Shown here in pieces: positions 1 through 64,000 of a DNA stretch of 64,000 nucleotides. The DNA is from Chitinophagaceae bacterium IBVUCB2 (GTDB lineage: Bacteria > Bacteroidota > Bacteroidia > Chitinophagales > Chitinophagaceae): the NCBI GenBank assembly GCA_002127295.1, contig NFUV01000001.1, forward strand, positions 1,860,001 through 1,924,000. The letters run 5' to 3'. Each line of letters starts with the position of its first letter. Within the stretch, counting starts at the first letter, position 1. The notes beneath the pieces were generated by a model, which saw only the letters and a program-made list of their open reading frames with translations, ran no database searches and was not told the DNA's origin. Both the position numbers and the translations under genes were made by a program.

Positions 1-843
1 ATCCTGCTTATAGTTACCTTTTTCCTCCCTTGGGTTTCATGGGAAGGCTCAGCAATAAGCGGCTATTCCATGCCACTTGGCGATTTTTTTGCTACATCAG
101 GTTCAAAATTCGGGTTAGATAATCCCTTCCCTCAATTCAATTTTACATTCCTTATCTTCTGGCTTATACCAGTACTTTCAATAGCCTCAATACTTTTTTC
201 GCTCCAAAAGAAGAAATCATTTCTTTTTGCGGCCATAGCAGGTGCATTATCCCTGTCGCTGGTTGTTGTGTTTATTTTATTTACGAAGACCCTGCTAACT
301 CTTGGTGTTGGAAAAGGATTAGTCTCGATGCTAAAGCCATGGATTTATTTACACGCAATAGCTGCTATTGGTTTTGTTTTTACTGCTACCGGCGGCAACA
401 CTGTTAAGAAATTAGTTTGGGTGATAATTGGGCCGGTTTTTGCATTTGCCGGTTTTATGTTTATCGAAAATTACCTGGCGAAAGAAACCTATAAAGACAC
501 TGCTGATGTTAAAGCGGACTATTCTGTTAGTGCAACGGACTTAATTAGAGAGTTTGCCGCAAATGATACCTCCGCTAACAATAAATACCGGGAAAAAATT
601 ATTGCCGTCAATGGGATTGTATCGCAAGTTGAAATAAAACTGGACTCAACTGTGAATGTAAAATTTGTTGACACCACTAAACATTTCATAAACTTTCCGT
701 TGGAAAAAAGTGATTTCGAAAAAACAAAAAGTATTAAAGCAGGCGATAATATTTCACTAAAAGGTTCTTGCAGCGGTAGCGACTATAGTATGATCCTGGA
801 TTCAACTTCTATAAATTTTAAACGAGCAACTTTAAATAAATAA
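1..843 (+). CDS. Membrane protein with C-terminal OB-fold (tRNA_anti-like) domain, 5' partial
   Basis: The reading frame is open to the first base of the window, so the true start lies upstream; an internal ATG at 70 is probably not the start. Four hydrophobic segments (about residues 24-46, 49-72, 91-108 and 114-135 counted from that ATG) are followed by a soluble domain of about 110 residues. That domain carries the pattern seen in the OB-fold tRNA_anti-like family of Bacteroidota (SATDLIREFAANDTSAN..., then IIAVNGIVSQVE and the final GDNISLKGSCSG strand). The family has no established function. A YceI gene follows after 15 bp, so the two may be cotranscribed. Family call moderately sure, function unknown. 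Confidence 0.7.
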   Translation: MLLIVTFFLPWVSWEGSAISGYSMPLGDFFATSGSKFGLDNPFPQFNFTFLIFWLIPVLSIASILFSLQKKKSFLFAAIAGALSLSLVVVFILFTKTLLTLGVGKGLVSMLKPWIYLHAIAAIGFVFTATGGNTVKKLVWVIIGPVFAFAGFMFIENYLAKETYKDTADVKADYSVSATDLIREFAANDTSANNKYREKIIAVNGIVSQVEIKLDSTVNVKFVDTTKHFINFPLEKSDFEKTKSIKAGDNISLKGSCSGSDYSMILDSTSINFKRATLNK

Positions 844-858
844 TAAAAACAAATACAA

Positions 859-1401
859 ATGAAAAAAACAATTTTCTTTCTTTCTTTTCTTGCTTTAACA
901 TCAACAGTAATGGCTCAAACATTAACTACTTCATCCGCAGTAGTAAAATTTGATGCGTCCACGCCTAAAGATGCTTTACCAAAAGCTGAAAACAAAACAG
1001 TGACCGCCTCCCTTGATAAGTCCACAGGCGCATTAGCATTTGAAGCGACTGTAAATAATTTTGCTTTTACAAATCCAACTATACAAGCTCATTTTAATGA
1101 AGAAAAATGGATGAACTCTGCTAAGTTTCCAAAATTCATTTTTATTGGAAAGGTTGATAAAATAAATAAAATAAAGTTTACAAAAGATGGCACTTATTCC
1201 GTGAAAGTGTCAGGCAATTTAACTGTAAAAGGAGTTGCAGTACCTGTATCTGCTCCCGCAACTGTTACTATTACTAATGGAGTTGTATCTGCGACAACTA
1301 CTTTTTCAATCAAACTAAAAGATTTTGGCATTACAGGACAGGCTATTGATGCAGGCAAAGTTGCAGAGAAACCAACTGTTGCTGTCTCAGTACAGTTTTA
1401 A
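859..1401 (+). CDS. YceI-family periplasmic protein
   Basis: 180 residues. A signal peptide at 1-19 ends in MAQ. The rest fits the YceI beta-barrel, a lipocalin-like fold that binds isoprenoid-type lipids in studied members: the late motif SVKVSGNLTVKGVAVPV and the closing FSIKLKDFGITGQAIDAGKV are typical. It lies 15 bp after the OB-fold membrane protein and is followed by a clear terminator, so it probably ends a transcription unit. A second, larger YceI-like protein is encoded at 46261. The native ligand cannot be read from sequence. Confidence 0.85.
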   Translation: MKKTIFFLSFLALTSTVMAQTLTTSSAVVKFDASTPKDALPKAENKTVTASLDKSTGALAFEATVNNFAFTNPTIQAHFNEEKWMNSAKFPKFIFIGKVDKINKIKFTKDGTYSVKVSGNLTVKGVAVPVSAPATVTITNGVVSATTTFSIKLKDFGITGQAIDAGKVAEKPTVAVSVQF

Positions 1402-1420
1402 ATAGGAATTAAAAAATTAT

Positions 1421-1456
1421 AAAAAGCCTTGCCTGATGGTGAGGCTTTTCTTTTTC
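1421..1456 (+). terminator. Rho-independent terminator after the YceI gene
   Basis: AAAAGCCT (1422-1429) pairs with AGGCTTTT (1442-1449). Inner G-T wobble and C-G pairs extend the stem to a TGAT loop, and a T-rich run follows. It separates the YceI gene from uvrB. Confidence 0.85.
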
Positions 1457-1487
1457 TACAAGGTAATAGTTAAATTGCAAGTCTTCT

Positions 1488-3527
1488 ATGTCGTTTAATC
1501 TTTATAATCCATTTTCTCCTGCAGGTGATCAGCCCGATGCAATCCGTCAATTAACACAAGGTGTTGAGAACGGAGAAAAATATCAAACATTGTTGGGGGT
1601 AACGGGAAGTGGTAAAACATTTACCATTGCGAATGTGATTCAAAATGTACAACGGCCTACTCTTGTATTAACACACAACAAAACATTAGTGGCCCAGTTG
1701 TACGGGGAGTTTCGACAATTCTTTCCTGATAATGCTGTTGAGTATTTTGTTTCTTATTATGATTACTATCAGCCGGAAGCTTATATGCCGGTGAGTGATG
1801 TGTATATTGAAAAAGATTTAAGTATTAACGATGAACTGGATAAACTTCGGTTAAGAGCTACTTCCAGTTTATTAAGTGGTAGAAGAGATATAATTGTTGT
1901 TGCGTCAGTGAGCTGTATATATGGAATGGGAAATCCTACCGACTATGAAAACGGAATCATCCGTATTAATAAAGGACAAACTATTTCACGACAAGCCTTT
2001 CTACATTCATTGGTTAACTCCACTTATAACAGAACGACCATTGAGTTTAACCGGGGAACATTCCGTGTAAAAGGCGATACCGTTGATATTAATTTGCCGT
2101 ATGTTGATTATGGTTACCGGATTACTTTCTTTGGAGATGAGATAGAGGAAATTGAAAGCATTGATGTGGTTACCAGCAAACGAATTGCGAAGATGGAAAA
2201 TGCCGCCATTTTTCCGGCTAATTTATATGTAGCACCAAAGGATATTCTGCAACAGGTATTATATGAAATGCAGGATGAAATGGCCGCACAAGTGGAGTAT
2301 TTTAAGAAAGAAGGAAAATATATTGAAGCACAACGATTAAGTGAAAGAGTGAATTACGATATTGAAATGATTCGGGAGTTAGGCTATTGTAATGGAATCG
2401 AAAACTATTCCCGTTTTTTTGACAGGAGAAAGCCCGGCACCCGGCCGTTCTGCTTATTAGATTATTTTCCAAAAGATTTTTTATTGGTGGTTGATGAAAG
2501 TCACCAAACTATTCCACAGGTAAGCGGAATGTATGGCGGTGACAGAAGCAGAAAACTTATTTTAGTTGATTATGGATTCCGTTTACCCTCTGCACTGGAT
2601 AACCGGCCGCTGAACTTTCATGAATTTGAGTCACTCACTAATCAAACTATCTATGTGTCTGCAACACCGGATGATTATGAGTTAGAAAAATGCGGTGGTG
2701 TGGTAGTTGAACAAGTTGTCAGGCCTACTGGTTTATTGGATCCTCCCATTGAAATCCGACCTAGTGTTAACCAGATAGATGATCTGTTAGATGAAATTGA
2801 TAAACGAATTAAAAAAGGCGACAGGGTATTGGTAACAACACTTACTAAACGTATGGCAGAAGAAATGGATAAGTATCTGCATCGTATCAATATCAAATCA
2901 AAATACATACATAGTGAAGTGCATACGCTGGATAGGGTAGAAATTCTGCGGGAACTTCGGTTAGGCGTTATTGATGTGTTAGTAGGGGTGAACCTGCTTC
3001 GGGAAGGATTGGATTTACCCGAAGTTTCTTTAGTAGCAATTTTAGATGCGGACAAAGAAGGTTTTCTGCGCAACGAAAAATCATTAACCCAAACTGCCGG
3101 CAGAGCAGCCCGTAATGTCGATGGGCTTGTAATTTTCTATGCCGATAAGATGACCGATAGCATGCAAAAAACAATTGATGAAACCACCCGCCGCCGTGAA
3201 AAACAAATTGCCTGGAATATTGAGCATGGGATAACTCCAAAAACAATCATCAAATCAACCAAGGATGTATTTGCTCAAACATCGGTATTAGATATTAAAG
3301 GGTTTGATGAAAAGAATCCGTATGCTATTCCTAATGAAGTTGATATGATAACACTGGCTGCTGAAGAGCAGGCTGAATATAAAACCATTCCGCAGACGGA
3401 GAAAGCCATTAATAAGATTAAGAAAGACATGGAAAAAGCCGCTAGGGACCTGGATTTTATGGAAGCAGCCCGATTAAGGGATGAAATGTTCCTTTTACAG
3501 AAAAAGCTAACGGAAATGAAAAAGTAG
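1488..3527 (+). CDS. uvrB: Excinuclease ABC subunit UvrB
   Basis: 679 residues, full length for UvrB, the damage-verification helicase of nucleotide excision repair that is loaded by UvrA and recruits UvrC. Visible landmarks: Walker A GVTGSGKT at 37-44; the beta-hairpin that probes DNA, YYDYYQPEAYMP near 90-101; the DEAD-like box VVDESH; helicase motif V/VI with REGLDLPEVSL and QTAGRAARN; and a C-terminal UVR helix pair (about 640-675, DLDFMEAARLRDEM) that contacts UvrC. The start is the only ATG that keeps the conserved N-terminus. uvrA and uvrC are not in this window. Very sure. Confidence 0.98.
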   Translation: MSFNLYNPFSPAGDQPDAIRQLTQGVENGEKYQTLLGVTGSGKTFTIANVIQNVQRPTLVLTHNKTLVAQLYGEFRQFFPDNAVEYFVSYYDYYQPEAYMPVSDVYIEKDLSINDELDKLRLRATSSLLSGRRDIIVVASVSCIYGMGNPTDYENGIIRINKGQTISRQAFLHSLVNSTYNRTTIEFNRGTFRVKGDTVDINLPYVDYGYRITFFGDEIEEIESIDVVTSKRIAKMENAAIFPANLYVAPKDILQQVLYEMQDEMAAQVEYFKKEGKYIEAQRLSERVNYDIEMIRELGYCNGIENYSRFFDRRKPGTRPFCLLDYFPKDFLLVVDESHQTIPQVSGMYGGDRSRKLILVDYGFRLPSALDNRPLNFHEFESLTNQTIYVSATPDDYELEKCGGVVVEQVVRPTGLLDPPIEIRPSVNQIDDLLDEIDKRIKKGDRVLVTTLTKRMAEEMDKYLHRINIKSKYIHSEVHTLDRVEILRELRLGVIDVLVGVNLLREGLDLPEVSLVAILDADKEGFLRNEKSLTQTAGRAARNVDGLVIFYADKMTDSMQKTIDETTRRREKQIAWNIEHGITPKTIIKSTKDVFAQTSVLDIKGFDEKNPYAIPNEVDMITLAAEEQAEYKTIPQTEKAINKIKKDMEKAARDLDFMEAARLRDEMFLLQKKLTEMKK

Positions 3528-3679
3528 AGACTCGTAGTTTTACGAATAACTGCAAAGTATTAGTGCCCGATTTTACCATTTACCCGATCCCTGTTCTTGC
3601 ATACACACAATCGCAGGCATACCTTAGCAATAGATTATCAGAGAAACCAAATTTTTAAAATCCAATAAATCCACTTTTT

Positions 3680-3949
3680 ATGAAAAGAAGAGTTCGTAAA
3701 ATCGCAAACTTTTTTGCCTTCAACCTTTTGTTCTTCGCTTTATACCTAAACTTCATCCATAAGGATAAAACAGGTGTGCCGGGGATGCCGCAAACCGCAA
3801 GCCAGCAAAATACAGCAGCTTTCAGCGGTACAGTATTAGTTGATAATCCACAACAAAGTGGACAAAAAACTGACCTGTCAACAGCTATTAAGCCTGTTGC
3901 TACAAAAGAAGAAGAAAGTAATACAGCACTGAAATTGTCTATTAATTAA
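3680..3949 (+). CDS. Small membrane-anchored or secreted protein, unknown function
   Basis: 89 residues. A basic start (MKRRVRK) leads into one hydrophobic segment at about 10-27, then a polar Gln/Thr/Lys-rich tail with no recognisable domain. It could be a type II single-pass protein or a secreted peptide. It stands alone between uvrB and polA, with a strong terminator directly downstream, which supports it being a real transcript. No family recognised. Confidence 0.55.
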   Translation: MKRRVRKIANFFAFNLLFFALYLNFIHKDKTGVPGMPQTASQQNTAAFSGTVLVDNPQQSGQKTDLSTAIKPVATKEEESNTALKLSIN

Positions 3950-3974
3950 ACCCAAAGCAGTTGTAATAAATTAG

Positions 3975-4007
3975 CCCTTTCTGCTACTGCAGGAAGGGTT
4001 TTTTGCT
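3975..4007 (+). terminator. Strong rho-independent terminator upstream of polA
   Basis: A 10-bp stem (3975-3984 with 3989-3998) has one T-G wobble, a TACT tetraloop and a run of six T. It ends the small-protein transcript and insulates polA. Confidence 0.92.
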
Positions 4008-4017
4008 TTTAAGATGG

Positions 4018-4040
4018 CTAAGGTGAAATCTTTACCTTAG
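4018..4040 (+). promoter_or_regulatory. Imperfect palindrome just upstream of the polA start codon
   Basis: CTAAGGTgAA and TTtACCTTAG are separated by a 3-nt loop and end 4 bp before the polA ATG. It could be a hairpin in the leader or an operator. No T-run follows, so it is not a terminator. Confidence 0.4.
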
Positions 4041-4044
4041 TGGC

Positions 4045-6891
4045 ATGGAAAAAAAAGTCTTTCTCCTGGATGCCTATGCACTAGTTTTCAGAGCTTATTA
4101 TGCACTTATCCGGAATCCCCGTATTACTTCTAAAGGCAAAAACACCAATGCCCAGTTTGGTTTTACCAATGCGTTAGTTGAATTAATAAACAAACAAAAG
4201 CCATCACACATGGCGGTTTGTTTCGATACCTCTGCTCCCACTGAACGGCACACTGATTTTGCTGATTATAAAGCGAACCGGCAAGAAACCCCGGAAGATA
4301 TTAGTGCTGCCGTACCTGATATTAAAAAAATAATCGAAGGTTTTAAGATTCCTGTAATTGCCGTGGATGGCTATGAGGCTGATGATGTGATTGGAACATT
4401 GAGCAAGCAAGCGGAGAAAGCAGGATATGAAGTGTACATGGTGACGCCGGATAAAGACTATGGTCAGCTTGTATCTGAAAAAATAAAAATCTATAAGCCA
4501 GCATACCAGGGCGGGGATGTAGAAATAATGGGGCCAGCTGAAGTGTGTGCAAAATGGAATATAAAAGATGTAATGCAAGTGATAGATATGCTGGGCATGA
4601 TGGGTGATGCGGTTGATAATATTCCTGGCATTCCGGGTGTAGGTGAAAAAACAGCAGCTAAATTTTTAGCAGAATACGGTTCGCTTGAAAATACATTGGC
4701 GAATGTTGATAAGATAAAAGGTGCCATGGGTGAGAAAGTGAAAAAAGGGAAAGACATGGCTATCCTTTCAAAAAAATTGGCAACAATTATTACCAATGTG
4801 CCAGTTGAATTTCATGAAGAAGATTACAAACTGAAGGAGTGGGATAAAGAAAAACTAAAAGAAGTTTTTGCTGATTTAGAATTTAAAACATTAGGCAAAC
4901 GATTATTAGGCAATGATTTTTCTATTGCTACCGAATCAAAAGGTGTTGTTGAAAAAGAAATACCACAAGGAGTACAAACAGATCTGTTTGGGAACATTAT
5001 TGAACCAGAGGTAAAAAAAGCTGATCCAATAGTTAACAATGATAGCGATGAGCCTGCATTGCCTGTTGATAAAAACATTAATAACACTCCTCATACCTAC
5101 GAATCAATAGAGGATCATTCAGCAATAAAAAAATTAGTTGCTGAATTAAAGAAGCATACAGAAATATGTTTTGATACGGAAACAACTGGTATTGATGCAA
5201 ATGCTGCAGAACTGGTAGGTTTAAGTTTCTCCGTAAAGCCGGGAGAAGCTTTTTATGTTCCCTGTCCTGCAGATCAAAATGAAACAAAGGAAATATTGAC
5301 GCATTTTGAACCTTTATTTTCTGATAAAAAGAAAATATGGGTAGGACAAAATACCAAATATGATATGCTGGTGTTGAAATGGTATGGGATCGAACTTGCC
5401 GGAAATATTTTTGATACTATGCTGGCACATTATGTAATTGAACCAGATGGGAAAAGAAGCATGGATGCTCTCAGCGAAAGATTCTTAGGATACGAGCCGG
5501 TGTCTATCGAAGAATTGATCGGGAAAAAAGGAAAGACCCAGGGTAACATGAGAGATGTAGAGATTGAAAAAATAAAAGAATACGCCGGGGAAGATGCAGA
5601 TATAACTCTCCAGTTAAAAAATGCCTTTGTTCCTTTATTAAAAAGCAAAGAAGTAGAAAAAGTTTTTAATGAAGTAGAAAATCCGCTGGTAAAAGTGTTG
5701 GTGGATATGGAATTTGAAGGAATAAAAGTAGATACTGACTTCCTGAACAGTTATTCGAAAGAACTGGAAAAAGATGCCAAAACAGCAGAGGAGAGTGTTT
5801 ACAAACAAGCTGGAGTTCGCTTTAATCTTGCTTCACCAAAACAATTAGGTGAAGTGTTGTTTGATAAATTGAAACTGGATACATCCGCTAAAAAAACAAA
5901 AACCGGGCAGTACCAAACTGGTGAAGATGTATTGTTAAAACTGGCAGCCAAAGGCCACCAGATCGTAGAAGATATTTTAATTTTCCGGGAGTTGACAAAA
6001 CTAAAATCTACGTATGTTGATGCCTTGCCCCAACTGATCAACAGAAAAACAGGAAGAGTTCACACTTCATACGGTCAGGCGGTTGCAGTAACGGGAAGAT
6101 TGCAAAGCAATAATCCCAACCTCCAAAACATACCTGTAAGAACGGATAGAGGTAAAGAAGTTAGAAAAGCATTTGTACCAAGAGATAATAAATATATTTT
6201 ATTATCTGCTGACTACTCCCAAATAGAATTAAGAATTGTTGCTTCTATCAGTGGTGATAAAAACATGTGTAAAGCATTTCGGGATGGAACAGATATACAT
6301 ACGGCCACCGCTGCAAGAGTGTATAATATTGATGAGAAAGAAGTAACTAAAGAAATGCGTTATAAAGCTAAAAGTGTAAACTTTGGTATCATCTACGGGC
6401 AAGGTGCTTTTGGTTTAGCAGACAATCTCGGCATTTCAAGAACAGAGGCAAAGGAAATTATTGATAATTACAAGAAAGAGTTTCCCGGCATTCAAAAATA
6501 TATGGATGATACCATCAACTTTGCAAGAGAAAATGGGTACGTTGAAACATTGATGGGAAGAAAGAGATGGTTACGGGATATAAATTCTGCCAACTTTACA
6601 GTTCGGGGATTTGCTGAGCGAAATGCTATCAACTCTCCCATACAGGGAACTGCGGCAGATATGATAAAGTTGGCGATGCAAAAAGTGCATACAGCAATGA
6701 AGAAAGAGAAGATGCAAAGCAAAATGTTATTGCAGGTACATGATGAATTAGTTTTTGATGCATTGAAATCAGAAGTAAAAGAACTTAAACCACTGATCGT
6801 TGAATGTATGCAGTCTGCAATGTTGCTGCCCCACAAGGTTCCGGTGATTGCAGAGTGCGGAGAGGGCAACAACTGGCTTGAAGCGCATTAA
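4045..6891 (+). CDS. polA: DNA polymerase I
   Basis: 948 residues, three-domain family A polymerase for Okazaki fragment maturation and repair synthesis. An N-terminal 5'-3' flap exonuclease (about 1-290) has the GYEADDVIGT and GDAVDNIPGIPGVGEKTA motifs. The 3'-5' proofreading domain looks active: DTETTG (D377, E379), then GQNTKYD, then the YAGEDADI Exo III site. The polymerase domain has motif A SADYSQIELR (D723), motif B RYKAKSVNFGIIYG and motif C QVHDELVF (D900). Many bacterial Pol I proteins have lost the proofreading residues, so their retention is worth noting. The start fits the conserved MEKKVFLLDAYALVFRAYYA opening. Confidence 0.98.
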   Translation: MEKKVFLLDAYALVFRAYYALIRNPRITSKGKNTNAQFGFTNALVELINKQKPSHMAVCFDTSAPTERHTDFADYKANRQETPEDISAAVPDIKKIIEGFKIPVIAVDGYEADDVIGTLSKQAEKAGYEVYMVTPDKDYGQLVSEKIKIYKPAYQGGDVEIMGPAEVCAKWNIKDVMQVIDMLGMMGDAVDNIPGIPGVGEKTAAKFLAEYGSLENTLANVDKIKGAMGEKVKKGKDMAILSKKLATIITNVPVEFHEEDYKLKEWDKEKLKEVFADLEFKTLGKRLLGNDFSIATESKGVVEKEIPQGVQTDLFGNIIEPEVKKADPIVNNDSDEPALPVDKNINNTPHTYESIEDHSAIKKLVAELKKHTEICFDTETTGIDANAAELVGLSFSVKPGEAFYVPCPADQNETKEILTHFEPLFSDKKKIWVGQNTKYDMLVLKWYGIELAGNIFDTMLAHYVIEPDGKRSMDALSERFLGYEPVSIEELIGKKGKTQGNMRDVEIEKIKEYAGEDADITLQLKNAFVPLLKSKEVEKVFNEVENPLVKVLVDMEFEGIKVDTDFLNSYSKELEKDAKTAEESVYKQAGVRFNLASPKQLGEVLFDKLKLDTSAKKTKTGQYQTGEDVLLKLAAKGHQIVEDILIFRELTKLKSTYVDALPQLINRKTGRVHTSYGQAVAVTGRLQSNNPNLQNIPVRTDRGKEVRKAFVPRDNKYILLSADYSQIELRIVASISGDKNMCKAFRDGTDIHTATAARVYNIDEKEVTKEMRYKAKSVNFGIIYGQGAFGLADNLGISRTEAKEIIDNYKKEFPGIQKYMDDTINFARENGYVETLMGRKRWLRDINSANFTVRGFAERNAINSPIQGTAADMIKLAMQKVHTAMKKEKMQSKMLLQVHDELVFDALKSEVKELKPLIVECMQSAMLLPHKVPVIAECGEGNNWLEAH

Positions 6892-6900
6892 CCATATAGT

Positions 6901-7656
6901 ATGAACTGGTCCTTATATTTTCAAGATGTGCTAATTATAGGCAGCCGTTATTTGCTGATAGCAAGTATTGCCTTTGTTATATGGTATGTATTATTCCGTC
7001 GTATCGTTCAATCCAAAAAAATTCAGCAGCGTTATCCCGGGGCAATAGATTATGCAAGAGAAATTGGCTTTTCTATTGCCACCGTTTTTATAATGGCCTT
7101 TATTCCGGCACTGGTATTAGGAAGTCCGGAATTAGCAAGGCATACCAAGTTTTATACTGATATTAATCAATACGGTACGTTTTACTTCGTTATTGCTTTT
7201 CCGCTAATGGCTATTATGCATGACACTTATTTTTATTGGATGCATAGATTAATGCACCATCCTTCGGTTTTTAGATTGGTGCATCTTGTTCATCATAAAT
7301 CAACCAATCCAAGTCCATTTGCGGCTTATGCTTTTCATCCATTGGAGGCAATTGTTGAAGCAGGAATTTTCCTGGTATTCGTTTTTACAATTCCGGTACA
7401 CTTATTTCATTTATTATTTTTCTTTCTTTTCATGATCATATATAATGTGTATGGCCATCTTGGCTGGGAGCTTTATCCGAAAGGATTTAGCCGGCACTGG
7501 TTGGGGAAATGGATCAATACTTCTGTAAATCATAATATGCATCATCAATACTTCAAAGGCAACTATGGATTATACTTTTTGTTTTGGGATAGAATGATGG
7601 GGACAATTCGCAAGGATTATGATGAAAAGTATGATGAAGTGAAAAGCAGAGTTTGA
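6901..7656 (+). CDS. Sterol desaturase / fatty acid hydroxylase family membrane protein
   Basis: 251 residues with four or five hydrophobic segments and the histidine clusters of the di-iron fatty acid hydroxylase superfamily: HDTYFYWMHRLMHHP (from H107), HLVHHKS and NHNMHHQYFKGNYG. These enzymes hydroxylate or desaturate lipids such as sterols, carotenoids or fatty acids at the membrane. It starts 9 bp after polA and may be cotranscribed. The substrate is unknown; Bacteroidota members are usually uncharacterised. Confidence 0.88.
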   Translation: MNWSLYFQDVLIIGSRYLLIASIAFVIWYVLFRRIVQSKKIQQRYPGAIDYAREIGFSIATVFIMAFIPALVLGSPELARHTKFYTDINQYGTFYFVIAFPLMAIMHDTYFYWMHRLMHHPSVFRLVHLVHHKSTNPSPFAAYAFHPLEAIVEAGIFLVFVFTIPVHLFHLLFFFLFMIIYNVYGHLGWELYPKGFSRHWLGKWINTSVNHNMHHQYFKGNYGLYFLFWDRMMGTIRKDYDEKYDEVKSRV

Positions 7657-7680
7657 TTAACAAGTAATAAAATTAAAGCA

Positions 7681-7995
7681 ATGAGTAAGGGATATCTGTA
7701 TATTTTTAGTTATGGCCGTATCGCTAAAATAAAAAAGCAAGATGGGGAAATTGTTTGGGAGACTAAGTTAACCATTAGTGGTATCAAGAGTGCTACAGTA
7801 GCCAATGTACAATTGGATGGTGATAAAATCTATTTAGGAGGCAATGGCGTATTAGTTTGCGTTAAAGAATCAGATGGCTCAGTAGTCTGGTCGAATTCTT
7901 TAAAGGGTTGGGGATTCAATTATATTATTTTTTCCAACCAGAGCCAAACAGATATAGCAGCAGCAGGCGAGGCTGCGGCAAATAGCGCAGGTTAA
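7681..7995 (+). CDS. Small PQQ-type beta-propeller-repeat protein
   Basis: 104 residues without a signal peptide. Two repeat-like blades (IAKIKKQDGEIVWETKLTI and VLVCVKESDGSVVWSNSL) match the PQQ/Trp-docking blade pattern in which Asp-Gly precedes hydrophobic-Trp. Two blades cannot close a propeller, so it either oligomerises or is a fragment of a longer protein. The C-terminus is Ala-rich. It follows the hydroxylase gene by 24 bp. Confidence 0.6.
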   Translation: MSKGYLYIFSYGRIAKIKKQDGEIVWETKLTISGIKSATVANVQLDGDKIYLGGNGVLVCVKESDGSVVWSNSLKGWGFNYIIFSNQSQTDIAAAGEAAANSAG

Positions 7996-8081
7996 TATTG
8001 TTTTGTTCATTTATCATGCTACCTCCATAATTTTCCAAAGTCACAAATTATTATAGCATACATAGGATAGCTTTGCATTCT

Positions 8082-8741
8082 ATGAATCCGGTAATCTATT
8101 ATTGTTACGATGCTTATTGCGGGTGGTGCTATGGTTTTAGTACCGTTATTAAAAAGATAGCGGAAGAATACAATGATAAACTTTCGTTTGAAGTATTGAG
8201 TGGCGGAATGATTCCGGCTGACAACCCCAGACCCATCAGCGCTACTGCCAGTTATATCAACGGGGCTTATCACCGGGTAGAAGAATTAACGGGTATTAAG
8301 TTTGGCGAAGATTATCTCTGGCATATCCGTAACCCGGATAAAAGCGATTGGTTTCCTCATTCCGAAAAAGCAGCCATTGCCATGTGTATTTTTAAAGAAT
8401 TGTATCCTGAACAACAAGTTCCATTTGCAGCAGACTTACAATATGCTTTACATTTTGAAGGAAGAGATCTCACGGACGATGAAGCCTATCGTTTATTATT
8501 AGAGAAGTATACAATTGATGCGGAAAATTTCTATAAAAAATTAAGCAGTGAAGAATACAAAGAAAAGGCTTTGTATGAATTTGCCCTGTGTAAACAATTA
8601 CAAGTCACCGGCTTCCCGCAAGTACTGTTACAAGCGGAGGAGCAAAAATTTTATTTACTTGCAAAAGGATACACAGATTATGATACATTAAAACAACGTA
8701 TCGAATCTGTTTTAAAGGAAATTCAGTCTCCTGCTTCATAA
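8082..8741 (+). CDS. DsbA-family thioredoxin-like oxidoreductase
   Basis: 219 residues from the ATG at 8082; a TTG three codons earlier is possible but less likely. The CGWC motif at 13-16 opens a thioredoxin fold with the usual helical insertion, and the cis-Pro region reads VTGFPQVLL. There is no signal peptide, so it is a cytoplasmic DsbA-like protein of the FrnE/2-hydroxychromene isomerase-like group rather than a periplasmic disulfide oxidase. It ends 15 bp before the phosphofructokinase gene. Specific substrate unknown. Confidence 0.85.
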   Translation: MNPVIYYCYDAYCGWCYGFSTVIKKIAEEYNDKLSFEVLSGGMIPADNPRPISATASYINGAYHRVEELTGIKFGEDYLWHIRNPDKSDWFPHSEKAAIAMCIFKELYPEQQVPFAADLQYALHFEGRDLTDDEAYRLLLEKYTIDAENFYKKLSSEEYKEKALYEFALCKQLQVTGFPQVLLQAEEQKFYLLAKGYTDYDTLKQRIESVLKEIQSPAS

Positions 8742-8756
8742 TACAACTACTCCAGT

Positions 8757-9674
8757 ATGATCCTTACCGTTACACTTAATCCCTGCATTGACAAAAGCTC
8801 AACGGTAGATAAGTTTAAACCGGAAGCTAAACTGCGGTGTACAGAGATCATAAATGAACCCGGTGGAGGCGGCATCAATGTAAGCAAAGCATTAAAAGAA
8901 TTAGATGCACCTTCTGTTGCTTTATTTCCTGCCGGAGGACATAATGGTAATATGTTGTGTTCCCTATTGAAAGAAGAAGAGATTTTATTTCATGCCGTTG
9001 ATACAAAAGTGGAAACAAGAGAAAACTGGATCGTGTTAGAAACAGCAGATAATAACCAATTTCGTTTTACGTTTCCCGGCAGAGAAGTAGCAGAAGAAAC
9101 CATTAAAACTCTCGTTGACCAGATTCGTTCTTTTTCACCAACCTATGTTGTTGCCAGCGGTAGTTTACCCCCGGGTCTACCCGATTATTTTTATGGCTTA
9201 ATTGTAAAAAATGCAGCAGCAGTTGGCGCCAAATGCATTGTAGATACCAGCGGCCCTGCATTACAGGCATTAAAAGGAAAAGGTGCTTATCTTATAAAAC
9301 CAAATAGTAGTGAACTGTGTAAAATGTTGAATGTTGAAAGCCTCGATAAAAATGAAATTCCAGATGCAGCTCAACAGTCAATTGCGGATGGTTTTGCCGA
9401 AATCATTGTTGTTTCTATGGGTCCAGATGGCGCCTGGTTAGTTACGGCCGATGAAAAATATTTTGTTGCTGCGCCGGCTATTGAGAAAAAAAGTACCGTA
9501 GGTGCTGGCGATAGTATGGTGGCAGGCATTACTTACTCCCTGTATAAACAACTGAGTTTACAAGAAGCTATATGCTTTGGTGTAGCATGTGGCAGTGCCG
9601 CCACTATGAATCACGGTACACAGTTGTTTAATAAAAGTGATGTTGAAAAATTGTTTACCGCTATTTGTGCATAA
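8757..9674 (+). CDS. pfkB: 6-phosphofructokinase II / 1-phosphofructokinase family (PfkB)
   Basis: 305 residues, ribokinase-fold sugar kinase. The N-terminal motif LRCTEIINEPGGGGINVSKAL and the C-terminal STVGAGDSMVAG (GAGD at 249-252, Asp as catalytic base) resemble E. coli Pfk-2 (minor phosphofructokinase) more than FruK, and KPNSSEL is the matching substrate/ATP loop. It would phosphorylate fructose 6-phosphate, although the family also includes tagatose- and fructose-1-phosphate kinases. A truncated haemoglobin gene follows. Family very sure, substrate less so. Confidence 0.85.
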   Translation: MILTVTLNPCIDKSSTVDKFKPEAKLRCTEIINEPGGGGINVSKALKELDAPSVALFPAGGHNGNMLCSLLKEEEILFHAVDTKVETRENWIVLETADNNQFRFTFPGREVAEETIKTLVDQIRSFSPTYVVASGSLPPGLPDYFYGLIVKNAAAVGAKCIVDTSGPALQALKGKGAYLIKPNSSELCKMLNVESLDKNEIPDAAQQSIADGFAEIIVVSMGPDGAWLVTADEKYFVAAPAIEKKSTVGAGDSMVAGITYSLYKQLSLQEAICFGVACGSAATMNHGTQLFNKSDVEKLFTAICA

Positions 9675-9733
9675 TAAATAGTAGTAGCACATCTTTTAAA
9701 GTATGGAAAGAAGCAGTGCCAAAAGAAATTAGT

Positions 9734-10111
9734 ATGAAAAAAGATATTGAAAGCCGTGATGACCTCCTTTTGCTGATCAAGGGATTTTATAAAAAACTAT
9801 TGGCTGATGATTCTATTAATTACATTTTTACTGATGTAGCTAAAATAAACATCGAACATCATTTTCCCGTGCTGGTTAATTTTTGGGATACAATATTGTT
9901 TCAATCCGGCACTTACCAAAAGAATGCGATACAGCCGCACATAGCATTGCATCAAAAATCTCCATTAGAAAAGCATCATTTTGAAACATGGCTTCGCTAT
10001 TTCAAAGAAAGCGTAGATGAACTCTTTGCAGGAGATAATGCATTTATAATCAAAGAAAGAGCTGTTAGCATTGCAACTGTTATGCAAATCAAGCTTAAGC
10101 AGCTCTCCTGA
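9734..10111 (+). CDS. Group III truncated haemoglobin-like protein
   Basis: 125 residues from the ATG at 9734; the frame stays open upstream to 9665 inside the end of pfkB, but that extension is not conserved-looking. The helical globin pattern is visible: FYKKLLADDSINYIFTD, INIEHHFPVLVNFWDTILF, then the proximal-His region HIALHQKSPLEKHHFETWLRYF. Group III (trHbP) proteins bind oxygen or nitric oxide through haem; roles in NO or peroxide chemistry are proposed for Campylobacter Ctb. Ligand here unknown. Confidence 0.82.
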   Translation: MKKDIESRDDLLLLIKGFYKKLLADDSINYIFTDVAKINIEHHFPVLVNFWDTILFQSGTYQKNAIQPHIALHQKSPLEKHHFETWLRYFKESVDELFAGDNAFIIKERAVSIATVMQIKLKQLS

Positions 10112-10200
10112 GTTTCATCCTGAAAAATTCGGTCTCCATCCTTTTATTTATTGTGCCTGTCAGCGGTTTTTGTACCTTAACTGTCTAAATTTTAAAAATC

Positions 10201-10848
10201 ATGAAACGAATTGCTTTATCTTTTTTTACCGCAAGCATTTTGCTTTTTTCCTGCAACGATGAAAAAAAAGCAGATGATACTACAAAAGAAACTACCGAGG
10301 TTGCTAAAACTGATGAGCCCTGGGTAGTTGTTGATTCTGCCACTACAATGGCTAAGATGATGGAGTATGGTACACCTGGCCCGATGCACAAAATGCTGGC
10401 AGGATGGAATGGCACCTGGAATGGGGAAACAACTATGTGGGATTATGAAGGTGCTACGCCACACAAATCTACCGGTACTGCAGTAAATACAATGATAATG
10501 GATGGAAAATACCAAAGCAGCAAACATACTGGCGATATGATGGGAATGCCTTTTGAAGGTATGAGCATCATGGGTTATGATAATGCCACCAAGCAATTCA
10601 CTTCTTCCTGGATAGATACATGGAGTACAGGTATTATGTCTTTTACCGGTTCCTGGGACGAAGCTACCAAGTCGCTTACATTATCTGGAACTTACCCTGA
10701 TATCTTAAGACCGGGCAAAGAATGTAAAATGAAAGAAGTATTTAAGATAATTGATGAGAACACTCATCATATGGAAATGTATGGACCTGATCCTAAAACA
10801 GGAAAGGAGTTCAAAATGATGGAAATGCATATGACACGGAAGAAATAA
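10201..10848 (+). CDS. DUF1579-family lipoprotein
   Basis: 215 residues. A lipoprotein signal peptide ends in the lipobox FSC (Cys about residue 18), followed by an acidic/Lys linker. The conserved part runs from HKMLAGWNGTWNGETTMW to KMMEMHMTRK and matches DUF1579, a beta-rich single-domain family of unknown function that is common in Bacteroidota. It is followed by a bidirectional terminator shared with the convergent minus-strand gene. A second DUF1579-like secreted protein is encoded at 13938. Confidence 0.82.
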   Translation: MKRIALSFFTASILLFSCNDEKKADDTTKETTEVAKTDEPWVVVDSATTMAKMMEYGTPGPMHKMLAGWNGTWNGETTMWDYEGATPHKSTGTAVNTMIMDGKYQSSKHTGDMMGMPFEGMSIMGYDNATKQFTSSWIDTWSTGIMSFTGSWDEATKSLTLSGTYPDILRPGKECKMKEVFKIIDENTHHMEMYGPDPKTGKEFKMMEMHMTRKK

Positions 10849-10869
10849 GAAAAGAAAAATATTTATTTA

Positions 10870-10896
10870 AAGGCCGGAAAAATTTCCGGCCTTTTC
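10870..10896. terminator. Bidirectional terminator between convergent genes
   Basis: AAGGCCGGAAA (10870-10880) and TTTCCGGCCTT (10883-10893) form a perfect inverted repeat flanked by A-runs and T-runs, so it can stop transcription from both sides. Confidence 0.9.
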
Positions 10897-10905
10897 AATT
10901 CCGTT

Positions 10906-11475
10906 CTACCCCGCCTGTTCATATGCCTGCTTTATCCAGTTAATTAAATCTTTATTGACCGTTTTCTCATCTTCGATTTTAATACGATGTGTACACATAG
11001 CGTTCCAGCTTTTGCCATCTTCCACATTTCCAGTTGCCGCTACGCCTTTAATATTTAACCCAACATCTAATCTTGTTTTGGTGGATGGCTGAATAATAGC
11101 AAATTGTTTTTTTCGTACAAGGCTTACATATGCTTTCTTTGGAGAAATTTCTATATCCTTTCCAAATTTTTGAACGTCAGCCATTATCTTATCATACCAG
11201 GGCTTCAGATTTTCTTTTCCTTTATACTGTGTAGTTATTAAATCATCGCTGTTTTCTGCAGCGCCGGCATGACTTTGCTTGGCGAAATGAACGATTGTAT
11301 TGGCATTTCCATGTGTAAAGCCATGCTTTTCTTTAAGAAAGCTTACCAGTTCGCCATGCTTTGCGAATCCACTTTTGTTTACTACTGTAATCCATTCATC
11401 CAGCTTTTTCCCTGTACTTTTTTCAATATTGGTGATCTGCGTTTGAATTGCTTTGTCGATTTTTTCAGTTGCCAT
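10906..11475 (-). CDS. DUF4287 plus DUF5655 domain protein
   Basis: 189 residues from the ATG at 11475; an upstream ATG at 11499 would overlap the neighbouring gene and adds a non-conserved leader. N-terminal DUF4287 (about 1-65, TGKKLDEWITVVNKSG and FTHGNANTIVHFAK) is followed by DUF5655 (about 80-185, KPWYDKIMADVQKFG and SPKKAYVSLVRKKQFA). This pairing is common in bacteria. No catalytic residues are known; DUF5655 is predicted to be a small nucleic-acid-type domain. First of a minus-strand run of small genes reaching 14954. Confidence 0.85.
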   Translation of the reverse strand: MATEKIDKAIQTQITNIEKSTGKKLDEWITVVNKSGFAKHGELVSFLKEKHGFTHGNANTIVHFAKQSHAGAAENSDDLITTQYKGKENLKPWYDKIMADVQKFGKDIEISPKKAYVSLVRKKQFAIIQPSTKTRLDVGLNIKGVAATGNVEDGKSWNAMCTHRIKIEDEKTVNKDLINWIKQAYEQAG

Positions 11476-11489
11476 AGTTTTGTTTTTGA

Positions 11490-11873
11490 TTAATCGCATT
11501 TGTTTAATGCAATTCCATATGGATGTGCTTTTGCAAGCATGATCTTATTTTTAACTGCGGGGTCGTCAAGCATAAACTGCAACGCTTCTTTATCATCTTT
11601 TGCATAGAAAATAACAAGGCCCATCATCTCAGGATTATCAAGTGGCAAGTCTGTTCGGCCTGCCAGTACAACTTTTCCTTCGTTCTTATACTTTATCAGT
11701 CGCTGAAAATGTTGTCCCACCACTGCCTGATCTTCTTTTGTCCAGTTCTTTTCATCTTTATACTTTTCTGTAAGGGTTAGTACTCCCAGGTAAGCTTTCT
11801 GGGTGCTGTCTTTTTGACCAAAAGAAAAAATACTGATCGCAGAAAAGAAAAAGAAACAAATAAGTTTTTTCAT
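11490..11873 (-). CDS. Secreted YciI-like protein
   Basis: 127 residues with an N-terminal signal peptide (MKKLICFFFFSAISIFSFGQ). The body has the dimeric ferredoxin-like YciI pattern (YLGVLTLTEKY, VVGQHFQRLIKYKNEGKVVLAGRTD, then EALQFMLDDPAVKNKIMLAKAHPYG). YciI proteins are small and usually cytoplasmic with a conserved His/Asp pair; an exported version is common in Bacteroidota. The gene lies between the DUF4287 and DUF1801 genes with short gaps. Function unknown. Confidence 0.8.
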   Translation of the reverse strand: MKKLICFFFFSAISIFSFGQKDSTQKAYLGVLTLTEKYKDEKNWTKEDQAVVGQHFQRLIKYKNEGKVVLAGRTDLPLDNPEMMGLVIFYAKDDKEALQFMLDDPAVKNKIMLAKAHPYGIALNKCD

Positions 11874-11884
11874 AACTGGTTTAA

Positions 11885-12340
11885 TTACCTTTTTAAATTT
11901 TTCTCATACATAGCTATCCATTCATCCGGAGTCATTTTAGAAGCTAATTCACCAATTAAATCAAAAGGTATATCCTCTGGTTTTTTGTAACGGATACAGC
12001 TTTTCCCCATATCCAATTTTTTAGGTGAGGCTTTTGCATGAGCTTCTGTAAACCATTTTAGCAGTTTAGGATCGGCATAAACACCCATGTGATATACAGC
12101 GATAAAATTTTTTTGCGAGGCTAATCCCATAAAAGGTAATGGATCTTTGGGATTACAATGATAGCCTGCCGGGTAAATAGAGTGTGGAACTGAATAACCC
12201 ATCATTCCATACCCCATTCCTTCTTTAAATCCCTTTGGCATATTTTTTTTTATCACAGCCCTTAGTTTTTTCAGAGCTGCTTGTCGCTCTATGGGAGTTT
12301 CATTAATATAATCTTCTACTGTGGTTGCCTTTGATTGCAT
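11885..12340 (-). CDS. DUF1801 (YdhG-like) domain protein
   Basis: 151 residues, cytoplasmic. The motifs TVEDYINETPIERQAALKKLRAVIKK, GFKEGMGYGMMGYSVP and ASQKNFIAVYHMG are characteristic of DUF1801, an iron-chaperone-like fold related to frataxin that is found widely in small stress-associated gene sets. The family is often near YciI, VOC and SRPBCC genes, as here. No catalytic site known. Confidence 0.85.
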   Translation of the reverse strand: MQSKATTVEDYINETPIERQAALKKLRAVIKKNMPKGFKEGMGYGMMGYSVPHSIYPAGYHCNPKDPLPFMGLASQKNFIAVYHMGVYADPKLLKWFTEAHAKASPKKLDMGKSCIRYKKPEDIPFDLIGELASKMTPDEWIAMYEKNLKR

Positions 12341-12378
12341 AATATTTTCACTTTTATTTTCAAAAGATAAGCATGGTT

Positions 12379-12762
12379 CTATTGTGGAACAGAGTGTAAG
12401 CCAATACGATTACCTTCTGTATCTATTATTACGGCCATAAAACCGTACTCTGGCGAAATTTCTGTTTTCGCCAGAAATATCTTGCCGCCAGCGGCTTCTA
12501 CTTTATCTAATACATTTTGTACGTCAGGATTTCCATTGAGATAAATCAATGGTCCGTCTGTTGACGAGGGTTTATGGAATCCTCCACTGTCAACCAATGC
12601 ACCACCCACCTGTGTCATCATATCATTCAACGGGAACATCCTCATTTTAATATTTGGTAAATCCATCGGTGCTAATGAGATGCCGAAGATAGTTTCATAA
12701 AACTTTGTTGCCCGGTCAAGGTCGTTGGTTCCTATTTCGAACCAGCTGATTGCATTGTTCAT
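12379..12762 (-). CDS. VOC-superfamily (glyoxalase-like) protein
   Basis: 127 residues with two beta-alpha-beta-beta-beta halves: ISWFEIGTNDLDRATKFYETIFG in the first and the closing GFMAVIIDTEGNRIGLHS in the second. Members bind a metal and act as lyases, dioxygenases or binding proteins; the metal ligands here resemble the 27 kDa antigen-like subgroup, usually annotated only as VOC family. Expressed with its DUF1801 and DUF2911 neighbours, 38 bp upstream of DUF1801. Substrate unknown. Confidence 0.85.
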   Translation of the reverse strand: MNNAISWFEIGTNDLDRATKFYETIFGISLAPMDLPNIKMRMFPLNDMMTQVGGALVDSGGFHKPSSTDGPLIYLNGNPDVQNVLDKVEAAGGKIFLAKTEISPEYGFMAVIIDTEGNRIGLHSVPQ

Positions 12763-12778
12763 ATTGAATGAATTTTTA

Positions 12779-13891
12779 TTATTGATTAATATCTTTCCCT
12801 TCTTTCAATTTGGCTATTTGTACTTCCAGTGATTTTTTAGTTGCATCGTTGGGTGCTTGCGACATTGCTTTTTCAGCAACTTTTATAGCATTGGCAAAAT
12901 CACCTTTTGCAGAATATGCAAATGCCATCGCATTATTTACCGCAAACACATCGCCGAACTTTGTTTTAGCCGTCTGCAAAATTTCCAGTGATTTGTCGTT
13001 CCTCTTCTGAGTTATTAATGCCCGGCTATATCCAACATACTGATTCATGTTGGCCATTGTAAGTGCTTCTGTCATCACAGAATCAGCTTGTGTTAGTCGA
13101 TTTAACTTTTCATAACCTGTAGCAAGATTTCGCAGACTTACATAACTCTTTTGTCCATTGAACCCGGTAACGGCTCTTTGTGCCCATCCCAATGCTTCTT
13201 CCAAATTAATATTTTTATTAAAACAATAAGAAGAACCCTGGATCATATTGGTGCTGTTGAAATTTTTCTGACTGGTAGTTTGTTCCCGCAATCTCGCTAT
13301 TACAATATTATCTACATCCACCTCTACTTTAAACGGAACGGATAGCTTTTCCCACTGCATAGCAATTACACAGGATTTTTCTTTATGCTCAATAAATTCA
13401 TACTTTAACCATTCTACACTTTTATCTAAAGAAACTGGTTTTACATTTACACGAAGTGCATCATATTTTTCATCGTAATAAAAACTACCCCAGGCTTCTG
13501 ACTGGTTGGAGAAAATAATAGTGACATTATCTGCTCCCATGGCCATATGTAATCCGTATGTGCCGGCTTTCAGATCTTTGCCTTCTACTTTTACGTCATG
13601 TTCAAAAGTAATAGTTGTGTTATCGTTAGCACCGGCTCTCCACGGAGCAGTGGGTTTGTTTGTAAGAAAACTGGTTGTACTAAACCCGTAAGTAACAACA
13701 TTGCCATCACCATAAATTTTTCCTTCTCTTTTATTTACATCTGGACGGGAATATTTAATTGTAATGCTGGTAATCCCCACTTCTTCTGAAACAGATGCTC
13801 TAGGATTACCGCCAACTGAGGGTACATCCATTTGAGCCAGGGAACTAATAGTAAAAAGAATTGTTGCCGTAGCAAGAAAAATGTATTTCAT
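12779..13891 (-). CDS. Secreted DUF2911 protein with C-terminal TPR-like region
   Basis: 370 residues from the ATG at 13891, where a signal peptide (MKYIFLATATILFTISSLAQ) begins; the open frame to 14017 would run into the next gene and was not used. DUF2911 follows (PRASVSEEVGITSITIKYSRPDV to ITFEHDVKVEGKDLKAGTYGLHM, about 25-185). The last 130 residues form helical pairs of TPR type (AVTGFNGQKSYVSLRNLATGYEKL). It is probably a periplasmic or surface protein. Function unknown. Confidence 0.82.
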   Translation of the reverse strand: MKYIFLATATILFTISSLAQMDVPSVGGNPRASVSEEVGITSITIKYSRPDVNKREGKIYGDGNVVTYGFSTTSFLTNKPTAPWRAGANDNTTITFEHDVKVEGKDLKAGTYGLHMAMGADNVTIIFSNQSEAWGSFYYDEKYDALRVNVKPVSLDKSVEWLKYEFIEHKEKSCVIAMQWEKLSVPFKVEVDVDNIVIARLREQTTSQKNFNSTNMIQGSSYCFNKNINLEEALGWAQRAVTGFNGQKSYVSLRNLATGYEKLNRLTQADSVMTEALTMANMNQYVGYSRALITQKRNDKSLEILQTAKTKFGDVFAVNNAMAFAYSAKGDFANAIKVAEKAMSQAPNDATKKSLEVQIAKLKEGKDINQ

Positions 13892-13937
13892 ATAGCAATC
13901 ATTTTCGGTGTTAGTAAAGCTATTAATATTTACAAAC

Positions 13938-14459
13938 TCAATCTCCTTTTTTTCTTCTGTATTCAAAATCATATTCGGTCGTCCAGCTAACGCCATTGTC
14001 TTTTGAAATTTCCCCATGCTGTCGCAGTTTTACGGGGCTCAGATTAGTGAACGTCATTTTACGAATAGCCATGGTGTCTTTGGAGAATGCGAACGGAGTT
14101 GAGCTATAAATAAGTTTATTGTTTTCAAATTTGCCAATCAGGTATTCATTACTTCCCCCTACATTATCTACCCATGTTTGTTGCCACTGTTTTGTTACAG
14201 CATTATAGGTATTGAAACTTTTTCCCGCATACCTCATACCCCTGTTTACTGAAGCACTTGTCCATTCTTCAAGAATGACACAGCTATCAAGCAACAAGGT
14301 TATTTTACTGTCGCCAGCTTTTTGTCCACTTGTATTAAAAGCTTCCCATTGACCCAGCCAAAAGTCAAATTGACGGTATTCGGGTTGACTACAGGGCTTT
14401 TGCGAAAGAACAGGCAATATGTAGCAAAAAAGAATGGCAGATAGAATTAGCTTTCTCAT
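13938..14459 (-). CDS. Secreted DUF1579-like protein
   Basis: 173 residues from the ATG at 14459, which begins a signal peptide ending VLSQ. The body (YRQFDFWLGQWEAFNTSGQ, TSASVNRGMRYAGKSFN, KQWQQTWVDNVGG) is the lipocalin-like pattern of DUF1579/heme-binding-like proteins: a WLGxW opening, then repeated strands with conserved Trp. Downstream genes on the same strand are DUF2911 and VOC. Function unknown. Confidence 0.72.
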   Translation of the reverse strand: MRKLILSAILFCYILPVLSQKPCSQPEYRQFDFWLGQWEAFNTSGQKAGDSKITLLLDSCVILEEWTSASVNRGMRYAGKSFNTYNAVTKQWQQTWVDNVGGSNEYLIGKFENNKLIYSSTPFAFSKDTMAIRKMTFTNLSPVKLRQHGEISKDNGVSWTTEYDFEYRRKKGD

Positions 14460-14516
14460 TGTATTTTTTAAGATAGACATCTTCACCATGCTTTTAGCTG
14501 AAGCATTCATCCTTGA

Positions 14517-14954
14517 TTATCGCCACACACCAATGATAGCTCCCATCAGGATTAGGGATACAATACTATAGAAGCCATTGATCAGAATAAGACGCCATGG
14601 CTTTTGCTCAAACAAACTGTGAATAGCAATTGCACAAAAGGTCCAGATTCCGGCTAAGAAGCCGGAGGTTGCTCCCCATACCAGGTCAGTCTTTTGTGCA
14701 CAATTACCGGTACATTCAGCAGGGGAATCTGCTAAAAACATACCCAGGTTGGCTGCCATCAACAAAGAAAAGATTAATGTCCAGCCGAAAATTTTTCCTT
14801 TGCTACCCCCGTTTTTTATTTGTTCTTCGGTAAAATTATTATCCTTCATCCAAGCCTTACCGAATAAGCCGGGTGAATACCAGATACCGCCAACTACAAA
14901 AGCAGAAATACCAGCAACGAGTACGGCCAACCAGTTAATAGAACCCATATCCAT
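14517..14954 (-). CDS. DUF1761 integral membrane protein
   Basis: 145 residues, four transmembrane segments. The motifs AFVVGGIWYSPGLFGKAWM and the C-terminal GFYSIVSLILMGAIIGVWR are typical of DUF1761. It is the first gene of the minus-strand run that continues to 10906 and diverges from the LytS-type kinase at 15039, so the 84-bp gap holds two promoters. No known biochemical role. Confidence 0.85.
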   Translation of the reverse strand: MDMGSINWLAVLVAGISAFVVGGIWYSPGLFGKAWMKDNNFTEEQIKNGGSKGKIFGWTLIFSLLMAANLGMFLADSPAECTGNCAQKTDLVWGATSGFLAGIWTFCAIAIHSLFEQKPWRLILINGFYSIVSLILMGAIIGVWR

Positions 14955-15038
14955 GGTGAAATAGTTTAAATGATGAAATAAAGTGGCATATCTAAACTAT
15001 TTTATAATTTTTACCTGGCAATTGAATAGCGAACTAAC

Positions 15039-16115
15039 TTGGAAAAGAAAGGTACGAACATAGCAAAAGGGCCGACCGGGATCAAAACAGGTTATCCTGT
15101 TAATGATATTGGCTTCCGGCTGGTACTTACACCAGTATTTGGAATTGCTATTCCACTTATTACGGGCATGATCAACGGCCGTAATTTTTCTAACTGGGAG
15201 GTAAAGCTGAGTTTTCTGTATACTATCATGATCGCATTTGTTATATGGCAGGGCAATCGGTATTTACATTTTTCGCTGCGTACTTATTTTGACTGGATCA
15301 ATAAACCGTTGCAAAAAATAGCGGTACTGTTACTAACTGTAATTTTTTATACTGTTCCCATAAGTGTATTGCTACTGGTAGGTTGGTATAAAATATTTAC
15401 GAATAGCGCAGTAAACTGGAATATTGTCACTCAATCAACGTTGATCATTCTTATCGCTGTTCTTTTTATTACACATATCTACGAAACCGTTTTCCTGGTA
15501 AAAGAATCAGAAAACGAAATGATAAAAAGCGAACAGCTGGAAAGAGCAAAAGCAGAAGCAGAGTTAGAAGCATTAAAAAACCAGATCGATCCACATTTCA
15601 TTTTTAATTCACTGAACACCCTAAGTCATTTAATAGAAGAAAAGCCACAACGGGCAAAGCTTTTTAATGATAACCTGGCCGATGTGTACCGGTACATACT
15701 ACAAAACAAAGCAAGAAGCCTGGTACTCTTGCGGGAAGAAATGGAATTCCTGCAAAGCTACTTCCTGTTGCTTCAGATACGATTTGAAAAAGCTGTGCAA
15801 TTAAATATTGTTGTAGAAGAAGCCGCACTGGATCAATACCTGGTGCCACCTATCTCGCTACAAATACTGGTAGAAAATGCCATTAAGCATAACGAATTTT
15901 CTGAAGCATCGCCATTGTTAATCACCATTGAAATGAAAAATGAAGAATTAATAATTCAGAATGTTGTAAAGAAAAAACTATTGCGGAGAGAGTCTTCTAA
16001 AATCGGGCTGCAAAATTTAAGGGAACGGTATAAACTTACCACCAACCGGCAAGTAATTATAGAAGAGGACAAAAAAGATTTTACAGTATACTTACCTGTA
16101 TTAAAAATTGTATAG
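15039..16115 (+). CDS. LytS-type sensor histidine kinase
   Basis: 358 residues. No ATG precedes the conserved region, so a TTG at 15039 is taken as the start (an in-frame stop lies at 15027). Four transmembrane helices (about 25-140) are followed by a short coiled region and the His_kinase motif LKNQIDPHFIFNSLNTLSHLIEE, then an HATPase domain (PPISLQILVENAIKHN, GLQNLRERY). The phospho-acceptor is the His in DPHFIFN. The LytTR regulator gene begins 16 bp downstream, so the pair is a classic Bacteroidota two-component system. Signal unknown. Confidence 0.92.
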   Translation: MEKKGTNIAKGPTGIKTGYPVNDIGFRLVLTPVFGIAIPLITGMINGRNFSNWEVKLSFLYTIMIAFVIWQGNRYLHFSLRTYFDWINKPLQKIAVLLLTVIFYTVPISVLLLVGWYKIFTNSAVNWNIVTQSTLIILIAVLFITHIYETVFLVKESENEMIKSEQLERAKAEAELEALKNQIDPHFIFNSLNTLSHLIEEKPQRAKLFNDNLADVYRYILQNKARSLVLLREEMEFLQSYFLLLQIRFEKAVQLNIVVEEAALDQYLVPPISLQILVENAIKHNEFSEASPLLITIEMKNEELIIQNVVKKKLLRRESSKIGLQNLRERYKLTTNRQVIIEEDKKDFTVYLPVLKIV

Positions 16116-16131
16116 GTCTAAACATTAACAC

Positions 16132-16884
16132 ATGAAAGTGATCATCATTGAAGATGAGAAACCCGCAGCCGAAAAACTATTAAAGGCTATTCAAAAAACG
16201 AATCCGGCTATTGAAGTTGTCGCAGTGCTTCCAAGTGTAAAGTCATCTGTAGATTGGTTGCAGCAAAACCCTATGCCTGATCTTCTTTTTATGGATATTG
16301 AACTAAGCGATGGACTTTCTTTTAAAATTTTTGATAAAATAAATATTACGAGCCCTGTAATTTTTTGCACCGCTTATGATGAATACTGGCAGGAGGCATT
16401 TGAACATAATAGCATTGACTATTTATTGAAGCCTGTCAAACAAGAAAAATTAGAAGTTACTTTAAATAAATATGAAAAACTAAAACAACATTTTGCCAGC
16501 AGCTTTCAGCAATTGCAACAATGGCAACAACAACCCGGTGCCAATTATAAAAAACGTTTCCTTGTAAAAAGAGGAGCAGATTATATCAGCATCAAAACAG
16601 AAGACATTGCTTATTTCTATGCCACACATAAACTGGTGTGTATGGTAGATAATAAAAGTCAGAAATTTATTTTAGACCAATCATTGGCTGATATTGAAAA
16701 ACACCTGGACCCGGCACATTTTTACCGGGTAAACAGAAAATACCTTGTTCAGCTCACAGCTATAAAAAAAATAAAAGCTTACCCGAAAAGCAAGTTACAG
16801 GTAGAAGTTGAACCGGTTGTTAGCGAGGATATTGTTGTAAGCCAGGAAAATGCATCTGCATTCAAAGAATGGATGGGGCAATAA
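16132..16884 (+). CDS. LytTR-family response regulator
   Basis: 250 residues. The receiver domain (1-120) has the acidic pocket IEDE and phospho-acceptor D55 in LLFMDIELSD. A LytTR DNA-binding domain (about 145-245) carries FLVKRGADYISIKTEDIAYFYA and HFYRVNRKYLVQL. It is the partner of the upstream LytS kinase. LytTR regulators bind direct repeats about one helical turn apart; no obvious target pair was seen in the adjacent intergenic DNA. Confidence 0.93.
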   Translation: MKVIIIEDEKPAAEKLLKAIQKTNPAIEVVAVLPSVKSSVDWLQQNPMPDLLFMDIELSDGLSFKIFDKINITSPVIFCTAYDEYWQEAFEHNSIDYLLKPVKQEKLEVTLNKYEKLKQHFASSFQQLQQWQQQPGANYKKRFLVKRGADYISIKTEDIAYFYATHKLVCMVDNKSQKFILDQSLADIEKHLDPAHFYRVNRKYLVQLTAIKKIKAYPKSKLQVEVEPVVSEDIVVSQENASAFKEWMGQ

Positions 16885-16937
16885 AAAACCGTCCTGTTCT
16901 TCTCGAATCCATGTAAAGATTCAAGTCAACAGAACGG
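16883..16937 (-). terminator. Terminator for the minus-strand Spy-like gene
   Basis: Read on the minus strand, CCGTTCTGTT pairs with AACAGGACGG (one mismatch) across a loop that contains a second small stem (GAATC/GATTC), and six T follow (plus-strand A-run 16883-16888). It lies just past the stop of the gene at 16969. Confidence 0.7.
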
Positions 16938-16968
16938 CTATCATGTATAGCCAAAAAATGAGAATTCT

Positions 16969-17361
16969 TTAGTTTCCGCCGCCGCCTTGACGCTGAGGCC
17001 TCATACCTGGCTCAATTTGCTTTTTCCATATCTCATACTGGGCTTCCGGTAATGTTTTCTTTAATTTTTCGTCTCTTGCTTCTGTGATCGGCTGCATTTT
17101 TTCTTGCATAGCTTCACGGCTGGGTCTTTCTCCACCCGCCATCAATTCTTCTCTTGCCTTGTCTGAATCTTTGTAATAAGTGGTAAAAATTGCGTCCACT
17201 TCTGCAGCTTTGGCAGCTTCCAACTTAAAAGCACTATCCATTTTAGCATGGATGATAGCCACTCTTTCCTCTACCGTGCGGCGCTGAAAACCGCCGCCTT
17301 GAGCAAAGGCCGAGCCTCCAATAAGTAACGAAACAAGCAAAAACAGGGTTATTTTTTTCAT
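16969..17361 (-). CDS. Secreted helical Spy/CpxP-like protein
   Basis: 130 residues from the ATG at 17361; the frame is open further upstream but the signal peptide (MKKITLFLLVSLLIGGSAFAQ) marks the start. The mature protein is charged and helical (RTVEERVAIIHAKMDSAFKL, then KMQPITEARDEKLKKTLPEAQY) and ends in a Gly/Gln/Arg-rich tail. Bacteroidota have many such periplasmic proteins resembling Spy/CpxP chaperones with LTxxQ-type repeats; here the repeats are degenerate. Function inferred only from general shape. Confidence 0.6.
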   Translation of the reverse strand: MKKITLFLLVSLLIGGSAFAQGGGFQRRTVEERVAIIHAKMDSAFKLEAAKAAEVDAIFTTYYKDSDKAREELMAGGERPSREAMQEKMQPITEARDEKLKKTLPEAQYEIWKKQIEPGMRPQRQGGGGN

Positions 17362-17499
17362 TTTTGAGTAGTTTTTATGATGAAGTAGTTTTGTATGAGA
17401 CGACAGGGGGTAAAAAAACATTCGTCTTGGGGGTATTTTCAATCCTCCCTATTTGCCCGAACTCAAGTATCTTGCACTTCCTTAATTATTTAAAAACGT

Positions 17500-18066
17500 A
17501 TGGAATACAGTAAACTTGTTGCCGTAAGCGGATTACCCGGATTGTTTGAATTATTAAACAGCAAAACCGACGGAGCCATCCTTCGCTCCCTAGATGATAA
17601 AACAACCCGTTTTGTTTCAACCCGTGTTCACAACTTTTCACATTTAGAAAGTATTGAGATCTACACGGTTCGGGACAATGTGAACCTGGTGGATATTTTC
17701 AATGCCATGGAAACATCAACGGAAAAATTACCAGATGATAAAAATGCAGATGCCGTAAAAAAATACTTCGAAAAAGCATACCCTGATATGGATTTTGACA
17801 GAGTATATGCCAGCGATATGAAGAAGATGGTAAAATGGTTCTCTGTGTTAAAGAAGAATAACGTTGAAATTAAACTATCCGAACTTCCGGAAGAGGAAGA
17901 AGAAATGGTGGAAGTAGCAGAAGAAGCACCTGCTGAAAAGCCAGCCAAGAAAGCTGCTGCCAAGAAAAAAGAACCAGCTGCAAAAAAAGCAGAGTCCAGC
18001 GATACAGCTGAAGCTCCTGCTAAGAAGCCTGCTAAAAAAGCTGCGCCTAAGAAAAAAGCTGAATAA
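17500..18066 (+). CDS. DUF5606 protein with histone H1-like Lys/Ala/Pro tail
   Basis: 188 residues. The N-terminal 130 residues match DUF5606, a Bacteroidota-specific domain (YSKLVAVSGLPGLFELL, NFSHLESIEIYTVRDNVNLVDIF, MVKWFSVLKKNNVEIKL). An acidic linker (EEEEEMVEVAEEAPAE) follows, then a basic tail of repeated PAKKAA units like histone H1 and bacterial H1-like proteins. The tail suggests nucleic acid contact, which is an inference. A terminator follows at 18086. Confidence 0.88.
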   Translation: MEYSKLVAVSGLPGLFELLNSKTDGAILRSLDDKTTRFVSTRVHNFSHLESIEIYTVRDNVNLVDIFNAMETSTEKLPDDKNADAVKKYFEKAYPDMDFDRVYASDMKKMVKWFSVLKKNNVEIKLSELPEEEEEMVEVAEEAPAEKPAKKAAAKKKEPAAKKAESSDTAEAPAKKPAKKAAPKKKAE

Positions 18067-18085
18067 TTAATAAAGAACCAGGGAC

Positions 18086-18130
18086 AAGCTACAAGGCTCA
18101 AGCTATACACTTGATAATTGTAGCTTTTTC
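18086..18130 (+). terminator. Rho-independent terminator after the DUF5606 gene
   Basis: AAGCTACA (18086-18093, allowing the last bases to fray) pairs with TGTAGCTT (18119-18126), followed by a T-run. Confidence 0.7.
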
Positions 18131-18151
18131 GTTTTATAAAAAGAAATACTT

Positions 18152-19876
18152 ATGAATTATAATGCCGATATAAAAAGACTTCCAAGACATTTTTTGCCTG
18201 CTGATTTTGCAGTTGTTGATTGGCAAAGCCTGGAACCTTTTTTTATTAATTTGGATGAACGTACGATTAACTCTCCTGCAGATTTAGAGCAATGGCTGAA
18301 AGATGCCAGTGAGCTGGAAGCTGTAATAAGTGAAGATGCCTGCTGGAGACAAATTAAAATGACCTGCGACACAGAGAACAAGAAACTGGAAGAGGCTTTT
18401 AATTTCTTTATGATGGAGATTCAGCCAAGGATTCAATCCTACTCTGATAAGCTGAATAAAAAATTGATCGATTGCCCTTATACAAACGAACTGGATCAAT
18501 CTACCTATTACACTTACCTGAGAAATGTAAAAAAGAATATCGAGTTGTTTCGGGAAGTAAATATTCCAATACAAGCCGACTTGAATGTATTGCAACAGCA
18601 GTTTGGTGTAATAGCAGGTAAAATGACGGTGGAAGTAAACGGACAAGAATACACGTTGCAACAAGCGGCTAAATTCTTAGAAGATCCAAAAAGGGAATTA
18701 AGAGAAGAAGTTTATAGAAAAATAAATGAGCGGAGATTACAGGATAAAAAAGAACTCAATGATCTTTTTTCTTCTTTATTGCAAAAGCGTCACCAGGTGG
18801 CTATTAATACCGGCTTTGAAAACTACCGTGATTTTCGGTTTAAAGAATTAGGCCGCTTTGATTATTCTGCTAAAGATTGTTTCCAGTTTCATGAAGCGGT
18901 TAAGCAACATGTAATGCCGCTGGTAAACCAGATCTACGAAACGAAAAAGAAAAAACTGGGTTTAGATACTTTACGTCCCTGGGATGTGGAAGCAGAACCA
19001 GCAGGTATACAACCGCTACGTCCGTTTAAAACTGGTACAGAGCTAACAGAAAAAACCATTGCTTGTTTTGATGAATTGAAATCTTTCTTTGGTGATTGCC
19101 TTCGTAAGATGAAAGAGATGGGACATCTTGATCTGGAAAGCAGAAAAGGTAAAGCTCCGGGGGGATATAACTGCCCGTTGGCAGAAAGTGGAGCACCTTT
19201 TATTTTTATGAATGCGGCCGGTCAATTTGATGACGTTACCACGATGGTACATGAAGGCGGTCATGCTATTCATTCTTTTTTAGCCCATGAGCTTCCCTTA
19301 ACAGGGTTTAAAGAATACCCGACAGAAATAGCAGAAGTAGCCAGCATGGCTATGGAATTATTCAGCATGAACCATTGGCATGTATTTTTTGAAAATAAAA
19401 ACGAATTGCTACGGGCAAAGGAACAACAGCTTGAAAGAGTCATCACTATTTTCCCTTGGATAGCAACGATCGATAAGTTTCAACATTGGGTGTATGAAAA
19501 CCCAAATCATACAATGGAAGAAAGAGCCGATCAATGGTTAAACATTCAGGAAGAATTTTCGTCTACAGCTATAGATTTTACGGGTTTAGAAGAATATCGT
19601 CGCTTTGGCTGGCAGCGTCAGTTACATTTGTTTGAAGTGCCTTTTTATTATATAGAATACGGAATTGCACAGTTAGGGGCTATTGGCCTTTGGCAGCAAT
19701 ACAAGCAAAACCCCGGATCCGCAATTAATAATTATATAACAGCCCTTCAATTAGGTGGTACCCGAACTTTACCTGAATTATTTAAAGCAGCGGGATTAGA
19801 GTTTAATTTTTCCCCGGCTTATATCAGCCAATTGATGTTGTTTGTTAAAAAGGAATTAGAACAGCTTGAATTGTAA
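18152..19876 (+). CDS. M3-family oligoendopeptidase (PepF-like)
   Basis: 574 residues, cytoplasmic zinc metallopeptidase. The active-site motif is HEGGH at 367-371 within TTMVHEGGHAIHSFL, with the downstream glutamate in EYPTEIAEVASMAMEL. The helical N-terminal domain (QPRIQSYSDKLNKKL) and the GGYNCPLAESGAPFIFMN stretch are typical of M3B oligoendopeptidases, which trim short peptides. The gene is monocistronic, with a terminator at 20001. Confidence 0.93.
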   Translation: MNYNADIKRLPRHFLPADFAVVDWQSLEPFFINLDERTINSPADLEQWLKDASELEAVISEDACWRQIKMTCDTENKKLEEAFNFFMMEIQPRIQSYSDKLNKKLIDCPYTNELDQSTYYTYLRNVKKNIELFREVNIPIQADLNVLQQQFGVIAGKMTVEVNGQEYTLQQAAKFLEDPKRELREEVYRKINERRLQDKKELNDLFSSLLQKRHQVAINTGFENYRDFRFKELGRFDYSAKDCFQFHEAVKQHVMPLVNQIYETKKKKLGLDTLRPWDVEAEPAGIQPLRPFKTGTELTEKTIACFDELKSFFGDCLRKMKEMGHLDLESRKGKAPGGYNCPLAESGAPFIFMNAAGQFDDVTTMVHEGGHAIHSFLAHELPLTGFKEYPTEIAEVASMAMELFSMNHWHVFFENKNELLRAKEQQLERVITIFPWIATIDKFQHWVYENPNHTMEERADQWLNIQEEFSSTAIDFTGLEEYRRFGWQRQLHLFEVPFYYIEYGIAQLGAIGLWQQYKQNPGSAINNYITALQLGGTRTLPELFKAAGLEFNFSPAYISQLMLFVKKELEQLEL

Positions 19877-20000
19877 AAAATACCACTAAAGTGGTATACC
19901 TTAAATATGGAAATATGGGTGGCAGCACCTATTTTTGAGTAAGAAATCATAAATGCTGTATTAGCATTTCAACATAGCTACTAATCAGAGCCTTAACCAA

Positions 20001-20036
20001 AAAGTCCCGATGTTTCTACACCGGGGCTTTGTTTTT
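20001..20036 (+). terminator. Rho-independent terminator
   Basis: AAAGTCCCG pairs with CGGGGCTTT around an inner stem and a TTCT loop, followed by TGTTTTT. It lies 125 bp after the M3 peptidase stop; the intervening sequence holds only a short inverted repeat. Confidence 0.7.
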
Positions 20037-20100
20037 AGAACCCCTCAAATCCCTGCAGTTTTTCCTTCTTATAAATTTTCTTATTCCCTAAAGAGAGAGT

Positions 20101-20547
20101 TCAGGTAAGTTTACAATTCTTACAAATACCTTCTACTACAACTTCAACATGACTAGCGGAATAACCTTTGGGCAAATTAATTTCGGGAGTTACCACATCA
20201 TCAAGGCAAAAAGTATTGCTGCAGTTGTTGCATACAAAATGAATGTGATGATCATGATGATGTCCGGCTGAACATTCGTCTTTGCATAATGCATAACGAA
20301 TAGAGTTATCAGCTGTAGGTATAGTGTGAATGATTCCCTTATCTACAAAAGTTTGGAGGGTGCGATAAACAGTTACCCGGTCAAATTTTTCTCCGGCTCT
20401 TTTTTCAATATCACCATGCGCCAATGCACCTTCCTGTTCTAAAAAAAGTTGGAGTATTTTTTTTCGGCTATCCGTAACACTGAGGTTATTTCGTTTTAGC
20501 AATTCCCCTACCTGCCCTTCAATATTTATTTGTACTGCTTTTGACAT
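20101..20547 (-). CDS. Fur-family metal-dependent repressor
   Basis: 148 residues. The winged-helix DNA-binding region (LSVTDSRKKILQLFL to FDRVTVYRTLQTFVDKG) is followed by the metal-binding half: HHHDHHIHFVCNNCSNTFCLDD and a C-terminal CKNC, giving the two CxxC pairs of a structural zinc site plus a His-rich sensor site. The family senses Fe, Zn, Mn or peroxide. The clustering with SCO and MerC points toward copper, zinc or mercury-type metal stress, but the metal cannot be read from sequence. SCO gene lies 22 bp upstream in the same direction. Confidence 0.92.
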   Translation of the reverse strand: MSKAVQINIEGQVGELLKRNNLSVTDSRKKILQLFLEQEGALAHGDIEKRAGEKFDRVTVYRTLQTFVDKGIIHTIPTADNSIRYALCKDECSAGHHHDHHIHFVCNNCSNTFCLDDVVTPEINLPKGYSASHVEVVVEGICKNCKLT

Positions 20548-20569
20548 GTTCGTTTATAAAACTAGTTTA

Positions 20570-21181
20570 TTATTTTTCACTGAGCAATTTCTCAGCATCT
20601 CTTATCAATTCTTTCACTTCGCTTTGCTTCAGGCCATCATACACCTTTCTTACATCTCCCTTTCTGTCTACCAGTGCCCAGAACTGTGTATGTAAAAAAT
20701 CATCGTCAATACTTTTCAGATTATTGGCCGGGTCATCAATCGTGTAGCTAACACGGGCCATTTTATACAAACTATCCTTTCTGCCGGTTAAGAAAACCCA
20801 GCGGTTGGTGTTTACCCCCAGCGAGTCTGCATACTTCTTCATTTGTCCTACAGAATCATTTTCGGGGTCGGATGTATGCGAAAGAATGAGAAAGTCATTA
20901 TTGTCTTTAAATTTTTCATACACCATCTTCATATTCTCATTCATCCTGGGGCAAATGCCTTTACAGGTGGTAAAAAAATATTCTGCCACATATATTTTGC
21001 CTGCCACATCTCTTTCAGTCATCATTTTACCCTCAGAAGTGGTAAACGAAAACGGAGTGATAAAGCTCACCGGTGGAACCGTCTTTTTTCCAAAGCCCGG
21101 AATAACCAGGGTAAGTATAAAATAAAAACTGAGTGCAAGCACTACGAAGAATCCGATGTAAAGCATTCTTTTTTTCGACAT
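20570..21181 (-). CDS. SCO1/SenC-family copper chaperone-like protein
   Basis: 203 residues from the ATG at 21181 (a TTG three codons earlier was rejected). An N-terminal membrane anchor (9-27) is followed by a thioredoxin fold with the copper-binding CKGIC at C73 and C77 and the distal His in DDDFLHTQFW. SCO proteins deliver copper to the CuA site of cytochrome oxidase or act as thiol reductases. It is in an apparent operon with the Fur-type repressor and diverges from MerC. Confidence 0.92.
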   Translation of the reverse strand: MSKKRMLYIGFFVVLALSFYFILTLVIPGFGKKTVPPVSFITPFSFTTSEGKMMTERDVAGKIYVAEYFFTTCKGICPRMNENMKMVYEKFKDNNDFLILSHTSDPENDSVGQMKKYADSLGVNTNRWVFLTGRKDSLYKMARVSYTIDDPANNLKSIDDDFLHTQFWALVDRKGDVRKVYDGLKQSEVKELIRDAEKLLSEK

Positions 21182-21227
21182 TATGACCAATTGAGCGGCA
21201 AAGGTACGAACGGAATGTTGTTTTATT

Positions 21228-21257
21228 TTGCAACTATGTTGCTTTTATCTATATTTG
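21228..21257 (+). promoter_or_regulatory. Bacteroidota-type promoter for the MerC gene
   Basis: TTG at 21228-21230 is separated by 19 nt from TATATTTG (21250-21257), a perfect TAnnTTTG -7 box. The ATG follows 9 nt later, giving an almost leaderless message. Confidence 0.65.
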
Positions 21258-21266
21258 CTGTCTTTC

Positions 21267-21659
21267 ATGAAAGTAAAAATCAATTGGGACGCATTAGGAA
21301 TAGGGGCTTCGCTGGCCTGCGCTATTCATTGTGCATTGTTGCCATTATTTCTTACCAGCCTGCCTTTATTTGGTATTAATATAATCCATAATATTTTTTT
21401 CGAGGTCTTTATGATTTTGCTGGCACTGGCCATTGGTTCTTATTCTTTGTATCATGGTTATAGAAAACATCATCACAGCATCGTACCTCTGTCTCTTTTT
21501 TTTGCGGGTTTTTCCTTCCTTGTACTAAAGCAATTATTTGCGCATTACCAAACCTGGTTGCTAATTCCGGGGGTGCTGCTAATAGTCACTGCGCACATTT
21601 TGAATTATAAGTCTTGCCGGGTTCATGACCATGCACATGCAGACGATTGCGATCATTAA
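21267..21659 (+). CDS. MerC-domain membrane protein
   Basis: 130 residues from the ATG at 21267. Four transmembrane helices carry the MerC signature GIGASLACAIHCALLPLF, including the paired Cys used for metal passage, and a His/Asp/Cys-rich C-terminal tail (CRVHDHAHADDCDH) fits metal binding. MerC transports Hg(II) in mercury operons, but chromosomal Bacteroidota copies beside Fur genes probably handle another metal. It diverges from the SCO/Fur operon across an 85-bp gap. Confidence 0.88.
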   Translation: MKVKINWDALGIGASLACAIHCALLPLFLTSLPLFGINIIHNIFFEVFMILLALAIGSYSLYHGYRKHHHSIVPLSLFFAGFSFLVLKQLFAHYQTWLLIPGVLLIVTAHILNYKSCRVHDHAHADDCDH

Positions 21660-21696
21660 GCTTAGTTTGGATTACTTTCAATAAAAATTTTAAACG

Positions 21697-22119
21697 ATGA
21701 GAATAATAATTGCCGCATTATTTATGCTGTTGACAATGCAATCCATTGCTCAATCCAAAAATGAAAAAGCAATACGACGGATATTAGATACACAAACCGA
21801 ATCCTGGAACAGGGGTGATCTTGAAAATTTTATGAACGGTTATTGGGAAAATGACTCCCTGATGTTCATTGGGAAAAGCGGCATCACTTATGGATATACT
21901 AATACATTAAACAATTACAAAAAGGGGTATCCAGATACTACTGCGATGGGGAAACTATCCTTTAATATTATTACCGTAAAAAGGCTTTCCCGAAAATATT
22001 ACCATGTAGTTGGTAAGTGGCATCTAAAACGTAGCATAGGTGATCTAAGCGGACACTATACTTTGCTGTTTGAAAAAGTAAAGGGCAACTGGGTCGTTAT
22101 TGCGGACCATAGCAGTTAA
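21697..22119 (+). CDS. Secreted DUF4440/SnoaL-like protein
   Basis: 140 residues with a signal peptide ending IAQS and an NTF2-like cone fold: IRRILDTQTESWNRGDLENFMNGYWENDSLMFIG and the closing HYTLLFEKVKGNWVVIADHSS. DUF4440 proteins are small enzymes or binding proteins of unknown substrate. It follows MerC by 37 bp. Its end overlaps the convergent gene at 22116 by 4 bp. Confidence 0.82.
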   Translation: MRIIIAALFMLLTMQSIAQSKNEKAIRRILDTQTESWNRGDLENFMNGYWENDSLMFIGKSGITYGYTNTLNNYKKGYPDTTAMGKLSFNIITVKRLSRKYYHVVGKWHLKRSIGDLSGHYTLLFEKVKGNWVVIADHSS

Positions 22120-22544
22120 ACATGACGGGGTTCAAAATTCTCTTTAACCCTGGTTTGTATTTTCCCAAATACAACACAGGAAAAAATTAAACCAATGGAG
22201 GAAAAGAGTATATCATTATAATCGAATGTTCTTCCAAAGTAGGGGATGAGTTGAAAGTATTCATTTACCACCAGGTAGCAAAAGCCCATCAGGCAAACAA
22301 GCCGTAGATCATACGAAGATTCAATTTTGAAAATACGGGCTATTAAAAAATTGCGGCCGCTAAAAAACCAGCATGCGCAAAAAGGAATTAAAAAAGCACC
22401 CAGCAGGTTTGGCGCTACGTTTAAAAAATAACGAGTCACTTCTCCCCCCGGTTGCATTGGCCGAATGATGAGTTTAATTATTCCTATTACTAAAGCCCCG
22501 GTAATAAATATCCACTTACTAAGCTGTTTCAACTCCATCTGCAA
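22116..22544 (-). CDS. Four-helix membrane protein, unknown function
   Basis: 142 residues with four hydrophobic segments (about 10-27, 44-62, 80-94 and 110-128). The last part, YNDILFSSIGLIFSCVVFG, is reminiscent of VanZ-like proteins (a conserved Asp before a hydrophobic helix), but the match is weak. Convergent 4-bp overlap with the DUF4440 gene. Not recognised with confidence. Confidence 0.6.
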   Translation of the reverse strand: MQMELKQLSKWIFITGALVIGIIKLIIRPMQPGGEVTRYFLNVAPNLLGAFLIPFCACWFFSGRNFLIARIFKIESSYDLRLVCLMGFCYLVVNEYFQLIPYFGRTFDYNDILFSSIGLIFSCVVFGKIQTRVKENFEPRHV

Positions 22545-22621
22545 ATTTTTAGTTTCTAAAATACCTACTTTATCTAATATAATTGTACGGGGAGGCGGAT
22601 ATTTTTGGATGTCCTATCCTG

Positions 22622-22846
22622 TTATTTGTTCCACAATTTGATAAGGTGCCGTATAACGAAGTATAGTGTAATCGCCATACATGCATAAAAAATGATAGGG
22701 TATATTATCGGATAGCCTGAAGTGTATCCTAATTTATAATAAATACCAAGGGTAGCACATACCAGCATCCACAGCAACACGAGGCTGATTGAGTTTAACA
22801 CCTTCAAAAGAAATTTTTTTACATCCGGATCCCAGCCTTGCTCCAT
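22622..22846 (-). CDS. Small two-helix membrane protein, unknown function
   Basis: 74 residues with two predicted transmembrane helices (about 14-34 and 45-64). The first has a Tyr/Lys-containing exit, GIYYKLGYTSGYP. Proteins of this size and pattern recur in Bacteroidota without assigned role. It stands between a membrane protein and the lysozyme gene. Confidence 0.55.
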   Translation of the reverse strand: MEQGWDPDVKKFLLKVLNSISLVLLWMLVCATLGIYYKLGYTSGYPIIYPIIFYACMAITLYFVIRHLIKLWNK

Positions 22847-22893
22847 GAAAATTTTTTATGGAAACAAGTTACATCAAAGTAGAATAGTATGTA

Positions 22894-23667
22894 TTAGCGG
22901 ATGAGCAAGTTCCTAAACTCTGCTGAATCTCCATTGAAGACGTTGAAATCAACTTTACCATTGATTCCATTTACTAGTCCTACATCGCTATGTTGCCAAA
23001 AAGCCCAGCCTCTGTCAATACGAGGTTGTTGTAGCTGGTGATAATGTGCCACCCATAATGGATAACTATCAAATTCACTACCAAGGTTTCTTTTATAAAA
23101 ATCGACATTGGTATATATAATCGGTTTTACTCCATAATGATTTTCTACAATGTCAAGCCACTCTTTAGCTTCCTTTTTTAATTGAACTGCTGTTGTACCA
23201 TTTAATTGCTCTACATCCAGTACTGGTGGAAAATCTCCTTTTTCCAGATTGACCCGGTCTATAAAATTTTCAGCTTGTAATCGTCCGTCTTTCGAAGCGA
23301 TAAAAAAATGATAGGCGCCCCTCACCAGTTCGTTATCTTTTGCTTTTTTCCAATTGCGTTTAAATTGGGGATCAGTATTGCCAATTCCTTCGGTAGCTTT
23401 AATAAAAGCAAACCCCAATTGCACCTCTTTTACTTTCATTGCTTTTACCTCCTCCCACACAATTGCAGATTGGTATTTTGAAACATCGATACCATGTATA
23501 GAATAGCTTTCGGGAATGACGATGCCAAATTCCGGGTAACGGGTAAACCTTTCTTTGCGATATGTAAGCCATTGATAGAACATCCAGGCACCCGTAGCTA
23601 CTATTGTAACAGATAGTATAATGTAGATGATACGGCGGATTCGCTTTTTTTGCTTGGCGGATGGCAT
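22894..23667 (-). CDS. Glycoside hydrolase family 25 lysozyme
   Basis: 257 residues from the ATG at 23667. A basic start and one transmembrane helix (about 9-29) anchor it, and the rest is a GH25 muramidase barrel: GIDVSKYQSAIVWEEV, the catalytic strand PPVLDVEQL with its D-x-E pair, and PIIYTNVDFYKRNL. GH25 enzymes cleave the beta-1,4 bond between N-acetylmuramic acid and N-acetylglucosamine in peptidoglycan. A role in wall remodelling at the inner membrane is inferred. No phage genes lie nearby, so a prophage lysin is unlikely. Confidence 0.9.
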   Translation of the reverse strand: MPSAKQKKRIRRIIYIILSVTIVATGAWMFYQWLTYRKERFTRYPEFGIVIPESYSIHGIDVSKYQSAIVWEEVKAMKVKEVQLGFAFIKATEGIGNTDPQFKRNWKKAKDNELVRGAYHFFIASKDGRLQAENFIDRVNLEKGDFPPVLDVEQLNGTTAVQLKKEAKEWLDIVENHYGVKPIIYTNVDFYKRNLGSEFDSYPLWVAHYHQLQQPRIDRGWAFWQHSDVGLVNGINGKVDFNVFNGDSAEFRNLLIR

Positions 23668-23808
23668 GTTTTGGCAGCTGGTAATATTCTGTCGAACAAA
23701 TATAATTATCAGCACTGAAGCAATTTGTTAAAAGCTCTCTATCCCACTAGGAAGATTTCGTTCAGTCATTTAGTATACTTATATAATTTGCTTAAAGAAA
23801 AGAGTTGA

Positions 23809-24648
23809 TTAAAAGTTCATTTTTCCGCCTAGAGTGATATAGAACATGTTTTCCCCTCTTTCTGAAAGATCAGGCCTGTTAGATACAGTGATCAGATTTT
23901 GTGGTAGTACATAGGCAGGGTTTGCTATCAGGAGTAGTTTACCTTTTGCAAAAACGACAGGCATTGAAAATTCGTAGGAAAGAATATTGAATTTGCTTAC
24001 TTCTTCTGTTATCTGCTGCTGGGTACCCGGAAAAAAAAGAAAGCCACTTTGTTTATAAGATGTTTTAGTGAACTGTTGTGTACCTGCATTTACATAAGCT
24101 GATGGATTAAATACCAATACTGATTGACCGGATAATTCAAATCGAAGAATATGATCAAGGCCCGCCGTGGCGCCATAGTCCAGTTGATCACTCAGCTTAA
24201 CGTCAGCTCCAATTGTAACGTTTAGAATTTTATTTTGTAAAGAGTGAGTTCCCACAGCTTGTGCTTTTAATGCAGATTGTACTAACTGGCTGTTATCTTT
24301 ATAGAGTGGTTTAACAATATAGAGATTGCTGATTGATTTGTTTTCCTTTTCAAAACGAACACCGGCTGTAGCTACTGAACCTGCATACTCAAAATTTTCT
24401 ACCGCATTAGATATAAAAATGGGGGCTGCAGTAATGTAAAAATTTTTATTGACCCAAAATTCTGCAACCGGAAAAACTCCACTACTGCGAAGACTATCGG
24501 TTCTGCCATAATAATTCAAATTACTATTGTAATACACCCCTAATTTAAATGCAGGCTTATCTTTTACAACTGCCGAATCGGATTGTGCAAGAATAGTAGC
24601 TGGCAATTGAACGGAAAGAAAGAAAAAAAGGATGTGAGCTTTTTTCAT
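23809..24648 (-). CDS. Predicted outer-membrane beta-barrel protein
   Basis: 279 residues with a signal peptide ending ILAQ. Many amphipathic strands with aromatic ends (YYNSNLNYYG, FYITAAPIFIS, AGVRFEKENKS) and a C-terminal FYITLGGKMNF end in Phe, as expected of barrels inserted by the BAM complex. No specific family recognised. It lies downstream of the low-complexity Ala/Thr/Val/Lys protein on the same strand, separated by a hairpin, so it probably has its own promoter. Confidence 0.65.
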   Translation of the reverse strand: MKKAHILFFFLSVQLPATILAQSDSAVVKDKPAFKLGVYYNSNLNYYGRTDSLRSSGVFPVAEFWVNKNFYITAAPIFISNAVENFEYAGSVATAGVRFEKENKSISNLYIVKPLYKDNSQLVQSALKAQAVGTHSLQNKILNVTIGADVKLSDQLDYGATAGLDHILRFELSGQSVLVFNPSAYVNAGTQQFTKTSYKQSGFLFFPGTQQQITEEVSKFNILSYEFSMPVVFAKGKLLLIANPAYVLPQNLITVSNRPDLSERGENMFYITLGGKMNF

Positions 24649-24660
24649 AAAGTTTTAGAA

Positions 24661-24705
24661 AGAGCTGCCCATTGAATTGCGAACTATTGAATCAAGGGCA
24701 GCTCT
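24661..24705 (-). terminator. Long-loop hairpin, possible terminator
   Basis: A perfect 10-bp stem (AGAGCTGCCC, 24661-24670, with 24696-24705) encloses a 25-nt loop in the gap after the stop of the gene at 24734. On the minus strand it is followed by a T-rich but interrupted stretch, so termination is plausible but not certain. Confidence 0.5.
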
Positions 24706-24733
24706 GTATATGGAAGTCTACGGATTAATTTAA

Positions 24734-25378
24734 TTACTGCTTGGTAACTGTTGTTTTTGTTTCCGCTTTTACATCCGCAGCTACTTCTGCTGCCGGTTTA
24801 ACAGATGAGGCTGTTTGTTTAGTTACTTCTGCTGTTGACTTTACTTCAGTTGTTGCTTTCGCTTTTACAGCTTTTGTTTTTTCTACAGTAGCTGAAACTT
24901 TATTTTCTGTTGAACCAACAACAGCGGATGGAGTTCCTTCTACTTTTTCGATAGCCTTTGCACCGTTCACTCCCAGCGTAACTTCTGTAGCTGTATTCGC
25001 TGAAGAATTGGCCTGTGCAGCATTTGTACCCGCCTCGGTGTTTGTATTTGTTTGTACCCCCAGACCTGCGTTTAAATTCGCATTACTTTTTACATTACTT
25101 CCTGCATTGTTTACAGTACTAACTGTTTTTTGACCAGTAGTTTTCACTGCTGCGCCGGTTGCAGTTTTAACATCTGCTACTTTAGTAACTGTAGTATTTA
25201 CAGTAGCCTTTGTAGCAACTGTTGCCGCATTCGTTGTTTGTGTTACGGCCGTTGTGTTTACCGAAGCTTTTGTTGCTGCTTGCGTTGTGGATGTTACTCC
25301 CAAACCCAATTGCCCAAAAGCAATTGTAGTAGTTAATGTTGCCAAAGCAAGTGCAAATGTTTTTTGAATCGTCTTCAT
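24734..25378 (-). CDS. Secreted low-complexity Ala/Thr/Val/Lys-rich protein
   Basis: 214 residues. A signal peptide (to about AFGQ) precedes a mature part built almost only of Thr, Ala, Val, Lys, Asn, Ser and Gln, in imperfect units such as TTAVTQTTNAATVATKATVN and VKAKATTEVKSTAEV. There is no folded domain or Cys. This composition suggests an extended or helical surface or periplasmic filler protein, perhaps adhesive; function unknown. Because of the composition both strands show long open frames here; the signal peptide on the minus strand decides the coding strand. Confidence 0.7.
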   Translation of the reverse strand: MKTIQKTFALALATLTTTIAFGQLGLGVTSTTQAATKASVNTTAVTQTTNAATVATKATVNTTVTKVADVKTATGAAVKTTGQKTVSTVNNAGSNVKSNANLNAGLGVQTNTNTEAGTNAAQANSSANTATEVTLGVNGAKAIEKVEGTPSAVVGSTENKVSATVEKTKAVKAKATTEVKSTAEVTKQTASSVKPAAEVAADVKAETKTTVTKQ

Positions 25379-25514
25379 AGCTAATTGTTTTTGTTTTAGA
25401 TAAAAATTAAATGTTTATTATGGACAGGGCATAGCCCTGCTACATACGATATTGCTTGTTCTATAATTTGGTTAAAACAAGAGCCTGTTATTATAAATTA
25501 ATAAACAAGGTCTC

Positions 25515-25573
25515 TAATGGTGGTTAAACGGTTACAGCCGGGTAAAGTACCCGCAATGCTGTAACTGCCATTA
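25515..25573. other. Strong cruciform-like hairpin in a 354-bp intergenic gap
   Basis: The gap 25379-25732 has no gene. At its centre GTTACAGC (25531-25538) pairs with GCTGTAAC (25558-25565), with an inner CGGGTA/TACCCG stem around AAG. A further TAATGG/CCATTA pair (25515-25520 with 25568-25573) flanks it. No T-run follows either side, so it is not a simple terminator. It sits between divergent genes and could be an operator, a structured leader or a small RNA. The rest of the gap shows nothing recognisable. Confidence 0.5.
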
Positions 25574-25732
25574 ATAGACAAAGACTATACCAGCGGGTTT
25601 AATGGATGTGGAAAAACTTGCAAATTTTTTTTGATGACAATTTCATCAGATTGCTAAACAATAATATACAGCTGGGCACATTCAACTTTTTTCTTTTAAT
25701 TATTGTATCTTAAACACTAAACCAATACCGAT

Positions 25733-26626
25733 ATGACCCACCTGCTTATTATCGGCGGCACTGGTGTTTTAGGAAATGCCGCCGCCATTCATTTTCTGGG
25801 AAAAGGTTTCCATGTAAGTGTCTTAGTACGAGATAAAGAGAAAGCCGCTAACCTTAAAATGAAAGGTGCCTCTGTAATAACAGGTGACTTGACTGATGCC
25901 GCAACAATTTCCGGAATTTTTAATGGGATTGATATTGTTCTAACTGCCGCACATGGCATGTTGGGCAAGGGAAAAAATAAATCCGTAAACGTAGACAAGG
26001 CGGGACATCAGCATTTAATTGATAAAGCGAAACAAGCTGGTGTAAAGCAATTTATTTATACGTCCACCAATTTTGCTTCGCCGGATCATCCTGTTGATTT
26101 TTTCCGGACCAAATATTCCGTTGAACAATATTTAATAAGTAGCGGACTAAGCTATACTATTCTGAGGTTGCCTGCTTTTATGGAATGGCATGCATACAAC
26201 CTGCTGGGAAAAAATATTGTGAAGAAAGGAAAAACTACCATCCTCGGCGCCGGAAAGAATCCGGCAAATTTTATTGCCATAAAAGATGTTGTCGCTGCAG
26301 TTGATACTATTGCATTGAACCAACACTATTATAATAAGATCATTGCTGTTTCGGGTCCGCAAAATATAAGTCGTAATGAAATAGCAGAGCTTTTTGGAAA
26401 AGCATTAAATATTCAGCCAAAAACGGGTCATGTACCCGTCGGTGTCTTAAACGTATTTTCTTTTTTACTCAAGCCTTTTCACCCTGGTATTGCCCGGATA
26501 ATGAAGCTGAGTCTACATGCAGAAACAGCAGACGAAACCATGAATACCCGAGACAGTATTGAACAATTTGGATTAAGACCAACAACTATTGAAGAATTTA
26601 TTCAATCAGCAATTAAAAAACAATAG
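25733..26626 (+). CDS. NAD(P)-binding atypical SDR (NmrA-like) protein
   Basis: 297 residues. The Rossmann opening MTHLLIIGGTGVLGN has GGTGVLG at 8-14. The order of SDR segments, with VLTAAHGMLGKGKN, VKQFIYTSTNFAS and FRTKYSVEQYLISSGLSYTILRLPAFME, fits the atypical/NmrA-like group, which lacks a full YxxxK catalytic set. Such proteins act as NAD(P)H-dependent reductases or sensors of the redox cofactor. Substrate unknown. Its stop codon directly abuts the stop of the next gene on the opposite strand. Confidence 0.85.
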   Translation: MTHLLIIGGTGVLGNAAAIHFLGKGFHVSVLVRDKEKAANLKMKGASVITGDLTDAATISGIFNGIDIVLTAAHGMLGKGKNKSVNVDKAGHQHLIDKAKQAGVKQFIYTSTNFASPDHPVDFFRTKYSVEQYLISSGLSYTILRLPAFMEWHAYNLLGKNIVKKGKTTILGAGKNPANFIAIKDVVAAVDTIALNQHYYNKIIAVSGPQNISRNEIAELFGKALNIQPKTGHVPVGVLNVFSFLLKPFHPGIARIMKLSLHAETADETMNTRDSIEQFGLRPTTIEEFIQSAIKKQ

Positions 26627-26893
26627 CTATTCCAATATTCTCAGTTTCGCATAGTTTAGCATTATTTTCTTTTCGGTCAGGCTATGACCTGGTGCAAAAT
26701 TCTTAATAGCATATTGATACTTTGAAAATCGCCCCAGGCTAATGATCCTTTCTGAATCGGATTTTGCACTGATAATTTGCTGTTGGAATTTTTCCTCTAT
26801 AGAAGGTTGTGCATTCGTAGTAAGGCTAACTAATAGAAGGGCAAATACTATTAATTGCCTTTGAAAAGACGGTGGTGGGAGAAGACTGATCAA
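26627..26893 (-). pseudogene. Chimeric relic: secreted N-terminus joined to the C-terminus of a PcrA/UvrD helicase
   Basis: 88 codons. The first 20-30 residues look like a signal peptide (ending TNAQ) and continue into a helical stretch (SDSERIISLGRFSKYQY) resembling the N-terminus of Bacteroidota sensor kinases. The last 15 residues, EKKIMLNYAKLRILE, and the stop position are identical to the end of the PcrA gene at 37597. The DNA of this tail matches at about 40 of 48 positions and every difference is synonymous. It is most likely a remnant of a second, diverged helicase gene fused by deletion to another broken gene. Whether it is expressed is unknown. Confidence 0.6.
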
Positions 26894-27120
26894 AGCAAAT
26901 GGTGGTGGTGGTGATGCTTAAAATATAGCATAAGATAAGAAAAGTTTTAGACAGTTCAGATCAAAAGGAACAGGATAAATACTCTTGAATTTTATGGATA
27001 CTTTTAACCACTTTACCGTATTGATAAAATATTACCCGCTACGACAAGAATATAAGAATAAAAAAATGGCTATATTATGCCTGCCAATTAAATCTGTACA
27101 ACCGAATAATAACATTACAG

Positions 27121-28449
27121 ATGTCGTTCGTTCTTGAACAATTTTATCGTTTTTTCCAGGGAGTGCTGCTTTTCCAAATTGTCTTTTTGGGAATACTGTA
27201 TACTATTACCCGGAGAAAAGACATTTTTTTCTTCTGTGCTTATTTATTCTTTCAGGCAGTTTATTTTTTCTGGAACGCCCCATATACTTTTTTTAATATA
27301 ACCGAAGAGACGGTTTTTAGCTCTCCTTTGTATGCATATGCCAACACACCGTTAGTTATCATCGGCCATGTATTCTATATTCTTTTCTTAAAAAGTTTTT
27401 TTTCAGGATTGTATCAGAATAAAAAAACAACTCGCCTGATAAATTTCTTATTGTTCATTTCTCCAATTCTAATTCTGATTTCTGTTTTGTCGATTTATAT
27501 CCAACAATCTAATCAGTATATTTTTTACACAGTAAATTTTTTAAGCACTGCGTTGGGAATTTATATTTTATCGGATATCTACACTAAAAAAATAAAAAAT
27601 ACCGGTTGGGTGGCAGCAGGTATTTTGCTTAATATAATTGGTAATGCCCTGACAGTTCTGATGATAATATTAGCAAGGTATAATATTCACCATACCTTAA
27701 CTGATTACTACCCGTTGTTTTTTATGCGCTGTGGTATACTGGCCGATATTTTCTTTTATCTTATTGCGATTCTAAAAAAATGGCAATTCCAGGAAAAGCA
27801 GTTAGCGATAGAAAAGATAGAAAAAGTATTGGCAGTAGAAAAAGTAAGGACTCAGCTAAGTAAAGAATTGCATGATGATATTGGCGGTACACTCAGCGGT
27901 ATTAATATGTATAGCCACCTGGCAAAACAACAAACAACAGAAGGCAACAATGCTGCATCCGATAAAACACTGGATCTGATCCGTCAGGCTTCTGATGAAA
28001 TGATCTATAAATTGAAAGATATTGTATGGGCCATGCAGCCGGGTAACGAAAGCCTGGAGCAGTTAACTGACAAAATTAAAGAGTATGCCATTTTTATTAG
28101 CGGTGCAAAAAAAATTGAATTACAAACACATTTTACACCTGATCAAAACGGAATAAAGCTTTCTGCCGAAACAATGCATCATATTTATTCAATTGCTAAG
28201 GAAGCCTTGAATAATGCAGTGAAGTATAGTGGGGCTACTCTCATCTCTATTAATACAAGTTTCACCAGTGATCATTTTATCCTTAACATTAAAGATACCG
28301 GTGCCGGGTATGACAGGCAGCAGATAGTGGAAGGAAATGGACTGATAAATATGCAGAAAAGAGCCGCTGAGATTGGGGCCGGATTGCAATTGTCGAGCAA
28401 GCTAGGCCATGGTACCGAATTGCAATTAAATATAAAAATCACTCACTGA
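27121..28449 (+). CDS. Membrane sensor histidine kinase (7TM sensor plus HisKA_3)
   Basis: 442 residues. Seven hydrophobic helices (about 10-215) resemble the 7TMR-DISM sensor without its extracellular DISMED domain. They are followed by a coiled coil and the HisKA_3 box VRTQLSKELHDDIGGTLSGI (phospho-acceptor H251), then an HATPase_c with IAKEALNNAVKYSGAT and DTGAGYD. It partners the NarL-type regulator 39 bp downstream. The 3' end of the gene overlaps a copy of the island's 19-bp palindrome: its TGA stop lies inside the motif. The 227 bp upstream (26894-27120) hold no gene. Confidence 0.92.
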   Translation: MSFVLEQFYRFFQGVLLFQIVFLGILYTITRRKDIFFFCAYLFFQAVYFFWNAPYTFFNITEETVFSSPLYAYANTPLVIIGHVFYILFLKSFFSGLYQNKKTTRLINFLLFISPILILISVLSIYIQQSNQYIFYTVNFLSTALGIYILSDIYTKKIKNTGWVAAGILLNIIGNALTVLMIILARYNIHHTLTDYYPLFFMRCGILADIFFYLIAILKKWQFQEKQLAIEKIEKVLAVEKVRTQLSKELHDDIGGTLSGINMYSHLAKQQTTEGNNAASDKTLDLIRQASDEMIYKLKDIVWAMQPGNESLEQLTDKIKEYAIFISGAKKIELQTHFTPDQNGIKLSAETMHHIYSIAKEALNNAVKYSGATLISINTSFTSDHFILNIKDTGAGYDRQQIVEGNGLINMQKRAAEIGAGLQLSSKLGHGTELQLNIKITH

Positions 28450-28455
28450 GGTATT
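28437..28455 (+). promoter_or_regulatory. Operator palindrome copy A, upstream of the NarL-type regulator
   Basis: AATCACTCA-C-TGAGGTATT. The right arm merges with a TTG (28454-28456), and after 24 nt comes TTTA (28481-28484), 4 nt before the regulator ATG. It is the least perfect -7 box, and the short distance implies a leaderless message if it is used. The kinase stop codon lies inside the motif. Confidence 0.6.
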
Positions 28456-28488
28456 GTATAGCATTGAGGAAAAACCCAACTTTACCTA

Positions 28489-29136
28489 ATGGATATAAAG
28501 GTCGCCATATTTGAAGACGGTAAACTGATAAGAGATGCCCTGCAAACTATACTAAATGGTACAGCTGGCTATGTGTGTACAGGTGCTTTTAGCAATGGAA
28601 GCAATTGGGAAGCAGATATACGCCGCAGTAATCCGGATATAATACTAATGGATATTGAAATGCCCGGTCTTGATGGTATTGAGCTAACCCGCCTGGTTAC
28701 ACAAAAATTTGAGCTTGTAAAAGTGCTGATACAAACAGTGTTTGATGATGGCAATAAAATATTCAAAGCATTGTGTGCAGGAGCAAGCGGCTATATTTTG
28801 AAAAATGACCCTCCCAATAAATACTTAGAAGCAATTACAGAAGTGAATAGCGGCGGTTCTTTTATGAATGCTTCTGTAGCCAAAAAAACGTTGAATTTTT
28901 TCACCCAAAAAAATATCATCCTGGTTTCACCCGAAGGAGAAGATTATAAACTAAGTGATCGGGAAAAAGAAATTTTGAAAGAGTTGACAGAAGGGCAACC
29001 ACTTAAAAACATTGCTCCCAAACTTTTTATCAGTGTCGAAACTGTTCGTACACATGTAAAGCATATCTATAAGAAATTACACGTTGCTAACCGCACTGAA
29101 GCTGTAATGAAAGCGGTGCAGCAGGGTATCTGCTAA
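28489..29136 (+). CDS. NarL/LuxR-family response regulator
   Basis: 215 residues. The receiver has IFEDGKLIRDAL, phospho-acceptor D55 in IILMDIEMPG and KNDPP. The C-terminal LuxR-type HTH (about 150-210) reads LSDREKEILKELTEGQPLKNIAPKLF and SVETVRTHVKHIYKKL. It is the cognate regulator of the kinase at 27121. NarL-type proteins bind inverted repeats, and a matching palindrome precedes this gene and four other promoters in the next 6 kb, so it is the obvious candidate to bind them (inference). A lipoprotein gene follows 19 bp downstream. Confidence 0.93.
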   Translation: MDIKVAIFEDGKLIRDALQTILNGTAGYVCTGAFSNGSNWEADIRRSNPDIILMDIEMPGLDGIELTRLVTQKFELVKVLIQTVFDDGNKIFKALCAGASGYILKNDPPNKYLEAITEVNSGGSFMNASVAKKTLNFFTQKNIILVSPEGEDYKLSDREKEILKELTEGQPLKNIAPKLFISVETVRTHVKHIYKKLHVANRTEAVMKAVQQGIC

Positions 29137-29155
29137 TTTATTAACACAATCATTT

Positions 29156-29743
29156 ATGCGACTACTCACTATTCTTGTAATTCCTTTTTTGTTGTATGGT
29201 TGCATTTCCAAAAGGGAGCAAGAAGCAACAGGCAATACCGTTGCGCCCAGTTTTGATGAAAAGAAAGAGCAAGCTGCAATTATGAGTGTGATAGAAAAAG
29301 AAACCGATTGCTTCTTTAAAAGAGATTATGAATGCTGGAAACAATGTTTTGCACAAACGGATTATTCATTCCAGGCCTGGAACAATAGCGATGGCACGGT
29401 AGATACAAAAAGCGGCTGGAAAGAAATAGATAAAAGAATAAAATCCTACTTGACTAATCCTGAAAATCAGCCAAAGAAAAAAAATATGGGGCAAGAACAA
29501 AGTAAGCAAAAAATTTCCAGTAGTCATCCTACAGTGATTCGCAAGAATATGGTATGGAAATTCTTCTCTCCACAACTAGCCTACCTGATGTGGGATCAGT
29601 ATAATAGCGATCCGGATGAAAAAAGATTCACTTTCAGTAAAGACTGCCGGATAATAGAAAAAATCAATAGTGAGTGGAAAATCGTAAATGTAAGTTCTTA
29701 CTGGGACTATAGAAATATGCATAGCTTCGAGTCACTGAAATAG
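29156..29743 (+). CDS. NTF2/SnoaL-like lipoprotein
   Basis: 195 residues with a lipobox (YGC at about residue 16). The body starts with an NTF2-like helix (AIMSVIEKETDCFFKRDYECWKQCFAQTDYSFQAW) and ends in strands with Trp and Tyr (WKIVNVSSYWDYRN), as in DUF4440-type proteins. It lies 19 bp after the NarL regulator and is probably in the same operon. An outer-membrane or periplasmic location is inferred. Confidence 0.72.
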   Translation: MRLLTILVIPFLLYGCISKREQEATGNTVAPSFDEKKEQAAIMSVIEKETDCFFKRDYECWKQCFAQTDYSFQAWNNSDGTVDTKSGWKEIDKRIKSYLTNPENQPKKKNMGQEQSKQKISSSHPTVIRKNMVWKFFSPQLAYLMWDQYNSDPDEKRFTFSKDCRIIEKINSEWKIVNVSSYWDYRNMHSFESLK

Positions 29744-29749
29744 TCGAAA

Positions 29750-29797
29750 AATCACCCACTGAGGTATTGTTTCCGCATTCCCTAATAAAGATGTTTG
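29750..29797 (+). promoter_or_regulatory. Operator palindrome copy B with promoter, upstream of lipoprotein 29829
   Basis: AATCACCCA-C-TGAGGTATT (29750-29768) overlaps TTG (29767-29769). After 24 nt comes TTTG (29794-29797), 31 nt before the ATG. The spacing matches the other copies. Confidence 0.7.
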
Positions 29798-29828
29798 TTG
29801 TGTATTCGTCAAATCAACAAACAATCCC

Positions 29829-30302
29829 ATGCGAAAAAGTACCTCCCTTTTACTGCTTATCATTTTTATAGCTAATGGTTGCAGTAACAGCAATTCTCCT
29901 GAAAAAAATAAAATGACCGGTAGCTGGACGGTTACCAGTGCCTATATCAGCCGGGCAGATAATGACAGCAAATACTTAAGCCAAAGAGAAATAATAGCAG
30001 ACTCTCTACTGAAAGCAGGTCTCAGCGGCACCATCTACACTTTTACAGATGATGGCAAAGTAACCATTCTGCAGAGCGGTGAAAAATTGGAAGGCACTTG
30101 GCAAATGGCGAAGGACAAAGATGGCAAAACAGAACTATCTGCCATTGAAATGAAAGGGGTTGATTGGTCAGAAGCCTGGATGCCATCCATCGGCGAAAGC
30201 CTGTTTTCTTTACAAGGAATGGACGATTATATTAATGCAAAAATTTTTCCGGCAAATGATGATGGGAGTAATGTGGTTTATGAGCTGAGCAGAAAAAAAT
30301 AA
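29829..30302 (+). CDS. Lipocalin-like lipoprotein
   Basis: 157 residues. The signal peptide ends in the lipobox NGC. The mature part opens with KMTGSWTVTSAY and has a strand-rich body with GTIYTFTDDGKVTILQSGEKLEGTWQM, the layout of lipocalin-like domains in Bacteroidota. It is preceded by operator/promoter copy B, so it is a likely target of the NarL-type system. Ligand unknown. Confidence 0.72.
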   Translation: MRKSTSLLLLIIFIANGCSNSNSPEKNKMTGSWTVTSAYISRADNDSKYLSQREIIADSLLKAGLSGTIYTFTDDGKVTILQSGEKLEGTWQMAKDKDGKTELSAIEMKGVDWSEAWMPSIGESLFSLQGMDDYINAKIFPANDDGSNVVYELSRKK

Positions 30303-30386
30303 CCCTTGTCGATTACTAATAGTGAGAGCAAGGATGAGTTGCACAGTTTTTAAAAAGCAGAATCGATATTTCTACAAAACTTGTAT

Positions 30387-30920
30387 ATGAAAAAAATAAC
30401 AACCTTGGCTATATGCCTAGCCTGCACCCTTATCATTTCGTCCTGCACTGATAGCAAAACAAAAGCACAGACAGACGAGCAAAAAGAAACTGGTATTGAA
30501 AAGCGACCAGCATCAGTAATAACAGATAAGCATGTAAAAATTCCGAATAGTAGTTTATACATCATTCCCCCGCCCGGGTTTGCGGTAGATGAAACTTCCG
30601 CTACTTTATCAGAAACTGATGGTACAGCCCATTTTGCTCAAATGAATATAATCAGCGGTTATACCAAGGAAAAACTATTTTCTGATTTTAAATCGGAGGC
30701 GGATAAAAATTTTCCCGGAAGTTGGAAGGAAGAACCTATAACTGTTAACGGCCATACAGCAACTATTTACCGCTGTAAAACAGCCGGATACTCACAATAC
30801 TTCATGTCTTTTACAGATGGCTATGCTGATGAAATGATAATTGCCAACTATGAAGAAAAAGATGCGGCCACCGCTACAGCCATGTACGAAGCTTTGAAAA
30901 CGGTGCTGGTAAAAAAATAG
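30387..30920 (+). CDS. Lipoprotein, paralog of the next gene
   Basis: 177 residues from the ATG at 30387; a TTG two codons earlier is possible. Lipobox SSC near residue 20. The conserved core runs from VKIPNSSLYIIPPPGFAVDETSATL to EAMYEALKTVLVKK and is shared with the protein at 30932 (same order: IPPPGF/QLPKGF, PITVNGHTATIY/PITINGYKGEIK, ALKTVLVKK/ALKTIQVKK), so the two arose by tandem duplication. No known domain. Confidence 0.7.
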   Translation: MKKITTLAICLACTLIISSCTDSKTKAQTDEQKETGIEKRPASVITDKHVKIPNSSLYIIPPPGFAVDETSATLSETDGTAHFAQMNIISGYTKEKLFSDFKSEADKNFPGSWKEEPITVNGHTATIYRCKTAGYSQYFMSFTDGYADEMIIANYEEKDAATATAMYEALKTVLVKK

Positions 30921-30931
30921 ATATTTATACT

Positions 30932-31426
30932 ATGAAAATTCTTTTTTACACTTTTCTGCTTGCATTAATTACCCTGGCCTGTAAAAACAGCAAGGCGGAA
31001 AAACAATCCGGTGCAGATACTATTGCGGCAAATGAAAAGGATACGGCCAAGCTGAGCAATTTTCCCGGCACTGCTATTTACATACAACTACCCAAAGGCT
31101 TTGTATGGAATGAAACAGCGATGGGTTTTTATAAAGAGAAAGATGGTAGTGTAATAAAATATAATGAGTTTAAAAAAATGCGGTATGCAGCGAATATGCC
31201 GGCGGAGGAAACGATGGGCTCACTGACTAACCAGCAGCCAATCACCATCAATGGCTATAAAGGAGAGATAAAAACTTATCAGCAAGGTAGTACGGGCATT
31301 CAACTAGATCTTTCTTTTGGTGATGCTAGCTTTATGGAATTTGTTGAAGCCACCTATTTCTCTCATCAGGAACAAACGGCCAAAGACATACTGGCGGCAT
31401 TGAAAACGATTCAGGTTAAAAAGTAA
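30932..31426 (+). CDS. Lipoprotein, paralog of the preceding gene
   Basis: 164 residues with lipobox LAC near residue 16. The core PGTAIYIQLPKGFVWNETAMGF, PITINGYKGEIKTYQQG and C-terminal ILAALKTIQVKK aligns with the previous protein. Only 11 bp separate the two genes, so they are one transcription unit. Function unknown. Confidence 0.7.
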   Translation: MKILFYTFLLALITLACKNSKAEKQSGADTIAANEKDTAKLSNFPGTAIYIQLPKGFVWNETAMGFYKEKDGSVIKYNEFKKMRYAANMPAEETMGSLTNQQPITINGYKGEIKTYQQGSTGIQLDLSFGDASFMEFVEATYFSHQEQTAKDILAALKTIQVKK

Positions 31427-31452
31427 TAATGGCATTAAATTTTTAGTCCCCG

Positions 31453-31914
31453 GTGAAAGCAATACTATTTTTCATATCCGTTATGTTGTTTTGTACCGCT
31501 GCCTTTACGCAATCCCCTTCTTGTAGCAATGTGATTAAAGAAGATAGTGTACGTTTTTCCAGGAAATCTGTTTTCCTGAATTGGGCTGCTAAGAAGAAAT
31601 TATACCATATAGCCATGGAACTGAACAGGAATCCTGATTGCAGAATAGTGGTTACAGGGTATGGAAACAGTTGTTTAACCTGCCAGCAAACTTCCTGGGA
31701 CAGGTCTTACTCTGTAGTACAATATTTGCGACAAGGCGGAGTAGATTCTTTACGGTTTGTTTTCAGGTACGCCCAGGAAGGGTATAGCCCTTCGGTGGTA
31801 TCCATACGAAACTCTCTACCAGGAGAAGATGGCCCTGCATTGGAAGAACCTCCTTCGCCCTGTTATAGCTATCACGGCTTTCATAAAAAAAGATGCCGGG
31901 GCAAGCGGCTCTAA
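31453..31914 (+). CDS. Secreted OmpA-C-like protein
   Basis: 153 residues from a GTG start. The signal peptide ends TQSP. The core AAKKKLYHIAMELNRNPDCRIVVTGYGNSCLTCQQTSWDRSYSVVQYLRQGGVDSLRF resembles the periplasmic peptidoglycan-binding OmpA domain (VxGxxD...SxxRAxxVxxYL pattern), but the usual Asp/Arg pair is only partly kept and two extra Cys are present. The tail is basic (HKKRCRGKRL). Family call tentative. Confidence 0.6.
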   Translation: MKAILFFISVMLFCTAAFTQSPSCSNVIKEDSVRFSRKSVFLNWAAKKKLYHIAMELNRNPDCRIVVTGYGNSCLTCQQTSWDRSYSVVQYLRQGGVDSLRFVFRYAQEGYSPSVVSIRNSLPGEDGPALEEPPSPCYSYHGFHKKRCRGKRL

Positions 31915-31931
31915 CTTTTATCTCAATTAAA

Positions 31932-31979
31932 AATCACCCGACGGGTGATTGTTTTCTGATGTTGCTATTAATAGGTTTG
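31932..31979 (+). promoter_or_regulatory. Operator palindrome copy C with promoter, upstream of secreted protein 32034
   Basis: AATCACCCG-A-CGGGTGATT (31932-31950) is a perfect palindrome overlapping TTG (31949-31951). After 20 nt stands the full -7 box TAGGTTTG (31972-31979), the clearest promoter of the five. Confidence 0.78.
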
Positions 31980-32033
31980 ATAAGGGATTGCCGAAAACCT
32001 GAAATAGAGTAGGCAGCTATTAAATCAAAAATT

Positions 32034-32396
32034 ATGAAACAGATTATTTTGACAGCCGTTGTTGCTTTTCTTTTTTGCGTTGGCGCAAACGCACAGTCAC
32101 CAAAAACAAACCTTAATTCAAAAGTAGAAGCCGGTAGAAAAGCGAATGGTCCGGTGCTGATACATACCGAAGAAGGAAAGTATAAAGTATATGCTTCGTT
32201 CAAAAAAAACAAAGTGAGTGAGTATTATGCAATTGATATGGACGGAAATAAAATTGATGCTACATATCCAGTAGCTAATTCGGGTCGATGCTATTTTTGT
32301 ATATCGAATGGGGGGCCAAGTGACAGAATTTGTTACGAAGTTGAATGTGACTTTATTCCACGTCCTAAGCAGGTGGCAACTAAGAGCAGGAATTAA
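32034..32396 (+). CDS. Secreted Cys-containing protein, family A member 1
   Basis: 120 residues, signal peptide ending NAQS. The mature part has the family pattern RKANGPVLIHTEEGKYKVYASFKKNKV, then a Cys-x2-Cys (CYFC) and a later CYEVEC. The same order occurs in the protein at 36914 (RKANGKVLAFTD, YKKSKV, CKVC, CWQIKC) and in the pseudogene near 35100-35383. It is driven by operator copy C. Function unknown; the Cys pairs suggest disulfides or metal binding. Confidence 0.68.
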   Translation: MKQIILTAVVAFLFCVGANAQSPKTNLNSKVEAGRKANGPVLIHTEEGKYKVYASFKKNKVSEYYAIDMDGNKIDATYPVANSGRCYFCISNGGPSDRICYEVECDFIPRPKQVATKSRN

Positions 32397-32586
32397 TTTT
32401 TATCATTCCCTCTTAAACTATCATTTCTTATTATTTATTTCAACGGCATTCGTCGCAGATATTTCGCTTTGGTTTCAAAAAATGATTTTGGCATTCCCCG
32501 CTGCAGATATTTTAAAGGCATGCTCCATATAGCCTATATGAAAGATGAGGTATAACAGAAAAATAAATTGTGCGGCGGTGAAGTAA

Positions 32587-32633
32587 AATCACCCAACGGG
32601 TGATTGTTTTTGCCTTAGATATATAGCAATTTG
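32587..32633 (+). promoter_or_regulatory. Operator palindrome copy D with promoter, upstream of the CARDB-like gene
   Basis: AATCACCCA-A-CGGGTGATT (32587-32605) overlaps TTG (32604-32606). TTTG (32630-32633) follows after 23 nt, one less than the other copies. It precedes the gene at 32650 by 16 nt. Confidence 0.7.
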
Positions 32634-32649
32634 TAAGCAAACCTTATAT

Positions 32650-33540
32650 ATGAAATCTTACTTTGTATCTGCTGTATTAATACTAACCTTGTCAGCACCA
32701 GTCAAAAAACAAGACGCTAAACAAGCTAAGCCTGATTTAGTGGTAAAAGCAACGCAATTCAGATTAGCAAACGAGTATGGGAAAATTTTTTTTAAAGTAG
32801 AGCTGACTAATATTGGTAATGCCCCTTGTAACATTAACGGCACTTTTGACATTCGAACTTCGCTTTCTACTGATGACATTATTGGTAACGACCAAGTATC
32901 TGGGGGCAGGGCAATACCCGTATCATTTATCCTGGAACCCGGAAAAGTTAGGTTGCTAAATGACGAGTTTTTTCTAAGTTTTAACGAACTAGAAAATCTG
33001 CAAAACAATCCCTATTGTGTAATAGAAATCCATAGTATACACCCCAATCTGGAAAGTAACTACGAAAACAATAAATCCATTTACAAACATGGCTTTCCTA
33101 GAAAAAAAGGTGAAGGTGTGAGCAAGCCAATCGGCGACCTTCCTGTAAAACAAGCGGAACGTTTTGTGGACTTGCAGTTATCCGTTAGCAATGTTGTCAG
33201 AGAAATTAAAACAGATGTTGCAGGAAAGCAGTATAAAGAGTATACATATGATGCTATTTTAAAAAACATTGGTAATACTGATGCTGTAATAGACTTAGAT
33301 AAGCCGGTAACCTTACAGTACCGTAGAGTAGTTTCTTGCCAGGATACCACCGGAGACAATGCTGTTGCCAGACCCCAAAATCCAAATCTAGCCTATATCA
33401 TAAAGCCCGGAACTAGCATTGTACTTTACGGTAGAAAAGCAATGCAGGCTGTGGATGCAACAACTGCTTTACTCATCGAAATGCTATTTGCTGGAACCGA
33501 AAGAAACTTGCATAACAACATAGCCTGTATACCAAATTAA
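32650..33540 (+). CDS. Secreted protein with two CARDB-like immunoglobulin-type domains
   Basis: 296 residues with a signal peptide. Two repeats of the CARDB pattern (adhesion-type beta sandwich) are visible: PDLVVKATQFRLANEYGKIFFKVELTNIGNAPC in the first half and VDLQLSVSNVVREIK...YDAILKNIGNTDAV in the second, each followed by SIHPNLESNYENN or a similar turn. CARDB domains mediate cell-surface binding in other bacteria. It is preceded by operator copy D. Confidence 0.75.
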   Translation: MKSYFVSAVLILTLSAPVKKQDAKQAKPDLVVKATQFRLANEYGKIFFKVELTNIGNAPCNINGTFDIRTSLSTDDIIGNDQVSGGRAIPVSFILEPGKVRLLNDEFFLSFNELENLQNNPYCVIEIHSIHPNLESNYENNKSIYKHGFPRKKGEGVSKPIGDLPVKQAERFVDLQLSVSNVVREIKTDVAGKQYKEYTYDAILKNIGNTDAVIDLDKPVTLQYRRVVSCQDTTGDNAVARPQNPNLAYIIKPGTSIVLYGRKAMQAVDATTALLIEMLFAGTERNLHNNIACIPN

Positions 33541-33629
33541 GAAATCGATTATACCTATAATGGAGTAGTTGTAGGATGATTAATGTTTTGTGCTTGCTTC
33601 AACAATTTGATACCATTCAACCAACTATC

Positions 33630-34106
33630 ATGAAAATTACAACAGCAATTTTGATTTGTCTGCTTTTGGCAACACAGAACCTTGCTGCGCAAGTAAAAAA
33701 CATACACCGGGTTAGTAACAAGATCCCAGATAGCCTGGTAATGGAAAAAATTATCGGTGTTGATACCGTAAAATCGGTAGACGAAAAATATTTTAAAGAA
33801 GGTTGGAATGTATTTCATCTTGCCCCAGGAAAGTTCATGTACATAGATTACAAAAGCAATGTGGTGCGGGGATTTTTGCTTTCAGATACCAGTGGCATAG
33901 TAAGAGGTGCTGCCTTTTTCAGCGATGACAAATCAGTTCCATTTTGGTGTGCTATTTCACAGTGTAGTTGCAAAGGATTAAAAGAATGTGAAGGAATGTT
34001 TGCTGCCGGTGAGTGCAAGTATAACAAAGTTTGTATTGGTAACACTTGTTTCTGCACTAAGCCGTACAAAACGATCAAAAGTAAGATAAGAGTGGAGAAT
34101 AATTGA
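33630..34106 (+). CDS. Secreted Cys-rich protein, unknown family
   Basis: 158 residues from the ATG at 33630, where a signal peptide ending LAAQ begins. The C-terminal third is Cys-rich (CAISQCSCKGLKECEGM, ECKYNKVCIGNTCFCTKPY) with nine Cys, suggesting disulfides. The stretch preceding it (YIDYKSNVVRGFLLSDTSGIVRGAAF) weakly resembles the corresponding part of the protein at 34218. It follows the CARDB-like gene by 89 bp. Unknown function. Confidence 0.65.
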   Translation: MKITTAILICLLLATQNLAAQVKNIHRVSNKIPDSLVMEKIIGVDTVKSVDEKYFKEGWNVFHLAPGKFMYIDYKSNVVRGFLLSDTSGIVRGAAFFSDDKSVPFWCAISQCSCKGLKECEGMFAAGECKYNKVCIGNTCFCTKPYKTIKSKIRVENN

Positions 34107-34151
34107 GAACGGAATGTTACTATAAAAGTATAGTTGCCACTTATTTTTTAA

Positions 34152-34199
34152 AATACCCCAATGGGTGATTGATTAGTAATAACGGCAGATGTATGTTTA
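34152..34199 (+). promoter_or_regulatory. Operator palindrome copy E with promoter, upstream of secreted protein 34218
   Basis: AATACCCCA-A-TGGGTGATT (34152-34170) overlaps TTG (34169-34171). After 20 nt comes TATGTTTA (34192-34199), a near-consensus -7 box, 18 nt before the ATG. The left arm has two changes from consensus. Confidence 0.68.
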
Positions 34200-34217
34200 A
34201 TTATTAAATCTTAAATA

Positions 34218-34847
34218 ATGAAAATTCAACTACTACTTAGCATTGCCCTAATTGTAAGCCAGCTATTACATGCTCAAGCACCCAAAGGCCCAGGAGGAAA
34301 AGCTCTTTTTAAAAAGGGAGATTGTAAAAGTGGAGGTGTCAACTTAAATGTATGTATCTATTGTGAGGATAAGGAGCTTACGAAGAATTGTAAAGAATAC
34401 ATATGTACAGATAATGGAACTTGTACTGAGCCCCCTTTTAAAAAAAACAATGAGCAGATTGTACGAACAAATGTAACCGGTATAAAATATAGAGTACTGG
34501 GAAAGGGCGATACTACTTCTAAGCTACCAAAGGGAACCGAATTTGTAAATGGTAAGGTAACTGTAAAAAGTGGCTATAAGGCAGTGTACTCATCTGATAG
34601 GAAAATGGTCTTCGTTCTTTCCAGCAATGGAAATGGAATTAAAGGAGCATTTAGGTGTGATTGTGGTAGTGGATCAGGTTCATGTAGACTTGCAACTTTG
34701 GGTGACGCTTTAAGCTGTGGAGGAGATACCTGCTGTGGATTGCTTATAACAATAGATGATTTTTCCGGACTAACTATGCAGGCTGCTGAAAAATCACCAG
34801 AAAAACTTACATGGAAGAAAGTTGTCTTACCAACAAAATCAAATTAA
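34218..34847 (+). CDS. Secreted Cys-rich protein
   Basis: 209 residues with a signal peptide ending LHAQ. Two Cys-rich stretches are visible: CKSGGVNLNVCIYCEDKEL to CTDNGTC near the start, and CDCGSGSGSCRLATLGDALSCGGDTCC near the end. The middle (GYKAVYSSDRKMVFVLSSNGNGIKGAF) is beta-rich. It is driven by operator copy E and followed directly by a degraded gene. No known domain. Confidence 0.68.
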   Translation: MKIQLLLSIALIVSQLLHAQAPKGPGGKALFKKGDCKSGGVNLNVCIYCEDKELTKNCKEYICTDNGTCTEPPFKKNNEQIVRTNVTGIKYRVLGKGDTTSKLPKGTEFVNGKVTVKSGYKAVYSSDRKMVFVLSSNGNGIKGAFRCDCGSGSGSCRLATLGDALSCGGDTCCGLLITIDDFSGLTMQAAEKSPEKLTWKKVVLPTKSN

Positions 34848-34857
34848 TACATCTTCT

Positions 34858-35383
34858 ATGCAAAAATTATTCTTACTAGTAGCGTTGTTAAGTAAAACAG
34901 CGTTGTTTCATGTCCAAAAAATAAAAACTAATAATATAAACACTACGAACAAACTGCGGGATAACTTTTACCAATCGTAAAATAGAATGCTTTGAACCTG
35001 AGTGTTGCTTTTTATACTCTATTGAATCCAAGACTCTTTTTGCAAATAGTCCGGCGGGTGCTAATAGTGCTGACATAAAATGGCATTAGATTCCAAAAAC
35101 ACAACCGTCACCAGTAACCACCAGCCCTAACCGAATAGATATTACTGACCAAATCAATAAAAAAAAGATCACAAACGGAACAGAGATGGTTTATGAAACA
35201 AATGCTAATTCTAAAGTTTATGCTACCTATAAAAACGGCAAGCTTACAGAATGGTAGGGTATGGGAGAAGATGGTAGAAAAGTAAAATCGACCCAGCTAG
35301 GAATAACACCAACTACTTGTGAAGATTGTTTAGTGTTACCTAATGGAACAATGGCTTGAAAAAATGTACACCAATCCAAGTGA
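34858..35383 (+). pseudogene. Degraded secreted-protein gene(s), family A member 2
   Basis: The gap 34848-35502 lacks an intact gene, but an ATG at 34858 opens a signal-peptide-like stretch (MQKLFLLVALLSKTALF). A frameshift near 34970 leads into a second frame that is readable to 35383. That frame contains three in-frame stops (TAG 35087, TAG 35255, TGA 35357). Its later part, TNGTEMVYETNANSKV, YATYKNGKLTEW, GEDGRKVK and CEDCLVLPNGTMA, follows the pattern of the secreted family at 32034 and 36914, and the TGA falls where those proteins have Cys. Hence it is a decayed paralog, possibly joined to the remnant of another gene. Confidence 0.7.
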
Positions 35384-35502
35384 TATCCTTCCTGCAAAAA
35401 AGGCAAATTAATAGTAGTAGCTATATATTCTTTTTCCAGCATTTGGCTTTTATTCGGATAAAAATAATTTAGATTTTAAATCATTTTATTAAAACACGAG
35501 GT

Positions 35503-36774
35503 ATGAATAAAACAATTAAAACAATTGTGTTTTTTTCCATTGCTCAATTCATGTTTATTAGCTTTATTCAAGCACAAAATAAGACTTGTTATGTATGGGC
35601 AAATGGTCATTGGGAGAGACCAAGGGCTAACAAAGAGTACCATCCGGATTCATTGCACTGTATTAAACCGGGCCAATCCTTACCAAGCAGACCGAAAGTA
35701 ACAGACCGTCGTGACGACAATGCGGAGCAACTTGACAATGGTGATGAAAGAGTCGTTGATCATCGTATTTCCAGGGATATGTCCCCAGATTTAGTTAAAC
35801 CAGCATTTGAAGAAATGCCTGTATATCGCATCCAGTTGCGAATCACAACATCTGATAATAATGGAACTGACGATGCGGTATGGGTTGAGCTGAATAAAGA
35901 AGAGCATCGGTTTTACCTAGCTAAGGGGATTGATAATTTTCAACCAAGAAAAACAGTAACGTATGATGTTGTGGATGCAGACATTAAGAAGCTAAAAGAT
36001 ATACAGTTTCTAAAATTTGGCGTAAAAGGCGACGACGGCCCATGTTTCAAAAAAATTGAACTAATTATTAATAACTCAAGTACACCAATTTATGCTACAT
36101 CAATTGTTACAAGTGCCGGAACTTGTTTTGATAACAATAATAATCAGGTGGCAGAAAATTTAACTATTACATATAATAGTTTACGTAGTCATGCTTATTG
36201 GAATTATAACGGTGCGAGAGCAAATATGTGGCGGCCTGTTAAAAAAATAAATAAAGAGTGGATAGTAAGTTTAATTGAGGCTTGTATCGGCAATCAGATG
36301 GTGCAGGATGGATCAAAATTAAAATGGGGGAGCCATGGGGGAACTCTTGAAAACAATACCTTATTTGGCGCTGCCGTAGAAGTAAAATACAAGAACAATC
36401 ACACACTTAGTGTTGATTTGGATTTAGAAAGAGATATCACAGGATCTAACCCCGAGGCTGACATAAAATTTGAGTTAGACTTCAGGTGTAATGATGGGGT
36501 AATTAATATAGAAACTCAAAATGTAGTAGTGAGTACCGATGGCGTTGGTGAAGTGCAGAATTTTATCAGAACAACTGGTTTTGACCTGGTAAGTATTGGC
36601 ATAGGTGTATTTGTGGCACCCGTTGCCGCAACACCGCTTACAATAGGTGCATGGTTTTCGCTGAGAAGAGCCATTGCCTTTAGCGTAAAATTAAACCCTG
36701 GCGCACCCACTACTTCAAATACCTGCAACCAAACTATTGTAACTGCAGCAGGTGATATACTATTAAAGAACTAA
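35503..36774 (+). CDS. Large secreted protein with PLAT/LH2-like domain
   Basis: 423 residues with a signal peptide ending IQAQ. A region at about 105-200 (VYRIQLRITTSDNNGTDDAVWVEL, FQPRKTVTYDVVDADIKKLKDIQFLKFGVKGDDG) follows the PLAT/LH2 beta-sandwich pattern. The C-terminal 200 residues are unassigned; two hydrophobic segments (GFDLVSIGIGVFVAPVAA and TIGAWFSLRRAIAFSV) could be membrane-associating. The very end (TIVTAAGDILL) recurs in a ghost copy at 37286. Function unknown. Confidence 0.62.
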   Translation: MNKTIKTIVFFSIAQFMFISFIQAQNKTCYVWANGHWERPRANKEYHPDSLHCIKPGQSLPSRPKVTDRRDDNAEQLDNGDERVVDHRISRDMSPDLVKPAFEEMPVYRIQLRITTSDNNGTDDAVWVELNKEEHRFYLAKGIDNFQPRKTVTYDVVDADIKKLKDIQFLKFGVKGDDGPCFKKIELIINNSSTPIYATSIVTSAGTCFDNNNNQVAENLTITYNSLRSHAYWNYNGARANMWRPVKKINKEWIVSLIEACIGNQMVQDGSKLKWGSHGGTLENNTLFGAAVEVKYKNNHTLSVDLDLERDITGSNPEADIKFELDFRCNDGVINIETQNVVVSTDGVGEVQNFIRTTGFDLVSIGIGVFVAPVAATPLTIGAWFSLRRAIAFSVKLNPGAPTTSNTCNQTIVTAAGDILLKN

Positions 36775-36913
36775 AAAATATTTTTTGATTTATGCTGTCA
36801 GAATTATCGGCCATGTTCTTATCAGAACAACTCGAGGCCCTGCGGTTTTGATAAAGCAGAATTTGTTAGAAATGGTGACCCGATCCAAAAACATTAACCT
36901 CTAAAACTATATT

Positions 36914-37285
36914 ATGAAACATTACATTTTCTTGATGATTTGTTTTTTAACTACCGTCAATATTTACTCACAGGCTTCTGAAAATTTATCTGATGCTATT
37001 GAAAACAAGAGGAAGGCGAATGGAAAGGTGTTAGCGTTTACAGATAATTCAGGCCTGCGGGTGAGCATAACTTATAAAAAAAGTAAAGTAGCAGCCATCG
37101 AGGCACTTGATAAAAATGGCGAACATTTAATAGTGACATATGAAGGAGCTGCGGCAGCCAGCGCAAAAGGTACATTAAAGTTTGAGCCTATTTTATGTAA
37201 AGTTTGTATAACTAAAACAGATGGGACTATCATAAAGTGCTGGCAAATAAAATGCTCTGATATGCCGGTTCAAAAAGCACAATAG
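36914..37285 (+). CDS. Secreted Cys-containing protein, family A member 3
   Basis: 123 residues. The signal peptide ends YSQA. The pattern is RKANGKVLAFTDNSGLRV, YKKSKVAAIEALDKNG, CKVC and CWQIKC. It is a paralog of the protein at 32034 and of the pseudogene between them. No operator palindrome was found in the 139 bp upstream. Followed without a gap by the ghost fragment of the 423-aa gene. Confidence 0.68.
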   Translation: MKHYIFLMICFLTTVNIYSQASENLSDAIENKRKANGKVLAFTDNSGLRVSITYKKSKVAAIEALDKNGEHLIVTYEGAAAASAKGTLKFEPILCKVCITKTDGTIIKCWQIKCSDMPVQKAQ

Positions 37286-37486
37286 TACTCTCTAACTATT
37301 GTTACGAAGGCAGGTGATATACTATTTTATCCAGGAGGTTCCACAGGCGACCCGTTTCTGGATTGTGGTGTTATCTGCCTTGGTATATTATTGCCTGCGG
37401 CAATTCAGATTTATGTAAAAGTGCTTATAGAAAATGTTACTTGGATTGTAAGAAAAATAGTCCGTCAAGAAGTGAATCGGGAATAA
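37286..37486 (+). pseudogene. 3' ghost copy of the 423-aa secreted-protein gene
   Basis: An open stretch without a start codon begins TIVTKAGDILF; its first ~35 bases match the 3' end of the gene at 35503 (about 36730-36765) with only a few differences. Downstream it continues in frame for about 55 codons, with DCGVICLGILLPAAIQIYVKVLIENVTWIVRKI, before a stop. It is best read as the remnant of a tandem copy. The rest of the gap to 37596 shows nothing else. Confidence 0.6.
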
Positions 37487-37596
37487 TACATCTAATTATA
37501 TATACCATTAAATAAACTGGCAGTAAAGCTGTAATTTATTCTGGAAGGTCTTGCATTTTATTCATTCGATGCAGAGGCTGTTGTAATAAAATAACC

Positions 37597-39966
37597 TTAC
37601 TCCAATATCCGCAGCTTCGCATAGTTCAGCATAATTTTCTTCTCGCCATTATGTTCAAACTTAACCGTAGCAATAGGATTATGTGCAGCCCCTTCCATTT
37701 TTAGAACTTCGCCAAAGCCAAATTTTTGGTGCTCTACTTTTTGGCCTTCTTTTAATCCGGAAGTGTCGCTGGCAACAAAGTCCACTGAAGGCACATGCTC
37801 TTTTACTTTTGCAGGTACACCTTTCGGTGGTAAGTAAGATGGTGTTGATTTAGCAGCTGCCGGACCTGAGTTATAATAAGTACCTGATTGCTTTGTTACT
37901 GTTCCCGATTCTCCATCATCCACATTCTTTGACCGCATTCTGTCAAATGCAGATTGTTTACCCCAGTTGCTGCCACCGATCTGATTCTTTGCGCCTCCTC
38001 CTGCAAAACTTCTATCCATAAATTGCTCCGGTACTTCTTCTATAAACCGGCTGGGTTCATTTTGTACTAACTGGCCAAACCGATAACGGGTATTGGCATA
38101 CGTAATCCAAAGCCGCTGCTTGGCTCTTGTTATTACTACGTAAAACAATCTTCTTTCTTCTTCCAGTTCTTCTCTTGTATTAATCGCCATTGCATTGGGA
38201 AAAAGCATTTCTTCAAGTCCGGCTGCAAACACACAACTAAACTCCAATCCTTTGGCCGCATGAATTGTCATTAATTTAATGGTGTCAGCATCAGGGTCTT
38301 TATCGTCTGCATCCGTCAGCAAGGTAATTTGCTGCAGATAAGATGCAAGGCTTTTATCTACCAATTCACCATCTTCATTGTCGGGGCTTTCTGTCCACTC
38401 TTTAATTGAGTTGAGCAATTCTTGTATGTTCTCATACCTGGCCACCCCTTCAGTACTTTTATCGTTAAATAATTCTTTTACCAAGCTTGTTTGCTTACCT
38501 ACATGCACCGCTACTTCATAGGCGTTTTGCCTGGTAAGCATGCTGGCAAAACTTTTTATCATCGTTACAAAATCCTGTAATGCTGTAAATGTTCCGGCCC
38601 GGAAACCAAATTCATTTGCTTTTTCCAGCACCTGCCACATGCTGATATTATTTTCATTGGCCGATAACACCAATTTGTCAATCGTAGTTTTTCCGATTCC
38701 TCTTGCCGGGTAATTGATGATACGTTTTAACGCTTCCTCATCCTGTGGATTTACTATGATGCGGAGATAGGCAACAATATCTTTTATTTCCTTTCGCTGG
38801 TAAAAGCTGGTGCCACCGTAAATAGTATAGGCAAGACCCATTCTGCGCAGCGCTTCTTCAAAAGCACGGCTTTGTGCATTAGTCCGGTAAAGGATTGCAA
38901 AATCCTTATTGCTGTAATGATTGCGGAGTTTTTGTTCCTGTATACTATCAGCAACAAATTTACCCTCGTCATTGTCTGTCATCGTTCGGACCAGCTTAAT
39001 CTTTTCTCCTTCACTATTATCGGTGAACAATACTTTTTCGATCTGGCCTTTATTATTCTTAATTACTTCGTTGGCTACGTTTATAATATTTTTAGTGCTG
39101 CGATAATTCTGTTCCAGCTTTACAATCTTTACTTCATCATAATCTTTTTGAAACTGCAGGATGTTTTCAATGGTAGCGCCACGGAAACTATAAATACTTT
39201 GTGCATCATCACCCACGACACATACATTCTCATGCATAGCACCCAATAGTTTTATTATTTCATACTGCGAGGGGTTGGTATCCTGGTACTCGTCAATTAA
39301 AATATATTTGAATTTATGCTGGTATTTAGAGAGGGCCTCCGGAACATTTTTTAGCAGCTCATAAAATTTCAGCAACAGATCGTCAAAATCCATTGCGCCA
39401 TTTTTGAAACAACGTTTGGCGTACGCTTCATATATCTGGCCGATAGCAGGACGATTGCTCCGCATATCTTCCTGTTGTAAGCCATAATCGTTTTTATATT
39501 CTGCCGGGCCGACCAATGCGTTTTTGGCGGCAGAAATTCTATTGTAAACAATATTGGGTTTGTAATGTTTGTCATCCAGATCCATTTCGTTGATGACGGT
39601 CTTCACTACACTTTTTGCATCATCCGTATCGTAAATAGTGAAACTTTTTGGATAGCCGATCCTGTCTGCCTCAAAGCGGAGTATTCTTGCAAATACCGAG
39701 TGAAAAGTGCCGATATATAAATTGCGGGCTTCGCCATTGCCTAATATCTTTTCCACCCTTTCCTTCATCTCTTTGGCAGCCTTGTTAGTAAACGTCAATG
39801 CCAGTATATTGAACGCATCAACCCCGTTCGCCATTAAATGAATTACCCTTGTAGTAAGTACTTTGGTTTTTCCGCTGCCTGCTCCGGCCACAATCATTAT
39901 CGGGCCATCTTTATGTAAAACTGCTTCCCGCTGACGGTCGTTTAACCCCTGCAAATAATCAATCAT
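37597..39966 (-). CDS. pcrA: PcrA/UvrD-type ATP-dependent DNA helicase
   Basis: 789 residues, superfamily 1A 3'-5' helicase for replication-fork rescue and repair. Walker A AGAGSGKT at 27-34, motif II LLIDEYQDTNPSQYE, motif IV/V TIHAAKGLEFSCVF and VVITRAKQRLWI are all present. The C-terminal linker and Tudor-like tail ends GEKKIMLNYAKLRILE. That tail is duplicated in the relic at 26627. A single gene without a close partner. Confidence 0.96.
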   Translation of the reverse strand: MIDYLQGLNDRQREAVLHKDGPIMIVAGAGSGKTKVLTTRVIHLMANGVDAFNILALTFTNKAAKEMKERVEKILGNGEARNLYIGTFHSVFARILRFEADRIGYPKSFTIYDTDDAKSVVKTVINEMDLDDKHYKPNIVYNRISAAKNALVGPAEYKNDYGLQQEDMRSNRPAIGQIYEAYAKRCFKNGAMDFDDLLLKFYELLKNVPEALSKYQHKFKYILIDEYQDTNPSQYEIIKLLGAMHENVCVVGDDAQSIYSFRGATIENILQFQKDYDEVKIVKLEQNYRSTKNIINVANEVIKNNKGQIEKVLFTDNSEGEKIKLVRTMTDNDEGKFVADSIQEQKLRNHYSNKDFAILYRTNAQSRAFEEALRRMGLAYTIYGGTSFYQRKEIKDIVAYLRIIVNPQDEEALKRIINYPARGIGKTTIDKLVLSANENNISMWQVLEKANEFGFRAGTFTALQDFVTMIKSFASMLTRQNAYEVAVHVGKQTSLVKELFNDKSTEGVARYENIQELLNSIKEWTESPDNEDGELVDKSLASYLQQITLLTDADDKDPDADTIKLMTIHAAKGLEFSCVFAAGLEEMLFPNAMAINTREELEEERRLFYVVITRAKQRLWITYANTRYRFGQLVQNEPSRFIEEVPEQFMDRSFAGGGAKNQIGGSNWGKQSAFDRMRSKNVDDGESGTVTKQSGTYYNSGPAAAKSTPSYLPPKGVPAKVKEHVPSVDFVASDTSGLKEGQKVEHQKFGFGEVLKMEGAAHNPIATVKFEHNGEKKIMLNYAKLRILE

Positions 39967-40027
39967 AGCCGCAAGTTACGAAGGGGGCAGAAAAGAAAAA
40001 TTTTACTATTTCAACTTTACCGAAACG

Positions 40028-40741
40028 TTATTTAGAACCGAGATAATCAATCAATTCCTTTTTATAACCTGAATTATAAAAAATTTCGGCTATGGTGAAA
40101 TAGTTTCCTTTATCTGAGCAAAAATCGTATGCTAATTTTGTGAACCGGAGTTTTTTGTCCTCGTTATAAAAGGTTTGAGCCAATTCTTTTAGTTGTACAG
40201 TTGTAAACCAGTTATTTTTTAATACTACTTTGGCCAAATTCAATCTCTCCTCCTCATTATATTCACCCGATAATGCTTTTTTCACATTTGCATATTGCGT
40301 AGCGTCGGCGGGTTGCTGATTGTATCCATTGTTGTTGTTTTTATAAACGCCTCCCTGTTCATTATTTGGTCTTGGATTAGTATAATTTTCATTCCAATCA
40401 TTCCGGGCAATATCGCTTTCATCCCAGGCTGTTTTTCCAAATCGCATTACAGTTAGTTCAAGATGTTTTTGATTGGTGAGTTTTATGTTGCCATCGGATA
40501 CTTTTACATACTCGGCTCCTGCTTGCCTGTTTTGCCATTGATAAATGACCAATGAATATGTTCCGGGGTTTTGATTTTGAAAAGTCTGGCTCCTATCCTG
40601 CAGGCTATATTTTTTCCCTGCATAAATGATTTTCAAATTGCTGTTACCAGTGGTGCTGATGGTAAAATTACTTCTATCCTGCGCTACTGAACTTATTGAT
40701 AGAAATATAATACAAGATAGAAGCAGAGTTAATTGTTTCAT
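40028..40741 (-). CDS. Secreted DUF4476 protein
   Basis: 237 residues. A signal peptide ends SVAQ. A beta-rich N-terminal part (RSNFTISTTGNSNLKIIYAGKKYSLQDRS) is followed by an Asn/Gln-rich linker and a C-terminal helical DUF4476 domain (about 145-235, NVKKALSGEYNEEERLNLAKVVLKNNWFTTVQLKELAQTF). DUF4476 is a Bacteroidota family with no known function. It is preceded by the penicillin acylase gene on the same strand. Confidence 0.85.
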   Translation of the reverse strand: MKQLTLLLSCIIFLSISSVAQDRSNFTISTTGNSNLKIIYAGKKYSLQDRSQTFQNQNPGTYSLVIYQWQNRQAGAEYVKVSDGNIKLTNQKHLELTVMRFGKTAWDESDIARNDWNENYTNPRPNNEQGGVYKNNNNGYNQQPADATQYANVKKALSGEYNEEERLNLAKVVLKNNWFTTVQLKELAQTFYNEDKKLRFTKLAYDFCSDKGNYFTIAEIFYNSGYKKELIDYLGSK

Positions 40742-40807
40742 GCGGTGATTGTTTGTGGTTGAAATTACCTAATCGTATAGTTGTATATATACCCTTCAAC
40801 ACTTAGT

Positions 40808-42853
40808 TTAGAGACCAGGGTGATACACTTTTTTTGCAGATTTCAATACTTCCTGCTTGTCCAATGTCATCTTTTTTGTTTGCTGTTGTTGAAACATTTC
40901 CATCTGGTCTTTAAAATGCGGTGAGTCAGGATGCATAGAGGCTCCGAATGTATTTACCGTTTCAATTTGTGGCAATCCCCCATTTTTGGGATAACGAACA
41001 AAACAGATATAAGCATCCCCACCTGTTACTTTGCGCATTCCATTTTTATATGGCTCCGAAAAAGAAGGTGTTAACACATCCGGGAAACCCCAGGCGGGAC
41101 GGACATCATCGCCACGAACTAATTTTTGTATATCCCCCAGCACCAGATCTGTTTTACCAAAATGCTGCAGCATATAATCATTCACATATTGAAACGTTTC
41201 TATGGCTTCTGTTTTAGAAATTTGCCTGGTACCAACTCCTTTCAATTTATCAGCGAGATAATAGTAAGTAAGCAAGAAGACAGCAGCTCCTTTACTGGAG
41301 GCAATCGATTTTTTATCCCAGTTCTGAAAATTACTAATCACTTCTTTCAATGATGGATAATCATTTATATTCAGGTTAAACATGCTATCGATACCATAAG
41401 TGTATTTTAATTGCCTGGGTAATTGCTGATCAAATTTTATTCGCTTGAATGTAGTGTAATCAACTTTATCGCTATTAATTAACTCTGTTACCCGCTGGCT
41501 ACGGTTATTATGGTAAGTTTCATAGCCATCGTTCTTATCAAACTTGTTCCCGTTTAAATTATTTTTTGCATCCGTAGCTAAAAATGGAGAATGGTTGGTG
41601 TTGAATAAATAACCGGATAAAGGATTTATATATTGTGGCAATTCAGTTATTGGTTTGAATTCCGTCCATAATGTTGCTGATGTATTACCGGGCAATGTAC
41701 TTTTCCAGTTATACTTTGGATCAGGATTTCTTCTTGGCATTTTTCCATTGCTTACATAGAAGATTGTATCATATTTATCAGCATACATAATGTTGAACAT
41801 TGGCAGACTCGTCATACTAAGTGCTTTGTAAAATTCAGTAAAGTTCTTTGCCTTGTTCATCCGGTACCATTGTTCTAATGCTTTTATATCCATAATAGCA
41901 GGAACCCTTAATGCAAAAACACCTTTGGCTGTTTTTACTGTAGGTCCATATTTACTCCACCATATTTTCTTACCGATTGTAATGGGGATGCCTTTTACTT
42001 TTAGTTTGGCTTTATCTTCTTCCAGGCTTATCCATTCTCCGTCAAACTTGTATTGGTTTTTATTAGCCGGATTTATTTCTAATTGAAAGATGTCAATTTT
42101 ATCCTGGTAGTTTACTGTATGTGCCCAACCCAAATTTTCATTGGTACCATGAAAGATCAAACAACCACCGGGAAATAAACCGCCAAGCATATTCCACCCT
42201 TGTTCACTTTGCAGATGTGCTTCATAAAAAGCAACAGGGCCTGTGTTGGGTTGATGTGCATTGATGGCTAAAAAGCTTTCTCCTGTTGTTGTTTTACCTG
42301 AGTTCATAGCAAATGCATTGGACCCTGCTGTGTTAAAACCCGGAATGGTTGCTATTTTACCACCTAGTATTTCTGGCAGTGCATTATCTACGCCACAAAA
42401 AAGACTGATGGAAAAAACAACTGCTGTGAGGTAATCTTTCTCTGTGAAAGGAAAAGCTTTTTTGTATTTCACTTCTTCGGGATGAGCTTTTGCATAAGCG
42501 TTCAAACCCGCAACATATCCTTTTATTAATTCTACAAAATCGGGGCTTAATGTATTCCATTGTTCTTCTACAGTTTTTCTTATTCGTAGCAGGTTGATAA
42601 CATAATCTCCTTCGGCACCTTTTTTACCAAGGCCCGTTCCCAATTTAGCTTTGCCACTCAGCACTACCAATTGCAGTGTTTCAAAATCATCCTCGGCATG
42701 TGCCCATGCGATTCCATAAGCAACTTCCGGGTCAGTTTTTGCAAATACATGTGGAATGCCAAAACTATCCCGTGCAATAGTAATGTTGGTGGGGGAGATT
42801 TGTGCGGAAGCTGTAAAAGCCACAAACAAAAAAAACAGGAAAAAAATTTTCAT
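40808..42853 (-). CDS. Penicillin acylase family protein (Ntn hydrolase)
   Basis: 681 residues from the ATG at 42853, where a signal peptide (MKIFFLFFLFVAFTASAQ) starts; an open frame to 42928 overlaps the neighbouring gene and was rejected. The family folds as a precursor cut by itself before Ser, here S178 in TAGSNAFAMNSG, and the alpha-chain motif IARDSFGIPHVFAKTDPEVAYGIAWAHAEDD is intact. Members hydrolyse amide bonds of penicillin or acyl-homoserine lactones (quorum quenching) or cyclic peptides. Which applies here cannot be told. It is probably periplasmic. Confidence 0.93.
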   Translation of the reverse strand: MKIFFLFFLFVAFTASAQISPTNITIARDSFGIPHVFAKTDPEVAYGIAWAHAEDDFETLQLVVLSGKAKLGTGLGKKGAEGDYVINLLRIRKTVEEQWNTLSPDFVELIKGYVAGLNAYAKAHPEEVKYKKAFPFTEKDYLTAVVFSISLFCGVDNALPEILGGKIATIPGFNTAGSNAFAMNSGKTTTGESFLAINAHQPNTGPVAFYEAHLQSEQGWNMLGGLFPGGCLIFHGTNENLGWAHTVNYQDKIDIFQLEINPANKNQYKFDGEWISLEEDKAKLKVKGIPITIGKKIWWSKYGPTVKTAKGVFALRVPAIMDIKALEQWYRMNKAKNFTEFYKALSMTSLPMFNIMYADKYDTIFYVSNGKMPRRNPDPKYNWKSTLPGNTSATLWTEFKPITELPQYINPLSGYLFNTNHSPFLATDAKNNLNGNKFDKNDGYETYHNNRSQRVTELINSDKVDYTTFKRIKFDQQLPRQLKYTYGIDSMFNLNINDYPSLKEVISNFQNWDKKSIASSKGAAVFLLTYYYLADKLKGVGTRQISKTEAIETFQYVNDYMLQHFGKTDLVLGDIQKLVRGDDVRPAWGFPDVLTPSFSEPYKNGMRKVTGGDAYICFVRYPKNGGLPQIETVNTFGASMHPDSPHFKDQMEMFQQQQTKKMTLDKQEVLKSAKKVYHPGL

Positions 42854-42893
42854 CCTGAAATTTAAATAAAAAGAATCAGGAGCCGAAGTATTC

Positions 42894-44447
42894 TTATTTC
42901 TTCCGTTTACTCTGCAAATACTTCTCATGTATCACTGTTCCCATTGGTTTATCATACACTTTGCTTTCTACCCAGGAAATAATATCGAGATAGGCAAAGG
43001 CCCGGGTTTCAAAACGGCTTTTTTCCAAATGCTTAATAGTGTGGAGGAGCTTTTCAAACTCTGGTTTTAATTGCCGGGGCGATAATGGGATAGAGTTGCG
43101 TAAAAACTTGAACATTGCTTCTTCAACTGTAGTAAGGTTTTTCATCTTCGCCATAAACCGATAAACGGATTTACTGAGGGATTCCATCAGCATATCATTT
43201 CCTAATTCATAATGTGCCATTAAATGCAGCACTCTTGCATAGCATTGCAGATCGTAGCGCAGATTTGTTTTATCGTTGATGATCTTTTGCAGGTAATCAA
43301 TACTGCGATTATAATCGCCGCTGCCAAAGCAAAGCATGGCGAATTTATAATTCAATACCAATATGCGGTGACTATCGATAAAGAGATAAAACTCTTCCAG
43401 TTTTTCTTCGATACCCGGTATAAGTGAAAGCCCCTGTTTAAAAGTACCCAACATAAAATGTTGGTTGATGCGGGCTGTACTGATATAAATAAAGGCAAGG
43501 GTGCGGAAGTTGTCGTGGTCTTTTACCCTGGCCAGTTGCGCTACTTTTTCAAATTTCTTCAATGTTTTTTCAAACTCCCGGTAGTTACGCAAATCAAAAT
43601 GAGCATTCAGTAAATTATGTATGCCTTTGATATAGTGGCCTGTTTCTACTCTCACCATTAATGGTTGTTCAGTAAACAGATCAACCCATTTTTTTGTGTA
43701 GCGATAGTATTGTAAAAAATCCTGGCGGATGAATGCATACCATGTGTAACTCTGGTACAGGTATAATCTTTCGTAAAAACCAGTTTGCCCGATCACTTCC
43801 TTGGTCAAGTTATCTTTCATGAACTGGCGCACATCTTTTTCATCTTCTTCATTTCTTGCATGGCCATGTTCAACATACCAGCTGTATAATTTTAAGGCAA
43901 GATTTGAAAGCCGTGCTACCATTTCAATATGACGACTTACTTCATTCGCTTCTGCAGAAAGTATTTCCGCCCTGTCCTGCATACTCCTGGTGATGTGCAG
44001 GTTCTCAATTCTTTTTTCTAACGCAATAGCTTGTGGCAAAAAATTAAATTTCTGATTTGCTTTAGCGATCTCTTTTGTTCTTTCTAAAATGCGAAGGCTT
44101 TGATGAAACAATCCTTTCTTATAAAGTATGTGTGCATAATCGAACTGCTCATTCAATTGCAGGTCGAGACTATCAGCACTTTTTAGTAAGCGAAGACTGG
44201 CTAATATCTGTTTGTATAAATGGGTTTTGAGATTTGCTAACTGCGGTTTAGTAACACCTGTTAGTTTTTTTAGTAGCAATTTCTCATCGTATTCCTTCAA
44301 CTTGTCAAGGGCATCAAAAAGACGTACGATTTTGAGTTCTTCTTTACCCGAACTGCGCTTTATATAAAGCTTAAAGTGGCGCTTTTCTGCCTTTTCCAGC
44401 GATTTTATTAGTTGAAATAATATGTCTGTCGGACGGTTGGGCATCAT
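42894..44447 (-). CDS. Conserved helical-repeat protein, unknown function
   Basis: 517 residues, cytoplasmic, almost entirely helical and without a recognised catalytic motif. Repeated helix pairs such as EQFDYAHILYKKGLFHQSLRILERTKEIAKAN and QCYARVLHLMAHYELGNDMLM resemble TPR-like scaffolds. A basic patch near residues 24-31 (YIKRSSGK) and a Lys/Arg C-terminus are present. It starts 434 bp from the next rightward gene across a gap that holds a candidate RNA gene. No confident family; seen widely in Bacteroidota by layout only. Confidence 0.65.
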   Translation of the reverse strand: MMPNRPTDILFQLIKSLEKAEKRHFKLYIKRSSGKEELKIVRLFDALDKLKEYDEKLLLKKLTGVTKPQLANLKTHLYKQILASLRLLKSADSLDLQLNEQFDYAHILYKKGLFHQSLRILERTKEIAKANQKFNFLPQAIALEKRIENLHITRSMQDRAEILSAEANEVSRHIEMVARLSNLALKLYSWYVEHGHARNEEDEKDVRQFMKDNLTKEVIGQTGFYERLYLYQSYTWYAFIRQDFLQYYRYTKKWVDLFTEQPLMVRVETGHYIKGIHNLLNAHFDLRNYREFEKTLKKFEKVAQLARVKDHDNFRTLAFIYISTARINQHFMLGTFKQGLSLIPGIEEKLEEFYLFIDSHRILVLNYKFAMLCFGSGDYNRSIDYLQKIINDKTNLRYDLQCYARVLHLMAHYELGNDMLMESLSKSVYRFMAKMKNLTTVEEAMFKFLRNSIPLSPRQLKPEFEKLLHTIKHLEKSRFETRAFAYLDIISWVESKVYDKPMGTVIHEKYLQSKRKK

Positions 44448-44534
44448 AAAGAGTTTTTGCTGAAAGTCTTTGCCAGTAAGGGTTTGGCACTTTACCCATC
44501 TGCTTAGGCATGCTGAAATGATGCCGTATTTGAT

Positions 44535-44565
44535 TTGAAGGACAAGGTGCCGCTACCTACTTTTG
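44535..44565 (+). promoter_or_regulatory. Consensus Bacteroidota promoter for a candidate RNA
   Basis: TTG (44535-44537), 20-nt spacer, TACTTTTG (44558-44565). The match is perfect in sequence and spacing to TTG-N20-TAnnTTTG, with no coding sequence following. Confidence 0.7.
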
Positions 44566-44571
44566 TTTCAG

Positions 44572-44753
44572 AAGATTAAATCATACGGCAAACAATCGTT
44601 GAAGGCAAGCGTCAGAGGTCAAAGTTAAAGCCAATAATCTTCAAAAGCTGATAATTGGTACAAGAGTTCAGCAATCAAGAACTACTCTTTAAGAATTTCA
44701 TATGGCAAGCAATCGTTAGAGGTCAGTCCGTTTCTACGGAAGGACCTTTTTTT
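44572..44753 (+). ncRNA. Candidate structured non-coding RNA with internal duplication
   Basis: The stretch between the promoter at 44535 and the terminator at 44720 (about 180 nt) has no ORF and folds: GAAGATTA pairs with TAATCTTC, GCTGA with TCAGC, and AAGAGTTC with GAAC...CTCTT. A 20-nt block at 44581-44600 recurs at 44698-44717 with two changes, and AGAGGTCA follows both (after a 13-nt insert in the first copy). The length resembles 6S RNA or similar regulators, but no Rfam family is claimed. It is on the plus strand, divergent from the helical-repeat protein gene. Remainder of the gap 44448-44534 and 44754-44920: nothing seen. Confidence 0.55.
44720..44753 (+). terminator. Terminator of the candidate RNA
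   Basis: GGTC-AG-TCCGT pairs with ACGGA-AG-GACC (tandem G-A mismatches inside, TTCT loop), followed by seven T. No ORF precedes it on the plus strand within the gap, so its transcript must be non-coding. Confidence 0.78.
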
Positions 44754-44920
44754 GTATAAAGGCCTGCTAAAATAACAATTTATTAATATCCTCCGCTTTT
44801 CTCTCCTTCTTTTTTTATTTTTTCTACCCACAGTTCCTTTTTATTAAATCCAGTCAATTTCAACCCTTCTGCAACCAAGAATTGAATGTTTACCTTCAAC
44901 GCCTAAACAAAACCAGGCAT

Positions 44921-45409
44921 ATGGCTATCCGCATTTTTATTACCGGCGGCACTTTTGATAAAGAGTACAATGAATTAAATGGTCAATTATTTTTTAAAGA
45001 CACACATATGTCCGATCTGTTGGAAATGGGTCGTAACAAAGCTGCTGTTGAAATACGAACATTGATGATGGTTGATAGTTTGGAAATGACGGATGAGGAC
45101 AGAGAACTTATCGTGTATCAATGCAACAATGCAGATGAAAACCAGATCGTCATTACTCACGGTACTGATACAATGGCCGAAACTGCAAAAGTGCTGGCTG
45201 AAAAAGTAAAAAATAAAACAGTTGTACTGACCGGTGCGATGATACCTATTAAGTTTGGTAGCTCTGATGGTTTATTTAATCTCGGCAGTGCTTTAGCATT
45301 TGTACAAACACTACCTGCTGGAGTTTACGTAGCCATGAATGGTCGCTATTTTAATTGGGATAATGTAAGAAAGAATAAACAGACTGGTGTGTTTGAAGAA
45401 GTGAAGTAA
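44921..45409 (+). CDS. Single-domain asparaginase-like protein
   Basis: 162 residues from the ATG at 44921 (a TTG at 44882 was rejected). It contains only the N-terminal domain of L-asparaginase: the nucleophile loop ITGGTFDKEY and VITHGTDTMAETAKVLAE, and VLTGAMIPIKFGSSD are present. The C-terminal domain of the normal 320-residue enzyme is missing. The short form is a recurring stand-alone family, so it is probably not a truncation artefact. Activity is unknown; oligomerisation could form the site. Confidence 0.85.
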   Translation: MAIRIFITGGTFDKEYNELNGQLFFKDTHMSDLLEMGRNKAAVEIRTLMMVDSLEMTDEDRELIVYQCNNADENQIVITHGTDTMAETAKVLAEKVKNKTVVLTGAMIPIKFGSSDGLFNLGSALAFVQTLPAGVYVAMNGRYFNWDNVRKNKQTGVFEEVK

Positions 45410-45559
45410 ACTAACTACAAATAAGCAGCCTCATAATTTATAAAAGGCTTGAGAGGCAGCTCCACTACAAACAGGTTTTTCTGTTATTAATCATAGACCT
45501 GTGCTGATGCTAATCATATTACACTCCGGCACCTTCATTTAATTTACGCTGGAAATAAT

Positions 45560-46081
45560 ATGGACAATTCCTTTTTTACATTTATAGAGCAACTGGAAGC
45601 GTTGGCATTTTTTGCAGGGTTCCCCTTGATGTTTGCATTCGTACTTGTGCTTACCGGAAAGAAGCAAAGAAAACCGTCTGCACCGGTTTCATTACTTATT
45701 AAATCTCTTCCGGTTGCCTATGCACTTATAGGAACATTGTTTGCAGGTTTGCAGATCAGCAACCTATATCCCGGGTTTTCTGCCAATGAAATCCAGGCTT
45801 TTTTTAATGGGCATTGGAGCAGGATATGGGGTCTTTCAGCAATCATATTCTGGATCCCCCACTTCCGCAGAAATCCTTACTGGAGTCTTCTTCATAGTAT
45901 GGTCTTTTTCTTTCTTTTTATAAAAGATCTTTCCGGAGGAAATACAGATATTATACGAAATAACATGAAAGTATATACCGACAGTCTTATACTCAATGTT
46001 GTTACCCTCCTTTCTGTTTTTGTCTTTTATATATTATATGGCCGTATTACATCTGCCGACAAAATCAAAACGAATAATTAA
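45560..46081 (+). CDS. Five-helix membrane protein, unknown function
   Basis: 173 residues with about five hydrophobic segments (10-30, 50-68, 84-100, 108-125 and 142-162). The polar loops hold nothing recognisable. It lies alone, 150 bp after the asparaginase-like gene and 179 bp before the YceI-like lipoprotein. Not recognised. Confidence 0.6.
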   Translation: MDNSFFTFIEQLEALAFFAGFPLMFAFVLVLTGKKQRKPSAPVSLLIKSLPVAYALIGTLFAGLQISNLYPGFSANEIQAFFNGHWSRIWGLSAIIFWIPHFRRNPYWSLLHSMVFFFLFIKDLSGGNTDIIRNNMKVYTDSLILNVVTLLSVFVFYILYGRITSADKIKTNN

Positions 46082-46260
46082 TTTATTAAAAGAGCTAAGA
46101 CGCTTTGCCAGATAGTTTTATCTAACTTATTTACATACACTTTCACTTTTAATGACATATATCATTTGCTGCTTTGACAAATGTCATATCAACACTACCT
46201 GTTCAGTTTTAGCTTTATGATTGCTCTTTTATTTAATTATTCATGTTCTAAATATTTTTT

Positions 46261-47052
46261 ATGAAACTGCTTAATAACAAAACCTTACTTGTTATACTTG
46301 TATTGGCAACCAGCTACGGCTACTTTGTAAGTTGCACACATGATAATGAACTACCACCTCCCGCAGCTTCCAATAGTATTAAATATACCCGGGGTACAGA
46401 TGTATTTCTTCCCGGTAATATGACTGTTGGAAATGTAAATGAGTGGAAACTAGATAAATCACACTCCAGTGTATTGTGGTCTACCTCGTATGTAGGCGCC
46501 TCAGGTCTTCTTACCGGCCGCTTTAATCAATTTGGTACACACGATGTGTTACCCGCTGAAATGATTAATTATACCACCGTTGCCCAGCCTTTGAAAGATA
46601 CTTCCTGGGCATTTTATGAAAACAATGACAGTAAAAGTTACATCAATGGTTATGTACAAATAAATACATCCAATACTGGTGAACCTGGAAGAGATGCGGG
46701 ATGCAATGTTTCTGGTCTTGGAACTACTGCGATTGTAACCGGCACCCAAAATCTTACGCTTACTAACATTGCACAGTTAAAGTCTACTAAAATTACATTT
46801 GATGAAACTACCGGAGACTATATTGTAAACCTCAATTTTACCTGGCAGGGAAGACTAACAACACCATCCACCAAAGCTATTGTCGGCAGAATGAAATATA
46901 TCAAAAAAGCCACTATCAGCGGTGCTGCTCCTTATGATGTATTTGGTCTGCAATTGAGATTTCAATTTAATTGCCGCGACTTCGGCATTACCAGTACCAA
47001 TATTGCCGACAAAATAGATATTGAGTGCAACATGAACTTCCATAACAAATAG
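46261..47052 (+). CDS. YceI-like lipoprotein of the redox module
   Basis: 263 residues with a lipobox VSC at about residue 25. The YceI signature is NEWKLDKSHSSVLWSTSYVGASGLLTGRFNQFG at the start of the domain and CRDFGITSTNIADKIDIECNMNF at the end. It is longer than usual owing to an extended loop. It is the first gene of a run with a CX4CH lipoprotein and a DUF5777 barrel (gaps 21 bp each), so they are probably cotranscribed. YceI proteins bind isoprenoid lipids and are often near cytochrome genes. Confidence 0.82.
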   Translation: MKLLNNKTLLVILVLATSYGYFVSCTHDNELPPPAASNSIKYTRGTDVFLPGNMTVGNVNEWKLDKSHSSVLWSTSYVGASGLLTGRFNQFGTHDVLPAEMINYTTVAQPLKDTSWAFYENNDSKSYINGYVQINTSNTGEPGRDAGCNVSGLGTTAIVTGTQNLTLTNIAQLKSTKITFDETTGDYIVNLNFTWQGRLTTPSTKAIVGRMKYIKKATISGAAPYDVFGLQLRFQFNCRDFGITSTNIADKIDIECNMNFHNK

Positions 47053-47073
47053 TAATAATCAAACTTCAATACA

Positions 47074-47457
47074 ATGAAACGAAAAATATTATACGCCGGA
47101 TTTGTAGCACTTATAAGTATTGGACTTTTTGGTTGTTACAAAGATGTTATTCTTCCAGAATCCGCGGTTGATCCAGATGGTCCACCAATGGCAGTGAGCT
47201 ATAACGCCGATATCAAACCTATGCTTAATACCAAATGTGCTCTTGCCGGCTGCCATGTATCTGCTGCACACAAGCCTTATCTCAATGCGGATATTTCTTA
47301 TAATCAATTGGTAAACGGAGGATTTATAAATACTATTCTACCAAAAGAAAGTGTGCTTTACAAAAAAATAAACAGCGATATGAAAGAATATATTCCTTCC
47401 GCAGCAGACAGACAAAAAGTGTATGACTGGATACGGACAGGTGCCCAAAACAATTGA
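47074..47457 (+). CDS. Lipoprotein with atypical CX4CH haem-type motif
   Basis: 127 residues. The lipobox is FGC (Cys21). The motif NTKCALAGCHVSAAH (C55, C60, H61) is a CX4CH variant of the cytochrome c haem-binding site, as found in cytochrome-like lipoproteins of Bacteroidota and Planctomycetes. The C-terminal part, ILPKESVLYKKI and QKVYDWIRTGAQ, fits the single-haem cytochrome layout. It lies 21 bp after the YceI gene and 21 bp before the barrel gene's ATG. Haem attachment is inferred. Confidence 0.72.
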   Translation: MKRKILYAGFVALISIGLFGCYKDVILPESAVDPDGPPMAVSYNADIKPMLNTKCALAGCHVSAAHKPYLNADISYNQLVNGGFINTILPKESVLYKKINSDMKEYIPSAADRQKVYDWIRTGAQNN

Positions 47458-47478
47458 GTGAATCCAAAACGAATAACA

Positions 47479-48450
47479 ATGAAAAAGTTTTTAATAATAA
47501 AAAACTTGCTTGCCTTGCTACCTCTTGCACTCCTTCTTTCCATTACAACCAATGCACAGGATAGTACAGCCAATGACAGCGAGCCAGAAACACCAAAAAA
47601 AGTAAAGCCTGTAAAAAATACATTCCAGAGTGTTTGGATCATCGATAATCAAACAGTAATGGTTCCAGTTAAAAAAACACTCGAGATGGATATTATGCAC
47701 CGCTTTGGTACAGTAAATAAAGGGTATGAAGATTTCTGGGGATTCTTTGCCCCTTCAAATATCCGGTTAGGTATGAATTACTCTCCTATTGACCGGCTAA
47801 ACCTGGGTATTGGTATTACTAAAAGTAATATGCTCTGGGATGTTAGTGCCAAGTATTCCATCATTACACAGACTCCAAAAAAATACCCGGTAAGTATTAC
47901 CTGGTATTCCAATGCGGCCTATGATACCCGGAAGGAACCAACAATTTATGATGGCAGCAATATCAAACACAGCAGTGATCGTTTCAGTTATTTTCACCAG
48001 CTTATTATTGCCAGAAAAATAACTGATAAGCTTTCCCTGCAAGCAAGCCCCGGTATTTCACATCAGAACGCTGTAAGTGGTTATTTTACCAAGAATGACA
48101 GTACCGGACAGGAAATCTACCGGTCAATGAAAAACACTCATCTCTCCATAGCCATATCCGGCCGGTATAAGTTGACCGAAGTAACTTCTTTGATGATCAA
48201 CTATGATCAGCCAATAACCAAACATCCCGAATACAATCCCAACCCTAACCTATCGTTCGGAGTGGAGTTTAACACCAGCAGTCATAGCTTTCAGTTATTC
48301 TTGGGAAATTATTTCTTCCTGAGTCCGCAACGAAATAATTTATATAATACAAACAACCCGTTTGATTATACTGATAACGCAACCGGAGAAAAAAAGGATG
48401 GTGGAAAGTTCCTGATTGGATTTAACATTACACGACTCTGGAACTATTAA
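47479..48450 (+). CDS. DUF5777 beta-barrel protein
   Basis: 323 residues from the ATG at 47479 (a GTG at 47458 was rejected). The signal peptide ends TNAQ. The motifs TLEMDIMHRFGTVNKGYEDFWGFFAPSNIRLGMNYSP and LNLGIGITKSNMLWDVSAKYSII match DUF5777, a Bacteroidota outer-membrane-type barrel. Short gaps place it in one operon with the YceI and CX4CH genes. It may be the outer-membrane component linked to the redox proteins. A terminator follows at 48477. Confidence 0.82.
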   Translation: MKKFLIIKNLLALLPLALLLSITTNAQDSTANDSEPETPKKVKPVKNTFQSVWIIDNQTVMVPVKKTLEMDIMHRFGTVNKGYEDFWGFFAPSNIRLGMNYSPIDRLNLGIGITKSNMLWDVSAKYSIITQTPKKYPVSITWYSNAAYDTRKEPTIYDGSNIKHSSDRFSYFHQLIIARKITDKLSLQASPGISHQNAVSGYFTKNDSTGQEIYRSMKNTHLSIAISGRYKLTEVTSLMINYDQPITKHPEYNPNPNLSFGVEFNTSSHSFQLFLGNYFFLSPQRNNLYNTNNPFDYTDNATGEKKDGGKFLIGFNITRLWNY

Positions 48451-48476
48451 TTGTATGGCTGTTAGTAGCCTTATAT

Positions 48477-48516
48477 AGGAACCCCAGGCAGCATACCTCA
48501 GGGGTTCCTGTTTTTA
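48477..48516 (+). terminator. Rho-independent terminator after the DUF5777 gene
   Basis: AGGAACCCC (48477-48485) pairs with GGGGTTCCT (48501-48509), with an inner AGG/CCT pair, followed by a T-run. Confidence 0.88.
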
Positions 48517-48545
48517 TCTTAATCATTATAAAAAATTGTAACCGC

Positions 48546-49058
48546 ATGCTGCATGGAATCAGCAGATTGTACCAGCAACTACTTTTTTTATTCCTGTGTT
48601 CAACTATTATTATTTCCTGCTCACAAAGTGATACAAAGAAAAAAGAAACTATGCAGCAGACAAAATCTGCTCCCTATAAAAAACCCCCTTCTTCTTTTAC
48701 TGATACGTTGATAATTGAGGGGCCAGCTGCCGTTTTCTTTAATTCTGACACGGTACAATTACAAAAAATAAAGGCAATAATCGACCAGGAAATTTTTGAA
48801 AGCACTATGCATGATTGTTTCTTTCAGCAACGTAATGCTAAACAAGTACTAAAAAAATATTGGTCACATATCCGGGTAATAGAGGCATCAGACAAACAAT
48901 TCCTTCTTTTCCTTGAAAAGAATCAGCAACGGGTTTATACTAACCTGAATGAAATTAACGACATGTGTGGTTTGATCCTGTTTAAAAATGGCAAGACCCC
49001 CGAAATTGCTGATATGATGAATATAGAAACTGCCCTTCATAACTACTTCTATGAGTAG
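48546..49058 (+). CDS. Lipoprotein, unknown function
   Basis: 170 residues. A hydrophobic segment with lipobox ISC at about residue 25 is followed by a Lys/Thr-rich linker and a mixed alpha/beta domain (VFFNSDTVQLQKIKAIIDQEIFESTMHDCFFQQRNAKQVL). It follows a terminator and precedes the cytochrome c gene by 111 bp. No domain recognised. Location in the redox cluster may be incidental. Confidence 0.6.
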   Translation: MLHGISRLYQQLLFLFLCSTIIISCSQSDTKKKETMQQTKSAPYKKPPSSFTDTLIIEGPAAVFFNSDTVQLQKIKAIIDQEIFESTMHDCFFQQRNAKQVLKKYWSHIRVIEASDKQFLLFLEKNQQRVYTNLNEINDMCGLILFKNGKTPEIADMMNIETALHNYFYE

Positions 49059-49169
49059 CTGTTTTACATGATTAAAATCATAAATCCAGGGGACCAGCAT
49101 CAATCAATACGTATAATTTCTCTTATACCTTGTAGCTGATAAACAATTCAATTATTTAAACTACAATAG

Positions 49170-49586
49170 ATGAAAAAGAAATTTGCAATACCCGTTATTC
49201 TTTTTATAGCTGGTTTTTTAACCTTGGGGATGCTGTCAGGTTTTATAAACCTGGAACAAAAACCCTGGCCTGTACCTGATGCTGCAAAAAACAAAAAAAA
49301 CCCAGTTGCGTCTAATCCTGAGTCCATTGCAGCAGGTAAAGCCCTCTGGTCTACCCATTGTAAGTCATGCCATGGAACTAAGGGACTGGGTGATGGCTCA
49401 AAAGCCGCACAATTGAAAACAGAGCCTGGAGATTTTTCTAAAGCTGTTGTTCAATCACAAACAGATGGTGCTTTATTTTATAAAACCTCTGAAGGCCGGG
49501 ATGATATGCCAAGCTTTAAAAAGAAAATATCTGATGCCGATGATATTTGGAGCATTATCAATTTCATGAGAACATTAAAGAAATAG
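49170..49586 (+). CDS. Single-haem cytochrome c
   Basis: 138 residues. An N-terminal transmembrane anchor (6-25) is followed by a cytochrome c domain: CKSCH at 64-68, a Met axial ligand in DDMPSFKKKI and the C-terminal helix DDIWSIINFMRTLKK. It is probably a membrane-anchored periplasmic electron carrier. A terminator follows directly, so it is separately transcribed from the Fe-S operon. It may shuttle electrons from the quinol-oxidising NrfD module. Confidence 0.9.
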   Translation: MKKKFAIPVILFIAGFLTLGMLSGFINLEQKPWPVPDAAKNKKNPVASNPESIAAGKALWSTHCKSCHGTKGLGDGSKAAQLKTEPGDFSKAVVQSQTDGALFYKTSEGRDDMPSFKKKISDADDIWSIINFMRTLKK

Positions 49587-49593
49587 CCATATG

Positions 49594-49625
49594 AAAAACC
49601 AGTGTTTAATCACACTGGTTTTTTT
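49594..49625 (+). terminator. Rho-independent terminator after the cytochrome c gene
   Basis: AAACCAGTGT pairs with ACACTGGTTT around a TTAATC loop, followed by a T-run. It separates the cytochrome gene from the Fe-S/NrfD operon. Confidence 0.88.
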
Positions 49626-49660
49626 AAATCCCTGTTTTCACTCAAGCTAAAACAAACTAT

Positions 49661-49891
49661 ATGCAACAACCAACTGACAACTCCTCCCGTAAAAAATTTC
49701 TGTTTTGGGGTGCCGCAGCACTTGCATCTGTTAGTGCTTTAAAAATATTCACCAGGGCTAATAAAAAGAAAGAAGTGGGTACCGTAAGAATGCTGACACA
49801 AGATGGCCGTCTGGTGGAAATTGATAAGAATCGGATAGCCGTAGGTAAAAAGGTTTCCGATAAAGAGCTGCAGCAATGGATAAAAAAATAA
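49661..49891 (+). CDS. Small Tat-like leader protein, paralog of the Fe-S subunit N-terminus
   Basis: 76 residues. The opening SSRKKFLFWGAAALASVSAL is a twin-arginine-like signal with Arg-Lys instead of Arg-Arg. The remainder, VRMLTQDGRLVEIDKNRI, lines up with VKLLSVDGQVIEVDKAFL near residue 51 of the Fe-S protein encoded next. It looks like a stand-alone copy of that module. The gene is 23 bp upstream of the Fe-S gene. Perhaps an assembly or anchoring factor; not proven. Confidence 0.65.
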   Translation: MQQPTDNSSRKKFLFWGAAALASVSALKIFTRANKKKEVGTVRMLTQDGRLVEIDKNRIAVGKKVSDKELQQWIKK

Positions 49892-49914
49892 TACTAACTG
49901 CTTAAATAACTAGT

Positions 49915-50871
49915 ATGAGCTGTAATTGTAATGGCAACTGCGAAAAAAACTCCCGTAGAGAATTTTTACTAACTGGCTTGCTTGCTACTATGGCAGTTGC
50001 GGGTTGCAGCGATGACAAAACCCCCTTTACACCAGAGGAGAATGTGGCCCTTAGTGGTGAAAAAGTAAAACTTCTTTCCGTTGATGGCCAGGTAATAGAA
50101 GTAGATAAAGCTTTTTTAAAACCAGTGCCTGACCTGCCAACTCTTAGCAATAGTGAAGAGAGAAAGGGGATGCCAGGAAAGAAATTTGTAATGGTGATTG
50201 ATTTAAGCCGTTGTAAGAATTTAAAAAAATGCCAGAGTGCCTGTAATCATATGCACTTTGTACACCCGGGACAGAGCTGGGTGAAAATTTATCAGATGCA
50301 GGATGCAGAACATACTGCACCTTATTGGCAGCCTACCACCTGTATGCATTGTGATGAGCCACCTTGTGTAAAAGTATGCCCGGTAGATGCCACTTTTAAA
50401 AGACAGGATGGAATTGTATTGATTGATAGTAACCGTTGTATAGGCTGCCGTTTTTGTATGGCTGCCTGTCCTTACTCTACAAGAGTTTTTAATTGGGAAA
50501 CCCCAGAGCTACCTGAAGAAGTTGCGTCGCAGCATTACTCCAGTGAAACAAGTGTTCCGCAAATAAAAGGAACAGTTGGCAAATGCGATTTCTGTCCGGA
50601 TATGGTAAGAAAAGGTGAGCTGCCGCATTGTGTATCTGCTTGTCCGAATGGTGTATTTCTTTTTGGAGATATAAATGAAGACTCCGTAACGAACGGTGCA
50701 GAAACATTCCGGTTTAGCGATTTAATAAAAGATAAATCTGGTTACCGGTTAATGGAAGATCTGGGAACAAAACCAAGTGTGTATTACCTGCCGCCTGTTA
50801 ACAGGAATTTCCCTTTTGAATCCGGATTAGAAAATCAACCTGCTGAAGAAAAAACAGGTAGTCACCATTAA
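49915..50871 (+). CDS. Tat-exported lipoprotein-type 4Fe-4S ferredoxin subunit (NrfC/PsrB/HybA-like)
   Basis: 318 residues. After a Cys-rich start (MSCNCNGNC), the Tat motif NSRREFLLTG leads to a lipobox AGC (Cys31), so it is an anchored periplasmic lipoprotein. Ferredoxin-type Cys groups follow: C100-x5-C106-x3-C110 (unusual spacing), CMHCDEPPCVKVCP, CIGCRFCMAACP and CDFCPDM to CVSACP, enough for up to four clusters. Such subunits relay electrons between an NrfD-type quinol protein and a catalytic Mo subunit; no Mo subunit is encoded here. The NrfD gene follows 10 bp downstream. Confidence 0.9.
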   Translation: MSCNCNGNCEKNSRREFLLTGLLATMAVAGCSDDKTPFTPEENVALSGEKVKLLSVDGQVIEVDKAFLKPVPDLPTLSNSEERKGMPGKKFVMVIDLSRCKNLKKCQSACNHMHFVHPGQSWVKIYQMQDAEHTAPYWQPTTCMHCDEPPCVKVCPVDATFKRQDGIVLIDSNRCIGCRFCMAACPYSTRVFNWETPELPEEVASQHYSSETSVPQIKGTVGKCDFCPDMVRKGELPHCVSACPNGVFLFGDINEDSVTNGAETFRFSDLIKDKSGYRLMEDLGTKPSVYYLPPVNRNFPFESGLENQPAEEKTGSHH

Positions 50872-50881
50872 ACAGACAACC

Positions 50882-52207
50882 GTGGAAAATATATCAACCT
50901 TACAAAGCGAACGTATTACCCGGGAATTGATGCCGCAAAAGTTTGGCAAACGGGGAATGATATGGACTGGCGCATTAATTATTATTTGTCTTATCGGATT
51001 GTATGCTTATTACCGCCAGCTTGATAAAGGCCTTGTTGTTACTAACATGCGGGATTATGTATCATGGGGTATTTATATTTCAAACTTTGTATTTTTTGTG
51101 GCGATCAGTCTTGTCGGGTCATTGATAACTGCGATATTCCGATTAGCTAACATTCATTGGAGTACACCGTTAACCAGGATAGCGGAGATAATCGCTGTGT
51201 CAGCTATTGCCTGTGCATCTGTTATCATCATTGTAGATATGGGCCGGCCAGAAAGATTAGTAAACCTGTTTTCACATGGCCGCCTGCAGTCACCCATTAC
51301 CTGGGATGTGATAGTTATCGGTACTTATTTTTTTATAAGCCTGCTATTGTTATACATCCCGCTACTTCCTGATTTAAAAATATTGAATGAGCAAAAAAAT
51401 AAAGGGCCCAAATGGATGAGTAAGGTGTACCGCTTTTTTGGTTTCTTTTGGAAGGGCACAAAAGAGCAGTGGAAAATCAGTAATAAATCAGTTGTTATTC
51501 TTAGCATAATGATAATACCGGTAGCCTTTTGTATTCATACGGTTACTTCCTGGTTATTTGCCACAACTTATCGCCCCGGGTGGGATAGTACAAACTTCGG
51601 AGCCTATTTTGTTTCAGGAGCATTTTTAGTGGGATCGGGAGCTGTAGTTATTGCTATGTATGTTTTTCGCAGGTATTACAAGTTAGAAAAATATATAACT
51701 GAAAAACATTTTGATAAAATGGGGAAAGCAGTGGTATTACTTGCTTTTCTTTACCTGTACTTTAATGTGAATGAATACCTGGTGCCAGCATTTAAAATGA
51801 AAAAGCCGGAAGAGGCGCATCTTACTAATCTTTTTGCCGGGGAATTTGCCACCATGTTCTGGTTTGCCATACTGGTAGGTATGGTTATCCCGGTATTGAT
51901 AATGATCACTAAAAAAGGAAGGAAACCATTACCAATGTTTATAGCAGCCATTATGGTAGTGGTAGGTGCATGGTTTAAGCGTTACCTTATTGTAACACCA
52001 ACTTTGCTGCACCCTTTTTTACCTATGCAGGAAGTACCGGAGAGTTACAAGCATTATTTCCCAAGCTGGGAAGAGTGGGCTATTGCAATGGGCTCCCTGG
52101 CCGGTGCCTTACTCATCATCACTTTTTTTGTACGGCTGTTTCCTATCATTCCTATTCAAGAAACTATAACAGAAGAACATGAAAAAGCTATTACTGAAAA
52201 TAAATAG
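50882..52207 (+). CDS. NrfD/PsrC-family membrane quinol-interacting subunit
   Basis: 441 residues from a GTG start, with eight to ten transmembrane helices. The helix pattern WGIYISNFVFFVAISLVGSLITAIFRLA and DMGRPERLVNLFSHGRLQSP is that of NrfD/PsrC, which exchange electrons with menaquinone. With the Fe-S protein upstream it forms a PsrB/PsrC-like pair. The next gene overlaps it by 29 bp, showing tight coupling. Direction of electron flow cannot be told from sequence. Confidence 0.92.
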   Translation: MENISTLQSERITRELMPQKFGKRGMIWTGALIIICLIGLYAYYRQLDKGLVVTNMRDYVSWGIYISNFVFFVAISLVGSLITAIFRLANIHWSTPLTRIAEIIAVSAIACASVIIIVDMGRPERLVNLFSHGRLQSPITWDVIVIGTYFFISLLLLYIPLLPDLKILNEQKNKGPKWMSKVYRFFGFFWKGTKEQWKISNKSVVILSIMIIPVAFCIHTVTSWLFATTYRPGWDSTNFGAYFVSGAFLVGSGAVVIAMYVFRRYYKLEKYITEKHFDKMGKAVVLLAFLYLYFNVNEYLVPAFKMKKPEEAHLTNLFAGEFATMFWFAILVGMVIPVLIMITKKGRKPLPMFIAAIMVVVGAWFKRYLIVTPTLLHPFLPMQEVPESYKHYFPSWEEWAIAMGSLAGALLIITFFVRLFPIIPIQETITEEHEKAITENK

Positions 52208-53099
52208 CGGTAAACTGCTCTTAACAATTTTACTGAGTGTGCTCTGTACGGTATACACGGCCGCACAGGATGATAGCACCGCTGTAAAAGAAGAAGAGCC
52301 GGAAGCTACTGAAATTGTAAAACTTAGCTACCATAGTAGTAACAACAGCATACAATATTTATTGTTGAAATCCATAATCAAAAAAGGTAAAGAGCAGACT
52401 CCGGTTAAAAATAAAGCTTACACTATCTACCTAGACAGCGCAGCTGATGCTACTAAAGTTGCTGATGTAAAAACAGATGCTGATGGCAAAGCCAAAACCT
52501 TTTTACCCCCGTCTTTAAAGCAGGCATGGGATGCATCAGCACAACATATATTCATTGTAAAAGCAGGTGATGAGGAAGTTATCAGTGATTACAGTATCAC
52601 AAAATCCAAAATCACTATCGATACGGCCACTACTGATGGAATACGAAACATCAACATTACGATACAAAAACAAGAAGGCTCTGAATGGCTGCCTGCAGCA
52701 GATGTGGAAATGAAAATAGGTATACAACGTCTTGGCGGTATCCTTACAGCAGGCGAAGAAGAAACATATACCACTGACTCCAGCGGTACTGTTTCGGTAG
52801 CAGTAAAAAACGACAGCTTGCCGGGGGATGACAAAGGAAATATTATACTTGCTGTAAAAGTAGACGACAATGAAACATATGGCAACCTGCTTGTACAGCA
52901 GGCAGCTGCCTGGGGAGTAAAAACTACAACTGACAATAATTTTTTTGAGCAGCGTACATTATGGTCTACCCGCTTCCGCACACCACTGTGGTTACTTTTC
53001 CTCGCCTATACCATTGTATTAAGTGTGTGGGGTACACTTATCTACCTGGTGTTTCAACTGTTTAAGATTAAAAAGCTCGGCAAACAAGCAGCACATTAA
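52179..53099 (+). CDS. Secreted, C-terminally anchored protein of the Fe-S/NrfD module
   Basis: 306 residues. A signal peptide ending TAAQ is followed by two beta-rich regions (about 45-120 and 140-250, with KTDADGKAKTFLP and TDSSGTVSVAVKN, resembling carboxypeptidase-regulatory or Ig-like folds). One transmembrane helix pair comes near the end (PLWLLFLAYTIVLSVWGTLIYLVFQLF). It overlaps the NrfD gene by 29 bp. Unknown function; it may be an accessory periplasmic subunit. Confidence 0.7.
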   Translation: MKKLLLKINSGKLLLTILLSVLCTVYTAAQDDSTAVKEEEPEATEIVKLSYHSSNNSIQYLLLKSIIKKGKEQTPVKNKAYTIYLDSAADATKVADVKTDADGKAKTFLPPSLKQAWDASAQHIFIVKAGDEEVISDYSITKSKITIDTATTDGIRNINITIQKQEGSEWLPAADVEMKIGIQRLGGILTAGEEETYTTDSSGTVSVAVKNDSLPGDDKGNIILAVKVDDNETYGNLLVQQAAAWGVKTTTDNNFFEQRTLWSTRFRTPLWLLFLAYTIVLSVWGTLIYLVFQLFKIKKLGKQAAH

Positions 53100-53119
53100 T
53101 AATATTGTTACAGGTTAAA

Positions 53120-54088
53120 TTATAATTGCCTGCTGAAAACATATTGATTTCGCTGAAAGAATTTTTCTTCACCATCAAACTTTACCAGCTTGGTGATGGT
53201 AAAATTGTTTTTACCAATTACCAGTACCTGGTGAAAGGTAGCCGGTTTATAATCGTTGCCATCTGTTCCTTTATCCTGCAACACGACCTTTATATTTCCA
53301 TCCGCATCAACTGTTCTTTCAATGACCAGCCGATCATTGATCTTAGTTCCATTCTTAAGAATGCGATAACTGTCTTTACCGCTTTTTTTTGGCTCGTCAG
53401 TATAAAAAATGGCTAATTCATAAATTGATGAGTCTTTAATTACAACATCAAGATTTGCCTTTATTGTTTCTGATTTATTATTACTATAATCGAGATAAGT
53501 TAAAGTGCCAGTCCATCTTCCTTTCAGTGATGTAAAATCATTGATGGTTACTGCAGGACTCTGACCAAAGCTGTTCATTGATGCCATAATCAATAATGCT
53601 GTAATTGCAATTTTAGGGGCTCCGATCATTTTCATACTCCCCTTTTGCATTATTAATTTGTCAATAGAATATTTTCCGCCTCCGCCCACTGTTACTAAAA
53701 CATAACACCAGAAAAAAAGCTGTTGAAAATACATTCCTGTCATTGGTTCAGGATTATCATACCAGAAAAAGGCGATCACAAAAAATTGAAAGGCGAGTTG
53801 TGCTGCGGCAAAACGGGTAAACAAACCGATGGCAATGAGAATGCCACCAATAAACTCACCCCATGAAGCAGTAGCTGCCCAAAATTCAGGTGAAGGAAAT
53901 GTGAATCCAAGACCAGATACTTGTTCGGCAAACCAGCCCGGAGCGGAAATAGTATTCATTTTCGGCCATCCTGCATGAATGGCAATACTTAAACCCACAT
54001 GCAGGCGGAATAGAAGCCATCCGATATTCATTACTTTATTATCGCCAATGCTGGTACCGAATAAAAATTGTTGAATGCTCTTTTTCAT
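53120..54088 (-). CDS. DoxX-family protein fused to a secreted lipocalin-like domain
   Basis: 322 residues from the ATG at 54088. The N-terminal 150 residues are DoxX, with four helices (LFRLHVGLSIAIHAGWPKM, SWGEFIGGILIAIGLFTRFAA, QLFFWCYVLVTVGGGGKYSIDKL). A second signal-peptide-like stretch then begins at MKMIGAPKIAITALLIMAS and ends SFGQS, followed by a beta-rich domain (DFTSLKGRWTGTLTYLDYS). The second half looks like a normal secreted protein with its own leader joined to DoxX, perhaps by loss of a stop codon. A 1-bp sequence error is also possible. Confidence 0.75.
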   Translation of the reverse strand: MKKSIQQFLFGTSIGDNKVMNIGWLLFRLHVGLSIAIHAGWPKMNTISAPGWFAEQVSGLGFTFPSPEFWAATASWGEFIGGILIAIGLFTRFAAAQLAFQFFVIAFFWYDNPEPMTGMYFQQLFFWCYVLVTVGGGGKYSIDKLIMQKGSMKMIGAPKIAITALLIMASMNSFGQSPAVTINDFTSLKGRWTGTLTYLDYSNNKSETIKANLDVVIKDSSIYELAIFYTDEPKKSGKDSYRILKNGTKINDRLVIERTVDADGNIKVVLQDKGTDGNDYKPATFHQVLVIGKNNFTITKLVKFDGEEKFFQRNQYVFSRQL

Positions 54089-54263
54089 ATTGTATTTTTT
54101 AGTTCGTAAAGATGTAATCGCATTAACCGGGAGTCGCTGCAAAAGATGTTTTGAGACAACTTAAAGAAGCCTTAAATAAAAGGTACGGGTAGCAAATCAT
54201 GCAAGGAGCTGATTATAAAGGATGCGTCAACATTTCTAGCCCCATTATTGTTACACCCTTTGT

Positions 54264-55271
54264 ATGCCTTTAATTGAATTTACAGACAGCGGCCTTTATT
54301 GCCGGGCTGGAAATTTTTATATTGACCCCTGGAAACCGGTAGAAAGGGCCATCATCACCCATGCCCATAGCGACCATGCCCGGCATGGAAGTAAGTATTA
54401 TCTATGTCATCATAAAACAAAACCCATACTGCAATTAAGGTTGGGAGATAATAATTATCAATCGGTGGAATGGAATGAATCTATATCTATGAATGGAGTA
54501 AAAATCAGTCTCCATCCCGCAGGCCATATTATTGGCTCATCCCAAATAAGGGTAGAGCATAATGGGGAAGTTTGGGTTTTTAGTGGTGATTATAAATTAG
54601 AAGATGATGGATTAAGCGGAGCATTCGAACCGGTAAAATGTAATGTGTTCATCACCGAGTCAACTTTTGGCCTACCCATTTACAAATGGAAAAAGCAATC
54701 TGTTATTTATCATGATATACAGCAATGGGTGCTTAAAAATCAAGCAGACGATAAAGCTTCTGTAATAATTGCGTATAGCTTAGGTAAAGCACAACGGGTA
54801 TTGCAAGCCATAAGTGCTGTTACCGATAATATTTTTGTGCATGGTGCTATATGGAATACACAGGAAGCATTATTAATGGCTGGTGAAAATTTGCCAGTCG
54901 TTAAAAGAGTAAATCCCGATAGTTCAAAAGCAGATTTTAAAAATGCAGTAGTGATTGCACCACCGGGTGCAGATGGATCGCCGTGGATGAAACGGTTTAC
55001 TCCTTATAGTCTTGCTATTTGCAGTGGTTGGATGCAGGTAAGGGGAAATGCCAGGAGACGAAATGCTGACCGGGGATTTGTATTAAGTGACCATGCCGAT
55101 TGGGATGGATTGCTTACGGCGGTAAAAGCTACAGGTGCAGAAAAAGTTTTTGTTACGCATGGCTTCCAGGCAGCATTCAGTAAATACTTAAATGAAAATG
55201 GAATTGCTGCTGCCGAAGTAAAAACAGCGTATGGCAATGATGAAGAAACGGAAACCAGTATTGAAGTATGA
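54264..55271 (+). CDS. Ligase-associated DNA exonuclease (metallo-beta-lactamase fold)
   Basis: 335 residues. The MBL/beta-CASP metal motif is ITHAHSDHARHG (33-40), with later HPAGHIIGSSQIRVEH, GDY and a final LSDHADWDG. These proteins are encoded next to an ATP-dependent DNA ligase (TIGR04122-type) and take part in a DNA repair set of Lhr-Core helicase, exonuclease, ligase and phosphoesterase. The ligase gene overlaps it by 4 bp. The helicase and phosphoesterase were not seen within the window. Confidence 0.9.
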   Translation: MPLIEFTDSGLYCRAGNFYIDPWKPVERAIITHAHSDHARHGSKYYLCHHKTKPILQLRLGDNNYQSVEWNESISMNGVKISLHPAGHIIGSSQIRVEHNGEVWVFSGDYKLEDDGLSGAFEPVKCNVFITESTFGLPIYKWKKQSVIYHDIQQWVLKNQADDKASVIIAYSLGKAQRVLQAISAVTDNIFVHGAIWNTQEALLMAGENLPVVKRVNPDSSKADFKNAVVIAPPGADGSPWMKRFTPYSLAICSGWMQVRGNARRRNADRGFVLSDHADWDGLLTAVKATGAEKVFVTHGFQAAFSKYLNENGIAAAEVKTAYGNDEETETSIEV

Positions 55272-56869
55272 AACTATTTGCACAATTAATATATGTGTTG
55301 GGCGCTACCACCAAAACAAATGAAAAGCTAAAAGCCTTACAGGAATACTTTGCTATAGCCAATGATAAAGATAAGGTATGGGTAATTGCACTTTTTACTG
55401 GTCGCCGACCTAAACGGGTTATTTCTTCTACATTAATAAAAACCTGGTGTGCTGAATATTGCAATCTGCCACTTTGGTTATTCGATGAATGTTATCATAC
55501 AGTTGGTGACCTTTCAGAAACGATTGCCCTGCTTATAACAGGTGAAGAAAACGCTGATACGATTGACAGACCGCTGCATTATTATATCGAATCGTTTATA
55601 CAATTAGCCAAAGCTAGCGAAGAAGAAAAGAAAAATTTTATGTTGAAGAGTTGGGAGGAACTAGGTACTGTATCCGGAAGATTTGTTTTTAATAAATTAC
55701 TATCGGGAGCTTTTCGCATTGGTGTATCACAACAACTACTGATTCAGGCATTGGCAAAAGTAACTGATCTTGAAAAACCGGTAGTGGCGCATCGCATTAC
55801 AGGTAACTGGGATCCTGCTGTTATCAGTTTTGACGAACTAATGAACAACAGCGATATGGAAGCAGATGCTTCAAGACCATATCCTTTTTATCTAGCCTAT
55901 CCATTAGAAGATTTACCTGATACATTAGGTAACACGGATGAGTGGCAGGCAGAATGGAAATGGGATGGCATCAGAGGTCAATTGATAAAACGAAGTAATA
56001 CTTTATTTACATGGAGCAGGGGTGAAGAATTGGTCACAGAAAAATTTCCAGAGTACAACAGTCTAAAAGATCTCCTGCCGGAGGGCATTGTATTAGACGG
56101 TGAAATAATTCCTGCTATAGAAGGAAAGCCATTACCTTTTGCAAAAATGCAAACAAGAATCGGGCGGAAGAATATCTCCAAGAAGATCTTGCAGGAAGTA
56201 CCGGTTTGTTTTTTTGTTTACGATATACTGGAGTTTGAAGGAAAGGATATGCGACAAATACCATTGGTGGACAGAAGAAAATTATTGGAGCAAATAACGG
56301 CTGCTATTAACCACCCAGCGTTGCAAATTTCACCGGTTATCTCATTTGATACATGGGACGAATTAGCGGCCATCCGGGTTAATAGCCGGGAAAACCTGGC
56401 AGAGGGATTAATGCTTAAAAGAAAATCCTCTTCCTACCAAACAGGTAGAAAAATAGGTGATTGGTGGAAATGGAAAATAGAACCATTAGTTATAGATGCA
56501 GTGATGATCTATGCACAAAAGGGAAGCGGTCGCAGAAGTAACTTATATACAGATTATACTTTTGCTGTAAAGGATGGCGAAAAATTGGTATCCTTTGCCA
56601 AAGCATACAGTGGTTTAACGGATAAAGAAATTGCACAGGTTGATAATTTTGTAAAACGAAATTCGCTGGAAAAATTTGGACCCGTCCGTACCGTGAAGCC
56701 AGAGCTTGTGTTTGAATTAGCTTTTGAAGGCATTGCCGCCAGTAGTCGTCATAAATCAGGAGTGGCGTTGCGTTTTCCCCGCATTAATCGCTGGAGAAAA
56801 GACAAAAAACCAGAAGACATCAATACAATAGATGATTTAAAAAATATGCTGGAAGTGTACGGCAAGTAA
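55268..56869 (+). CDS. ATP-dependent DNA ligase
   Basis: 533 residues. The catalytic lysine motif EWKWDGIRG has K231 as the adenylated residue. Nucleotidyltransferase motifs follow (VLDGEII, ENLAEGLMLKRKSS, WWKWKIEPL), then an OB-fold end. The N-terminal helical domain (about 1-200) is of the TIGR04120 exonuclease-associated type. The gene overlaps the exonuclease start by 4 bp, so the products probably act together. A minus-strand gene begins immediately after. Confidence 0.93.
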   Translation: MKLFAQLIYVLGATTKTNEKLKALQEYFAIANDKDKVWVIALFTGRRPKRVISSTLIKTWCAEYCNLPLWLFDECYHTVGDLSETIALLITGEENADTIDRPLHYYIESFIQLAKASEEEKKNFMLKSWEELGTVSGRFVFNKLLSGAFRIGVSQQLLIQALAKVTDLEKPVVAHRITGNWDPAVISFDELMNNSDMEADASRPYPFYLAYPLEDLPDTLGNTDEWQAEWKWDGIRGQLIKRSNTLFTWSRGEELVTEKFPEYNSLKDLLPEGIVLDGEIIPAIEGKPLPFAKMQTRIGRKNISKKILQEVPVCFFVYDILEFEGKDMRQIPLVDRRKLLEQITAAINHPALQISPVISFDTWDELAAIRVNSRENLAEGLMLKRKSSSYQTGRKIGDWWKWKIEPLVIDAVMIYAQKGSGRRSNLYTDYTFAVKDGEKLVSFAKAYSGLTDKEIAQVDNFVKRNSLEKFGPVRTVKPELVFELAFEGIAASSRHKSGVALRFPRINRWRKDKKPEDINTIDDLKNMLEVYGK

Positions 56870-57271
56870 TTACTTCTTCTCGCCACGCCATGGTAATACC
56901 AGTTTTCTATTCTCATTCAATGTAATGCCAAAAACCTTATTCCCTTCTATATACCCGGAATGAAAATAAGTACCACTCTGGTCAGCAGTAGTAAAGGCAA
57001 AATAAATCTTCTCCCAATCGGTATTTAAGAACCCGCCCTGGAAAGGATAGCCATAGAACTCCCCATCAAATTGTTTGCCTTCGATTTTTGTAAACTTGAA
57101 GTCTTTGAGATAAGGTTCACTGCCTGGCGTAGGTCGCAAATCAATAACCCAGGTGCCCAATGCACTATCTGCAACAGGTTTATTAGAAGCTGATGTTTGA
57201 GCATTTTTTTCTACCTGGGCCATTGATGCGTAACTCATTAACAAGAATAATGCTGTAATATTTTTTTTCAT
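56870..57271 (-). CDS. Secreted protein, unknown function
   Basis: 133 residues. The signal peptide ends ASMAQV. A single beta-rich domain follows (GTWVIDLRPTPGSEPYLKDFKFTKIEGKQFDGEFYG and GTYFHSGYIEGNKVFGITLNENR). The pattern suggests a lipocalin-like or DUF1579-like fold. Its start overlaps the YdeI-like gene stop by 4 bp, and its stop abuts the ligase stop. Not recognised with certainty. Confidence 0.62.
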   Translation of the reverse strand: MKKNITALFLLMSYASMAQVEKNAQTSASNKPVADSALGTWVIDLRPTPGSEPYLKDFKFTKIEGKQFDGEFYGYPFQGGFLNTDWEKIYFAFTTADQSGTYFHSGYIEGNKVFGITLNENRKLVLPWRGEKK

Positions 57272-57756
57272 AGTTGCTCCTTTTTTAAAATTTTTTGTGG
57301 AGAAGTGATTCCATATTTTATTCTTTCCGCAATCTTCAATGCCCTTTCAATTTTTTTATCCGTTGATTTCACCATATTCACTAGTGCTATCAGGCCTCGT
57401 TTATTTCCGTCGGTCAGGCCATTAAAAATCTCTTTCGCCTTGGGGTCGGTATCCATCACTGCTGCAAATTCTTCCGGAATATTAAATTGCAGTTCACTGG
57501 TATCAATTTTAATTTCTGCTTTTACAACATTGCCCTTTTTGAGTTTTAGTTTTTTCAGGTATTTACTGCCGATCATTACATAAGGCATACCTTCTTTTGT
57601 TTTCATCAGTGCGGCGTGGATTTCTATCGTATCGTTAATCCGGCAAAGAACTCTTTTATTCCCTTTCGCTGATAATTTTTTTGCCGTTGCAGCATCCAGA
57701 GAAATGAAATGCATTCCTCCCGGACCAAAGTGTTGTATCGTGTATTTAACTGGCAT
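57268..57756 (-). CDS. DUF1905/YdeI-type protein
   Basis: 162 residues from the ATG at 57756; a TTG four codons earlier is possible. The first half (YTIQHFGPGGMHFISLDAATAKKLSAKG to DTIEIHAALMKTKEGMPYVMIG) is DUF1905, and the second (EFAAVMDTDPKAKEIFNGLTDGNKRGLIALVNMVKSTDKKIERALKIAE) is the YdeI/OmpD-associated helical tail. The family includes bacteriocin-protection proteins. It overlaps the AraC regulator end by 11 bp. Confidence 0.82.
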   Translation of the reverse strand: MPVKYTIQHFGPGGMHFISLDAATAKKLSAKGNKRVLCRINDTIEIHAALMKTKEGMPYVMIGSKYLKKLKLKKGNVVKAEIKIDTSELQFNIPEEFAAVMDTDPKAKEIFNGLTDGNKRGLIALVNMVKSTDKKIERALKIAERIKYGITSPQKILKKEQL

Positions 57757-58978
57757 CTGCTTTTTCAATCCATTCTTTAGGGCTTAGCCCGGTTATTTTT
57801 TTGAAAGCCCTGTTAAACGTAGCTTTTGAATTAAATCCAGATTCAAATGCAATACCCAACAGTGTTTGTTTTTTATGCTCGCCCTTGCTCAGCATTTCTT
57901 TTACGGCTTCTATCCGGAACTGGTTGACAAAATCATTAAAGTTTACACCAAATCCTTTGTTCACCATTTTTGAAATATGAGAAGGATTGCTTTCTAATAG
58001 CTTTGCTACCTGCGTCAATGACAATTCCGGGTCTTCATAAGCCTTCTTTGTTTGCATCAATTTTAGTATTTTTTCTTTCCAGCTATTTATTTCTTCATTT
58101 GGTTGAGACTCTACTATCGGAATAGAATCAATATCTATTATCTCTGCATCCTCTGCTGCTGTGGCACCGTTGATTGAGGATGGATTGTAATGGAGCAATA
58201 AAGCAGAACGACGATGCAAAAGACTAGGTTGAAAAGCAATTTTTGTTTCTATAGAATTAGCATATCCGGTGATAGCGATATAATAAAAAAGAATAGCAAA
58301 GACCAGGAAATACCACCAGGTGTCCCAATAGCTCATATCTGTTAATTCTCCTAAAATAAAAAAAATAACCTTTACACAAAGCATGAGAAGAAAAGCCACT
58401 AAGAAATTCCGGACCCAGCGAAAGAAAACCACATCTGCATAACTAATTACCTGCACTATTAATTTTTTATACAGATTGTAATACCGCAACGACAAAAAGA
58501 AATAAAATAACATGGAAGCAAAACCGGTTAGCTGGTACCATATATCAAAATCAGGATCAGCACCATTGGCGAGGAAAAAATGTTTTTTCAACACCAGCTT
58601 ATCAACAACCACCATTACTACACAAAACAGCAGGTATAATATTCCGGGCAATAAATGCAGCCATTCTTTTTTTCCGAAACGGAAAGAGGGGTTCAGCAAA
58701 CTTTGTACATAAAAGAAAATGACTGGGCCCATAAAATACAAGTGCTGAAAAGGAACATAAAACAAAATATCCCTGTACGGCTGTGTATCATACCAACCCG
58801 CAAAGCCTACCATCCATGGGCTGATGTACAAAATACATAAGAAAAGAAAAAGGCTTAGCCACTTATCAGAACGGGTGTCATTAATTATAGATTTCCTGTA
58901 TAATAGCCATGCATATACAAAGCCATGTACAAAAAAGATCAGCAACAGTGAACTAAACCGGTTGAACTCGAATAACAT
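57746..58978 (-). CDS. Membrane AraC-family transcriptional regulator
   Basis: 410 residues. The N-terminal two-thirds are six or seven hydrophobic helices (YAWLLYRKS, FLFLCILYISPWMVGFAGWY, YLLFCVVMVVVDKLVL and others), and the C-terminal 100 residues are an AraC HTH (SLTQVAKLLESNPSHISKMVNKGFGVNF and LGIAFESGFNSKATFNRAFKKITGLSPKEW). This arrangement is a membrane-bound one-component regulator common in Bacteroidota. Target unknown. Confidence 0.92.
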   Translation of the reverse strand: MLFEFNRFSSLLLIFFVHGFVYAWLLYRKSIINDTRSDKWLSLFLFLCILYISPWMVGFAGWYDTQPYRDILFYVPFQHLYFMGPVIFFYVQSLLNPSFRFGKKEWLHLLPGILYLLFCVVMVVVDKLVLKKHFFLANGADPDFDIWYQLTGFASMLFYFFLSLRYYNLYKKLIVQVISYADVVFFRWVRNFLVAFLLMLCVKVIFFILGELTDMSYWDTWWYFLVFAILFYYIAITGYANSIETKIAFQPSLLHRRSALLLHYNPSSINGATAAEDAEIIDIDSIPIVESQPNEEINSWKEKILKLMQTKKAYEDPELSLTQVAKLLESNPSHISKMVNKGFGVNFNDFVNQFRIEAVKEMLSKGEHKKQTLLGIAFESGFNSKATFNRAFKKITGLSPKEWIEKADAS

Positions 58979-59076
58979 GTTGACTTATTAAAGTTTGTCA
59001 AAATACGACAGGGCTTTTACAAACGAACAACCTGTAATTTGGTTCAAAAAAAGGGAGGCAAATCTTAAATTGCAGT

Positions 59077-59931
59077 ATGCAGCATATTGAGTTCCTGGAT
59101 AATGATCATTTTGAAGACAACTACCACCGGGTTCCGCCGCCGGCTGCACTCACTCATTTCATCGATTTTTTTTGGGAAACAAAATTTGATACCCTCTGGA
59201 AACAACATCCTAAGGGTTTTTCGGATGCCCAATTTCCCAATATAGGCTATACGTATATTATCAATCTGGGTACTCCTTTTATAATGCAGGTAGATGATAA
59301 AAAGTTCAGTATGAAAACTGATGGTTTTCTTCCCAGGTATAATGCTATTGAATGTTTTCATAAACCCGGTAACCATCTTTTCGGAATCAAGTTCCGGGTA
59401 TCGCCAGTTATACTGGAGAAAAAAATTAATTTTTCAGAATATAAAGGATATATATTCCCTTTAAGTTATTTATTAAACCCGTTAGTTATTGAACAGGTAA
59501 AAAAAGCCAGGTTATTTGAAGAACGGGTTTCTATACTCATCAATTATTTTGTCCGCCTGCTGAATAAATACGAAGGCTCTTTGCAAGCAGTACATATTGT
59601 AAGTAAAACACTGGACTATGCTTATCAGCATAATAAGTTTTCTATATCCTTAGAAAAAGAAGCGGCTAAACATAAAATTTCATCCCGCACTTTGCAACGC
59701 TATTTTGAAACTTGTACAGGTATTGGGGGCAAGCAGGCCTTACAAATTATGCGAATCCGCAAGGCAGTAGCACATATTGTAAACTCTCCCGGTGATTTCA
59801 ATTATTCTTTGTATGGCTATTACGATCACAGTCACTTTTACAAACATCTTAAACAGTTTTTGCAAAAGAACACACTGAAAAATATACAACCCCACATAGC
59901 TATTCTGGAGTCACTCCACACAAAATTGTAG
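59077..59931 (+). CDS. AraC-family transcriptional regulator with DUF6597-like N-terminus
   Basis: 284 residues, soluble. The N-terminal part (HRVPPPAALTHFIDFFWETKFD, PNIGYTYIINLGTPF, FGIKFRVSP) is the DUF6597/cupin-like sensor type. The C-terminal HTH (FSISLEKEAAKHKISSRTLQRYFETCTGIGGKQALQIMRIRKAVAHI to YDHSHFYKHLKQFL) binds DNA. It diverges from the membrane AraC gene. Effector and targets unknown. Confidence 0.9.
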   Translation: MQHIEFLDNDHFEDNYHRVPPPAALTHFIDFFWETKFDTLWKQHPKGFSDAQFPNIGYTYIINLGTPFIMQVDDKKFSMKTDGFLPRYNAIECFHKPGNHLFGIKFRVSPVILEKKINFSEYKGYIFPLSYLLNPLVIEQVKKARLFEERVSILINYFVRLLNKYEGSLQAVHIVSKTLDYAYQHNKFSISLEKEAAKHKISSRTLQRYFETCTGIGGKQALQIMRIRKAVAHIVNSPGDFNYSLYGYYDHSHFYKHLKQFLQKNTLKNIQPHIAILESLHTKL

Positions 59932-60043
59932 AAACAATTCCCCACTTCTACCTTTAATCCATGATTTTTATACAGAAAAAATTTGGCCTGATTATGTTAT
60001 TACCTGAAATGACAACCAACTTATTTATTATAAAACCACAATC

Positions 60044-60316
60044 ATGAAAAAAGTAACAATAGAAAACTTTTACAAGATTTTTTTTGCTTTTATTCTTAGT
60101 ATAACCCAGTTTGGCGTTTGGGCACAAGACAGCACAGGTGTAACTGTTACTAAAACTTCTACCACTACAACAACGACCAGCGAATGGTATACTGAACCAT
60201 GGGTTTGGGTAGTAGGTGGCGCAGTGTTACTGATCATTTTGGTTGCATTGTTACGTGGTGGCAATTCTACTAAAGAAGTAAGTCGTACTACAGTTGTAAG
60301 AGACGATAGACCATAA
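60044..60316 (+). CDS. Small exported membrane protein, Thr-rich
   Basis: 90 residues. An N-terminal signal peptide (ends WAQ) is followed by a Thr-rich stretch (TKTSTTTTTTSEWYTEPW), a transmembrane helix (VWVVGGAVLLIILVALL) and a short basic tail. It is probably a single-span envelope protein. A strong bidirectional terminator follows. Function unknown. Confidence 0.6.
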   Translation: MKKVTIENFYKIFFAFILSITQFGVWAQDSTGVTVTKTSTTTTTTSEWYTEPWVWVVGGAVLLIILVALLRGGNSTKEVSRTTVVRDDRP

Positions 60317-60330
60317 AATATTAATGCATA

Positions 60331-60363
60331 AAAAAAGCTGGTCGTATTGACCAGCTTTTTTTA
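60331..60363. terminator. Bidirectional terminator
   Basis: AAAAAAGCTGGTC and GACCAGCTTTTTTT surround a GTATT loop. It serves the small plus-strand gene and the minus-strand receptor gene. Confidence 0.92.
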
Positions 60364-60381
60364 TGCAAAATTGCAGAACTC

Positions 60382-62826
60382 TTATTGTGCTCTTTGTCTT
60401 TCTTCTTCAGAGCCGGTTGTCCTTCTGCGGGCCTGTTGCACTTTATTACTTCCAAATCGATAAGTGAAGGTAAGATTAGCCACTCTTGTTTCACGGTATG
60501 CATGCCATTTCTCTATATAGTTATCATAGGTAATAACTGCTTTCGGAAGATTGGTCCAGAAAATATCAGTAATATTAAAACGAACGGTTCCTTTATTTTT
60601 CATTACCTGTTTTTGCACACCTGCTGCTAACCCCCACTGTGGATCGGCTACCATAAACCCATATTGTCCGCCGGTATTTACACTTGCATTTAATTCCGCC
60701 GTCCAACCTTTCTTAAAAGTAAACGTATTATTGGTTTGAATAAATGCAGCTGGTCTTCCTGCATTCAATTGAGTTGTACCTAATGATCCGTTGAATTTCT
60801 CATAATAAATATTTCCGTTGTTGATCATGTTCCACCATTTGTTAATACGGATAGGTGCAGCAATGGTAAGACCAAAATAATCGGATGAAGCGAGGTTCAA
60901 GGGTATTTGTACCGTTACATTATCATCCGAGGGAATGTTTGGAAACACATCTTTAAACCTGGCGATCGCAATATTCTGATTATTCTTGGTACGGCTATAG
61001 CCCAATGTAAAGCTTAAACTTTTTACAGTGTAGCTAAGTTCATACGACCAGGTAAGTTGCGGTAATAATCCTGGTTGCCCGGTTGAATAGGTGGTCACAT
61101 CAATTAAAAATAAGAATGGATTCAATTGCGAATAACCAGGACGGCCAATGCGACGGCTTACAGATACACCCCAGGTTTTTTCCTCGGTGAGCTTGTAATT
61201 AAAAAATGCACTGGGAAATAATTGAAAATAGCTGGAATCCCATTGTATATTTCCATTTACCTGTCTTGTATCAATATTTGTTTGCTCCCCCCGTAAACCG
61301 ACTTGCAGATCGAATTTCTTAAAGTCTTTGCTGAAATTAATATAGCCGGCATTGTTATTCTCTTTATAATAAAAGCGATTGGTTTTGTTTTCATCATTCT
61401 GCGGTGCTCCGGTACTTACGTCCCAAAACTTTGCATCGTTATCAGCCGAAACAAAACTTAGTTTAAATCCGGCCTCCAGCTTTGCCCCTTTTTTTAAAGG
61501 ATTTGTATAATCAGATTTTACGGTAAACAATTTGAGTTTCCCATCCTGGTCGCCATCTAATATATAATCTGGTTGCAGAGCTGTTCCATCTAATTTATAA
61601 TACTGTGTAGCAATGGTTGATAATGAATTAGAGTTATAGGTTCCATAGTCAACATCTGCTGTAATTTCTTTACCGGTACTATCGAAACTATGCTTAAGGT
61701 TGATATTGGAAACAAAATTTCTTGCATGATCATTGTTGCTGGCCTGCGTAGCAAAAGTGCTTGCTCTTTGCTTCTGGTCATCAATCACAATTGAATTATT
61801 ATCATTCGTTCTCCGGAAATGATTGAAGTTCCCATTCACTACAAAGCCGATGATGGTATTCTTACCGGGAAAAAAATCTGCTCCCAGCCTCGTGGTATGA
61901 GCGCCAAATTTTGGTTTGGTATAATTATCTTTTAGATCCTGCCCATTAAAAACTCCCTGGTCGGTATAAAAATTACGATCCAGAATAAGATGGTTAAGAC
62001 CGATGCGATAAGAATAATTGTAGTTGCCGAAAATATTCACTTTCTTATTCCGGTAATTGAACGTAGTGCCTGCATTTGTTTTGGGATAAACTCCCTGCCC
62101 GTAGCCGGCAGTAAATGTTCCATTGGAACCGAAGCGTTGGTCTTTTTTCATTCGTATATCGATGATACCAGAATTTCCGGCAGCATCATATTTGGAAGAA
62201 GGATTGGTGATCAGGTCAATTCGTTCAATAGCGGCTGACGGAAGTCCTTTTAAATAGTTTGCAAGATCTGCACCCGACATGGCTGTTGGCTTTCCATCGA
62301 TCATAATAATAACACCACTTCGGCCACGAAGACTGATATTATCATTCTGGTCAACATTCACACCGGGAGATCGTTCCAGCACATCCATAGCAGAACTGCC
62401 GGCACTAACTATACTATTTTCAACATTCACTACGATCCTGTCGCTCAGTTTTTGAATAAATGGTTTTTTAGCTGTTACAGTAATTCCACCTAACTGTGTG
62501 GCCTTTTGTTGCAGGGTAATTGCAGGAACAGTAACATCGGCATTTTCCATGCTCAATGTAAAGGATGGGGAAAAATGAGTTGCATAGTTTACAACTGTTA
62601 TGCGGAGCAGGTAGTACCCAAATTTTATATTCTCAAATTCAGCTACACCTGTTTTATCACTAAGCGATAATTTTACAATAGAAGAATCTTTACTGCGCAA
62701 TAATTCAACCGTTGCATTTTCTATTGCTGCTTGCTGCTCGTTCACCACTATTGCCTTAATTTTTCCCTGTTGTGCATTTACTGCTACGCCAGTTAGTATA
62801 GCCAAAACAAAAAATATTCTTCTCAT
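60382..62826 (-). CDS. Outer-membrane beta-barrel receptor (OMP_b-brl_3 type)
   Basis: 814 residues from the ATG at 62826; a second ATG three codons upstream at 62835 is equally possible. A signal peptide ends VNAQ. A CarboxypepD-regulatory-like domain (about 25-105, IKAIVVNEQQAAIENATVELLRS) and a plug region (ERSPGVNVDQNDNISLRGRSGVIIMIDGKP) precede the barrel, which ends TYRFGS. The family resembles TonB-dependent receptors but is shorter in loops. Substrate unknown; neighbours give no hint. It diverges from the antiporter gene at 62997. Confidence 0.88.
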   Translation of the reverse strand: MRRIFFVLAILTGVAVNAQQGKIKAIVVNEQQAAIENATVELLRSKDSSIVKLSLSDKTGVAEFENIKFGYYLLRITVVNYATHFSPSFTLSMENADVTVPAITLQQKATQLGGITVTAKKPFIQKLSDRIVVNVENSIVSAGSSAMDVLERSPGVNVDQNDNISLRGRSGVIIMIDGKPTAMSGADLANYLKGLPSAAIERIDLITNPSSKYDAAGNSGIIDIRMKKDQRFGSNGTFTAGYGQGVYPKTNAGTTFNYRNKKVNIFGNYNYSYRIGLNHLILDRNFYTDQGVFNGQDLKDNYTKPKFGAHTTRLGADFFPGKNTIIGFVVNGNFNHFRRTNDNNSIVIDDQKQRASTFATQASNNDHARNFVSNINLKHSFDSTGKEITADVDYGTYNSNSLSTIATQYYKLDGTALQPDYILDGDQDGKLKLFTVKSDYTNPLKKGAKLEAGFKLSFVSADNDAKFWDVSTGAPQNDENKTNRFYYKENNNAGYINFSKDFKKFDLQVGLRGEQTNIDTRQVNGNIQWDSSYFQLFPSAFFNYKLTEEKTWGVSVSRRIGRPGYSQLNPFLFLIDVTTYSTGQPGLLPQLTWSYELSYTVKSLSFTLGYSRTKNNQNIAIARFKDVFPNIPSDDNVTVQIPLNLASSDYFGLTIAAPIRINKWWNMINNGNIYYEKFNGSLGTTQLNAGRPAAFIQTNNTFTFKKGWTAELNASVNTGGQYGFMVADPQWGLAAGVQKQVMKNKGTVRFNITDIFWTNLPKAVITYDNYIEKWHAYRETRVANLTFTYRFGSNKVQQARRRTTGSEEERQRAQ

Positions 62827-62996
62827 GCTGTTCATTTGCTCAAAAGTTGTTTAAAAACCGTTGTCATCCCAGCCAAACTATACTGTGGGTGGCAATACCT
62901 GCATGAGTGGGTTATTACCAGTTAGCACATGTCGGATTTTTACATCGCTCCTTACTTTTAGGGCCATTTTCTATAAAAAGTTTATTTTACAAGCTT

Positions 62997-64000
62997 ATGT
63001 TACAAGAACAACTTTTAGTCGTGATATCGTTGCTGTTCGGCATTGCCATGCTGACCATGTTGAGTGAGAAATTAAAAATGTCGTACCCTATCTTATTAGT
63101 GATCAGCGGACTGCTGATAAGCCTGATACCCGGCATGCCGGTTATTACATTAGAACCCGATTTGGTCTTCCTGATTTTTCTTCCTCCTATATTATATGCG
63201 GCAGCGTGGAATACCTCCTGGAAAGATTTTTGGAAACTACGCCGACCCATCAGCTTGCTTGCTTTTGGACTGGTAATTTTTACATCGGCAGCTGTTGCTG
63301 TTGTATCGCATGCTATCATTCCGGAATTTTCGTTGGCCTTTGGCTTTTTATTAGGCGGTATCATTTCTCCACCCGATGCCGTTGCTGCTACTTCTGTTTT
63401 ACAAGGATTGAAAGTGCCAAAAAGAGTGGTTACTATTTTAGAAGGGGAGAGTTTGGTGAATGATGCATCGAGTTTGATCGTATTCCGGTTTGCATTGGCC
63501 GCTATTGTAACAGGACAGTTTGGAATGTGGGATGCTACCCGGCAATTTGCACTGGTTGCAGGAATGGGAATCGTTATCGGCGTAGTGATAGCCTTTATAG
63601 TTTATATCATTCATCGTTTCTTTCCTACCACCGCAAGTATCGATGCGGCCCTTACATTAATAACGCCTTATATTATGTACGTAGCAGCGGAACATTTTCA
63701 TTACTCCGGAGTGTTAGCCGTTGTAAGTGGAGGTTTGTTTCTTACGTATCGTTCTCATGATATTTTTAATTCAGAATCCCGTATTCAAATTGCTGGTCTT
63801 TGGGGTACGCTTATCTTTTTATTAAATGGATTTGTATTTATACTGATTGGTCTGCAGCTGCCGGGTATTGTAAATGGATTAGGGAACTATTCGGTATGGC
63901 AAGCGATTGGTTATGGTGTAGTAATAAGTATCGTAACGATCCTCGTACGTATTATCTGGATTTTCCCCGGAGCATACATACCCCGTTGGTTATTTAAAAG
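62997..64000 (+). CDS. CPA1-family Na+/H+ antiporter, 3' partial
   Basis: The frame opens at ATG 62997 and runs past the window end (334 codons visible). Repeated transmembrane helices carry the CPA1 motifs FLPPILYAAAW, GGIISPPDAVAATSVLQGLKVPKRV and EGESLVNDASSLIVFRFA. These proteins exchange Na+ or K+ for protons and set cytoplasmic pH. It diverges from the outer-membrane receptor gene across 170 bp. The C-terminal end lies outside the window. Confidence 0.93.
   Translation, partial: MLQEQLLVVISLLFGIAMLTMLSEKLKMSYPILLVISGLLISLIPGMPVITLEPDLVFLIFLPPILYAAAWNTSWKDFWKLRRPISLLAFGLVIFTSAAVAVVSHAIIPEFSLAFGFLLGGIISPPDAVAATSVLQGLKVPKRVVTILEGESLVNDASSLIVFRFALAAIVTGQFGMWDATRQFALVAGMGIVIGVVIAFIVYIIHRFFPTTASIDAALTLITPYIMYVAAEHFHYSGVLAVVSGGLFLTYRSHDIFNSESRIQIAGLWGTLIFLLNGFVFILIGLQLPGIVNGLGNYSVWQAIGYGVVISIVTILVRIIWIFPGAYIPRWLFK

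Follow-up and report, generated by a model that had tools for sequence, protein, structure and literature searches.

VraSR, LiaSR, DesKR, and DevR are two-component systems of the NarL/FixJ type, with a LuxR-type helix-turn-helix, that are subject to autoregulation. LuxR- and CAP-type activators occupy the class II position, in which the site is centred near -42. To our knowledge, few operators of simple two-component systems have been described in environmental Bacteroidota. The window (the whole 64-kb stretch of DNA analysed) contains an island whose kinase and regulator resemble VraSR, LiaSR, DesKR, and DevR in pairing a HisKA_3 kinase with a receiver-GerE regulator, in their putative inverted-repeat sites, and in their proposed self-regulation. 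The island differs from those systems in that the -33 element of a Bacteroidota promoter is built into the operator at a fixed N24, the regulator mRNA is predicted to be leaderless, the output appears to be local and made up of secreted proteins, and each paralogue seems to possess operators of its own. The pair is encoded as follows:

27121..28449, + strand: sensor histidine kinase, 442 aa (Pfam: 7TMR-DISM_7TM, HisKA_3, and HATPase_c)
28489..29136, + strand: NarL/FixJ-type response regulator, 215 aa (Pfam: receiver and GerE (LuxR-type) helix-turn-helix)

The regulator is identified by Pfam (PF00072, 1.3e-20; PF00196, 1.2e-18), and its receiver residues were recognized by eye as the D in LMDIEM, the T in LIQT, and the K in LKND. 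A preliminary description of this DNA proposed a NarL-type system and placed one copy of a palindrome before the regulator gene. The regulator and the copy ahead of 28489 (operator 1) are both as described, but the adjoining kinase (PF07730 (HisKA_3), 2.2e-11; HATPase_c, 2.1e-07) was left unmentioned. ORFs of 442 aa with a similar start precede the regulator in L147, L148, and L149.

The housekeeping promoter of Bacteroidota comprises a -33 TTTG and a -7 TAnnTTTG (PMC6847099, PMC7366714, PMC9723704), and for Flavobacterium johnsoniae the -33 element is described as far less pronounced (PMC6847099). The island likewise has a TTG and a TTTG or TTTA at the matching distance but, unlike in that promoter, its -33 element is part of a conserved operator. 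This operator is a palindrome-like element of approximately 19 bp that can be read directly in five copies, each ending in TTG:

28437..28456, + strand: operator 1 and -33 TTG (AATCACTCACTGAGGTATTG), overlapping the kinase stop codon; putative promoter of the regulator
28477..28484, + strand: -7 element 1 (CAACTTTA), TTTA at N24 from the TTG, preceding the regulator ATG by 4 nt
29750..29769, + strand: operator 2 and -33 TTG (AATCACCCACTGAGGTATTG)
29790..29797, + strand: -7 element 2 (GATGTTTG)
31932..31951, + strand: operator 3 and -33 TTG (AATCACCCGACGGGTGATTG), half-sites perfect
31972..31979, + strand: -7 element 3 (TAGGTTTG), full TAnnTTTG
32587..32606, + strand: operator 4 and -33 TTG (AATCACCCAACGGGTGATTG), half-sites perfect, N23
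32626..32633, + strand: -7 element 4 (GCAATTTG)
34152..34171, + strand: operator 5 and -33 TTG (AATACCCCAATGGGTGATTG)
34192..34199, + strand: -7 element 5 (TATGTTTA)

Against AATCACCC-N3-GGGTGATT, operators 1 to 5 have 4, 3, 0, 0, and 2 mismatches, respectively, and operators 1 and 2 have the asymmetric form AATCACYCACTGAGGTATTG. All five join a -33 TTG to a TTTG-type -7 element, as in a Bacteroidota-type promoter. The preliminary description had reported the five copies fused to TTG, the spacing to TTTG or TTTA of 24 nt in four copies and 23 nt in one, and a single full -7 box. The same copies were found on direct reading, re-measurement gave spacings of 24, 24, 24, 23, and 24, and the full box is present only at operator 3. 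It had also called all copies intergenic, which does not hold for operator 1, since 13 of its 19 bases lie inside the 3' end of the kinase ORF. Its view that the constant spacing exceeds chance is borne out: allowing 4 mismatches or fewer before TTG and N23/24-TTTR, all five copies and no other match were found on both strands of the window, whereas a first-order Markov null for this pattern gave a mean of 0.03 and a maximum of 1 in 60 simulations. At 3 mismatches or fewer, four of the five copies were recovered in the window where 0.24 were expected, and four were reached in 0/100 shuffles.

Computed from the -7 coordinates of PMC6847099, not from mapped starts, the predicted operator centres are at -43, -43, -43, -42, and -43 and overlap the -33/-35 element. 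Kinase and regulator probably form a self-regulating two-component module with class II activation of the regulator gene and of the secreted-protein and lipoprotein genes. The membrane kinase would phosphorylate the NarL-type regulator, and a regulator dimer would bind the inverted repeat, which ends in the -33 TTG and is centred near -43. The bound dimer would then bring RNA polymerase to a -7 box that is weak in most copies, so that the regulator would boost its own synthesis from the promoter overlapping the kinase 3' end and would turn on the adjacent genes. The sequences themselves show the operators, their fixed spacing, their conservation with the regulator, and the covariation of operator and DNA-binding domain; binding, dependence on phosphorylation, activation and not repression, and the leaderless start are inferred here. 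Among 56 genus paralogues, 31 have TTTR 4-5 nt before the ATG, an arrangement seen in approximately 10% of other ORFs. For the regulator, a leaderless mRNA starting at about 28489 is predicted.

The same regulator and operators could instead serve repression, with the bound dimer obstructing the -33 box until released by a signal. Such a block would fit the inclusion of the -33 TTG in the operator and the full consensus of at least one -7 box (31972, TAGGTTTG). However, the predicted centre of -42 or -43 in all five copies is the class II activator position (near -41.5), where LuxR- and CAP-type activators have their dimer sites. Moreover, TA is missing at -12/-11 in 23 of those 31 paralogue regulator promoters whose TTTR precedes the ATG by 4-5 nt, which suits promoters needing help. 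Repression is unlikely on these grounds. The genes that class II activation would serve are the following:

29156..29743, + strand: lipoprotein gene directly 3' of the regulator, without its own operator
29829..30302, + strand: lipoprotein gene, first behind operator 2
30387-30920, 30932-31426, and 31453-31914, + strand: three lipoprotein or secreted protein genes without an operator between them
32034..32396, + strand: secreted protein gene behind operator 3; a 60% identical protein lies behind a similar promoter in genome G004
32650..33540, + strand: gene behind operator 4 for a secreted protein; G004 has a protein of 48% identity
33630..34106, + strand: secreted Cys-containing protein gene without its own operator
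34218..34847, + strand: gene behind operator 5 for a Cys-rich secreted protein; G004 has a protein of 50% identity

The first of these genes is probably co-transcribed with the regulator. All nine downstream island genes are lipoprotein- or signal-peptide-like, in line with the targets first proposed, by a crude heuristic that is weak because 346/695 ORFs also pass it.

The operator accompanies the regulator in relatives, and this comparison lends good support to the preliminary interpretation. In G004 the island is rearranged, and a regulator of 87-88% identity is surrounded by five separate operator copies. Orthologues of the regulator also occur in Agriterribacter humi and Mucilaginibacter conchicola. 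Fifteen named loci have a regulator of at least 60% identity, and 14 of these (all except L154, a 4.4-kb contig), from Chitinophagaceae and Sphingobacteriaceae with 60-87% identical regulators, were scanned for operator AATCACCYRATGGGGTATTG at a match of at least 15/20. It is present upstream of the regulator in 10/14 loci (absent in L150, L152, L156, and L157) and after the regulator stop codon in 12/14 (absent in L150 and L152). Matches of at least 16/20 number 34, of which 21 are near the regulator; TTTR stands at N24 in 20 of the 34 and in two or fewer at each of the other spacings between N14 and N35, and reversed and rotated controls gave 0 matches in these loci. The pairing of operator and regulator thus persists in several genera belonging to two families, with both positions retained and N24 in most cases, while the neighbouring genes differ.

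The palindromes might be bound by another regulator and lie near the NarL-type gene through linkage, and the genome has 15 further matches to the regulator that cover both receiver and helix-turn-helix (alignments reaching query residue 199 or beyond). The persistence of operator with regulator despite changing neighbours argues against another binder, as do the private palindromes that paralogues carry at this position and the lack of 0-2 mismatch copies elsewhere in the genome, and we consider it very improbable. Only three 0-2 mismatch copies exist in the whole 4.0-Mb genome, all in the island. At 3 mismatches or fewer there are 21 places, compared with 8 for the reversed control; those outside the island are scattered and include a 3-mismatch site at G000 C2:561770 (L008). 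The exact 20-mer occurs only in G000 among 394 family genomes (a sample without G004); a match with 2 mismatches or fewer occurs in 16/42 genus genomes, and a cluster only in G000 and G004. A search for a genome-wide regulon found none, and the regulon looks strictly local.

Operators 3 and 4 also fold as 8-bp hairpins (z -2.7 and -2.2) followed by T-rich sequence and were flagged by a terminator scan, as expected if the palindromes were intrinsic terminators of upstream genes. Operators 1, 2, and 5 show hardly any or no folding beyond that of shuffled sequence (z 0.07, -0.55, and 0.08), orthologous copies are asymmetric, and the spacing to the downstream -7 box is fixed. Termination was rejected as the main explanation on these three grounds and has a negligible likelihood, though two of the copies may have a second role in termination.

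At the corresponding site, paralogous regulators carry palindromes that differ from this one. The exact TTG-N24-TTTR is present in 19/56 genus paralogues (shuffle mean 1.3, maximum 5) and absent in 37/56, and a palindrome ending N24 before TTTR occurs in 27/56, compared with 1-7 at distances 14-21 and 28-35. This N24-anchored test is clearer than a strict perfect-palindrome test (7/8 pairs) on 72 regulator upstream regions, which gave a modest peak of 9/72 centred at -45 to -40 (0-3 elsewhere). In 59 more distant regulators the palindrome peak is enriched even though TTG-N24-TTTR is not (4/59, compared with 6 at N32). Immediately past the regulator stop codon, a match at p<0.05 was found in 18/59 loci where 3 were expected, including a few pairs unlike operators (L056, L084, and L102). 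In a Mantel test, which does not separate function from common descent, on 27 operators, including three chance palindromes in coding sequence (L101, L067, and L072), operator distance correlated with helix-turn-helix distance (rho 0.28, 0/2000 permutations; spacer 0.08, flank 0.11). The recognition-helix stretch alone gave 0.19, barely above the flank (0.18). Operator sequence covaries with the DNA-binding domain, though not clearly with the recognition helix alone.

In a sister sub-family, a second operator precedes a conserved small-RNA candidate that has no Rfam match above the cut-off; the RNA is placed at G000 C1:1277774-1277907. Among the matches listed in open-licence literature, there was no paper on the operator or the RNA. 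PM2 of Bacteroides thetaiotaomicron is described in PMC7366714 as a near-palindromic promoter motif with elements centred at -10 and -30. It likewise lies upstream of starts and precedes an RNA, the sRNA GibS, and it differs from the present operators, as described, in these -10/-30 elements and in its distribution over 75 coding genes.

Related sensor pairs in the same bacterial group seem to share this layout, with a distinct version of the signal for each pair. It is reasonably likely that a clan of NarL-type regulators in Chitinophagaceae, Sphingobacteriaceae, and perhaps the phylum uses one standard private-operator circuit with an operator code linked to the DNA-binding domain. Such an operator, joined to the -33 box at the end of the kinase gene, would drive the often leaderless regulator mRNA, and a second copy past the regulator stop codon would drive the adjacent output. 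The output would be a new small RNA in one sub-family and otherwise a lipoprotein or secreted protein. The code would be readable from the operator sequences. Since the geometry is fixed (operator-TTG-N24-TTTR, before and right after the regulator), operators can be read from genomes and paired with their regulators. Such pairs would be a natural data set for the recognition code of LuxR-type domains, and the circuit also points to leaderless regulator mRNAs and a small-RNA candidate under two-component control.

The preliminary description placed five operators, each ending in the TTG of a -33 element, at 28437, 29750, 31932, 32587 and 34152. Reading the sequence confirmed all five as well as the distances of 24, 24, 24, 23 and 24 nt between TTG and TTTG or TTTA (TTTR, the core of the -7 element TAnnTTTG; a distance of 24 nt is written N24). 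In the same order, the copies have 4, 3, 0, 0 and 2 mismatches to AATCACCC-N3-GGGTGATT. The pattern of operator, TTG and TTTR has five matches on the plus strand of the window and none on the other strand, and a Markov null for this combined pattern gave a mean of 0.03 and a maximum of 1 in 60. The intergenic placing originally given does not hold for the 28437 copy, as 13 of its 19 bases (stop codon included) lie inside the kinase ORF. The genes concerned are as follows:

27121-28449, sensor histidine kinase with a 7TMR-DISM membrane part, HisKA_3 and HATPase_c
28489..29136, plus strand, NarL-type response regulator with receiver and GerE domains
between 29156 and 34847, nine genes 3' of the regulator on the same strand
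right of the island, opposite strand, UvrD-like helicase gene

The targets had been described as encoding secreted proteins or lipoproteins. A crude heuristic based on hydrophobicity classes the products of all nine genes in this island as resembling lipoproteins or signal-peptide proteins, but it is weak alone since it also passes 346 of the 695 ORFs in the fetched loci; none of the nine reaches the Pfam cut-off. By eye, 34860-35380 resembles a disrupted gene akin to the one for the 32034-type secreted protein. Homologues in G004 (L145, Chitinophagaceae bacterium UBA2789), where the helicase gene is likewise found, appear to connect island proteins in pairs (30387 with 30932, window 30387-31426; 32034 with 36914), and the pairing suggests target duplication.

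The operator is concentrated in this island: the whole genome holds three copies with 0-2 mismatches, all in the island, and 21 places with up to three mismatches versus 8 for the reversed pattern. The exact 20-mer occurs in the window's genome only among 394 family genomes (a sample without G004). With up to two mismatches, 16 of 42 genus genomes have a match, and clusters occur only in the window's genome and G004.

The regulator of G004 is 87-88% identical and is accompanied by five operator copies of its own. One precedes, by 75 bp, the gene for a different type of kinase, judged by eye to be TPR; one lies 53 bp before the regulator and the remaining three before secreted-protein or lipoprotein genes in a gene order that differs from the window. 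The TPR-type kinase (L039:7482-9311), with its own operator, is located between the regulator and a 152-aa ORF (L039:6907-7365) that aligns with the 7TM kinase in two separate regions, as if that kinase had decayed and been replaced by the TPR type.

A named search kept 80 loci, 15 of them with a regulator of at least 60% identity; L154 was dropped and 14 were scanned:

Chitinophagaceae bacterium: L145, L147, L150, L157, L173
Agriterribacter humi: L148
Pedobacter: L151-L153, L155, L156
Mucilaginibacter: L158
Sphingobacteriales bacterium: L146
Bacteroidetes bacterium: L149

By record name, these loci belong to at least two families, Chitinophagaceae and Sphingobacteriaceae. The operator is kept beside the regulator orthologues in the form AATCACCYRATGGGGTATTG, upstream of the regulator in 10/14 loci and just past its stop in 12/14 (threshold 15/20). 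This widespread form is asymmetric, and thus 28437 and 29750 come closer to the typical copy than do 31932 and 32587, which are perfect palindromes. At a threshold of 16/20 there are 34 matches on both strands of 557 kb (21 near the regulator), and TTTR follows at exactly N24 in 20 of them versus two or fewer at every other distance from 14 to 35; reversed and rotated consensus controls gave no matches. By eye, the product of the gene behind the second copy is in most cases secreted or a lipoprotein, the exceptions being a DUF418 protein in L146 and, in L148, a phosphoesterase-family protein whose secretion is not clear. L150 lacks operators at either place (15/20) and has a kinase-like protein after the regulator.

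The arrangement extends to paralogous regulators, of which 56 non-redundant genus members (identity at least 36%) were compared. TTG-N24-TTTR is found upstream of 19 of these, with 0-9 at other distances and 1.3 (maximum 5) in shuffles. A palindrome ends N24 before TTTR in 27/56 versus 1-7 at distances 14-21 and 28-35; the palindrome test tolerates a few bases, hence 12-27 of 56 at distances 22-27. Sub-families differ in palindrome (e.g., ATACCACTTTGTGGTATTG, TTTCACATTAATATGTGATTG and TATCCCCACTTTAGGGGATA), and operator distance correlates with helix-turn-helix distance (rho 0.28, 0/2000 permutations; spacer 0.08, upstream flank 0.11), also with the largest sub-family removed (n=15; rho 0.305, 10/1000 permutations; spacer 0.07). 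Against this, the recognition-helix stretch alone gives 0.19 for the operator, 0.18 for the flank and 0.10 for the spacer. When no operator was assumed, the regulator's upstream region was matched just past the regulator stop (p<0.05) in 18/59 loci. A nearby next ORF was present in 17 of 25 loci examined and was signal-like in 15/17 (background 50%, binomial p 0.001).

Among 59 more distant regulators, the palindrome peak persists at N23-25 (19-21/59 versus 4-9 at 14-21 and 28-35) with palindromes of other sequences, and TTG-N24-TTTR is not enriched (4/59; 6 at N32). Most of these 59 belong to Bacteroidota and some to other phyla. Flavobacterial records L183, L185, L187, L188, L189, L192 and L205 contain same-clan regulators with other upstream palindromes by eye, e.g., AAGGCAACTGCCTTAT and AATACG..CGTATTG.

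In the VRKHVY sub-family, a sister sub-family of the paralogous regulators, a second operator is followed by a stretch of 114-158 nt, a conserved non-coding RNA candidate. No ORF of at least 80 aa starts within 700 bp after the regulator in eight of nine loci checked, L077 being the exception (122 aa). The candidate's promoter has TAnnTTTG at N24 in 19/19 loci, and the second operator ends in TTT instead of TTG in 4/19. The stretch contains an intrinsic terminator and conserved segments predicted to be unpaired (AACCATTAACC and GGGGCCTTGATCAAAACCGT); both sides changed in five of eight consensus pairs (18 of 19 loci aligned). An Rfam search with one locus returned no family at cut-off. The candidate was located as follows:

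window's own genome (G000), C1:1277774-1277907 = L095:8774-8909
L067, L072, L075-L078, L080, L084, L089, L091-L093
L096, L098-L101, L104

A covariance model found it in 21/42 genus genomes (the match in G025 is partial), and a second match in G009 (L246) is without a visible operator. Family-wide, it is present in 8/107 genomes and 8/101 genera, the window's own genome counted. All seven matches from other genera have ATACCAC-N4-GTGGTAT upstream, the N24 box being TTTG in two, TTTA in two and TTCG in three, and six have a VRKHVY regulator just upstream. L243 and L245 (from G028 and G025) keep the candidate and an operator-like palindrome with no VRKHVY regulator in the fetched flank.

PMC6847099 gives the -7 coordinates as T-12 A-11 T-8 T-7 T-6 G-5, with 4-5 nt to the start. 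By these coordinates, TTG would occupy -35..-33, the operator would be centred on -43 and the regulator transcript is predicted to begin at ~28489, the A of its ATG; leaders of 27, 50, 12 and 14 nt are predicted for 29750, 31932, 32587 and 34152. TTTR lies 4-5 nt before ATG in 31/56 genus regulators and 2/17 more distant ones; among 596 control ORFs it does so in 38 at gap 4 and 22 at gap 5, figures that may be lowered by misplaced starts since these ORFs were taken from the first ATG. In Pedobacter L151, L153 and L155, a gap of 16-17 nt separates TTTR from the matched start, which implies a short leader. In Flavobacterium psychrophilum, leaderless transcripts are reported to make up 5.5% of mRNAs with mapped starts (PMC9723704).

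Among the open-licence papers listed in our literature search, none dealt with the operator family, the way it is fused at a fixed place to the -33 box, the regulator's leaderless promoter or the small-RNA candidate. The near-palindromic motif PM2 of Bacteroides thetaiotaomicron is described as having elements at -10 and -30 and as preceding 75 coding genes as well as GibS, an sRNA (PMC7366714); by this description its position differs from that of the operators here.

The component parts of the system, NarL-type regulation and class II site geometry among them, are of known kinds. Co-conservation makes it very probable that the regulator binds the operators, and activation rather than repression is likely. 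On the favoured reading, the phosphorylated regulator, as a dimer on the operator centred at -43, would act as a class II activator that amplifies its own synthesis and switches on the adjacent secreted-protein genes.
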